In this document: in pieces, positions 1 to 37,561 of the stretch | Layout: each line of letters starts with the position of its first letter | How positions within the stretch are numbered: position 1 is the first letter of the stretch | From: Planktothrix serta PCC 8927 | Lineage (GTDB): Bacteria > Cyanobacteriota > Cyanobacteriia > Cyanobacteriales > Microcoleaceae | Assembly (NCBI RefSeq): GCF_900010725.2 | Contig: NZ_LR734865.1 | Span: 87,971 to 125,531, forward strand | Reading direction: 5' to 3' | Length of the DNA stretch: 37,561 bases | The notes under the pieces: model-generated | What the model was told of the DNA's origin: nothing | Databases searched by the model: none | What the model saw: the letters and a program-made list of their open reading frames with translations, nothing else | Made by a program: the position numbers and the translations under genes

Positions 1-186
1 TCTGAGTGGTATGTATGCCATGTTTCAAACTATAGCATACATTAACATCTGTTAACAAAACTTACACTGTTGAATAACCCTTTTACCTGCTCAGATTTGA
101 TGAATTATATGGGGATGATCACATTTGTTTAGGGGATCTCAAAGGGGAATAATAGGATGATTCACTAAAATCTTAGCGAACTCTTT

Positions 187-405
187 TCAAATTGGGTTAT
201 AATCCCACGAATCAATATTGAAGAGAGTATGAAGGCAAGCCACCTTAATACACCCTGATAGAATTTGTTGTCTCAGTTGACGCATAGAGAAGTGTAATTC
301 ACTCAAAATTTGCTGATGTTCTCCTCCGTGATTCTGAAGGGAACTGTAAGTTTCTGCTCCTTGAAAGTAAGGAACGGTTGGGTTCTTGTCAAAAAAGGAT
401 TCAAT
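187..405 (-). pseudogene. Orphan open frame, possible gene fragment
   Basis: A minus-strand frame of about 72 codons stays open between two stops and reads like ordinary protein sequence (NPTVPYFQGAETYSS, later ILSELHFSMRQLRQQIL). It has no start codon near its 5' end; the only internal Met is in MRQL. I recognise no family. It could be the 3' remnant of a degraded gene or a chance open frame. Confidence 0.2.
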
Positions 406-610
406 TCAAGGGAGGTTGGGGTTGTTGACAATTGAATCACAATGAGTTAATCGCTCTGAATCTTGCAACAACCTTACCTTTTGGGATTGTTCTTTATTGT
501 AAGTTAACTTAAATCTCCGTTTTTGGTGCGCGATCAAACGTTAAATCACGTTAAGTTTTTGACGTCGTGAGGTTGAGCTATTCTTCAACCGCTTTGAGGG
601 ATGGAAGCCG

Positions 611-645
611 GGGCAAAAACCTGGAAAATGATGTTTTTGTCGCCC
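611..645 (-). terminator. Terminator-like hairpin after the aminopeptidase
   Basis: GGGCAAAAAC at 611-620 can pair with GTTTTTGTCGCCC at 633-645, with a small bulge. It lies 19 bases past the stop of the minus-strand aminopeptidase gene, where a transcription end is expected. No strong U tract follows on the minus strand, so the call is moderate. Confidence 0.35.
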
Positions 646-663
646 TTTCTCCCCTTCTCCCTG

Positions 664-3282
664 TTAATGCTTAGTAGATTTGCTTTTCGCTTCTAAAGTT
701 TCGAGGCGACTCCGAAGTTCTTGATTTTCTTTTTTGATTTTGTCAAGTTCTTCTCGAAGTTTTTTCAACCCAGGTTCTGAACCAATTTTTCCCTGAACAC
801 TTTGAATAGCTTCTTCAGCACGGCGACGAACTCGTCCGTCTAGGGTTTGGTCGGCTAAAGATTGCAATACATCCATCGCTTTTGAGGTTTCCATCTGTTC
901 TAAAGAGGCGACAACGGCGACTTGAGTTAGGAAAAAGGTTTCATTAGATAATTCCTCTAAGCGCTGTAAAATTCGCTCGGTATTGGTTGGGGTTTGACCT
1001 GTGGAAATACTACCTAAAGCACGAATGGAAGTTAACCGTAACGCTTGGGGAATACCGGGGGCGGTATATTTTAAAATCAGGTTCAAGGCATCTTCTGAGG
1101 TTTTCATTTTACTCAGTCCTGAAATAGCCCCAGAACGCACAACTTCATTCCATCCTTCCCTTTCTTTGAGAACAGATTTTAAGAGTTTAATCGTTTGTTC
1201 AATTAGATGTTTATCTTCACAATGAGTCGCTGCAATTTCTCCTAACGCCGTTGCTGTTGAAGCTTCAACTAAATAACTGGGATCTCCCTTTTCTAAAAGG
1301 GGTTTTAACACTTGATAACTCTCGGTGGTTTTCAGTTTAGCTAAACTATTAATCACCGCACGTCTGACCCGCGCATCTTCATCAGTTAAACCCGCTACTA
1401 ATCCCTCAAAGACTTGATCTAATTTGACTCGAACTAATTGTTTAGCAACTTCCACCCGCACCCCCCAAAACTTATCATTTTTTAAGGCATTTGACAAGGC
1501 TTTAACGGCTTCTAATCCGCCTTTTTTGGCTAAGGCTTTAGCGGCATAAATTCGAGAAATGGGATCGGGATCATATTGCAATTGTGCCTTTAATTCAGCG
1601 ATCGCATAATCCAAAGTCAAAGTTTTGAGAATATTATTATCAACATCAAAGCTAATAAAAGCAGGTTTTTCCTCTAAAGGGAAATAGAAGGTTTGTTCGC
1701 GTTCATGGACTCTAACCGTAAAGGTTTTAAGGGGAACAGGAGTTTCAGGAGCTTTTTTATCCGGTTTATATCCAAAACCAATGGGTATTTTTAAATCAAA
1801 TAAGTTTTGCTCGCTGAGTTTATCCCCATCCTTGGCTTGAGTTTGTTTAATTGTGATTTTGGCTAATTTACTATTATTATCCCAACAGTAAGAGACTTTA
1901 TAATCAGGGTGTCCGCCTCGAAACACATATTGATCAAATAGGGGAAGTAAATTAGATCCGGTTGATTTTTCGAGCGCTCGTAATAAATCAATAGTTTCTA
2001 CGGTTTTATGAGCATTATCTTGAACAAAGGTTTGAATCGCTTTTTGAAACAGTTCATCCCCTAATTCTGTTCTAATCAGATGATAAACACAAGCGCCTTT
2101 TTCATATAAATGGCGGTCATAAAGTTCAATTGCTTCTCGATAAATATGGGTAACAATGGGGCGACGATAGCGAGAACTATCCTCAGAAAAATAGTTTCTG
2201 GCTTGATTTAAACGGTAATAAGCCGCTTCGGATTTGCCATATTGTTGTTCTGTCCATAATACCTCAGTATAGGTCGCCATGCCTTCTTTAATCCAAGCGT
2301 GTGACCAATGTTTAATGACTACTAAATCCCCGAACCATTGATGGGCTAATTCATGGGCTACTAAACTTTCTGTGTTACGATTATCTAGGGTAGCTCGTTC
2401 ATCTAATAAACAGCGATCGGTTAATAACGTTGTTGAGGTATTTTCCATTCCGCCAAAAATGAAGTCATCTACACAAACTTGAGCATATTTCGGATAGGGA
2501 TAGGAATAGCCAAAATATTGAGAGAAAAATTCAATCATTTGCGGGGTTTTCCCCATGCTGCGGAGAGCATCTTCTTGACGATTTTTCTCAACATAATATA
2601 AAACTGGAATTCCATTCCATTCGTCTTTAATTTCGGCAAAATCTCCCACCGCTAAGGTCATTAAATAAGTGGGATGAACTTGTTTTTGTGACCAATGGTA
2701 AATTTTGGTTTTACCTTTGGTTTCAGTGTGAATTAACTCTCCATTGGAAATCGCTAAATATTGTTTAGGAACTTGTACTCGAATTTCTGAAGTTGCGAGT
2801 TGTCCGGGGTAGTCAAAACAAGGAAACCAAAAGCGAGAATCTTCATCTTCTCCCTGTGTCCAAACTTGAATCGGTTTGTCAGGATAATTTTTATTCGGAC
2901 TAATAAAATAAAGTCCGCGTTGGGGGTTGGTGACAGCATAAGTGATCACCAATTTTATTAACTGATTAACGGTTGTGGGTTGATTGAGATGAATCTGTAA
3001 CTGTTCGCCATCATAGTCAAACTCTTGCTGATTTTGTTCAATTTTTACCTCTTTAATTTCTAAGTTAACAGCATCTAATGTTAAGGTATCAATTCCACTT
3101 TTAACCGGATTCAAATGTAGGGTACAAGTTCCTTGAAAACTTTGATTAGGAATATCAAGAACTAAGTCCAGAGCAATATGTTGTACTTGACCTGGACGGT
3201 CAGGGTTATAATGGGGGCGAGCGCCGGGTAACTCGAAGGACTTGTGGGTATCCGTTTCCGTATCAAAGTAAAAATTCAGCAT
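664..3282 (-). CDS. M1 family aminopeptidase with C-terminal HEAT repeats
   Basis: Zinc metallopeptidase of the M1 (aminopeptidase N) family, expected to remove N-terminal residues from peptides in the cytoplasm. Numbered from the ATG at 3282, the exopeptidase motif is GGMEN (277-281, a variant of GAMEN). The zinc site is HELAH (310-314) with the third ligand Glu333 in WIKEGMATY. The N-terminal beta domain precedes this. From about residue 560 the protein changes to HEAT-like helical repeats (for example KNDKFWGVRVEVAKQLV, DEDARVRRAVINSLAKL) and ends in a short Glu/Lys coiled coil. That HEAT extension resembles M1 proteins annotated in cyanobacteria. The longest frame begins at 3291 with TTG; the ATG three codons in is preferred. 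No clear Shine-Dalgarno is visible and no signal peptide is seen. Confidence 0.9.
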   Translation of the reverse strand: MLNFYFDTETDTHKSFELPGARPHYNPDRPGQVQHIALDLVLDIPNQSFQGTCTLHLNPVKSGIDTLTLDAVNLEIKEVKIEQNQQEFDYDGEQLQIHLNQPTTVNQLIKLVITYAVTNPQRGLYFISPNKNYPDKPIQVWTQGEDEDSRFWFPCFDYPGQLATSEIRVQVPKQYLAISNGELIHTETKGKTKIYHWSQKQVHPTYLMTLAVGDFAEIKDEWNGIPVLYYVEKNRQEDALRSMGKTPQMIEFFSQYFGYSYPYPKYAQVCVDDFIFGGMENTSTTLLTDRCLLDERATLDNRNTESLVAHELAHQWFGDLVVIKHWSHAWIKEGMATYTEVLWTEQQYGKSEAAYYRLNQARNYFSEDSSRYRRPIVTHIYREAIELYDRHLYEKGACVYHLIRTELGDELFQKAIQTFVQDNAHKTVETIDLLRALEKSTGSNLLPLFDQYVFRGGHPDYKVSYCWDNNSKLAKITIKQTQAKDGDKLSEQNLFDLKIPIGFGYKPDKKAPETPVPLKTFTVRVHEREQTFYFPLEEKPAFISFDVDNNILKTLTLDYAIAELKAQLQYDPDPISRIYAAKALAKKGGLEAVKALSNALKNDKFWGVRVEVAKQLVRVKLDQVFEGLVAGLTDEDARVRRAVINSLAKLKTTESYQVLKPLLEKGDPSYLVEASTATALGEIAATHCEDKHLIEQTIKLLKSVLKEREGWNEVVRSGAISGLSKMKTSEDALNLILKYTAPGIPQALRLTSIRALGSISTGQTPTNTERILQRLEELSNETFFLTQVAVVASLEQMETSKAMDVLQSLADQTLDGRVRRRAEEAIQSVQGKIGSEPGLKKLREELDKIKKENQELRSRLETLEAKSKSTKH

Positions 3283-3385
3283 CAAGTACAATCAAACTCA
3301 AGAATAAGGGATAGGAAAACGCGCTATGCGTATCGCTTCATTATATAGCTAGTCTCAATCCGTTGTCTAAATTAGTGTTTTTGGG

Positions 3386-3413
3386 GTAGAGACGCGCCAT
3401 GGCGCGTCTCTAC
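3386..3413. repeat. 28-bp perfect palindrome
   Basis: GTAGAGACGCGCC, a central AT and GGCGCGTCTCTAC form one uninterrupted 28-bp palindrome between the Rpn-type gene and the aminopeptidase. It can fold into a 12-13-bp hairpin in RNA. Palindromes of this kind are dispersed intergenic repeats in cyanobacteria. Here it could also end transcription of the minus-strand aminopeptidase-side region, but there is no U tract. Confidence 0.8.
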
Positions 3414-3423
3414 GGGAGACTTT

Positions 3424-4332
3424 TTAACTAGGAGTTTCTTGTTTTTGTCTCAATTGTTGGATTTGTTCTATACTTAATCCGGTGGTTTGGCTGATGGTTT
3501 GATCATCTAATAAACCGATTAATTGTTGAGCAATTTCTAGTTTAGATTCTTGTTTACCTTGTTCAATACCTTGTTCAATACCTTGTTGAATGCCTTGTTT
3601 TAAAGCTTTTTCTCTAGCTAATCGAACTGCTTTTTTAATCGCATTACGTTGATCATAAATATAGATTTCACGTTTTTCTAAATCTTCGAGTTCTGCGGGG
3701 GTTAAGGTAGTTTCATTGGCAATAGTAAAGGCTTTTTGAAGTTGAGGAATATTTGCCATTGTTTCAGGAATAGTTTCTAAGGTTTTAGCACTTTTAATAA
3801 AATATATCCATTTATCGGTTAAGGTTTCTAACTCATTAATTGAGGCCTTAAATTTGGGAAGTTCTACAAAAACTAATTCTATATCATAAATCAGATAATC
3901 CACTAAAAACTCTTTTTCTTTTAAAATAAACCGAGAAATGACTTTATCCAGATTAGGGAACATCTCAAAATCCGTAATTGTAACGGCAATAACTGGATTT
4001 AATAAGGTGTAATCTTCGCCACTTTTTAACTGAATTGAATAGGCTTTAGCTGCATTGTATAAAATTCGTTTTTCAAATCCTTCTATATTCAAGATCTGCA
4101 TTTCAATAATAACGGTTTTATTCCCGGTTATTGTGGCTTTGACATCCAAATAAGTATCTTTAATCCCTCGGATTTTAGGAGCTTGATAGGGATTGAGAAT
4201 CGTTAAATCTTCAATAGCCGGATTTTCGGGATAAAGAATACTATTTAAAAAACTGATTAAAATATCTTTGCTATCTTCAGAGCCAAATATTTTTTTAAAG
4301 GCAAAGTCTGTTTTAGGATTAATGAATCGCAT
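3424..4332 (-). CDS. Rpn family PD-(D/E)XK nuclease / putative transposase
   Basis: Member of the Rpn (recombination-promoting nuclease, PDDEXK_2) family, very common in multicopy in filamentous cyanobacteria. The opening MRFINPKTDFAFKKIFG is the family signature. Catalytic candidates are Asp63 (in YLDVKA) and Glu77-x-Gln79 (in IIEMQI), which is the usual E-x-Q form of this family. The C-terminal third carries the typical repeated GIEQ motif (QGIEQGIEQGIEQGKQES), a slippage-prone run, then a helical tail. The frame is open from 4347, but an AGGAGA motif at 4338-4345 sits correctly before the ATG at 4332, so the shorter start (302 residues) is chosen. Rpn proteins promote RecA-independent recombination in E. 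coli; the role here is inferred. Confidence 0.88.
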   Translation of the reverse strand: MRFINPKTDFAFKKIFGSEDSKDILISFLNSILYPENPAIEDLTILNPYQAPKIRGIKDTYLDVKATITGNKTVIIEMQILNIEGFEKRILYNAAKAYSIQLKSGEDYTLLNPVIAVTITDFEMFPNLDKVISRFILKEKEFLVDYLIYDIELVFVELPKFKASINELETLTDKWIYFIKSAKTLETIPETMANIPQLQKAFTIANETTLTPAELEDLEKREIYIYDQRNAIKKAVRLAREKALKQGIQQGIEQGIEQGKQESKLEIAQQLIGLLDDQTISQTTGLSIEQIQQLRQKQETPS

Positions 4333-4347
4333 ATTAATTCTCCTCAT

Positions 4348-4609
4348 AATAGGGGTGGGAATTGTTAACTGATATAGCCATCCTAAATTAGTGGTAATAA
4401 TTTAAAATTTTCTTAACCTTTAACCGTCAGCCCTCAAGCTGAATAGATTAAGGTTTGTTGTATAAAAATACTAGCAATTATTATAATACAATGTTATCAT
4501 CCTATAACAAATGGGTTGCCACGATGCAATCCCCCTCCTAAAATCTAAAGATTGAAACAGAGAATTAGAGATTATTCAACGGTTTCCTTTTATCTGGAGA
4601 TACTTACTT
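4348..4609. other. AT-rich divergent intergenic region
   Basis: This is the 5' region shared by the leftward Rpn-type gene and the rightward aspC. It is AT-rich with several TATAAT-like stretches (for example around 4483-4490). I cannot place a single promoter with confidence and see no gene here. A possible leader ORF for aspC starts just to its right. Confidence 0.4.
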
Positions 4610-4696
4610 ATGCAGCATAGACCCCGACCCCCTTTTCCTCTAAGCGCTAACCTGAGTATAGGTAATTCGGGAGTCTCCAAGGGGGAAGAAATATGA
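4610..4696 (+). CDS. Possible leader peptide coupled to aspC
   Basis: A 28-codon frame begins with ATG at 4610 and starts [15 protein letters not shown]. Its TGA stop at 4694-4696 overlaps the aspC ATG at 4693-4695, the classic ATGA arrangement for translational coupling. A GGAG lies about 13 bases before its ATG. CCCCCTT at 4628-4634 inside the frame is complementary to AAGGGGG at 4679-4685, the presumed aspC ribosome-binding site. A ribosome crossing the leader could therefore open that site. This is inference from layout; chance is not excluded. Confidence 0.35.
4628..4685 (+). promoter_or_regulatory. Possible stem hiding the aspC ribosome-binding site
   Basis: CCCCCTT (4628-4634) can pair over 7 bp with AAGGGGG (4679-4685), which sits 7 bases upstream of the aspC ATG. 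The loop is 44 bases, so stability depends on further pairing I cannot compute. Confidence 0.3.
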
Positions 4697-5859
4697 AGAT
4701 AGCAACGCGAGTCGAAAAGGTTCCGCCGTCTGTAACGCTGGCGATCTCAGCGAAGGCAAAAGCCATGAAAGCTGAGGGGATGGATGTCTTAAATTTTAGC
4801 GTGGGCGAACCGGACTTCGATACCCCTAAGCATATTGTTGCTGCGGCGAAACAGGCTTTAGATGAAGGCAAAACTCGCTATGGCCCAGCAGCCGGGGAAC
4901 CGAAGTTACGCTCATTAATTGCTCAAACCTTAAGTAAAGAAACAGGTTTAGACTATAAAAGTGACAATATTGTTGTTACTAATGGCGGTAAACATTCCCT
5001 CTACAATTTGATGGTAGCGGTGATCAATCCTGGGGATGAAGTGATTATTCCTGCTCCCTATTGGTTAAGCTATCCTGAAATGGTAAAACTGGTAGAAGGG
5101 GTTCCGGTAATTGTGACGACGGGAGCAGATACGGGTTATAAAATAACGCCGGAAATGCTGCGTCAATCCATTACACCGAAGACAAAACTTTTTGTTTTGA
5201 ATTCTCCCTCAAATCCTACAGGAATGGTGTATACCCCGGATGAAATTCGCGCCTTAGCAGCAGTGGTAGTTGAGACAGGTACTTTAGTGGTTTCGGATGA
5301 AATTTATTCTAAAATTATTTACGATGATGTCAAGCATTTAAGTATTGCATCAGCCCATCCCGAAAGCTATAAATACACCTTAATTAGTAGTGGTTTTGCG
5401 AAATCCTTTGCGATGACAGGGTGGCGCATTGGCTATTTAGCCGGAGATCTGGATATTATTAAAGCCACAACCCGTGTGCAAAGTCATAGTACCTCTAATG
5501 TTTGTACGTTTGCTCAATATGGTGCGATCGCAGCGTTAGAAAACTCCTTAGATTGTGTTGAAGAAATGCGTCTAGCCTTTGCTAAACGGCGAGAGGTGAT
5601 GTTTGAGTTATTAAATGCAATTCAAGGAATTAGTTGTTTGAAACCGGATGGCGCATTTTATATGTACATTAATATTGCCAAAACGGGTTTAAATTCCGTT
5701 GATTTCTGTAACTTTATACTGGAAGAAAAACAGTTAGCCGCCGTACCCGGTCAAGCCTTTGGAAATGATGATCATATTCGTTTATCTTATGCAACGGATT
5801 TAATCACAATTGAAAGAGGAATTCAACGCTTAGAGGAGTTTGTTCAGTCTAAAATTTAG
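4693..5859 (+). CDS. aspC: Class I PLP-dependent aspartate aminotransferase
   Basis: Aspartate/2-oxoglutarate aminotransferase of subgroup Ib, moving amino groups between aspartate and glutamate; members of this subgroup often also use prephenate. All hallmark motifs are present: [10 protein letters not shown] (36-45), [17 protein letters not shown] (172-177) with Asn174, SDEIYS with Asp202 and Tyr205, the PLP Schiff-base Lys237 in [18 protein letters not shown], Arg245, and the substrate-carboxylate Arg in HIRLSYA near the C-terminus. Length (388) is normal for the family. A strong GGGGGAAGAA ribosome-binding site precedes the ATG, possibly occluded by the leader described separately. The gene converges on acylphosphatase, with a shared terminator. 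Confidence 0.92.
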
Positions 5860-5867
5860 GGGTATTT

Positions 5868-5926
5868 AAGGGGGTGTTAGATGTTGGATATTGTTGATTG
5901 TCGGTCAAGCGTCAACACCCCTTTTT
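5868..5926. terminator. Bidirectional terminator between aspC and acylphosphatase
   Basis: GGGGTGTT at 5871-5878 pairs perfectly with AACACCCC at 5914-5921, extended by A/T pairs. TTTTT follows on the plus strand, and a weaker A-T-rich tail occurs on the other side. The loop is long (35 bases). The right arm overlaps the last codon and stop of the minus-strand gene, so it can serve both converging genes. Confidence 0.55.
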
Positions 5927-6217
5927 ATATTGAATCTCGAACCCTTGTAAACCTTCTGGTTCTTCAAAATGGACGATTACATCCCTAGGATGGGCAGATT
6001 TTGGCCCGTGATAACACCACTGAATCATCCCATCCACCGTGTTTCGATTTCCTTCAAATACCGCTTCGACTCGACCATCCGCTAAATTTCTCACCCAACC
6101 CTGAATTCCTCGATGAGTCGCTTGTTTTTGGGTGTAGTAGCGATATCCCACCCCTTGGACTTGTCCCGATACAAAAACGTGAGCGCGAACGATAATAGAT
6201 TCAGATGACATTTCCAT
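5912..6217 (-). CDS. acyP: Acylphosphatase
   Basis: Small cytoplasmic enzyme that hydrolyses acyl phosphates to carboxylate and phosphate. The family signature GQVQGVGYRYY contains the phosphate-binding Arg26, and the catalytic Asn44 lies in WVRNLADGRVEAVFEG. The full ferredoxin-like fold length (about 90-100 residues) is present. Two nearby starts are possible, the ATG at 6217 and one two codons later; both leave the domain intact. It is transcribed toward aspC and probably alone, divergent from the coiled-coil protein gene at 6292. Confidence 0.92.
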   Translation of the reverse strand: MEMSSESIIVRAHVFVSGQVQGVGYRYYTQKQATHRGIQGWVRNLADGRVEAVFEGNRNTVDGMIQWCYHGPKSAHPRDVIVHFEEPEGLQGFEIQYKKGC

Positions 6218-6291
6218 TGACGAATTCAGATAAGCAACATATACATATCTTGAGAGATTATATTCGTTTTAGATAAAATAGGAGTGATTTT

Positions 6292-7659
6292 ATGGTTTGG
6301 GGCAATTTAGTGATTATGTTAATCGTTGGAGTCGTGGTTGGGGTGGGAATTGCCTACCTGTGGTTTCAAAAACAGATTTCCCAGCAAAAACAAAGTATAG
6401 AGGGAAGAATTCGTCAAGAACGGGAGGAACAGGAAAAATCACATCAGATTCGTCAACAACAAACCATTCAACAGTTACAACAGGAACATCAAAATCAACT
6501 TCAGCAAGTTAGACAAACGGTAGAAACTGAATATATCGCTGAACGGGAACAGATGGGTATACAGTTACAGGAGAAAGATACTCAAATTCAACAGGTGAGT
6601 CAATCCCTGGCTGAATCTGAAATTCAACAACAACAACTCACGGAACAGTTACAACAAAGTGAAGCTCAAATTACAGAACTGAATCAAATTTTGACTCAGT
6701 ATCAAACTATGCTGGAACAAGTGACTGCTGAATTAGAAGCCAGTCAAGCACAGGTTCAAGCATCAAGTCAGTCTTTGGGTGAGCAGGAGGTTCAATCTCC
6801 TATTTTGATAGAAGAATCAACTCCAGTAATTGAACTCACTCTAACTTTACCGGAAACACCAGAGGAAACACCCGTTATTGAGGAGGAAGTTACAGAACAA
6901 CAACTCACTGTAATTGAAGTAGAACCCCCAATTGTTTCAGAAGAAATTCTTGGGTCTACAGTTGCCGAATCTCCAACGGTTTCAGAAATTATTACTGAGT
7001 CTACAATTGCCGAATCACCGACGGTTTCAGAAATTATTACTGAGTCTACAATTGCCGAATCTCCAACAGTTTTAGAAGCAATTACTGATTCTACAATTGC
7101 CGAATCTCCAACGGTTTCAGAAATTATTACTGAGTCTACAATTGCCGAATCACCGACAGTTTCAGAAATTATTACTGACCCGGCTATTTTGAATTCAGAA
7201 AAAATCACATTACCTCCAATAAAAGCAACGTCAGAGGAACAATTAATTGAGCAAATTCTGACCATTGGAACATCGGGAAACTTAGGAGCAATTAACACCT
7301 TAACAGGATATCTTCAAAATCCTAATCCTCAAGTGCGTTATTCTGTTGCAGCAACATTAGGAAAAATTACTGCTTCTCGTCGTCTAAGTCGGGAAGTGCA
7401 ACAAACGATTCCTATTTTGACTCGTTTGAGTCAAGATCTTGATCCGAGTGTTCGTCAGCAAGCGATTATTGCATTAGGGAATATTCCCTCTCAGCAAGTG
7501 ATTCCAATTTTACAAAAAGCATTACGAGATACTCAAAGTTCAGTTGCACAATCCGCTAGTCTAGCATTAAATAAATTCAAAGTTTATCGTGTGCGTCCTA
7601 AATCTCAACCGAAATCTCTAATGTTGAGAAAACCGAATATATCTAGCAATCCTCAATAG
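6292..7659 (+). CDS. Membrane-anchored coiled-coil protein with tandem repeats and HEAT domain
   Basis: A single hydrophobic segment at residues 4-24 (NLVIMLIVGVVVGVGIAYLWF) anchors the protein, probably with the bulk in the cytoplasm. Residues about 28-160 form a Gln/Glu-rich coiled coil. A low-complexity acidic linker follows, including five 15-residue repeats (ESTIAESPTVSEIIT type, residues 221-295). Residues about 325-430 form HEAT/armadillo-like repeats (NPQVRYSVAATLGKI, DPSVRQQAIIALGNI, QSSVAQSASLALNKF). HEAT domains usually bind proteins, so a scaffold role is likely; I do not know a named family. AGGAG at 6281-6285 precedes the ATG at good spacing. A hairpin terminator follows the stop. 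Confidence 0.8.
   Translation: MVWGNLVIMLIVGVVVGVGIAYLWFQKQISQQKQSIEGRIRQEREEQEKSHQIRQQQTIQQLQQEHQNQLQQVRQTVETEYIAEREQMGIQLQEKDTQIQQVSQSLAESEIQQQQLTEQLQQSEAQITELNQILTQYQTMLEQVTAELEASQAQVQASSQSLGEQEVQSPILIEESTPVIELTLTLPETPEETPVIEEEVTEQQLTVIEVEPPIVSEEILGSTVAESPTVSEIITESTIAESPTVSEIITESTIAESPTVLEAITDSTIAESPTVSEIITESTIAESPTVSEIITDPAILNSEKITLPPIKATSEEQLIEQILTIGTSGNLGAINTLTGYLQNPNPQVRYSVAATLGKITASRRLSREVQQTIPILTRLSQDLDPSVRQQAIIALGNIPSQQVIPILQKALRDTQSSVAQSASLALNKFKVYRVRPKSQPKSLMLRKPNISSNPQ
6952..7176 (+). repeat. Five 45-bp in-frame tandem repeats
   Basis: Five consecutive copies of a 45-bp unit, each beginning near GAGTCTACAATTGCCGAA, encode 15 residues apiece. Copies 2 and 5 share a CACCGAC variant and copies 1, 3 and 4 a CTCCAAC variant. 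That pattern suggests duplication of a larger block or exchange between copies. The array is in frame, so length changes would not break the gene. Confidence 0.9.
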
Positions 7660-7676
7660 GTTGTAGTATTTTATTG

Positions 7677-7715
7677 TAGGGGTTTGATATCAAAGTCTAA
7701 CCCCTAAAGTTTTGT
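7677..7715 (+). terminator. Hairpin terminator after the coiled-coil/HEAT gene
   Basis: TAGGGGTT (7677-7684) pairs with AACCCCTA (7699-7706), followed by AAGTTTTGTTTT. It lies 18 bases after the stop codon. The arm sequence resembles the GTAGGGGTTTGG hairpin family at 12470 and 36321. Confidence 0.6.
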
Positions 7716-7812
7716 TTTATTTGGTGATAACTTTATCGTTTCCCTAGGGATGGGGAATAAAACATAAAGTTTTGATTTTTGTTAACCTTCAACTTGATTT
7801 TTGGAAACAAGA

Positions 7813-8175
7813 ATGAAATTTCAAACCTCCTTATTAGCGATCGCTTGTCTTGTTGGTACAGTAAGTATTTCTTTACCTGTTCAAGCTAATTCCTTACAGA
7901 ATACCCCCATGCAGATAGCTCAGTCTTCTGCACCTGAGAAGACTTATATGACTCCCCAAAGAAATACTAACGAAATTGCGGTTCAAATTGAGGATGGAGA
8001 GTTTTTCTTCGCGGGAATGTTAAAGCGGACTTCGGGCAATAAATTTATGGCTGAAGATAAACAAGTTCGTGTGATGTACGATAAAGATACAAGTCGAGTC
8101 GTTGTGATCAATGTCGTTACAGGAACAGAATTTTATAACTATATCTTCTCTACTGCGGATGAAGGATCGTTGTAA
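7813..8175 (+). CDS. Small secreted protein of unknown function
   Basis: 120 residues from the ATG at 7813. The frame is open from a TTG at 7801, but the ATG gives a textbook signal peptide: MKF, a hydrophobic core LLAIACLVGTVSISL, then a cleavage site near VQA|NS. The mature part is about 95 residues, with no cysteine and mostly predicted beta strands (IAVQIEDGEFFFAGML, KQVRVMYDKDT, RVVVINVVTGTEF). It is probably periplasmic or exported. I do not recognise the family. It stands alone, with AT-rich sequence upstream. Confidence 0.65.
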   Translation: MKFQTSLLAIACLVGTVSISLPVQANSLQNTPMQIAQSSAPEKTYMTPQRNTNEIAVQIEDGEFFFAGMLKRTSGNKFMAEDKQVRVMYDKDTSRVVVINVVTGTEFYNYIFSTADEGSL

Positions 8176-8400
8176 AAATAATGAGTAATCAGATAGGAAA
8201 TCCAGAAGTTATTGATATGACCCAGGACTCTTTGGATTCCTACCTGTGCGGGAATGATATTACCAAATGATAGTTAAGTCTTCAGGATCACGCCATAGGA
8301 ATAACAGCGTTTTTTAACCAATTACCGATTGCAAAATTATAAAAATCGTCTTTAGGGCTAATGGATGAGTCTATTGCCGATATTCAGGAAAACCTAACCT

Positions 8401-9186
8401 TTAAGATATCATCGAAGATGGTTTGACGACCCCATATTGTTCTTTATGAATGCGAATCCACAAAATTGTACCAACAACAATTGCAACGGGAGTATTAATG
8501 TAGGAAAGCAGAGAAACATTAGATGCGTCCACAAGGTTAGCAGCAAACAGAACAAAATCCCATAGCCAGTGAAAAATAATTAACGGCCAAATATTATTGA
8601 ACTTGATCATGAGTGGTGCAAATAAGAACCCAAACAGAAAGGTGAAAACTAGCTGCACCATCATTTCTAACGGAAGCGAACCACCAAAAACATTCACAGA
8701 ATGCAGTAGCGAAAATGCGATCGCACTGACTAGCATTGCCCAACGGACTCGGTTTGTGGTCAAAAATGCGTTTAAAACGATGCCCCGATACATAGTCTCC
8801 TCACCAAGACCTACCAAAAAGGTTGTGAAGCCCACCAGGGCCAACAACTGCCACTGCGCTGCATTGAGAGAGGCTGAAGCCAAAGCGGACAGAAACACGA
8901 CCCACATAGCGATCAATACCGACAGTGAGGGGACAAACCAGAGGAGTTGTCTGGTGTTGAGTTTGCGAAATCCAACCTCTTGCCAGCTAAAATAGCGGAT
9001 GACAAAGAAAACATTGATGATATTAACAATAATCATGACGAACCAGAACACATTCATCATGTCGGGAGTGCCATAGAAGATGCCCTTGAAGGTTTTCATG
9101 TAGAACATACCGAAACCCATGACAGCCGTGTAGATAAATGCAGCTAAGATGGCTATTTTGGTTTTGGAGAGTGATGTTGAATTCAT
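8401..9186 (-). CDS. CPBP family intramembrane glutamic protease
   Basis: Multi-pass membrane protein of the CPBP/Abi (CAAX protease and bacteriocin-processing) family. Motif 1 is EETMYR with Glu129, Glu130 and Arg134; motif 2 is SLLHS with His162; motif 3 is FHWLWDF with His206 and Asp210. About seven hydrophobic helices are visible. The catalytic set is complete, so activity is likely, but the substrate is unknown; family members act in prenyl-protein processing, bacteriocin immunity or stress. The frame is open from a GTG at 9264, but the ATG at 9186 has an AGAAG about 9 bases upstream and removes a charged 26-residue extension. Its upstream DNA is a diverged copy of the region upstream of the WD40-J gene. 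Confidence 0.85.
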   Translation of the reverse strand: MNSTSLSKTKIAILAAFIYTAVMGFGMFYMKTFKGIFYGTPDMMNVFWFVMIIVNIINVFFVIRYFSWQEVGFRKLNTRQLLWFVPSLSVLIAMWVVFLSALASASLNAAQWQLLALVGFTTFLVGLGEETMYRGIVLNAFLTTNRVRWAMLVSAIAFSLLHSVNVFGGSLPLEMMVQLVFTFLFGFLFAPLMIKFNNIWPLIIFHWLWDFVLFAANLVDASNVSLLSYINTPVAIVVGTILWIRIHKEQYGVVKPSSMIS

Positions 9187-9273
9187 GATTTTTCGCTTCT
9201 GTGTGAAATAGTAAGTCCGGTTTTTCCAAAATTTACGATTTCTTGTTCGCTCGTGTTTATACACTCTATTCTG

Positions 9274-9360
9274 AAATTTTATTATAGAATTAATAATAAT
9301 TTAATTAATAACCTATCTATGATCTCTAATCAAGACTTTAGTTTAAGCTGTCCAATTCCT
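9274..9360 (+). pseudogene. Remnant of hypE 5' end and its promoter region
   Basis: This 87-bp stretch aligns without gaps to 14466-14552, which covers the WD40-J/hypE divergent intergenic region and the first 14 hypE codons; I count about 71 of 87 bases identical by eye. The remnant reads MISNQDFSLSCPIP where intact hypE reads [14 protein letters not shown], then stops one codon later. Both the start codon and reading frame are kept. Confidence 0.75.
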
Positions 9361-9374
9361 CTATAATTTGGTTT

Positions 9375-9494
9375 TTATTCAGGGTTCTTTGAAATAGTAA
9401 CGGTTTTGATTATCCCTTCATAAGGACGATGGCGCACACAATAAACTAACCCGATTTTACCGGGTAGTTCACAGATTATTTCTGTACAAGGCTG
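9375..9494 (-). pseudogene. Short orphan reading frame downstream of the nitrogenase-associated gene
   Basis: About 39 codons stay open and read like real protein (CTEIICELPGKIGLVYC, then RHRPYEGIIKTVTISKNPE). No plausible start codon is present, and the frame is bounded upstream by TAA. It sits between the hypE remnant and the nitrogenase-associated gene on the same strand as the latter. It is probably the 3' part of a lost gene; no family recognised. Confidence 0.3.
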
Positions 9495-9521
9495 TTAGTC
9501 ACTTTTTGGGAGCAGATTGCT

Positions 9522-9986
9522 CTATGTTTCGTTAGAAGCACAAGGGATAGAATGGGACTGATTGCTGTTAGCACAGGTCTGTAGATCTTGCTGAATCAAC
9601 TGATCTCGAACAATCTGCTGAGATTGATCGGCTGCTTCTAACCCTATCCAAGCTGCTATTTTGTCACTGTCAAAGCCAACTTTCCTATGAGTCCCAACTT
9701 GCAGAAGCGGACGACGAATCAATAGAGGGTCATCAATCATCAAATTCAAGGCTGTTTCTGCGTCTAATTGGGCAGGAACAATCTTCCCTGATTTAATTTG
9801 AGGTGCGGTGTAATTAAACCATTCTACAACGGGCAAATCCCCAAAAAATGGACGCAGGGTTTCAACTGTCCAAGATTGAGTTAATAAATTATAAGCTTCA
9901 ACGGTATGTCCTGCCGCTTGCAATAAGGCTTTTTGCTTGGTGTTGTTGATGCAGCCCGGTTTTTCATAGAAGATAACAGTAGTCAT
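9522..9986 (-). CDS. ArsC/Spx-like nitrogenase-associated protein
   Basis: Thioredoxin-fold protein of the ArsC/Spx superfamily, closest in my judgement to the nitrogenase-associated (NifO-like) group. The start MTTVIFYEKPGCINNTKQKALL places a single Cys12 at the active-site position, as in that group. It is followed by the conserved LLTQSWTVETLRPFFG region and the DDPLLIRRPLLQVG motif that marks ArsC/Spx proteins. The C-terminal 30 residues are polar. AGGAG lies at ideal spacing before the ATG at 9986. Whether the host fixes nitrogen cannot be told here: no nif gene is in the window. It is isolated among remnants, so it may be cargo or a leftover. Confidence 0.8.
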   Translation of the reverse strand: MTTVIFYEKPGCINNTKQKALLQAAGHTVEAYNLLTQSWTVETLRPFFGDLPVVEWFNYTAPQIKSGKIVPAQLDAETALNLMIDDPLLIRRPLLQVGTHRKVGFDSDKIAAWIGLEAADQSQQIVRDQLIQQDLQTCANSNQSHSIPCASNET

Positions 9987-10029
9987 TGAATTTTCTCCTA
10001 AATTATGTTGATAAAAAATGATGGATTTG

Positions 10030-10953
10030 TTATTTAGAGTAAGCCAATATCTTCATATTATTGGCTTTAGGAATATTCAGGGTACAAAATGAATGAGAAC
10101 GTAACTTTTTGGTTAACTTTGTCCGGCTTTGTCGAAATACAATAAAGTGTTGTATAATTTCCAAAAAGCGACGGGGATCGAAAATATTGAGAATCAATGT
10201 TTCTATCTCGGTTTCTCCTGGAAAAGGAATATTTTCTCCGTTAGTGGAGTGAATTTGACTAAACTGTTTCCATTGACTGGCAAGTGTACCAATCCGAGAT
10301 TGAATTCCATTAGAAAGCACCAGTAACTCATTCAAGGCAAAAAACTTCGGTAGGCGAGTTTGATCCTCTTGAATTTGTACACAAGCGGCTCTAAGTGCCC
10401 AGGGGTTGTGCCCTCCATGAAGACCTTGAAATACGGCTAATGGTAATCCATTAATAAAAATAACTAGATCCAGGCAATGCTGATAGTTGGCTTCAACCAC
10501 AGGAAAGGAATAGATTACCAACCAATCGTTGTTGAACAAATTGGAGAAATCCAAGAGTTTCAAGGTTATGAGTTGACTCGGATCGTTCGCTGAAGTTATT
10601 TTAATACCATTCAACAATTGCAGATGCCATTGACGGTTGTGCTGCATTAATGGCAGGGTGCGAGTTGCTGTTAGCTGATGAAGGATAGTTTCAATCTGCT
10701 GAGGTGTAACCTCTGGGTTAATTCGCTGCATTGCCTGACGAAAGCGATCACCCAGGATACCGTTGCAATAACTTCGCAAAATTCCCTGATGTCGTCCTGA
10801 GATAATATCGGGTTGGAGCAAAACAGTATAGCCCAGTCCCTCAAACCTGTTTAGTATCCGTTCTATATTGGGTTCAAGAGCCTTAGAGAAGTTTAGCCAC
10901 GACTCTAGAGGATTTCTAGTGCGATTGGCTGTATTTTGAGATAATGTATTCAT
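10030..10953 (-). CDS. Truncated, catalytically degenerate HsdR N-terminal domain
   Basis: Corresponds only to the N-terminal nuclease domain of a type I restriction R subunit (normally about 1000 residues). The match is clear in LDLVIFINGLPLAVFQ and in the following NELLVLSNGIQSRIGTLASQWKQF, and continues to LEIIQHFIVF, just before where the helicase motor should begin; the rest is absent. The PD-(D/E)XK site keeps Asp162, but the Glu-x-Lys pair has become Gln176-x-Leu178, so cleavage is not expected. No hsdM or hsdS is nearby. The ATG at 10953 is preferred to the TTG at 10971. It may be a decaying relic or a retained DNA-binding domain. Confidence 0.75.
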   Translation of the reverse strand: MNTLSQNTANRTRNPLESWLNFSKALEPNIERILNRFEGLGYTVLLQPDIISGRHQGILRSYCNGILGDRFRQAMQRINPEVTPQQIETILHQLTATRTLPLMQHNRQWHLQLLNGIKITSANDPSQLITLKLLDFSNLFNNDWLVIYSFPVVEANYQHCLDLVIFINGLPLAVFQGLHGGHNPWALRAACVQIQEDQTRLPKFFALNELLVLSNGIQSRIGTLASQWKQFSQIHSTNGENIPFPGETEIETLILNIFDPRRFLEIIQHFIVFRQSRTKLTKKLRSHSFCTLNIPKANNMKILAYSK

Positions 10954-10971
10954 AATTTTCAGAAAATGCAA

Positions 10972-11357
10972 ATTTAATCTAACCGGGACACCTTAATGGA
11001 TCAACCCAATTGGTATCACACCGAGGTTCAGATTAGCGTTTAGCAATTAAGGATGTACTCGCGCACTGTAACCCGGTTCCCGTAAACTTCTAATTTTTTT
11101 TTGGGGGTCAAGGTACGAGTATTTTTTATATAAATAACCTTTATATAAAAAATTAATAATATTCGCTAAATTAATGTGAAAATGGAGATTACAACTCTTT
11201 CTTGTTTTTTAGGAATGCGATCGCACCCTTTGACTCCATTGATTTAAAAAAGTCTCATAGGCGTAGTTAATTCTTTGCATAACAGCGATCGCTTCTGATG
11301 TTATCATATATATTGATATTATATTTAATAACTCAGCTAATATAAAAGAGTAAAAAT
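10972..11357. other. Intergenic region with J-domain gene remnant
   Basis: AT-rich stretch between the HsdR-like remnant and the PUR-nuclease gene. It contains the J-domain tail described separately, two HIP1 sites (11217 and 11286 areas) and the promoter region of the rightward gene at 11358. An AGAG motif lies about 8 bases before that ATG. No other gene seen. Confidence 0.5.
11209..11299 (-). pseudogene. 3' tail of a WD40-J/DnaJ-type gene
   Basis: 11216-11299 matches 12655-12738, the end of the intact WD40-J gene, at about 81 of 84 bases by eye. It encodes [18 protein letters not shown] and further residues to RVRSHS, then a TAA at 11209-11211. The three differences all change amino acids (H to Y, E to Q, N to S). 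Everything upstream of helix III of the J domain is missing. It has its own stop, so it looks like the surviving end of a second gene copy. Confidence 0.8.
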
Positions 11358-12422
11358 ATGACAGAAAATTGGTTTTCTCCTGAAAAGAGGAATCTTCTTT
11401 TAGCAGAAAGATATTTTAGCGGTTCACATCATTATTTTTTTGAAGTCAAAGAAGCCAAAAATAGATCCAAATATATTATTATCGATCAACGAAAAAAGTT
11501 AGAAAATGAATTTATTGGTACCAAAATGCGTATTTTTGAAAATGAAATGCTTGAATTTCAAAGAATTTTGAATAAGCTGATTAATTTTTCCTTAAATGAC
11601 ACTTCTGTTACTGAAACCGATCACAATTATCATAATAATCAAATAGAATCTAATTTATCGCCAAACAATCTAATTTTTTTAGAAGAAAAATATTTTAGCA
11701 GTTCCCATTACTATTTCTTTGAGGTTAAACAATCAAAAAATGGTACTAAATATATTGTAATAGATCAAAGAAAAAAGTTAGAAAATGAATTTATTAGCAC
11801 CAAAATTCGTATTTTTAAGGATGAAATGCTTGAATTTCAGAGAGTTATGAATAAGTTAATGGCTTTTACTTTAAATGATAATTTTATTCCGAGTAAAATT
11901 TCAGATATTAACAAGGATAACCAGAATCAACAAATACAATTAGATTCAGACTTATCACCGAGATTTTTTGATAAAATTATCACAACAAATAACTGGAAAC
12001 AATTTGAAGAATATGCTTATTATTTACTCAAGTTATTGGGAATAGAGACAGTATATAATTTTACAGGAGAAAGACAAGCCGGAAAAGCTGATGGTTTTTT
12101 CAAAATTGGAAATTTAGCAGTTATTTATGATTGTACTCTTGATTTCCAGAATATAGAAAACAGTAAAAGTGAACAAATAAATAATTATTGTAATAAACTG
12201 AAACAAGGTAGTATTGAATTATCTGGAAGAACAACAGAAGAATTTTATAATCATCATAAACAAGTTTGGATTATTACCAGAGGAACAACTAGACAGATTA
12301 AATTAGTTAATTTAATTGAAGTCAAAGAAGTAGCTATTAACGATATTATGTATCTTTATCAAGAGCGATTGACAAGCAACATGAATAATCAGTCACTCGA
12401 AATAAAATTGCGAAATATCTAA
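11358..12422 (+). CDS. Two PUR-like nucleic-acid-binding repeats fused to a restriction-endonuclease-like domain
   Basis: Residues 18-80 and 111-173 are two copies of one module, about 47 of 64 residues identical by eye. The core is YFF-EVK-x-K-N, KYIxIDQRKK, TKxRIF and EMLEFQRxxNKL. This layout (aromatic strand, basic strand, then an acidic helix) resembles PUR-alpha/DUF3276 domains, which bind single-stranded DNA or RNA as a pair of repeats. A linker leads to residues about 212-340: WKQFEEYAYYLLKLLGIE, then AGKADGFF with Asp245 and LAVIYDCT with Asp258-x-Thr260, then VWIITRG. This looks like a PD-(D/E)XK or FokI/Mrr-type fold, although the usual Lys is Thr. The gene is strikingly AT-rich, suggesting transfer. 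Function is inferred: nucleic-acid recognition coupled to cleavage or binding. Family assignment was made without a search. Confidence 0.6.
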   Translation: MTENWFSPEKRNLLLAERYFSGSHHYFFEVKEAKNRSKYIIIDQRKKLENEFIGTKMRIFENEMLEFQRILNKLINFSLNDTSVTETDHNYHNNQIESNLSPNNLIFLEEKYFSSSHYYFFEVKQSKNGTKYIVIDQRKKLENEFISTKIRIFKDEMLEFQRVMNKLMAFTLNDNFIPSKISDINKDNQNQQIQLDSDLSPRFFDKIITTNNWKQFEEYAYYLLKLLGIETVYNFTGERQAGKADGFFKIGNLAVIYDCTLDFQNIENSKSEQINNYCNKLKQGSIELSGRTTEEFYNHHKQVWIITRGTTRQIKLVNLIEVKEVAINDIMYLYQERLTSNMNNQSLEIKLRNI

Positions 12423-12434
12423 ATTATGTTGTAA

Positions 12435-12560
12435 TATAGCAATCCGTGTAGGATTTGTGAAAAAGTTTTGTAGGGGTTTGGTCTCCAAACCCTCTTTGCG
12501 CCTGGGTTTGGAGACCAAACCCCTACGATAAAATATTACAACCTATTTAGGACTGCTATA
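12435..12560. mobile_element. MITE-like element with long perfect hairpin
   Basis: Outer ends are TATAGCAATCC (12435-12445) and GGACTGCTATA (12550-12560), near-perfect inverted repeats. GTTGTAATAT (12428-12437) and ATATTACAAC (12533-12542) add another inverted pair. The core is a perfect 23-bp stem: 12470-12492 against 12504-12526, with an 11-base loop. It has no coding capacity. The size (126 bp) and ends fit a non-autonomous miniature element; the core would also stop transcription from the upstream nuclease gene. Confidence 0.6.
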
Positions 12561-12641
12561 GTACATAACTAACTTTATTCAAAAATTATAATTATTCTTG
12601 TTTTTTCATTTAGTTAATAATCTTTATATTTGTTGAATTGA

Positions 12642-14447
12642 TCATTTTATTGATTGCGATCGCACCCTTTGATTCCATTCATTTAAAAAAGTCTCATAGG
12701 CGTGGTTAATTCTTTGCATAACAGCGATCGCTTCTGATTTAACGTTATAATCAGGATGATATTGTTTCGCTAATTGATAATAGGCTTGTTTGACTTGATT
12801 CGGTGTTGCCTTGGGATTTACTCCTAATACTTGCCACCAATTTTGATAACATTCAGATGCAATTAATTCCGGTAGACTTAATTGTTGATACCAGAGTTGT
12901 AAAATACCCTTTTTACTCCCACTAACTAATCGTTGACCATCGGGACTAAACACAACCGGAGAACAACCAGAGAGCGTTTGCAATAATTCCCCTGTTTTCC
13001 AATTCCATAATTTAACCGTTTGATCCACACTTCCACTCGCCAAAATTTGACTATTGGGACTCAAAGCTATAGAAAAAATAGCAGCAGAATGTCCGGTTAA
13101 TGTCCGAATTAATTGATAGGTTTTAAGATCCCAGACTTTAATTGTATTGTCAGCACTCGCACTGATTAAAGTTTGATCATCAGGACTGAATAAAACCGAA
13201 GTCACCCAGTTAGAATGTCCGGTTAAAACAATAGGATTTTCATAGGTTTTGATATTCCAAATTCTAATAGTTTTATCAGCACTCCCACTGGCTACAAATT
13301 GACTCTGAGAACAGATCGCTACAGACCAAACTCCATCAGTATGTCCGTTCAAAATTCGTTTAGATTGTCCCGTTTTAAAATTCCAAAGTCTAACGGTTTT
13401 ATCGCAACTTCCACTGATTAAAATTTGATGATCGGGACTAAATACAAGGGAGGTAATAATTCCCATATTTTTTTCGGGAAAATTTAGATCCAATAAAGTT
13501 CGATTTAGTTGTCGAGTCTGAAAATTCCAGAGGGTAATTCGACCATTAACACTTCCTGTAGCAACGATTTCTGAATTCGGACTAATAGCAACTGAATACA
13601 TCTCATAAGGCATAAACCAAGTATATTTTTTCTTAACTGTATTAACATCCCAAATGTGAATATTACGATCATCACTAGCACTGATCAAAGTTTGACTATC
13701 AGGACTAAAAGCCACCGCATGAATTGAATCTTGATGTCCGGCTAAACGCTGTGTTTCTGTCCACATTAAATCTGGTGAATGGGGACGAATAACAAGAGTA
13801 TGATTTTCAATATTAGGTTTTTCTGTTTTTTTTTGAGCAGATGATTTCTGTGGATCTTGAATATTTTGTTTAAGCTGTTTTAATTCATCCTCTAATTCTA
13901 AATCATTGAATTTTTGTTTTAATTTTTCTTCTTGAAATTCAGGAATAAGTTCCAAAACTTCTAATAACGCGGCGGTATAAAATTCCTGATCTAAAATCCG
14001 TTCTTCCATCCGGTCAAAGGCTTGAAACGCTGTTTCTCCGCTTCCAGCAGCATCAATTAATTGGGCAATACCATATAATCCTAACCCAACAATTCCGCCA
14101 AAAACTCCTAATGTTCCCATGCCAATTCCTACACCTGTTCCCGCAAAACCTAACCCCATTCCTCCCACAACCGAAGAAATTCCTACCCCAGAAATTGCCC
14201 CTAATCCTACTGCACCCCAGGCAATAGAATCCCCTTGATTAATGCCTCTAAATGCGCCATAAGTTGCAGCACCCGCCACCGCACCCACACCCATTAAGGG
14301 CATCATTCCTAACCCAATTCCCCCAAAACTTCCCACCAGTCCCACACCACCAATTGTGCTATAAATTCCTGCCCCACTCGCTGCACCGACGGTAACAAAT
14401 GTTGTACCAGTAGTTAAGTTTTCAGAGAAATTATAATAGCTTTTCAT
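12642..14447 (-). CDS. Membrane-associated WD40 propeller protein with C-terminal J domain
   Basis: From residue about 10 to 150 the sequence is a long Gly/Ala-rich hydrophobic region ([20 protein letters not shown] and similar), resembling glycine-zipper membrane helices. An acidic/Gln linker follows. Seven WD40 repeats occupy about 230-520, each ending in an LWN, IWD or LWY signature, enough for a closed propeller. A J domain closes the protein at about 533-596 with the HPD motif at 564-566, needed to stimulate Hsp70 (DnaK). The role is presumably recruiting DnaK to a membrane-bound partner. The long frame begins at 14474, but that ATG overlaps a TATAAT promoter box, and the copy at 9274 has lost the ATG while keeping the box. 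The next ATG (14447) is therefore chosen. Divergent from hypE. Confidence 0.82.
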
Positions 14448-14472
14448 GATTTTTTTAAGTTCCGTAAATTTC

Positions 14473-14500
14473 ATTATAGAATTGATAGTAACTCTATCAA
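14473..14500 (-). promoter_or_regulatory. Sigma-70-type promoter of the WD40-J gene
   Basis: On the minus strand TTGATA (14495-14500) and TATAAT (14473-14478) are 16 bases apart. The TATAAT box is conserved in the diverged duplicate at 9281-9286, and a weaker TTAATT occupies the -35 position there. Start of transcription would fall near 14466, downstream of the ATG at 14474. Confidence 0.55.
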
Positions 14501-14510
14501 TAACCTCTCT

Positions 14511-15557
14511 ATGACCTCTGATCCAGATTTTAGTTTAACTTGTCCCATTCCGATTCAACAATACCCTCATATTTTACTCGCTCATGGCGGTGGGGGTAAA
14601 CTCATGCGTCAATTAATTGATCAGATGTTTTTACCCACTTTTGGGCATCCAAATCAAGTTGAACATGATGCAGCTACCTTACAATTAAATGGAAATAAAA
14701 TAGCGTTTACAACGGATTCTTATGTCGTTAATCCCCTATTTTTTCCTGGGGGAGATATTGGTTCAATGGCTGTTCATGGAACCGTTAATGATTTAGCAAT
14801 GGCGGGGGCTCGTCCTTTATATTTAAGTGTGGGTTTTATTTTAGAAGAAGGTTTACCGATTCAAACCTTATGGGAAATTATTCTATCGATGAAACAAGCT
14901 GCCGAAAAAGCTCAGGTTAAAATCGTTACTGGAGATACTAAAGTTGTTGATAAAGGCAAGGGAGATGGGATTTTTATTAATACATCGGGTATCGGAATCA
15001 TTGAACATAATTTAACCATTAATCCCTTATCCGTTCAACCGGGAGATGCGGTTATTATTAATGGGGATTTGGGGCGACATGGGATTGCAATTATGGCGGT
15101 GCGGGAAGGATTAGAATTTGAAACAACAATAGAAAGTGATTCTGCACCTGTGGCGGATGTGGTTTTAGAGTTATTAGAGGCGGGAATAGAAATTCACTGT
15201 TTACGAGATTTAACACGAGGCGGTTTAGCAAGTACGTTAAATGAAATTGCTACTGCTGCTAAAGTTGAAATTGAAATTCAAGAAACAGCTATTAATGTAT
15301 TAGAAGAAGTCAAAGGAGCGTGTGAAATTTTAGGATTTGACCCCCTTTATGTTGCTAATGAAGGGCGGTTTGCGGTGTTTGTTCCTGAGAAAGATATTGA
15401 AAAAACTTTATCGATTTTACAGGCAAAAATACCCCAAGCAAGTTTAATTGGTTGCGTTAAACAAACGTCAACCCCTTTAGTTACAATGCAGAGTACAATT
15501 GGGGCTAAACGAATTATTGATATGTTGAGTGGAGAACAGTTACCTCGGATTTGTTAG
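14511..15557 (+). CDS. hypE: Hydrogenase maturation protein HypE
   Basis: HypE dehydrates the carbamoyl group received from HypF on its C-terminal cysteine to a thiocyanate, which supplies the CN ligands of the [NiFe]-hydrogenase active site. The sequence ends in PRIC with Cys348, the required terminal cysteine. The PurM/ThiL-like ATP-binding features are present: AHGGGGK near residue 24, [33 protein letters not shown], and [11 protein letters not shown] in the second half. Length matches the family. No other hyp or hox gene is in the window, so the gene is separated from the rest of the maturation set. It is transcribed divergently from the WD40-J gene from a 37-64-base shared region. Confidence 0.94.
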
Positions 15558-15571
15558 GGAGTTAATTCATC

Positions 15572-15688
15572 ATGTCATCCGAAAATTTGTTAACCTCTAC
15601 AGATGTTCTTCAGCTACTGGTTAAAGGGATTGATAAAACGACTTTAGAAGCAAAACTATCGATTTCGAGTTGGACATTTACGTTTTAA
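15572..15688 (+). CDS. Small ORF or gene fragment after hypE
   Basis: A 38-codon frame (starting MSSENLLTSTDVLQLLVKGI, ending SSWTFTF) follows the hypE stop by 14 bases, with AGGGAG at 15555-15560 upstream of its ATG. The first part looks like a helical protein start and the end looks random. This suggests a gene truncated by deletion; it may still be translated as the last hypE-operon product. Confidence 0.3.
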   Translation: MSSENLLTSTDVLQLLVKGIDKTTLEAKLSISSWTFTF

Positions 15689-15722
15689 TTTAATTTCTTC
15701 ACCTAATTCTTAACATAATCAG

Positions 15723-16151
15723 ATGATGAACTTTGAAAAAATTTGGCAACAGTATGATTTTACTGAATCAGAACTTTTATCAATGGGATTGCAACTTCCT
15801 TATGATTATGTTCTGAATATTAACTATTATTGGCAACTCAACTCAAATTCTACCAATACTGAAATAGCTACTACAGACCAAATGTTTCAGCTAATTCTAA
15901 AATCTTGTATTCATGTTGATATCCAATTTAATGTTAATCAAGATGAGTTAAATTCAATCCCAACTCATTTGGGTACAATTGTAGGGTGGGGTCGAGTTAT
16001 ACCTTCCTCTTGGATACAAAGTCAGTCTCTTTCTGAGCAGGAATGGCTACATTTATTTTTTGAAATAGGAGGAAATAACAGAATAGAGCTTGTTTGTAAA
16101 TCGTTAGTTGTTGAACATTTGAACTTGAAGTTATTAACCATAAAACAATAA
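15723..16151 (+). CDS. Uncharacterised 142-residue protein
   Basis: No family recognised. The protein is acidic to neutral, with no signal peptide or membrane segment, and is rich in Asn, Leu and Trp. It alternates predicted helices (EKIWQQYDFTESELLSMG) and strands (CIHVDIQFNVN, THLGTIVGWGRVIPSSW). Two cysteines (in KSCIH and LVCKS) are not in a metal-binding pattern. Either of two adjacent ATG codons could start it, and there is no clear ribosome-binding site. It is followed at once by a 29-bp repeat. Size and isolation would fit an immunity-like or accessory protein, but that is only a guess. Confidence 0.5.
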   Translation: MMNFEKIWQQYDFTESELLSMGLQLPYDYVLNINYYWQLNSNSTNTEIATTDQMFQLILKSCIHVDIQFNVNQDELNSIPTHLGTIVGWGRVIPSSWIQSQSLSEQEWLHLFFEIGGNNRIELVCKSLVVEHLNLKLLTIKQ

Positions 16152-16176
16152 ACTATTAGTGTTTTTACCTAACTTT

Positions 16177-16205
16177 GTAGGGTGCGTAAGCTCCGCGCAC
16201 GCACC
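16177..16205 (+). repeat. 29-bp dispersed repeat, copy 1
   Basis: Begins GTAGGGTGCGTAAGCTCC and ends GCACGCACC; the ends GGTGCGT and ACGCACC form a 7-bp stem. An identical copy lies at 37478-37506 and an inverted identical copy at 16828-16856. Together with the inverted copy it brackets the LRAT-like gene. Confidence 0.9.
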
Positions 16206-16258
16206 TAATCACACTTAATCAAGGAATATTAGCGACCAAGATAGTCGCACTACTTTAT

Positions 16259-16738
16259 CTACAATTCACCTGCATCTCGTTTTCTCCAAAATTCATCACG
16301 TTCTTTTTGCTGTTGTTTCAGCTTTTCTTTTCTAGTGCTTTCTAAATCTTCATTTAACTTGTTAATAATAGCGTGCTTTAACTGATAACTTTCATAACTG
16401 CGGACAGTTAAAACAGGCTGAACGAAAGAAACAGTTAAAGCTCCAATTGCAGTATGAATTTTGTCTTTAATTTGTCCCGAATATCGTTGACCTGTAATCA
16501 CATACCAAGCAAACATTTCACAATTATTCCGATGAATATTATACTCTCCAAATAACTGAGGATAGTCTAAAATCCGTTGTTCTTGTTCAGGGGTTAATTC
16601 AACTCCTTTACCTTTATATTCAACACCATTAGGCCCCCAACCAATTGAATTTTTAAAGGTGCCATCGGAGGAAATAAAATAATGTTTAGCAATCCCTAAT
16701 GATTCCTCAATAGGAATATAATAGATAGAAGTAGCCAT
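16259..16738 (-). CDS. LRAT/NC-domain-like protein
   Basis: The core YNIHRNNCEMFAWYVITG (residues 66-83) matches the NCEHF-type signature of LRAT/NC-domain proteins, a permuted papain-like fold. The candidate catalytic Cys73 is paired with His19 in AKHYFISSDG, as in H-rev107/LRAT enzymes, which transfer or hydrolyse acyl chains. A hydrophobic stretch follows (IGALTVSFVQPVLTV, about 97-111). The C-terminal 50 residues form a highly charged helix (EKLKQQQKERDEFWRKRD). Bacterial members are largely unstudied, so the substrate is unknown. The frame is open from a TTG at 16753; the ATG at 16738 is preferred. The gene sits between inverted copies of a 29-bp repeat (16177 and 16828), suggesting it may have arrived as a unit. 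Confidence 0.65.
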   Translation of the reverse strand: MATSIYYIPIEESLGIAKHYFISSDGTFKNSIGWGPNGVEYKGKGVELTPEQEQRILDYPQLFGEYNIHRNNCEMFAWYVITGQRYSGQIKDKIHTAIGALTVSFVQPVLTVRSYESYQLKHAIINKLNEDLESTRKEKLKQQQKERDEFWRKRDAGEL

Positions 16739-16827
16739 GTGTACTGAGTGCAAATATCCCTTATAATTAATAATATATCACGGAAAGTAATTTATAGACT
16801 GCCTTTTTTTGGGAATGATGGGTTTTT

Positions 16828-16856
16828 GGTGCGTGCGCGGAGCTTACGCACCCTAC
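16828..16856 (-). repeat. 29-bp dispersed repeat, inverted copy 2
   Basis: Exact reverse complement of the copy at 16177-16205. Its last bases overlap purK: the TAG stop of purK (16853-16855 on the minus strand) is made by the repeat's GTAGGG end. Confidence 0.9.
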
Positions 16857-18034
16857 GAGTACCAGAACGATTCAATTTTATCGGCGATTGTTTTGGCTTC
16901 TTGTTCTATATTTTGATCATTTTCTGTGTGAATTAATACCGTTACATGACCTAATTTGCGACCGGGACGAGAGGCGGTTTTTCCATACCAACGAATAAAA
17001 GTATTAGGAATTTCAGCGATTTTTTGGCGTTTTTGAGAATAGTCACTATTAGCGGTTTCAAAGCCTAATAAATTCACCATCACCGCCCCACTACAGTTTA
17101 AAGCGGTATTGCCTAATGGTAAACCACTCACCGCTCTTAAATGTTGTTTAAATTGGGAAGTTTCACAAGCATCTAAACTAAAATGACCGGAATTATGGGT
17201 GCGGGGTGCGATTTCATTCACTAATAGTTCTCCTTCGGATGTTAAGAATAATTCTATCCCAAATACACCAATTACTTGTAAACTATTGAGTAGGGTTTTT
17301 GCGATCGCTTCTATCTGTTCGGATAGAGTTTTATTAATATTAGCAGGGACGATAACCCGATGACAAACTTGGTTTTTCTGCACCGTTTCAACTATTGGAT
17401 AAACGACCACCTCTCCGGTAACAGAACGCGCCGCAATAACCGCTAATTCCCGTTCAAAGGGAACAAATTTTTGTAATAACATCGGAGGATAGTTGAATTT
17501 TGCCCATGTTTGAGATAATTCCTCTGGATTTTTAATTATAAAGGTTCCCTGTCCATCGTATCCATAACGACAGGCTTTTAAAACAACAGGATAACCGAGA
17601 TTATGATCAATTGTTTGATTGTTTTCAGCCGTTAACAGTTGAAAAGCAGGGACAGGTAAACCGATTTTTTCTAAATAACTCAATTGATCATATTTATCTA
17701 ATAATAAGGATAAAGCTTGTAAGCGAGGACGAAAACAAGCCCCCTGTTCTGCGAGTTTAGATAAGGCGTTTAAATCAACAAATTCATTTTCAAAAGTAAT
17801 AACATCGCAACGAGTCGCTAATTTTGCGGTGGCTGTTGCGTCATCAATAGCGGCTAAAATTGTTTCGGATGCAAAAGCAACAGCAGGGTCAGTGGTGTGG
17901 GGGGTTTGAACAAATAAAGAAACCCCTAAAGATGCGGCTTCCATTCCCATCATCCAAGCGAGTTGTCCCCCTCCAATGACACCAATTTTTGTCAGGGTTT
18001 GCGGTTGAATTGTGGGAGTTGATAGGGTGTTCAT
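16853..18034 (-). CDS. purK: N5-carboxyaminoimidazole ribonucleotide synthetase
   Basis: PurK uses ATP and bicarbonate to convert AIR to N5-CAIR in de novo purine synthesis. The N-terminal motif KIGVIGGGQLAWMM (about 16-29) and ITFENEFV are characteristic. So are the ATP-grasp elements GYPVVLKACRYGYDGQGTF and LQKFVPFERELAVIAARS, and the C-terminal ELFLTSEGELLVNEIAPRTHNSGHF. Length (393) is normal. The frame is open to a TTG at 18052; the ATG at 18034 is used. The last few codons and the stop come from an inserted 29-bp repeat, so the C-terminus (ESFWYS) is probably not ancestral, without harm to the core. No purE is in the window. Confidence 0.93.
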   Translation of the reverse strand: MNTLSTPTIQPQTLTKIGVIGGGQLAWMMGMEAASLGVSLFVQTPHTTDPAVAFASETILAAIDDATATAKLATRCDVITFENEFVDLNALSKLAEQGACFRPRLQALSLLLDKYDQLSYLEKIGLPVPAFQLLTAENNQTIDHNLGYPVVLKACRYGYDGQGTFIIKNPEELSQTWAKFNYPPMLLQKFVPFERELAVIAARSVTGEVVVYPIVETVQKNQVCHRVIVPANINKTLSEQIEAIAKTLLNSLQVIGVFGIELFLTSEGELLVNEIAPRTHNSGHFSLDACETSQFKQHLRAVSGLPLGNTALNCSGAVMVNLLGFETANSDYSQKRQKIAEIPNTFIRWYGKTASRPGRKLGHVTVLIHTENDQNIEQEAKTIADKIESFWYS

Positions 18035-18084
18035 TTTATGAAATAATCTCAACTTTATTGATTTTAACTTATTTTTTGCCCAAA

Positions 18085-18130
18085 AGAAACCGGGTTTTTA
18101 TAAATATATTTTGAGAAAATCCCGGTTTCT
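18085..18130. terminator. Hairpin between CyRepA1-like gene and purK
   Basis: AGAAACCGGG (18085-18094) pairs with CCCGGTTTCT (18121-18130), extended after one mismatch by TTTT/AAAA. The sequence AGAAACCGGG is a common arm in cyanobacterial intergenic repeats. It lies 8 bases past the stop of the minus-strand gene and within the 5' flank of purK on the same strand, separating the two transcripts. Confidence 0.55.
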
Positions 18131-18137
18131 GGCTCAC

Positions 18138-21100
18138 TTAAGACTTGAATAGGGAGAGTTGGATATAGTCTGGCGTGAATAGAAAAGGAGCGGGAGTAGG
18201 TGTATTTTCATGAGAAATAACCTCTAATTTACCCGGATATTGACCTTCTAATTTTAACCAATGGTGAAAGATTTGTTCTCGGTTATCTTGGGGATCAACA
18301 ACCTGATAAACTCGGACTCGTTTTTTTCCTAAACTTTGCACTCGGACACAGGTTAAACGATAGCCAATTTTATCTAAAAAACGCTGTACAATTGTAATCG
18401 GACTAGAATTTTTAGCCAGTCCTATTCCGATAATGGTTTTGATAGCATTTCGATCTTGTAGAGCAATTTCAGCAATGGTTTGTAAGTCCATATCGGTATT
18501 TTTTAAGTCCCGTTCTGGATTTTTCAGTAAAGCGGGAATCCCTAATAATTCCATAATACCAATAATTGCTCCCAACTGAGAACGGTTAAAATCAGGGGCA
18601 AAAATATTACCCTGTCCTTGTTCCATTAACCGTCTTGCCATTAACGCATCTCGACCTATTAAATAGGGCCGACCAACGGTTAAGAAATAATGAATCCTGA
18701 GTTGTTCGTACCATCCTTGATCATCTTTATTAATTAAATCAGAAGTGACAGCAACCCCATAGCGTAATTTTAACTCGTATTTATGGATAGCACGACGTTC
18801 TTCAGGGGTTTTTGCTAATTGCTTTTGCAGATAATAATATTGGCACTCGCTTAAGTCTTGAGAATTAATCACGGCTAAACATTCCGCTTGATAATTCTGA
18901 TCTTTTACCGCTAAAATCAGTTCATTTAGACTGGGACGTTCGGAATTATTGGGTTTAAATTTTTGGGTTGATTTAATAGCATTTTTAGGTTTTTTTGTAG
19001 TTTCAGGAATCTCAATAATCTGATGACCTTCTGCTATTAATCCTGCTAAAATTGTCTCCCGATAATGATCCATTCCGGCATTAAATCGGACTGCCATTTT
19101 TGCCCAACAGACTAAAGATTCGGCTTGAAATCCCATTTCTAAATCATCTAATCCGGCAAAATCCGATTGTTGCAATAGCCGAATATTTAAACGAGTTAAT
19201 CGTTGTCCACTACCGAGTAAAGAACTCATAGAAGTTGACCCATTTCCGACTTGATTAAATCCTCGGTTTGCTATCCAAATAAATCGGGGAATATTATCTC
19301 GAATTCGTCCCAAGGCTTGACGGACAGAATTTTCCGCTTGAATCCCTTGAAATATGCCCCAAACTGAGGTAAAATGATTTTTAATTTCAATACTAACCCC
19401 AGTTTCAATCGAGGGAGACACTAACACAATATCATAGAATTTTAGCACTTGATTAAAGTTTGTAATTGAACCATAAGCGGGATGAGTGGGATCAGCTAAG
19501 GATTCTGAATCAATTCTCAAAATTGAACGTTCTGGAAATTGTGTTTTTAAATAGGTTTCTAGGGTACGAGTTCCCCATTGACTGGCTAATTTTTGGGCAG
19601 ATAAACAAACAAAAGGTTTCCCCCCTTCTGCAATATGTTGTTCTAAGTCTTTCACCAGTTGGTCAGGGGTATTTCCTAAATAGTTATAAATTGTCTCAGC
19701 TTCATCGCGTGAAGGTTGCCATTCATTGTGAATTACAAAAGGTTGGAGAGAAACCCCAGATAAGCGGGTTAAATAATCAATAGATGTATCACTTAAATCG
19801 GCATCAGAAATAACAACTTGACCGTTTCCACCTAAAACATTTTGCATTAAAATTTTTAAGGATTTAAGAATAGAAACCCGATGGTTTTGACAGGTTTCGG
19901 AGTTTAATCCATGCCATAATACTTGCTCGACTTCATCTAAAATTACAAGTCCATTTGACCAGTCTTGGGCTTCAAATTTAACCCTAGAATTTGGATGTAA
20001 TGAATCAATACATAATCCATATCCTAAAGCAGAATTTTGGTGTTGAATTGCTGATTTCATGTATTGTAATCCAAACCGTTGACATAAGGCTTCAATGAGT
20101 CGAACTCGATGACCAATCACTAAAACCCATTGTCCTCGTTCAATTGCCTCTTTAACTATGGTTTCTAATACTTTTGTTTTTCCGGTTCCTTTAGGAGATT
20201 TAATAGCGATTAATTTGGCAGATTCAGGTATGTTTATCGGGGATAAATAGCGACTTTTGAGATTGATATTTACAGGATAGGTTAAGCGATTATAGGAAAA
20301 TGCTTTCCACATTTCTAAGGAGATCGCCGTTTGATAAGCCTGATCAAATACCGTTTGTCCTTGTTCTGCAATTAAGTCATCAACCCCTTTTCCAAGCTGA
20401 GGATTCCAGTTAACAATATAAACGGAACATCCAGCCTGTGTTAATAAATATCCAGTTTGCTGAATCGCTGAATTAACGGCTTTAATTGTTTTAGGCTTAG
20501 TATCTTGATCAAAGACCATATAAATTTTGCGATTTTCAAACGCAAACTGCTGTAACTGCTGAATTAAAGCAGGTTTAGCGATTCTATTTCCATATTGATC
20601 ACGGGGAACTCGATACCCACTATGAATTCCAGGAAGTGCGATCGCAATATATCCTGCTGTTAATAATGCTCCGGCTTTTTTAGCACCTTCAGTAATACAT
20701 AAAGGTAGTTCAGGATGACAAATCACCCAGCGCCAAAAACCCAAATCAGGTTGATGGGGTTGGAGATCATCAGGATTGATTTTAACGTTATATTTTTTAG
20801 CAATTCTCTCCCAAATTTTTCGGGAAATTCTTAAGGCAAAAATCCCCGTTGGTGTGTGGGGAGGATGTTCATATTTAATACATTTACGCTGATCTGAACT
20901 TAAACGAGGTTTAATAGGCTTAAAACATCCCCATAAATCAGGATTTCCGGTCAAAATATCAATTCCAGAACACCACCAACCTCCTTCATAAAGATGCTGA
21001 TAACGGTTAAGAAGAGGTTGGGATATACGACCTGTATTTAATCGCGGAAGGGTATCAGCATAGAGAAGATAATCTAACGGACGATACCCATCCAGAGGAA

Positions 21101-21164
21101 TCACGTTAAGTTGGGTGAGTTCTTCGTCAACACCACTTTCTGTCCACTCTGTTAAATAGTCCAT
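18138..21164 (-). CDS. CyRepA1-like plasmid replication protein (TOPRIM plus helicase)
   Basis: A large protein resembling the cyanobacterial CyRepA1 plasmid replication family (DUF3854-type N-terminus). A TOPRIM-like primase fold is indicated by Glu159 in CITEGAKKAG and Asp219-x-Asp221 in MVFDQDTK. The ATPase half has Walker A SPKGTGKT (323-330), Walker B VILDEVE (Asp410, Glu411), a motif III-like ISDADLSD and an arginine-finger-like QALGRIRD. The combination suggests primase/helicase action at a replication origin. The ATG at 21164 has GAGAGAG just upstream. Most neighbours are chromosomal (purK, SRP RNA, cysH), so this is either an integrated plasmid gene or the protein also has a chromosomal role. 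No iterons or parAB are seen. Confidence 0.8.
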   Translation of the reverse strand: MDYLTEWTESGVDEELTQLNVIPLDGYRPLDYLLYADTLPRLNTGRISQPLLNRYQHLYEGGWWCSGIDILTGNPDLWGCFKPIKPRLSSDQRKCIKYEHPPHTPTGIFALRISRKIWERIAKKYNVKINPDDLQPHQPDLGFWRWVICHPELPLCITEGAKKAGALLTAGYIAIALPGIHSGYRVPRDQYGNRIAKPALIQQLQQFAFENRKIYMVFDQDTKPKTIKAVNSAIQQTGYLLTQAGCSVYIVNWNPQLGKGVDDLIAEQGQTVFDQAYQTAISLEMWKAFSYNRLTYPVNINLKSRYLSPINIPESAKLIAIKSPKGTGKTKVLETIVKEAIERGQWVLVIGHRVRLIEALCQRFGLQYMKSAIQHQNSALGYGLCIDSLHPNSRVKFEAQDWSNGLVILDEVEQVLWHGLNSETCQNHRVSILKSLKILMQNVLGGNGQVVISDADLSDTSIDYLTRLSGVSLQPFVIHNEWQPSRDEAETIYNYLGNTPDQLVKDLEQHIAEGGKPFVCLSAQKLASQWGTRTLETYLKTQFPERSILRIDSESLADPTHPAYGSITNFNQVLKFYDIVLVSPSIETGVSIEIKNHFTSVWGIFQGIQAENSVRQALGRIRDNIPRFIWIANRGFNQVGNGSTSMSSLLGSGQRLTRLNIRLLQQSDFAGLDDLEMGFQAESLVCWAKMAVRFNAGMDHYRETILAGLIAEGHQIIEIPETTKKPKNAIKSTQKFKPNNSERPSLNELILAVKDQNYQAECLAVINSQDLSECQYYYLQKQLAKTPEERRAIHKYELKLRYGVAVTSDLINKDDQGWYEQLRIHYFLTVGRPYLIGRDALMARRLMEQGQGNIFAPDFNRSQLGAIIGIMELLGIPALLKNPERDLKNTDMDLQTIAEIALQDRNAIKTIIGIGLAKNSSPITIVQRFLDKIGYRLTCVRVQSLGKKRVRVYQVVDPQDNREQIFHHWLKLEGQYPGKLEVISHENTPTPAPFLFTPDYIQLSLFKS

Positions 21165-21217
21165 TTCTCTCTCATTGCAACTGCGGATTTTAAGCGTAAC
21201 CCTAGGATGAAAGCTTG

Positions 21218-21249
21218 AGTATAAAATTTTGTAAACGTTTTAACGTCAA
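21218..21249 (-). promoter_or_regulatory. Possible promoter/operator of the CyRepA1-like gene
   Basis: On the minus strand TATACT (21218-21223) lies 20 bases from TTGACG (21244-21249), longer than ideal. The dyad ACGTT-AACGT (21235-21246) falls in the spacer and could be an operator. Weak, position-based call. Confidence 0.3.
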
Positions 21250-21312
21250 GGGGATATCTCGTAAAAAATAAGTACAATTTACCCTAGACAGAAACAAGCT
21301 GAGGTGTTACAG

Positions 21313-23379
21313 TTAAAAATCATATTCCACTTCTAAAATTTCCGTATATTCAAACTCATTTGAACTTTGATGCACTAAAGGATAACGCTCTCCTCCTAAT
21401 TCTATCCAATCTTCCTCACAATCATTTTTTGGAGAATTGTAGGATAAAACATACTCTCGTCCGATGCGTTTTTCCATCTCTTCTGCTACTTCTCCCCGCC
21501 ATTGAGTTTTAGTGACTAAAACAATTAATTGATTCGCTAATTGCGGAATAATATTCGCAATTTGTCGCCGATAAATTTCATCTAAACTTCCAAAAGGTGA
21601 GTCCATAACAATCGGAAAGGTACTACTATCAGGGCCCATTAAAGTGTTTTTTTGACTCCATTCTCTTACTCCCTCAATAATTCCCCCAATAAACGATAAA
21701 CTTAAAATCTGATTTTCCCCTGTTGAAGCGGCGACTTCCGCCTCCTCTCCGGCGGTCGTTTCCACTAACTTTAATTCATATTTTTCGGTTAATTTCGGTA
21801 AGTAAGGCGTAAAGGAAATTTGACTAAATAACTTTTGAACCCGCTTTTCTAATTGACAGCGAAACTGTTGGTCTAAACGGTCTTTTACTTCCGTTAAACG
21901 CAATATTGCATCCTGAGTTGCTGCAATTCTCCGTTGCACTAAAACTTGTTTTATTTCATTCATTTGTTGCTTATCAACTTGTCGAGACAAACTCTCAACC
22001 GTTGCTTTAAAATTCTCAATTTGTTGCTGATTTGAACCCGTTTCTCGATTCAATTCATTAATTTTGAGTTCAATTTCATCTAAGCGTTTTTGTAATTCTT
22101 GAATATTCTCATCGGGAAACTTTCTGAGTTTATTCGTAATACTATCCAGTTCATTTTCAATTCGTTGTAATTCTTCTCGATAAGTTTGAATATTCAGTTG
22201 TTGGCGATTAATTTCGTCCCAAAATTCAATCGCTTGTCTATCTAATTCATCGACTTGGGTACTTAACCGAATTGCTGTTTCATCAATATCAGCAGTTCCC
22301 GCTTGATTTAACCAATATTCTACTTGTTCACATCCCCTATCTCCAGGGATTAATTCAGACCCACAAATACAGTGCTTTTGTTCTAATAAATTTTGCACAA
22401 ACTGTTTTGTAATTCCAGTATTCAACTCCCCCCGTTCTCGCATTCCTGAAAATAAAGTTCTGAATTCAGCCGTTAATTCAGAGATTAAAACAGTATAGCC
22501 TTTTGTTGAAATTCCTCGATTAATAGCAGTATGAGCTTGATGGAGTTGTTCTCGTAGTAATTGTTTTTTCCGGTCTAATTCATCGCGTAATTGTTGTAAT
22601 TCCGCCGCACCACTTAACTCCATCAATCTCTCACTCAAGGTTGATTTAACCTGCTTTTGGTGCTCTAACTCTTGAGTAATTTCTGTCTGTCTTTGCAACA
22701 AACGTTCAATTTCCTGCTCCGCTTTTTTCTTCTCCTGTAAATACTTTTTAGTTTCAGGATTTCCAATCATTCCTAAATCAGTTTCTAAGGATTTTTTGGC
22801 TTCTCCTAAATGTTTAATTGCTCGATTTAATACTTCCACCCCTAATAACTCTTTTGTCGCATCAGCAATTTCTAGTTTGCGTTCATCTCTAACAATCTGC
22901 TCAATTCGTTCTCCATCAAAAAAGAAATATTGATGTAAACTTAAGGGTAAAATTCGATTAATAATTTCTTCAGGAGGGTGAGGAGGAATTCCCCAGCGTC
23001 CATCATCTCCCGCCACTTGCATCGATAATTCACTGCGACCGTGTTCTATCTCACTACCATTTTTATAAGCTCGACAAATCCGTTTGACTGAATATCGTTT
23101 ATGATCATGTTCAAAGATTAATTCTACCCAACATCCTATTGCTTTTCCGGGTTCCGATTCATTCAAAGCTCGTTTATTAACTAAATGTTCAGAAATAGCA
23201 AAGGCGGCACTAAATTTTTCATACAAAACCCAAGTAAAGGCATTCATTAATGTGGTTTTTCCCGCCCCATTATTGCCATGAATAACCGTTGTATTTCTTT
23301 CCCCATAACCCAAAGTAATTTCGGGAGTTTTCCCATAAAATTGCCGAAAATTACAGAGTTGAATAGAAATTAATCTCAT
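21313..23379 (-). CDS. DndD-like SMC/Rad50-type ATPase
   Basis: ABC-type ATPase built like DndD/Rad50. It has Walker A GNNGAGKTT (35-43) and a long coiled coil (about 185-285 and 375-505) with a cysteine hook CICG at 337-340 near its turn. The signature motif STGENQILSLSF (about 552-563) and Walker B PIVMDSPFGSLDE (589-601) complete the ATPase head. YFFFDGERIE (151-160) is also typical of DndD. DndD supports phosphorothioate DNA modification and has ATPase/nicking activity. The four-base ATGA overlap with the upstream small gene shows translational coupling. dndC, dndE and dndB are absent here, so the system is either partial, dispersed or doing something else. Confidence 0.82.
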   Translation of the reverse strand: MRLISIQLCNFRQFYGKTPEITLGYGERNTTVIHGNNGAGKTTLMNAFTWVLYEKFSAAFAISEHLVNKRALNESEPGKAIGCWVELIFEHDHKRYSVKRICRAYKNGSEIEHGRSELSMQVAGDDGRWGIPPHPPEEIINRILPLSLHQYFFFDGERIEQIVRDERKLEIADATKELLGVEVLNRAIKHLGEAKKSLETDLGMIGNPETKKYLQEKKKAEQEIERLLQRQTEITQELEHQKQVKSTLSERLMELSGAAELQQLRDELDRKKQLLREQLHQAHTAINRGISTKGYTVLISELTAEFRTLFSGMRERGELNTGITKQFVQNLLEQKHCICGSELIPGDRGCEQVEYWLNQAGTADIDETAIRLSTQVDELDRQAIEFWDEINRQQLNIQTYREELQRIENELDSITNKLRKFPDENIQELQKRLDEIELKINELNRETGSNQQQIENFKATVESLSRQVDKQQMNEIKQVLVQRRIAATQDAILRLTEVKDRLDQQFRCQLEKRVQKLFSQISFTPYLPKLTEKYELKLVETTAGEEAEVAASTGENQILSLSFIGGIIEGVREWSQKNTLMGPDSSTFPIVMDSPFGSLDEIYRRQIANIIPQLANQLIVLVTKTQWRGEVAEEMEKRIGREYVLSYNSPKNDCEEDWIELGGERYPLVHQSSNEFEYTEILEVEYDF

Positions 23380-23615
23380 TTCACCACATCCTTAATAATT
23401 TTGAGAATATCATCATTAATATTTCGCGGATTTTTCATATATAATTTATCTCGTTCTGCTTGTAAAACCCGTTCAATAATTTCTTGCACTTCTGGAGAAG
23501 CATTGGTAATCGGGTCTTGAGCCTCTTTCGGATTAATATTATCCCCATAACTAGATTTTTTTTCAGCAAAAACATTAGCAATCGCCGTAATCAAACTTTC
23601 AGAATATTTAAACAT
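23376..23615 (-). CDS. Small protein coupled to the DndD-like ATPase
   Basis: 79 residues from the ATG at 23615 (MFKYSESLITAIANVFAEKK), largely helical with a charged tail. The frame is open from a TTG at 23699, but GGGGA lies about 9 bases upstream of the internal ATG. Its TGA overlaps the DndD-like ATG. No motif of DndE is visible. Small helical proteins of this kind occur beside DNA-modification ATPases, so an accessory or subunit role is inferred from coupling alone. Confidence 0.6.
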   Translation of the reverse strand: MFKYSESLITAIANVFAEKKSSYGDNINPKEAQDPITNASPEVQEIIERVLQAERDKLYMKNPRNINDDILKIIKDVVK

Positions 23616-23803
23616 TTTAATTATCCCCGTAGGATGGCAATCGCCACTATACTCAATATTACAAGATTTTGTCAATTTTGAAAATATAGCAATCAGCAAG
23701 AAGCCTGTTTACAACTTCATTTGTGTCTTTGTGTCTTTGTGGTTAAATTAGACCTGACCCTTCTCAATATCCCAGCACCCAATAGCATCAACCCTAAATA
23801 GGA

Positions 23804-25174
23804 TTATAAATCTAATAACCCATATCGTTTTTGTAACTGAAGTAATTTTAATCTCGCCTCCCCAGCATTATCGGCTAAATTGGCAAATTCTAAAAACCGT
23901 TTTAACTCTTTTCTTAATAAATTGCGTTCAACTTCTAAGGTATTTCGCTCTAAATCTGGAGGTAAAACAATCATATCAAATAACGTTGCTCGTTCTTTCC
24001 CTGGATGGGGTCTTAAAATTCTACCCCGTCGTTGAATAAATTGTCGAGGATTACAACTACTGGCTAAAATTACGGCATTTTGAATCGCTGGAATATCAAC
24101 GCCTTCATCTAAACAGCGAATTGCAACTAATCCTTGTAATTCTCCTTGTTCAAATTGTTGACGTAATTTTTCCCGTTCAATTAACGGCGTTTCTGCGGTA
24201 TAAGTATTCACCCGATAGCCTAATTCTGACCCTAATAATTCAACAGTTGCTTCTAATTGTCGAGGAGAATAATCCTCTAAGGTTTCTACACTTCCATCCC
24301 CACAATAAAATAAAGTATGAGTTGTTTGTAACCGGGTTTTCATTAACTGGCGTAACGCATCTAATTTATTAGTTGCTGATGCAATTAATCGAGATCTTTG
24401 AATTAATAAAGCTGTAATGGTTTCGTTATTTTCCCAGTTTTTATTATCTTCCATTAACGCCCAACCAATCCGAGTAGTTAATCGATGATAAGCTCGACTT
24501 TCTGCTTCCGTTAATTCGACTAAAATCGGATAATATAAATACCGAACTAATGCGCCTTGACGAATTGCTTCTGCTAGAGTTAATTCCGGTTGTAAAACAG
24601 GCCCAAAATAGTTTAAAATCGCATCGGTTCCACTGTCATCAAAATGCCGTTCAGGAGTCGCAGAAAGGGCTAATCTTAAGCCAATATTTCGAGGTAAACT
24701 TTCCTCTAACCGAGGACTCCCTAAATTATGGGCTTCATCTCCCACCATTAACGTTTTTTCGGGAAAATAACGGATTTGAGATTGAAATCCTTCTGAAATT
24801 AATGTAGAATTAGTGGTAATAATTGTTAAAAACGGTTGATATCCGGCTCTTAATTGATATAATTCATTAGATAACTGTCGTTGCCAATACTGCACACTTT
24901 CAAAGGCTAAAATCGGGTTAAAATTAAATTTTTCCGCCTCTTTTGCCCATTGGGTAACTAAATGGCGATAGGGACAAACAATAATTAACGCTTGTAAACC
25001 AATTTTCTGATATAATTCAGTGGCGATCGCTAAAGCTGTAATGGTTTTACCGCTTCCTGTTGCCATTTTTAACGTTCCCCGCCCCCGATTCGCAAACCAG
25101 TTATTAACTGCTTGCTGTTGATAGGCTCGTAGATGCAATGAAGGTGGAATTTGAGGAATACAGTTATCAGTCAT
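23804..25174 (-). CDS. DEAH-box helicase, phosphorothioation-linked restriction type
   Basis: Superfamily 2 helicase of about 456 residues: Walker A ATGSGKT (38-44), DEAH (146-149), motif III SATPER (171-176), CLDEGVDIP (354-362) and motif VI QRRGR (381-385). Order and size fit the family named DNA phosphorothioation system restriction enzyme (TIGR04095), usually found with dnd genes; this is recalled, not searched. No nuclease domain is visible. It is the first gene of the set helicase, small protein, DndD-like, with 188 bases before the second gene. The first codons (MTDN) arise from a 5' array of CAGTTATCAG repeats, so the N-terminal residues may be recent. Confidence 0.78.
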   Translation of the reverse strand: MTDNCIPQIPPSLHLRAYQQQAVNNWFANRGRGTLKMATGSGKTITALAIATELYQKIGLQALIIVCPYRHLVTQWAKEAEKFNFNPILAFESVQYWQRQLSNELYQLRAGYQPFLTIITTNSTLISEGFQSQIRYFPEKTLMVGDEAHNLGSPRLEESLPRNIGLRLALSATPERHFDDSGTDAILNYFGPVLQPELTLAEAIRQGALVRYLYYPILVELTEAESRAYHRLTTRIGWALMEDNKNWENNETITALLIQRSRLIASATNKLDALRQLMKTRLQTTHTLFYCGDGSVETLEDYSPRQLEATVELLGSELGYRVNTYTAETPLIEREKLRQQFEQGELQGLVAIRCLDEGVDIPAIQNAVILASSCNPRQFIQRRGRILRPHPGKERATLFDMIVLPPDLERNTLEVERNLLRKELKRFLEFANLADNAGEARLKLLQLQKRYGLLDL

Positions 25175-25213
25175 CAGTTAACAGTTATCAGTTAACAGTT
25201 ATCAGTTATCAGT
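25161..25213. repeat. CAGTTATCAG/TTAACAG short tandem array
   Basis: Irregular copies of CAGTTATCAG and CAGTTAACAG run from inside the first codons of the helicase gene into its 5' flank. Similar simple arrays of other sequence occur at 33219, 34194 and 35453. Confidence 0.8.
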
Positions 25214-25308
25214 GTAAGAGTTAATAATTAACAGTTAATTTATTAACTCTTGATATTATTAAAACACTCAAAAAATCAATCACCATTGCCTATTGCAAGA
25301 CTGCCTAA

Positions 25309-25716
25309 TTACCCTTCCCAATCAGGACAAGTTTCCGTTTCAGCCCCTGTTGGGTGCATTCCACAAACTAATAAATTTCCTCCATAAACTTGTCCGTGAT
25401 AATGTTGGCATCCTCGACAAGCCGGGTGTTCTGTTTCTGTCGGTTGAACATAAGTGACAAAGGGATCAAAATGTTCTCCCTCGATATCCAAATCCAGATC
25501 AAAATAAATATCAATAATCGGTTCAAAGATATCATTGATACATTCATCAAGTTCAGGAAGAATTTTATTTTGTACCTCATCGGTCATTTCTTCCGAGATC
25601 TTGGTGAGTTCGCCCAACATTTCGTTAAATTCTTCAGTCACGTCTGTAAAAAACTTCTCCATGTCCGAAACTGCTGTTTCAATTGCTTCTACAATACTTT
25701 TTGACCACTCTTCCAT
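25309..25716 (-). CDS. Coiled-coil protein with C-terminal four-cysteine motif
   Basis: 135 residues. The first 80 form acidic amphipathic helices (SIVEAIETAVSDMEKFFTDV and onward). The C-terminal 40 contain CRGCQHYHG, then VCGMHP and TCPDWE. This gives four cysteines plus histidines in a layout that could bind a metal, and the region is conserved in cyanobacterial proteins as I recall. No signal peptide. The gene is alone, with a dyad and a TATACT box about 60 bases upstream. Function unknown. Confidence 0.65.
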   Translation of the reverse strand: MEEWSKSIVEAIETAVSDMEKFFTDVTEEFNEMLGELTKISEEMTDEVQNKILPELDECINDIFEPIIDIYFDLDLDIEGEHFDPFVTYVQPTETEHPACRGCQHYHGQVYGGNLLVCGMHPTGAETETCPDWEG

Positions 25717-25769
25717 GGGACTGATAACCCGTTATCTGAATAAACTTTATAAAATATAGCAAAAAATAG

Positions 25770-25791
25770 CTACACTAGAATTCTAGTATAG
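25770..25791 (-). promoter_or_regulatory. Dyad with -10 box upstream of the four-cysteine gene
   Basis: ACTAGAATTCTAGT (25774-25787) is a perfect 14-bp palindrome, extended to 22 bp with one mismatch. On the minus strand it overlaps a TATACT box (GCTATACTAG). This places an operator-like site over a likely promoter. Confidence 0.4.
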
Positions 25792-25853
25792 CGCGAATTA
25801 GTTAACGATTAACCGGGAATTTTTTTGCCGGGTTGACCCCGATTATCCCTTGG

Positions 25854-26213
25854 CTATTGCTGTAAACGACGCAACTCGTCTTGTAAATCCTGTACCTGTT
25901 TTCTTAACTGATCAACACCATCATCCGCCTTAGCAGAGTCATCATCATCTAAAATTTCAATTCGGCGCGGTTCAGGCTTTTGGGATGAAGTCGGAGGTTC
26001 GTTCGTCGGTTGTTGAACTTGCTGAATTGTATCTTCCACAAAACGACGCGCTTCTTCAGTTGTCATTTCGCCCCGTTTAACTAGCTCATCGGCTAATTTT
26101 TGGGCATCTGTGCGTAATTCTGCTAGGGTTTTACTGGCTTTTTCTCCAGCATAGGAGGCTAAACCCACCCCCAAATAAACGGCTTTTTGGAAAAGATCTC
26201 CGAAACCCGGCAT
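25854..26213 (-). CDS. Phasin-like cyanobacterial protein
   Basis: 119 residues from the ATG at 26213, with GGAG 6 bases upstream (a GTG two codons earlier is less likely). The opening MPGFGDLFQKAVYLGVGLASYAGEKASKTLAELR and the KLADELVKRGEMTTEEARRFVED stretch match the phasin-family proteins of cyanobacteria. These are amphipathic helices with a final coiled coil (DQLRKQVQDLQDELRRLQ). An acidic DDDD linker separates the halves. Phasins coat polyhydroxyalkanoate granules; in cyanobacteria the family is broader and the true role is unclear. It is followed by a GC-rich inverted repeat near 25821-25843. Confidence 0.75.
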   Translation of the reverse strand: MPGFGDLFQKAVYLGVGLASYAGEKASKTLAELRTDAQKLADELVKRGEMTTEEARRFVEDTIQQVQQPTNEPPTSSQKPEPRRIEILDDDDSAKADDGVDQLRKQVQDLQDELRRLQQ

Positions 26214-26270
26214 AACCACTCCAGCTTTCTAAAAGAAATATTACTAATTACAGATTCAATAAAATCGTGT

Positions 26271-26374
26271 AAAAAAAGTGACCCGGAGTTTACGCCTATC
26301 AGAAGCATCCCGTATTGCTGCCACCTTCCGGTTCTGACAAGGTTTGGGCGTTCTAATCGCATAAGTCCAGGTCA
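26271..26374 (-). ncRNA. ffs: Signal recognition particle RNA (small bacterial 4.5S type)
   Basis: On the minus strand the conserved SRP tetraloop/internal-loop core is present: GTCAGAACCGGAAGGTGGCA followed by GCAATACGGGATG. The ends GACCTGGA (26366-26373) and TCCGGGTC (26280-26287) pair over 8 bp. A run of seven T residues (26271-26277) follows as terminator. A TATACT box at 26381-26386 puts the start near 26374. The RNA of about 100 nt partners Ffh to target membrane proteins. Confidence 0.9.
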
Positions 26375-26380
26375 TTTATT

Positions 26381-26407
26381 AGTATAACACAGTTTTTTAT
26401 TCTGCAA
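26381..26407 (-). promoter_or_regulatory. Promoter of the SRP RNA gene
   Basis: TATACT (26381-26386) lies 15 bases from TTGCAG (about 26402-26407) on the minus strand. The -35 element lies inside the last codons of the split YciI-family gene, so that gene carries the RNA promoter. Confidence 0.55.
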
Positions 26408-26622
26408 CCAAACACCATTGATAAAGTTCGTAGGTCACACAGCCATTCTGAATCAAAGGGTCTTCCGCAACAATTTTTTCCGCTTCCGCCAAGGACTCAG
26501 CTTGAAAAATCAACATCCCTCCCCCTCGATGAGCCCAATAGCCACTCCGAGCTTGATGACCTTTGGCAATTAATTCCTTAACTTGACACTCCCTGCGCTC
26601 TCTGCGGCAGGGATTCTACATT

Positions 26623-27804
26623 CTACGTCAGAATTTGCTCTAACAGGCTTTCACCAATTAGAGTAGAGACTCCAACTCCTGTAGCGTTAATTCGGGAATG
26701 CCCTTCCCTATTTTTAGCTGAATTCAAAATATTTTTAGCAGCGTTTATATCTCTATGAAGTTCGCACCCGCAACGACAAATATGGGTGCGAGTTGATAGA
26801 GATTTTTTAACGATTACCCCACAATTACTGCATTTTTGCGAAGTGTAATGGGGTGGAACAGCAATCGCTAATTTATCAAATTTAGCCGCAAAATATTCTA
26901 TCCATTGTCGAAACAAATACCATCCTGCATCACTAATTGACTTAGCTAAACAGTGGTTTTTAACCAGATTTCTAACACTTAAATCTTCGTAGACGACTAC
27001 ATCGTTTGATGTGCATACGTTACGCGCAATTCTCTTGGCGTGTTCATTCCGTTGTCTACTTACTTTTAAGTGTTTTTTGGCGTAAATTTTTCTGGCTTTC
27101 CGTCTTCCCGATGAACCTTTAACCTTTTTGTAAATTTCTCTCTGAGATTTTTTAATAGAGTTTTCTGCTTTCTGGTGAAACTTAGGATTGGGTTCTTGAT
27201 ACCCGTTAGAATCTGTATAGAAAGATTCTATGCCAACATCAAGTCCAATTTCCTTTCCAGTTTTCGGTTGAACATCGGTGACGGCAATATTAAGACAGAA
27301 CTGGCAGTAATATCCATCAGCACGACGGAGAAGTCTAACTCGTTTAATAGACTTAACTGGGTATTGATGGATATCCCATTTTCCCAGAAGTTTAAGCTCA
27401 CTAATCCCTTTTTTGTCAGTTATCGTGATTCGTCTTTTAGTTGGATTAAGCACCCAACCCGACGTTTTATATTCAACAGAACGGCAATCTTTCTGGAAAC
27501 GAGGATATCCTTTCTTTCCAGTTTTTTTGGATTTACAATTTTCGTAAAAACGAGAAATTGCCAACCATGCTCGTTCCGTAGCAGCTTGTACTGCCATTGA
27601 GTTTAAGTCTTTGACAAAAGTGAACTCCGAACGAAGTTCTGTAGAATACTTATTTAAAGCAAATCGATCAATTTTGGTATCTTTAGGTGCGTCCATCCAG
27701 TAACGAATTGACTTGTTTCTGATGAACTGTACCGTTTTAATCGCTTCATCAATCGCTCTGCACTGATGGGGCTTTGCTTTAACTTTGTATTCGAGAACTA
27801 TCAT
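26623..27804 (-). CDS. tnpB: TnpB RNA-guided nuclease of an IS200/IS605 element
   Basis: TnpB uses an RNA from the element end to cut matching DNA and helps the element persist; it is an ancestor of Cas12. The RuvC triad looks complete: Asp189 in GLDVG, Glu273 in VYEDL and Asp352 in HRDINAAKN. The zinc finger has CSNCG (325-329) and CRCG (343-346). Length (393) is full. The C-terminal codons and the hairpin at 26591-26612 are where the guide-RNA scaffold should lie. The guide would then begin GTTAAGGAATTAATTG in the flank. Confidence 0.93.
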   Translation of the reverse strand: MIVLEYKVKAKPHQCRAIDEAIKTVQFIRNKSIRYWMDAPKDTKIDRFALNKYSTELRSEFTFVKDLNSMAVQAATERAWLAISRFYENCKSKKTGKKGYPRFQKDCRSVEYKTSGWVLNPTKRRITITDKKGISELKLLGKWDIHQYPVKSIKRVRLLRRADGYYCQFCLNIAVTDVQPKTGKEIGLDVGIESFYTDSNGYQEPNPKFHQKAENSIKKSQREIYKKVKGSSGRRKARKIYAKKHLKVSRQRNEHAKRIARNVCTSNDVVVYEDLSVRNLVKNHCLAKSISDAGWYLFRQWIEYFAAKFDKLAIAVPPHYTSQKCSNCGVIVKKSLSTRTHICRCGCELHRDINAAKNILNSAKNREGHSRINATGVGVSTLIGESLLEQILT

Positions 27805-27896
27805 TGATTCGACCTCTCAATGGGTTGTTTGCTTGCTACTATCAACCTTAACACAGTAAACTGATTTTGTCGATTAAAACAAGGAAACAACCAAAA

Positions 27897-28307
27897 ATGA
27901 AGCTAAAGGCTATAGATTACAAGCATTACAACCATTCAGTCGGATTGGCTTGTGTTCATATCGTCTGGATTCCAAAAAGAAGAAAGCGTGTGCTAATTGG
28001 AGATGTAGCAACACGCTGTCGGGAGATATTTTATGAATTGGCAATTGAGAAAGAATGGGAAATTAAAGCATTAGAAATAGCTCCTGATCATATTCACTTG
28101 TTTATCTGCCATCAACCTGATTACGCCATTAGTCAGATTGTGCAAGCTTTTAAAGGGAGATCATCACGTTATTTAAGAAGAGAATTTCCTCATTTGTTAA
28201 AACTTCCTAGTCTATGGACTCGCTCATATTTTCATACTACTGCTGGTAGTGTTAGCTCTAAAGTTATTATGGAATATATTAACGATCCTCATCACAATAC
28301 GCATTAA
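27897..28307 (+). CDS. tnpA: IS200-type Y1 HUH transposase
   Basis: Catalyses single-strand excision and insertion of the element. From the ATG at 27897 (136 residues; the frame is open from a TTG at 27867) the HUH motif is His65-x-His67 in APDHIHLFI, and the nucleophile Tyr127 lies in SKVIMEYI. SLWTRSYFHTTAGSVS is typical of the family. It is divergent from tnpB with about 90 bases between. Confidence 0.93.
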   Translation: MKLKAIDYKHYNHSVGLACVHIVWIPKRRKRVLIGDVATRCREIFYELAIEKEWEIKALEIAPDHIHLFICHQPDYAISQIVQAFKGRSSRYLRREFPHLLKLPSLWTRSYFHTTAGSVSSKVIMEYINDPHHNTH

Positions 28308-28476
28308 CACACAGGCGCTTAAAAGCGCTGCTTGCCTTCATCCATGAGCTAAAGCTGCATGGTTTTCGGCTGCGTCAATAATAAGCAATATGGGCCGGAA
28401 TAGATTGATCAAACACCGCTTTTTCTACAATTCCAGTTTCAATTTTGGCAAACCAAGGCATTACTTATCCCTCTAC

Positions 28477-30720
28477 TTATTTGCGAACTTTAGCGGGTAA
28501 TCGTTTTTGCTGAGGGGGGGTTTTGGGTTTGAGTGCGGGTCGGATGCGAGCTTGAGATCGAATCGTTTCCTGATGTTCTAAAGTATCTTCTTCAAAGTCA
28601 TCCACCAGAATATCGGCTCCATTGATAATGGCTCCCAACAGTCGCGGACGATATTTTTTCGGATCTTCATCCTCAGTATCCATTAATTTGTCTGTAACTT
28701 CACCCAATAATCCCGATGCGGTATAAATTGGACGGGCGACCATCACCATGCCATCGGTGTAGGGCTCCAAGGTTAAAACATCATTATTGCCGTTTAACGC
28801 CGGACTATCCACCACTACAAAATCAAACCGATAGCGGACTTCTTCTAATAGACGCCGCAATTCACTCGATTCTAAAATCGTGGCGGGTTGACGCATTGGC
28901 CCAGGAGAGGGAATCACATACAAGTTACTCACATCAGGAACTAAACGAATACAACCATATAAATCCCCATAATATTGTAAGGGTTCAATCAAACTTTGAG
29001 GGTCAAGAGTTAATCCTAAAGATTCGACTTGAGAAGGCGATCGCAAATCTGCTTCAATTAATAACGTGCGCTTACCACTACGAGCCGCAGCGATCGCTAA
29101 ATTATACGCACTTAAAGTTTTTCCTTCTGAATTTCCTACACTGGTAATTAAAATAACCTTCGGAGATTTATTTCCCACCCGTTGTAAATTAGTCCGAACT
29201 TTTTCATAAAATTCCAAATAAGCCGAATGGGGTTTTAATAATAAAGGAAATTCATAATCATCTGAGTATAAAAACACCGTTGGCACCACCCCTAAAAGGG
29301 GAACTTCTCGTTCTTTAAAAGCCCCCTCAATTTCTTCCCAGGTATAGAATTTTCCACTCAGCATTCCTAATACAAAAATAATCACCGCCCCGCCTAAAAT
29401 GCCTCCCAGTCCGCCCATAGCCAAAATTAAAGCCATACTCATTGCTTTTGGGGTTTCCACATCAGGAGCTTCCGCTTCTTTGGCAATAGCTAAACTGCTG
29501 GTTGTTTCCGCTTCGGCGGCTTGAGCATCCACTAACTTCGCCTGCATTTGATCATACAATGCCTTTTTATAAGCCACCTGCTGTTCTAGGCGTTGTTTTT
29601 CCATTTGTTTATTAGGAATTGTAGCATAATTCTGCTTCAAATCTTCTCCGGTTTTTTTCGATCCTTCTAATTGTTGTTCTAAACTTTCCTTTTGACTTTT
29701 CAAGGTAATTAAATTTTGAGCTAATTGTTGGCGAGTGGGATCAAGAGATGAATCAACTCGAATTTGATCCACTTGACGCAAAGGTGCGGCAATTCCATCT
29801 CCTCCTAACACTTCCGAGGCGCGTTCTTGTAACTGTTGTTCGGCGGCTTGTTGACGTTTAACTAATTCTGCCACAAAGGGATGTTGATCTCGATAATCCT
29901 TGCGTAAAACCGCTAATTGTGATTCAATTTCATACAATTGAACCCGCAATTGAGCAATAATTGGATCAGCCGCTAACGCTTGGGAAACAAAGGCTTGATC
30001 AGCATTTAAACCCAATTGAGATTCTAAACTTGCCAGTTGAGCATTCAGAGCTTCCAACTGTAATTTCAGGTCTTTTTGCTGTTGTTCATTGCCTAAAATT
30101 GCTGCGGGTAACGAACCATTTTCTAAACTTAAAATGGTAGCTCCTTCCCGTTTATCATAATTTTCTAACTCTTTTTCTACCTGTCTGAGTTCTCCTTCGA
30201 CTGGTTTTAATCGTTCTTGAATTAGAGTAATAATACTATTCAATTGTTGGGTATTAATTACACGGCTTTGTTCCTGCATTTTTTGCATGACGGTATTTAC
30301 AACCATTACCGCCCGTTCTCGATTCGGATCTTGAAAAGAAACAGTGATTTTCATCGGCGTTCCAGGGCCGTCTTTGGATGCAGAAACTGCGGGTTCTAAT
30401 TTAATTGATAATTTTTTTTTCAGATCAGTGGGTACAATATTAAATTGTTTGACAATTGGTTCCAAAACACTGGCAGGGACTAACATTTCCAGGGAGAGTT
30501 GTTGTCCTTGTTGTTGAATAACCTCACCCGTTTTAGAAAAAATTACCGGACTATTTTGACTCGTCATTAAACCCGTTGCTTTATAGGGAGGAGTGACAGG
30601 TGCTTCCATCAACATTGCTACGGCTCCAGAGGCTCCTAACGCCACCATAAACGTAGCAAAACCCGCCCATTTATACTTTTCAAATGCAATTAAATATCGT
30701 TTAACTATCGGTAAAGTCAT
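28477..30720 (-). CDS. Wzc/ExoP-like polysaccharide chain-length determinant with ATPase domain
   Basis: Inner-membrane polysaccharide co-polymerase. Transmembrane segments lie at about 18-38 and 427-452, with a long periplasmic coiled-coil region between (about 150-400). The cytoplasmic ATPase has Walker A TSVGNSEGKT (526-535), A' LLIEADLR (553-560) and Walker B FVVVDSP (634-640). It resembles bacterial tyrosine kinases, but the C-terminus (PALKPKTPPQQKRLPAKVRK) lacks a tyrosine cluster, and the usual A' Asp is Glu. Autophosphorylation control is therefore probably absent or reduced. It lies 38 bases downstream of the Wza-like gene and works with it and a Wzy polymerase not in the window. 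Confidence 0.88.
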   Translation of the reverse strand: MTLPIVKRYLIAFEKYKWAGFATFMVALGASGAVAMLMEAPVTPPYKATGLMTSQNSPVIFSKTGEVIQQQGQQLSLEMLVPASVLEPIVKQFNIVPTDLKKKLSIKLEPAVSASKDGPGTPMKITVSFQDPNRERAVMVVNTVMQKMQEQSRVINTQQLNSIITLIQERLKPVEGELRQVEKELENYDKREGATILSLENGSLPAAILGNEQQQKDLKLQLEALNAQLASLESQLGLNADQAFVSQALAADPIIAQLRVQLYEIESQLAVLRKDYRDQHPFVAELVKRQQAAEQQLQERASEVLGGDGIAAPLRQVDQIRVDSSLDPTRQQLAQNLITLKSQKESLEQQLEGSKKTGEDLKQNYATIPNKQMEKQRLEQQVAYKKALYDQMQAKLVDAQAAEAETTSSLAIAKEAEAPDVETPKAMSMALILAMGGLGGILGGAVIIFVLGMLSGKFYTWEEIEGAFKEREVPLLGVVPTVFLYSDDYEFPLLLKPHSAYLEFYEKVRTNLQRVGNKSPKVILITSVGNSEGKTLSAYNLAIAAARSGKRTLLIEADLRSPSQVESLGLTLDPQSLIEPLQYYGDLYGCIRLVPDVSNLYVIPSPGPMRQPATILESSELRRLLEEVRYRFDFVVVDSPALNGNNDVLTLEPYTDGMVMVARPIYTASGLLGEVTDKLMDTEDEDPKKYRPRLLGAIINGADILVDDFEEDTLEHQETIRSQARIRPALKPKTPPQQKRLPAKVRK

Positions 30721-30758
30721 AATTAATTGTTGACGGTTGGCTGTTAACTACTAATGAT

Positions 30759-32411
30759 TTATTTATTATTACTACTGCCACTTCCAGAGGAATTTGGACT
30801 AAACAAATTTTCTACCCCGCCCTGTAATTGTTGGAAAAATAGGAGAAATCCGAGAATATCGCGGAAAGGTTGAGTAAAAGTATTTAAAACATAACTGATC
30901 TGAGCGACTAAATTCCGATTAACAACAATCACATCATTATCTTGTAACAAAACATTATCCGTTGCATCACCCGCTAATACATTTTTTCCATTCAAAATCT
31001 GTCTTGTGGGTTTCCCTGTTTCTGGATCATAACGAATTAAAGCTATTTCCTGCAAATCTGCTAAATTCAAAGGAACGGAGTTCAACACATCAATAAAACT
31101 ACTCCCATTCGCTAACACCACCGCACCCACTGCATTGATCGGATAACTCAAAATTCTCACCGTAATTTGAGGACTCGCTAAGGTTGATGTCGCAATCAAA
31201 CGTTGATCATAACCCTCCTGTTCATCCGGTTGCAGTTTGGGGATAATAATCGCATCTCCATTCTGTAAAGACACATTGGGTAAAGCCGTGGCTTCCTGAA
31301 TGGGAGTATACAAATCCACAATATCCTCCACTAAGCGACCATCCACAGTAATCCGACAAATCAAAACTGACCGTAAATCCGACGTGATTCTAGCACCCCC
31401 AGCGGCTTGGATAGCCGTTGTGACTTGTCCGCTTCCAGGAGGAAGTTGATAAAATCCGGGTCGGGTGACATCTCCGACAATCGTTATACTCACAGCCGTT
31501 GGGGCGGCGGCCAAACTATAGGTTTCTAAAATATTTCGGGTTGGCCCTTGATAGGCCCGAACCTGTTGGGAGGGAACCACAATCACATCCCCATCTTCGA
31601 GTAACACATCCACAGGTCTAACCCCCAGCAACAACGGAGTTAACAAATCCACTTCTGTTTCCACTACCTGATTATTAGCTAAGGTGCGCCGAATTTTAAC
31701 TATCCGCAAATCGGCTGCTGTTGTAGTTCCTAGGGCTGTTGTCAAAGCAATGGGGAGTTCAGGACTTGCTAAAGGGTAAAATCCGGGTCTGGCGACTTCC
31801 CCTGTAATCGTGACTCGCACGGGACGCTGCGTTAATAAGGAGATATTAACCTGGGGATTTTTTACATAAGGATTTAAACGGTTATTAATAATTCCTTGTA
31901 CCTGTTCCAGGGTTAAATCTTGAACCCGAATCGCCCCAATTAAAGGTAGTAGAATTGCACCATCGGGAGTCACTGTTGTGGTCGGAACACTTAAATCATT
32001 AGAGCGTTGGCTATTAATAAACACATCAATATAAAGTTGATCTCCAGGGCCAAGACGGTAATTCGCCCCGCGATTTTCACTCAAACGTTTGAAATAAATA
32101 TTATCAATTGGAGGTGGAAGGGCTCCAGAACGATCTAAGACCGGATTTCCGGCTCGTTCAAATAGTTGTATGAGTTGCGGCCAGGTGGGTTGAGGAAAGG
32201 TAGGCGGTTGCAGTTGCGCCCCCGGATATTGTTGACTGGCGACTTCCTGGGGAATTACACATCTTTCTGGAAGGGTTACAGTTTGGGCTAAAACCCGTTG
32301 TTGGGCAGAAAATCCCCACAATAACGCTGAAACCGATACCATCCAACTCGTCGAGTACAGACTGGCTAAAAATAGGGAAGCCGATGTCTTGGCGTAACGT
32401 TGATTCATCAT
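30759..32411 (-). CDS. Wza-like outer-membrane polysaccharide export protein
   Basis: Outer-membrane channel component for exopolysaccharide. A signal peptide (hydrophobic SWMVSVSALLWGFSA, cleavage near VLA|QT) precedes the polysaccharide export domain (YRLGPGDQLYIDVF near residue 122). At least three SLBB-type beta-grasp repeats follow (VTPDGAILLPLIG, VTITGEVARPGFY, ITIVGDVTRPGFYQLPPG). The C-terminal helix is Gln/Phe-rich, with a Gly/Ser/Asn tail. Members of this family form the periplasm-spanning exit pore with the Wzc-type partner encoded next. The frame is open from a TTG at 32420; the ATG at 32411 (or 32408) is preferred. No lipobox Cys is seen at the cleavage site. Confidence 0.88.
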   Translation of the reverse strand: MMNQRYAKTSASLFLASLYSTSWMVSVSALLWGFSAQQRVLAQTVTLPERCVIPQEVASQQYPGAQLQPPTFPQPTWPQLIQLFERAGNPVLDRSGALPPPIDNIYFKRLSENRGANYRLGPGDQLYIDVFINSQRSNDLSVPTTTVTPDGAILLPLIGAIRVQDLTLEQVQGIINNRLNPYVKNPQVNISLLTQRPVRVTITGEVARPGFYPLASPELPIALTTALGTTTAADLRIVKIRRTLANNQVVETEVDLLTPLLLGVRPVDVLLEDGDVIVVPSQQVRAYQGPTRNILETYSLAAAPTAVSITIVGDVTRPGFYQLPPGSGQVTTAIQAAGGARITSDLRSVLICRITVDGRLVEDIVDLYTPIQEATALPNVSLQNGDAIIIPKLQPDEQEGYDQRLIATSTLASPQITVRILSYPINAVGAVVLANGSSFIDVLNSVPLNLADLQEIALIRYDPETGKPTRQILNGKNVLAGDATDNVLLQDNDVIVVNRNLVAQISYVLNTFTQPFRDILGFLLFFQQLQGGVENLFSPNSSGSGSSNNK

Positions 32412-32502
32412 CGAAGACAATAGGAAACACAGAACAAGGAATAGGTTATTTGTAGATCACACCCCGATGGCTCAACCCACTCCTCCTGACTCATTCCTTA
32501 AC

Positions 32503-33207
32503 TTAAGGAATTGTGGAAACTAAGGCTTCTGCCATTAAAGAAGCTTGTATACTTTCACCCAGGGAGGTCGCCACAGGCCAGACGTCTTGAATATTACCCA
32601 AGGGTTTAATCGGAATCAAAAGACAGACCGCCACCCAGGGAGCGCGATTTCGACTGAGTTGAGCCCAACGATCAGCCCAAAACCAATGACTCAGTGCTGG
32701 ATGTCCACCGTTTGGCCAAGCGTACCAGCGAGCAACGGCATAGGTTTGGGTTGCAGTCCAAGCTTTAAAAAATTGGACTTCAACTTCAACGGGGTCTAAG
32801 TCCTCAGAGGTGGATTTTACAGAAAAGCGATCGCGTTGATACTCATCGGTTTTCCACCCTAGAAATCCGTTAATATCCATCCAGTCAAGTTGGGGCTGAT
32901 CTTTATAGTAATTTTGGGTTAATAACAGCACTGTTGCAGTTTGGTTGTCTCGTTTTACCTCTTGTTGTAACCACTGTTTATTTCCAATTTGGAGTGATTG
33001 AATTTTAACCGTTTGCCATCCCGGAAGAGTTAAACCTTCTTTTCTAATCGTTTGCAGTTGGGGTAGGGTTTTGAGTTGTGGCATATCGAGCCATGACCAT
33101 TTTTGGCTGATGTAGCCTGGAAGTGCAGCACCAATTAATAATATCGTCATCAAGATGACAATAATAATTTTAGATTGTTGCTGTCGCAGTTTCAGCGATA
33201 AAATCAT
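32503..33207 (-). CDS. Cyanoexosortase B system-associated (EpsI-like) protein
   Basis: Membrane-anchored partner of exosortase, in the EpsI-like group found next to cyanoexosortase B. A hydrophobic segment IIIVILMTILLIGAALPGYI (about residues 13-32) is followed by a mostly soluble periplasmic domain with RWYAWPNGGHPALSHWFWADR. The open frame extends to 33279, but those 24 codons (SIPCSLFPVPCSLI) are read from a GGGAACA tandem repeat, so the ATG at 33207 is taken. Its neighbour upstream is the exosortase itself, and the two are likely cotranscribed. Confidence 0.82.
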   Translation of the reverse strand: MILSLKLRQQQSKIIIVILMTILLIGAALPGYISQKWSWLDMPQLKTLPQLQTIRKEGLTLPGWQTVKIQSLQIGNKQWLQQEVKRDNQTATVLLLTQNYYKDQPQLDWMDINGFLGWKTDEYQRDRFSVKSTSEDLDPVEVEVQFFKAWTATQTYAVARWYAWPNGGHPALSHWFWADRWAQLSRNRAPWVAVCLLIPIKPLGNIQDVWPVATSLGESIQASLMAEALVSTIP

Positions 33208-33218
33208 ATCGGTAATGA

Positions 33219-33246
33219 GGGAACAGGGAACAGGGAACAGGGAACA
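33219..33246. repeat. Four tandem GGGAACA repeats
   Basis: Four exact 7-bp units, then GGGAATT, lie 12 bases upstream of the EpsI-like ATG. They create a spurious N-terminal extension in the longest frame. Confidence 0.9.
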
Positions 33247-33310
33247 GGGAATTGAGCTTATGGAATCGAGAAGCGACATAAGAGATAAGCCAACTGTTCA
33301 CCCGCAATAA

Positions 33311-34186
33311 CTACGATTCGGAATCAATGGCAGTATAATGTTGTAATCCATTAATTAATACCACTAATAAACCCAGCATACACGCTGAATATAAATCTCC
33401 TCCCCAACCTTCATGCAGCCATGAGAATAACCCATTTTGACCCGTTCCATGAAACAGTGCTAACAGGGTGTTGCGAATAATATTAGCAACAATGCTGATT
33501 AAAGCCGCACTCACTAAGAAAAAAATACTGAGATTTCTGTTAGCCAAAAGTCCCGTCCAATACAGTAACATTAATCCCACATAGAGACTGGTAAATAACA
33601 TTTTTAACCCCGCACAGTGGGGGGCTACTTCAACAATCTGATCATTCACAAACAGATAAATTTGTTCTACGCTAACATCTAAATTAAATTGGGTGAGAAC
33701 AAATCCGGCAACCTGAGCAATAAATTTCTGCAAGGGTAATGCGAAGGGTTCTATTAAATAGGGTAAATGATTGGGTGTTGCCAGTAAGACAAAAATCAAG
33801 GCTATTCCCATTAATTTTAAACCGGAAATTCCCTTAAAATGGATACAAAGTCCGGTCAACATTAAAGGAAATGAAAGATTAACTAAATCCCCTAAACCAC
33901 TCCAATAAAAAATACTAGCAATTACCAGTAATACCAGCCCTAATGGATGGTTCATATTCGGTAACTCTTTCCATTGCTGCCGTTTTGTCCAAACAATATA
34001 AGCTGCAAAGGGTAAACCAATTAAACCATGACTAAAATATTCATGCTCGATGCCAATATTTTTATTGAGCCAGCCATCGTACCAATGAATTAAAAGCGGT
34101 GCATACAACAACACCATCAATAAAACAATAATCCAATTTAATAAATATTGTTCAATGGCGATCGGAATTTTACGATTGAGTTGCAT
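33311..34186 (-). CDS. crtB: Cyanoexosortase B
   Basis: Multi-pass transpeptidase thought to cleave PEP-CTERM-type sorting signals of exported proteins, usually coupled to exopolysaccharide loci. The catalytic set is present: Cys191 in VAPHCAGLKM, Arg238 in ANIIRNTLLA and His258 in WLHEGWGG. About eight hydrophobic helices are visible. The symbol crtB here is the exosortase name and is unrelated to phytoene synthase. It is followed by its associated EpsI-like protein. No PEP-CTERM substrate is seen in the window. Confidence 0.87.
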   Translation of the reverse strand: MQLNRKIPIAIEQYLLNWIIVLLMVLLYAPLLIHWYDGWLNKNIGIEHEYFSHGLIGLPFAAYIVWTKRQQWKELPNMNHPLGLVLLVIASIFYWSGLGDLVNLSFPLMLTGLCIHFKGISGLKLMGIALIFVLLATPNHLPYLIEPFALPLQKFIAQVAGFVLTQFNLDVSVEQIYLFVNDQIVEVAPHCAGLKMLFTSLYVGLMLLYWTGLLANRNLSIFFLVSAALISIVANIIRNTLLALFHGTGQNGLFSWLHEGWGGDLYSACMLGLLVVLINGLQHYTAIDSES

Positions 34187-34193
34187 AATTAGT

Positions 34194-34228
34194 GTTGACG
34201 GTTGACGGTTGACGGTTGACGGTTGACT
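34194..34228. repeat. Tandem GTTGACG heptamers
   Basis: Four exact GTTGACG units and a fifth (GTTGACT) lie immediately upstream of the exosortase gene, followed by C-rich CTGCTCCCC-type repeats up to 34266. Confidence 0.9.
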
Positions 34229-34266
34229 GTTCCTCTCCTCCTGCTCCCCCTGCTTCCCCTGCTCCC

Positions 34267-35424
34267 CTACGCACCAATAGCAGACTGAATGGCGGTAAAG
34301 ACGTGATTAATTTGGTTGGTTGTTACCCCTGGATACATCGGTAAGGATAAAATTTGTTGACTTAATTTTTCCGTTTGGGGGAAGTTCCCTTCTTTGTAGC
34401 CTAAATTTTGATAAGCGGGTTGAAGATGGCAAGGAATAGGATAATGAATCCCAACTTGTATTCCCTGTTCCGTGAGTTTATCTTTGAGGGTATCGCGGTC
34501 AATGGCACATTCCTCCGTTACACGAATAACATAAAGATGGTAAACATGACCATCCGCACTCTGATTTTCAATCGGAATAATACCCTTTTCTCGGAGTAAC
34601 AGAAGAGACGCATCGTATTTTTCCGCCACAAAATTGCGATCGCGGTTCCAAGTATTCAAATGGGGTAACTTAACATTCAGAATAGCAGCTTGTAAACTAT
34701 CGAGACGGCTATTCGTTCCCTGTTCGGTATGCAAGTATTTTTGAGGAGCACCATAATTTCTTAAACACCGGAGATTTTGAGCAACAGTTTCATTCTGGGT
34801 AACAACTATTCCCCCATCCCCAAAACAACCTAAATTTTTACTGGGATAAAAACTAAACGCTGCGGCTAACCCAATACTTCCCGCACAATAACTTTCTCGC
34901 TCGGCTAAGTGCGCCTGGGCTGCATCTTCAAAAATAATTAAATTATGGGCTTTCGCAAAAGCAAAGAGTTGATGAGGGGAAACCATTTGGCCATAGAGAT
35001 GTACCGGAATAATGGCTTTGGTTTTTTGAGTAACAACTTGAGCCGCTTGATTGAGATCAATTAAAGCCATACAGGGATCACAATCAACTAATACCGGAGT
35101 GGCCCCGGCGTGTAATACTCCTATCAGTGTAGCAATAAAGGTATTGGCTGGCACGAGAACTTCATCTCCCGGTTGAATTCCACAGGCTTGTAAACCGAGA
35201 GCGATCGCATCCGTTCCACAAGCCACTCCCACCCCATACCGAACCCCACAAGCTTTAGCAAAGCCGATTTCAAATTCGGTTACAGCGTGACCTAAAATAA
35301 AGTCGCCCTTATCAATCACAGCCTGGAGCGCGGCTTGAATTTCAGGTTTAAGGGGATCGTGGATTAAACTCAAATCTACAAAGGGAACAGGAGTTAGGGT
35401 GCTAGTCATATCAACCATCAGCAT
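34267..35424 (-). CDS. DegT/DnrJ/EryC1/StrS family sugar aminotransferase
   Basis: PLP enzyme that transaminates nucleotide-linked keto-sugars for polysaccharide building blocks. Motifs: ACGTDAI (68-74), FEDAAQAHLA with Asp167, and the PLP Lys196 in SFYPSKNLGCFGDGG. NYGAPQKYLH and NSRLDSLQAAIL follow, then the C-terminal IHYPIPCHLQPAY. Length is normal. Starts are possible at 35424, 35418 and 35409; the last (MTSTLTPVPF) would best match family N-termini, but none has a clear ribosome-binding site. It heads the leftward exosortase/export cluster, so its sugar is likely part of the exopolysaccharide. Confidence 0.88.
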   Translation of the reverse strand: MLMVDMTSTLTPVPFVDLSLIHDPLKPEIQAALQAVIDKGDFILGHAVTEFEIGFAKACGVRYGVGVACGTDAIALGLQACGIQPGDEVLVPANTFIATLIGVLHAGATPVLVDCDPCMALIDLNQAAQVVTQKTKAIIPVHLYGQMVSPHQLFAFAKAHNLIIFEDAAQAHLAERESYCAGSIGLAAAFSFYPSKNLGCFGDGGIVVTQNETVAQNLRCLRNYGAPQKYLHTEQGTNSRLDSLQAAILNVKLPHLNTWNRDRNFVAEKYDASLLLLREKGIIPIENQSADGHVYHLYVIRVTEECAIDRDTLKDKLTEQGIQVGIHYPIPCHLQPAYQNLGYKEGNFPQTEKLSQQILSLPMYPGVTTNQINHVFTAIQSAIGA

Positions 35425-35452
35425 ATATTGGCAAGACCAGCATAACTTAGGG

Positions 35453-35506
35453 TGTTGGCTGTTGACAGTTGATTGTTGACTGTTGGCTGTTGACTGTTGA
35501 CTGTTA
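35453..35506. repeat. GTTGACT/GTTGGCT tandem array
   Basis: About seven imperfect heptamers of GTTGACT, GTTGGCT and GTTGACA type lie upstream of the DegT-type gene. They resemble, but are not identical to, the GTTGACG array at 34194. Confidence 0.8.
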
Positions 35507-35669
35507 GCGAGCGAGGACGCTTCCCCTGCTTCCCTGCTCTAGGAGTCAAAAGGAATAGAAATTAATAGGAATAAATCTGTCAAGAGGATGGTAACAAAAC
35601 TTAGCTAAATTAGAAATAATTTGTTACATTCAAGGGAACTTGAACGCCAAATTTAACGGATATTTAATT

Positions 35670-36041
35670 ATGTTTTCTCGATTCATTCCGAAACCTCCTC
35701 CTCTAGCAGCAAAAGCGCGTGTTTATGACCTCAAAACCCGTTTGGACTGGGGCGAACCTGCATTAACTATTATTGATGTCCGTGACTTAAATAGCTTCAA
35801 TCACTGCCATATTCAAGGCGCAATTCGTATGCCTCTTGATAGTCTTCCCGAACAGGTTTTGTCGAATTTAGAACTGAACCGTGATATTTATATTTACGGC
35901 GAAAGTGATGAAAAAACGGCTGAAGCCGCAGCAAAACTTCGTGAAGTTGGATTTAAAAAAGTTGCTGAACTCATCGGAGGTTTAGCAGGATGGCAAGCCG
36001 TTGGTTATCCGGTAGAAGCAATTAGTGCAGTTGTTGGTTGA
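35670..36041 (+). CDS. Rhodanese-like protein without catalytic cysteine
   Basis: Single rhodanese fold: ALTIIDVRDLNSFNHCHIQGAIRMPL, then DIYIYGESDEKTAEAAAKL and ELIGGLAGWQAVGYPV. The active-site loop that should hold Cys has Gly (residue 77), so sulfurtransferase activity is not expected; such proteins usually serve as binding or sensing modules. Start at the ATG at 35670; the frame is open from a TTG at 35640. A strong hairpin follows. It is upstream of cysH on the same strand but 420 bases away, so operon membership is unlikely. Confidence 0.82.
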   Translation: MFSRFIPKPPPLAAKARVYDLKTRLDWGEPALTIIDVRDLNSFNHCHIQGAIRMPLDSLPEQVLSNLELNRDIYIYGESDEKTAEAAAKLREVGFKKVAELIGGLAGWQAVGYPVEAISAVVG

Positions 36042-36063
36042 CAATTGTAAATGAATCTATTTT

Positions 36064-36108
36064 TTGTTGGGCTTTATCCCTCTGAATTTTGGGGATAAAG
36101 CCCAACAA
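36064..36108 (+). terminator. Perfect 17-bp hairpin after the rhodanese gene
   Basis: TTGTTGGGCTTTATCCC (36064-36080) pairs exactly with GGGATAAAGCCCAACAA (36092-36108), with an 11-base loop, 23 bases past the stop. A T run follows after a few bases (about 36114). It acts as a terminator and may also be a dispersed repeat. Confidence 0.7.
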
Positions 36109-36461
36109 CGAAGTTTTTGAAATTAATAATAATTCTGTTTTTTTAGGGCTTTTTTCCTGGGTTTATAAATATTCAATCTTCAACTGACTCAACGTGGCGA
36201 ACATTGAAAGGGTATGATTTGGACGTCCTGACCCCAACAGGGCGAAACTTTCGATAGAATTGTTGTGGTAAAATTCAGAATAGAATCCACAAAATCTGAA
36301 ATATGAGGGTCTGGTTAGCTGTAGGGGTTTGGAAACCAAATCCGTTGCCAGGGGTTAAAAAGCACGAAAACGACTAACTCAGTTCGTCCAGTCTTAAGCC
36401 AACCCATAAGGCCCTTCATCGTCTACACTTAATCTCGATAACAAGGGAAACCAGGAAAACT
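36109..36461. other. Upstream region of cysH
   Basis: No gene is visible. Around 36321-36343 there is a copy of the GTAGGGGTTTGG repeat family. AGGAAAACT precedes the cysH ATG as ribosome-binding site. I see no riboswitch I can name. Confidence 0.45.
36321..36343 (+). repeat. Eroded member of the GTAGGGGTTTGG hairpin family
   Basis: GTAGGGGTTTGGAAACC matches the arm of the 12470-12526 hairpin but lacks the mirrored arm. TTTGG-AAA-CCAAA still forms a short stem. Confidence 0.45.
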
Positions 36462-37346
36462 ATGCCGCAATTGAATCTGACTGATCCCAATGTCAACGGG
36501 AATCTCCAATCTACATCCCCTCCCGTTACAGGCGATCGCACCCCTTCCCAACAGCACGGTGATCATCGGGATCAAGCCTCAGACCATAAGGTAGTTCAAG
36601 CCATTCAACCACTCGAACTCGATTTAGACGCTGTGAATCAGCAATTGGCTGATGCGGATGGTCTTAATGTTGTCCAGTGGGCAGCCGAAGCCTTTGGGGA
36701 GGGTTTGGTGATGAGTACCAGCTTTGGAATTCAATCGGCGGTGATGCTGCATTTAGTGACTCGTGTTGTTCCTAATATTCCGATTGTTTGGGTTGATACG
36801 GGTTATTTACCCACAGAAACTTATATTTTTGCTGAAGAGTTAACACAACGCCTCAATTTGAATTTAAAAGTCTATCAATCTCCCATCAGTCCGGCGCGAA
36901 TGGAAGCTTTACATGGCCGATTATGGGAAAAAAATGACGTCGAAGCCTTAAACTATTACGATAAAATTCGCAAAGTTGAACCGATGCAACGGGCTTTACA
37001 AGAATTAAACGCAACGGCTTGGTTAGCAGGATTACGCGCAGATCAAACCCATCATCGCAAAACCTTAAATCGAGTCATTAAACAGTCGGGGCGATACAAA
37101 GTTCATCCGATTCTCTCTTGGAATTCTAGGGATATTTATCAATATTTAACGGCCCATGATTTACCCTACCATCCCTATTTTGATCTGGGTTATACGACCG
37201 TCGGAGATTGGCATTCTAGCCGTCCATTAATGGCAACAGATGAAAATGAACGGGATACTCGTTTCCAAGGTTTAAAACAAGAATGTGGTTTACATTTACC
37301 TCAAACGGAAGAAGAAGCCAAAAGTTTGGATTCTTCTTCATTGTAA
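36462..37346 (+). CDS. cysH: Phosphoadenylyl-sulfate (PAPS) reductase
   Basis: Reduces PAPS to sulfite with thioredoxin in assimilatory sulfate reduction. [15 protein letters not shown] (about 84-98) is the nucleotide-binding loop. [24 protein letters not shown] and the C-terminal QECGLH with the catalytic Cys275 complete the family set. Cys275 is the only cysteine in the protein, so the 4Fe-4S cluster of APS reductases is absent and PAPS is the expected substrate. An N-terminal extension of about 50 polar residues precedes the core; part of it is coded by sequence with a HIP1 site. It is not a DndC, so it does not complete the Dnd-like set. Confidence 0.92.
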
Positions 37347-37477
37347 TTTGAGCATTTAATTGGGTTGGGAAGCGATCGCTTTGATGATGGTTTGATTATT
37401 TAATTGGGGTTGGGGTTGGTGCTACGGGTTGGGGATGCGATCGCACTCAATTTATATTAAAAATTTTTGATCAAATT

Positions 37478-37506
37478 GTAGGGTGCGTAAGCTCCGCGCA
37501 CGCACC
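37478..37506 (+). repeat. 29-bp dispersed repeat, copy 3
   Basis: Identical to 16177-16205 over all 29 bases. It lies about 130 bases downstream of cysH, with no gene in the final 200 bases of the window. Confidence 0.9.
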
Positions 37507-37561
37507 AATATTAAATCACCATCACAGAGACATTTATTATGCTCTCAATTGATTGTCAGCG

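Follow-up and report, generated by a model that had tools for sequence, protein, structure and literature searches.

Two PUR repeats ahead of a PD-(D/E)XK-like domain: a putative modular nucleic-acid enzyme of Planktothrix and related cyanobacteria

In repeats I-II of PURA (Pur-alpha) and in Bpur of Borrelia, two PUR repeats, each made of four strands and a helix, pack as one domain. Bpur binds RNA best (13 nM), followed by dsDNA (130 nM) and ssDNA (390 nM), with a preference for strands rich in purines (PMC3764826). Pur-alpha, which unwinds short duplexes, uses residues K138, N140, R142 and F145 (PMC4764581). On the side of the nucleases, the PDDEXK_10 family (DUF1626, PF07788) is a published variant whose motif III has threonine and whose motif IV helix bears basic residues (PMC1913061). 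Cold-shock domains, which generally bind RNA and may also bind ssDNA, accompany PD-(D/E)xK nucleases in the type IV CoCoNuT systems, for which RNA targeting has been predicted (PMC11090510). The gene studied here lies in a 37,561-nucleotide stretch of the Planktothrix serta PCC 8927 contig NZ_LR734865.1 (the window), and its features are listed in Table 1. Its product shares the two-repeat arrangement of PURA and Bpur but differs from them in carrying a nuclease-like domain, whereas the described PUR proteins, as far as the available excerpts of their sources go, consist of repeats without one. It also differs from CoCoNuT, which is multi-gene and includes a McrBC-like GTPase, in being a single gene without a GTPase.

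Table 1. Features of the PUR-nuclease-like gene, in window coordinates
Feature	Coordinates	Strand	Evidence
Whole gene	11358..12422	+	ORF; 354 aa; two PUR repeats, linker, C-terminal nuclease-like domain
PUR repeat 1 (residues 18-80)	11409..11597	+	46/63 identity with repeat 2; DUF3276; match to PURA repeats I-II
PUR repeat 2 (residues 111-173)	11688..11876	+	Best DUF3276 stretch, 118-191; Borrelia PUR structures 3nm7/3n8b
C-terminal PD-(D/E)XK-like domain (residues ~205-354)	11970..12419	+	Conserved unit with differing N-terminal domains; Mrr_cat profile; VIA to BspD6I/FokI
E217, putative motif I	12006..12008	+	22/22 rows; 23rd row cut before the residue
D245, putative motif II	12090..12092	+	23/23 rows
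D258-C259-T260, putative motif III, Thr for the usual Lys	12129..12137	+	23/23 rows; aligns to Mrr_cat Q-x-K
K270, Q273, Y277, putative motif IV with migrated lysine	12165..12188	+	Each 23/23 rows; predicted helix 268-283

The open reading frame, which starts with ATG, has exactly the coordinates given in the original prediction. Two modules about 73% identical had been proposed, and an ungapped comparison confirmed them, with 46 of 63 residues shared (73.0%) compared to at most 14 (4.7 on average) when repeat 2 was shuffled 10,000 times. This likeness between the repeats is a further difference from PURA and Bpur. At the DNA level the repeat spans 215 nt, with 81% identity and a spacing of 279 nt.

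The proposal that these modules are PUR-like was borne out by the family score, by the predicted order of strands and helices, and by the fold match. The whole protein scored 24.7 bits with DUF3276 (cut-off, 23.1) and its N-terminal part scored 30.0 bits, while the single-PUR relatives L003, L019, L020 and L050 scored under the cut-off. Strands were predicted at residues 13-60 and 109-153, and helices at 61-79 and 154-172, in agreement with four antiparallel strands plus a helix per repeat and two intertwined repeats. The pair matched PURA repeats I-II, and the second repeat matched the Borrelia structures. Prediction and sequence taken together, the repeats almost certainly have the PUR fold. 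Residues K31, K34, K38 and Y39 were kept in all 11 repeat rows, in a loop that corresponds by eye to that of Pur-alpha containing K138, N140, R142 and F145. By analogy with Bpur and Pur-alpha, the PUR part would bind RNA, ssDNA or dsDNA.

Both PUR copies are under purifying selection, with dN values of 0.12 to 0.16 and dS values of 0.58 to 0.80 between the repeats of double-PUR proteins. Among the four carriers of such proteins, whole-gene dS was at most 0.10. In a tree of the repeats, the eight repeats of double-PUR proteins stood apart from the five single ones (90/93), with the four second repeats together in a group of their own (100/100). The duplication is thus older than the split of the carriers, and the recent internal duplication of the original prediction does not hold in the species sense; a very recent event is ruled out. 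In the C-terminal domain dN/dS was roughly 0.1 to 0.3, while in several pairs the linkers gave values close to 1 or higher, all from small counts.

For the C-terminal region, described beforehand as PD-(D/E)XK/FokI-like, the evidence was divided. The predicted positions of Asp245 and Asp258-x-Thr260 were correct. The Mrr_cat profile (PF04471) matched in register on three motifs, above all controls, although its Pfam score of 12.9 bits fell below the cut-off of 21, and re-alignment with VIA gave type II restriction enzymes in 10 of the 10 top entries, including a BspD6I/FokI match. On the other hand, the structural model, predicted with a five-row alignment, was of low confidence (pLDDT, 60.9; helix, two strands, helix, strands, with the first strand missing), and with it Foldseek yielded no restriction enzyme among the 50 matches listed of 105. 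Searching the PDB with profiles of the C-terminal alignments brought no significant match. An unrelated fold, in which the D...DxT pattern merely resembles PD-(D/E)XK, would fit the lack of significant Foldseek and PDB matches and the low model confidence. We consider it improbable, given that the motif order, the Mrr_cat register and the VIA result agree across methods. A PD-(D/E)XK fold is therefore likely, on evidence of moderate strength. No Pfam, NCBIfam or PADLOC model passed its own cut-off with this domain, which makes it an unnamed family; searches returned nothing from NCBIfam and nothing below E 0.009 from PHROGs. PDDEXK_10 was rejected as the nearest family, with no Pfam match and an hhalign P of 0.93 against six cyanobacterial members; its N terminus is moreover a coiled coil and not a PUR or cold-shock domain, the likeness lying in the motif III threonine and the basic residues of the motif IV helix, as far as the excerpts of its description show (PMC1913061).

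The active site departs from the canonical one. The original prediction had not mentioned that the usual lysine of motif III is absent: threonine occupies its place in all 23 family rows. The canonical signature, two acids plus a lysine in the order PD...(D/E)xK, is thus lacking, D245 and D258 being invariant and threonine replacing the lysine. At the place of the family's D-C-T, the Mrr sequences of this order carry Q-x-K. FokI and BspD6I, with which there was no match at the sequence level, have DxK instead of DxT; they differ as well in that here no modification methylase travels along and a PUR or cold-shock domain stands in place of a DNA-recognition domain. Given the threonine and an invariant lysine on the next helix, we describe the domain as working like PD-(D/E)XK and not as a canonical member. 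The loss of the motif III lysine could also be read as the mark of a non-catalytic domain, a second binding or dimerisation module in an RNA- or ssDNA-binding regulator. According to the excerpts available, some CoCoNuT CnuC proteins with cold-shock domains have inactivated PD-(D/E)xK domains that are probably retained to bind nucleic acid (PMC11090510), and the stable placement of the gene beside housekeeping genes in several lineages points the same way. However, E217, D245, D258, K270, Q273 and Y277 are invariant across both the PUR and the cold-shock subfamilies, beyond what a binding surface needs, and migrated lysines have published precedents. An inactive domain is therefore rather unlikely in our judgement, and a catalytic domain with a rearranged, putative active site is the reading that we favour with some reserve.

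The fusion recurs in other cyanobacteria. Of 388 genomes belonging to the order, 26 gave a match with the C-terminal profile. The PUR type occurred in nine of them, with two repeats in the four from the genus of the window and one repeat in five, including G630, with an in-frame stop, and G588, without a start codon at the expected place. A cold-shock type, with one to three cold-shock domains, was present in 13. Three matches were fragments (G147, G181 and G276), and in G374 the contig starts inside the domain, leaving the N terminus unseen. Pfam CSD scored above its cut-off in 11 of the 13 cold-shock-type proteins scanned, L052 falling under it (E 0.0075) and L006 giving no match. A profile of the cold-shock unit, built from eight units of five proteins that match by construction, matched all 12 cold-shock rows of the tree set, with three units in L051, and placed no PUR row above the inclusion line. 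In a phylum sample, all matches fell in the same order (14/386 genomes with the protein query and 13/386 with the profile).

In the midpoint-rooted tree of the C-terminal domain, from which duplicate records L038 and L043, the split gene of G519 and fragments were omitted, one branch separated the 10 PUR rows from the 12 cold-shock rows (100/100; 200/200 bootstrap trees), so it suffices that the N-terminal reader was exchanged once. This modularity, PUR or cold-shock domains ahead of one C-terminal domain, is a new point. A PUR profile run on 378 genomes of the order gave strong matches in the nine fusion genomes and in one relic in G548, plus partial matches in ten further genomes (E 9e-4 to 9e-3); no stand-alone PUR gene was seen among these 378. 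The contig scan used PUR-type protein patterns, reaching close relatives. As for novelty, which the original prediction had suggested for the architecture, no paper on a PUR-nuclease fusion was found in the open-licence literature, among the matches listed. Some lineages are losing the gene: Crocosphaera copies are broken or start-less (L018 8190-8192; L020 around 7998), and in three genomes of family f5 only fragments with stops were observed (L012, L013 and L014).

The neighbourhood bears on a possible role in defence, in which the PUR or cold-shock part would set off the nuclease on detecting single-stranded nucleic acid that is foreign or damaged. The restriction genes and gene remnants reported nearby are real: an N-terminal piece of HsdR (10030-10971; 313 aa; PF04313, E 7.1e-25) adjoins the gene, together with short relics of neighbouring genes. 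In the genus of the window the gene is present in 4 of 10 genomes. Its neighbour in all four is one and the same WD40-DnaJ gene, highly identical copies of which occur in 9 of the 10. The spot is variable across 8.2 to 12.6 kb of the window; in G545 and G603 the WD40 gene ends about 100 bp from the counterpart of window 8001-8179, and G649 joins position 9357 directly to 12652. Restriction genes recur at this spot, with a control protein, a type II restriction enzyme and a C5 methyltransferase beside the PUR gene of G548, the same clusters in G571, and a cut HsdS in G261. In addition, PbeC- and PbeA-like genes lie 9 to 13 kb away. Outside this genus, however, the loci do not follow that rule. 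Neighbours were, by eye, mostly housekeeping genes or toxin-antitoxin-like pairs; they differed between families, and besides the family itself no protein cluster occurred in more than 5 of 24 loci, which excludes a conserved operon partner. The recurrence of the same neighbours within families suggests vertical inheritance. No PADLOC family matched the protein at E <= 1, placing it outside the known defence families, and the gene was not found in 50,697 phage records, 72,556 plasmid records or a viral collection, so a phage or plasmid gene is ruled out. A defence role is thus possible but doubtful, its support being confined to the genus of the window.

The gene is AT-rich, as originally noted: its GC content of 26.3% is lower than that of any other among 18 ORFs measured, and the window as a whole has 38.5%. 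Its relatives were below the rest of their own locus in GC in 21 of 21 cases measured, whatever the surrounding GC. Since low GC is a family-wide trait, it is uninformative on import or defence, and both its earlier use as a hint of defence and a recent import deduced from it are discarded.

Other elements were observed in the window and in its relatives. A 122-bp palindromic MITE-like insert (12437-12558; ends TAGCA[A/G]TCC), with a TA duplication at 12435-12436 and 12559-12560, is absent from the same place in L017 and L058 and has 60 matches in its own genome, the two strands of the palindrome being counted apart. Direct-repeat relics at 11206-11310/12645-12749 (89%) and 9274-9359/14466-14551 (83%) correspond to parts of the WD40-DnaJ gene, the first pair to its 3' end and the second to its 5' end together with the beginning of the gene that follows, and mark a rearranging spot. 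In G548, a 101-bp relic (L058 14317-14417), 95% identical to the second PUR repeat, lies 3.6 kb from the intact gene. Window 21313-25174 contains the PbeC-like (PADLOC E 0) and PbeA-like genes (E 2e-165; C-terminal part only, model positions 244-681), and is probably an incomplete phosphorothioation-type defence locus, to use the PADLOC system name. For its part, window 3424-4347 encodes a transposase of the PD-(D/E)XK nuclease family (PF12784, E 1.1e-52) and is AT-rich (31.3%).

The reading that we put forward, with the chances evenly balanced, is a stand-alone two-part nucleic-acid enzyme, with PUR binding and PD-(D/E)XK cutting of RNA or single strands. The two repeats would pack onto each other as one PUR domain, as in PURA repeats I-II, and grip RNA or a nucleic-acid single strand, probably a purine-rich one. 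Through a flexible linker (residues ~174-204) it would be joined to an Mrr/FokI-type domain that may cut the bound or a neighbouring strand, with E217, D245 and D258 as candidate metal ligands and K270 presumably standing in for the motif lysine. That PUR and cold-shock readers share RNA and single strands as ligand suggests an RNA- or single-strand-directed nuclease. Single-repeat relatives would need to dimerise through PUR, as Bpur does, bringing two nuclease domains together, and the internal duplication would have reduced these to one nuclease domain per PUR domain. Catalysis, ligand, stoichiometry and role are what we infer from these comparisons. The wider proposal, that these are single-protein RNA- or R-loop-directed nucleases with the unrelated PUR and cold-shock domains interchangeable before one rearranged PD-(D/E)XK domain, in which duplication turned an obligate dimer with two cutting domains into a monomer with one and re-ran the metazoan PURA step, is tentative and more speculative.

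Bacterial PUR proteins appear in the available excerpts of the literature as small binding proteins, and a cutting domain would be the first catalytic partner of PUR. Near relatives with the same C-terminal domain in single- and double-repeat forms offer a test of PURA-type repeat fusion. The clean swap between PUR and cold-shock domains suggests that the fold of the reader counts for less than the ligand common to both, RNA or single strands, and points to the substrate. The C-terminal domain itself, an unnamed family, would be a putative active-site variant worth testing.
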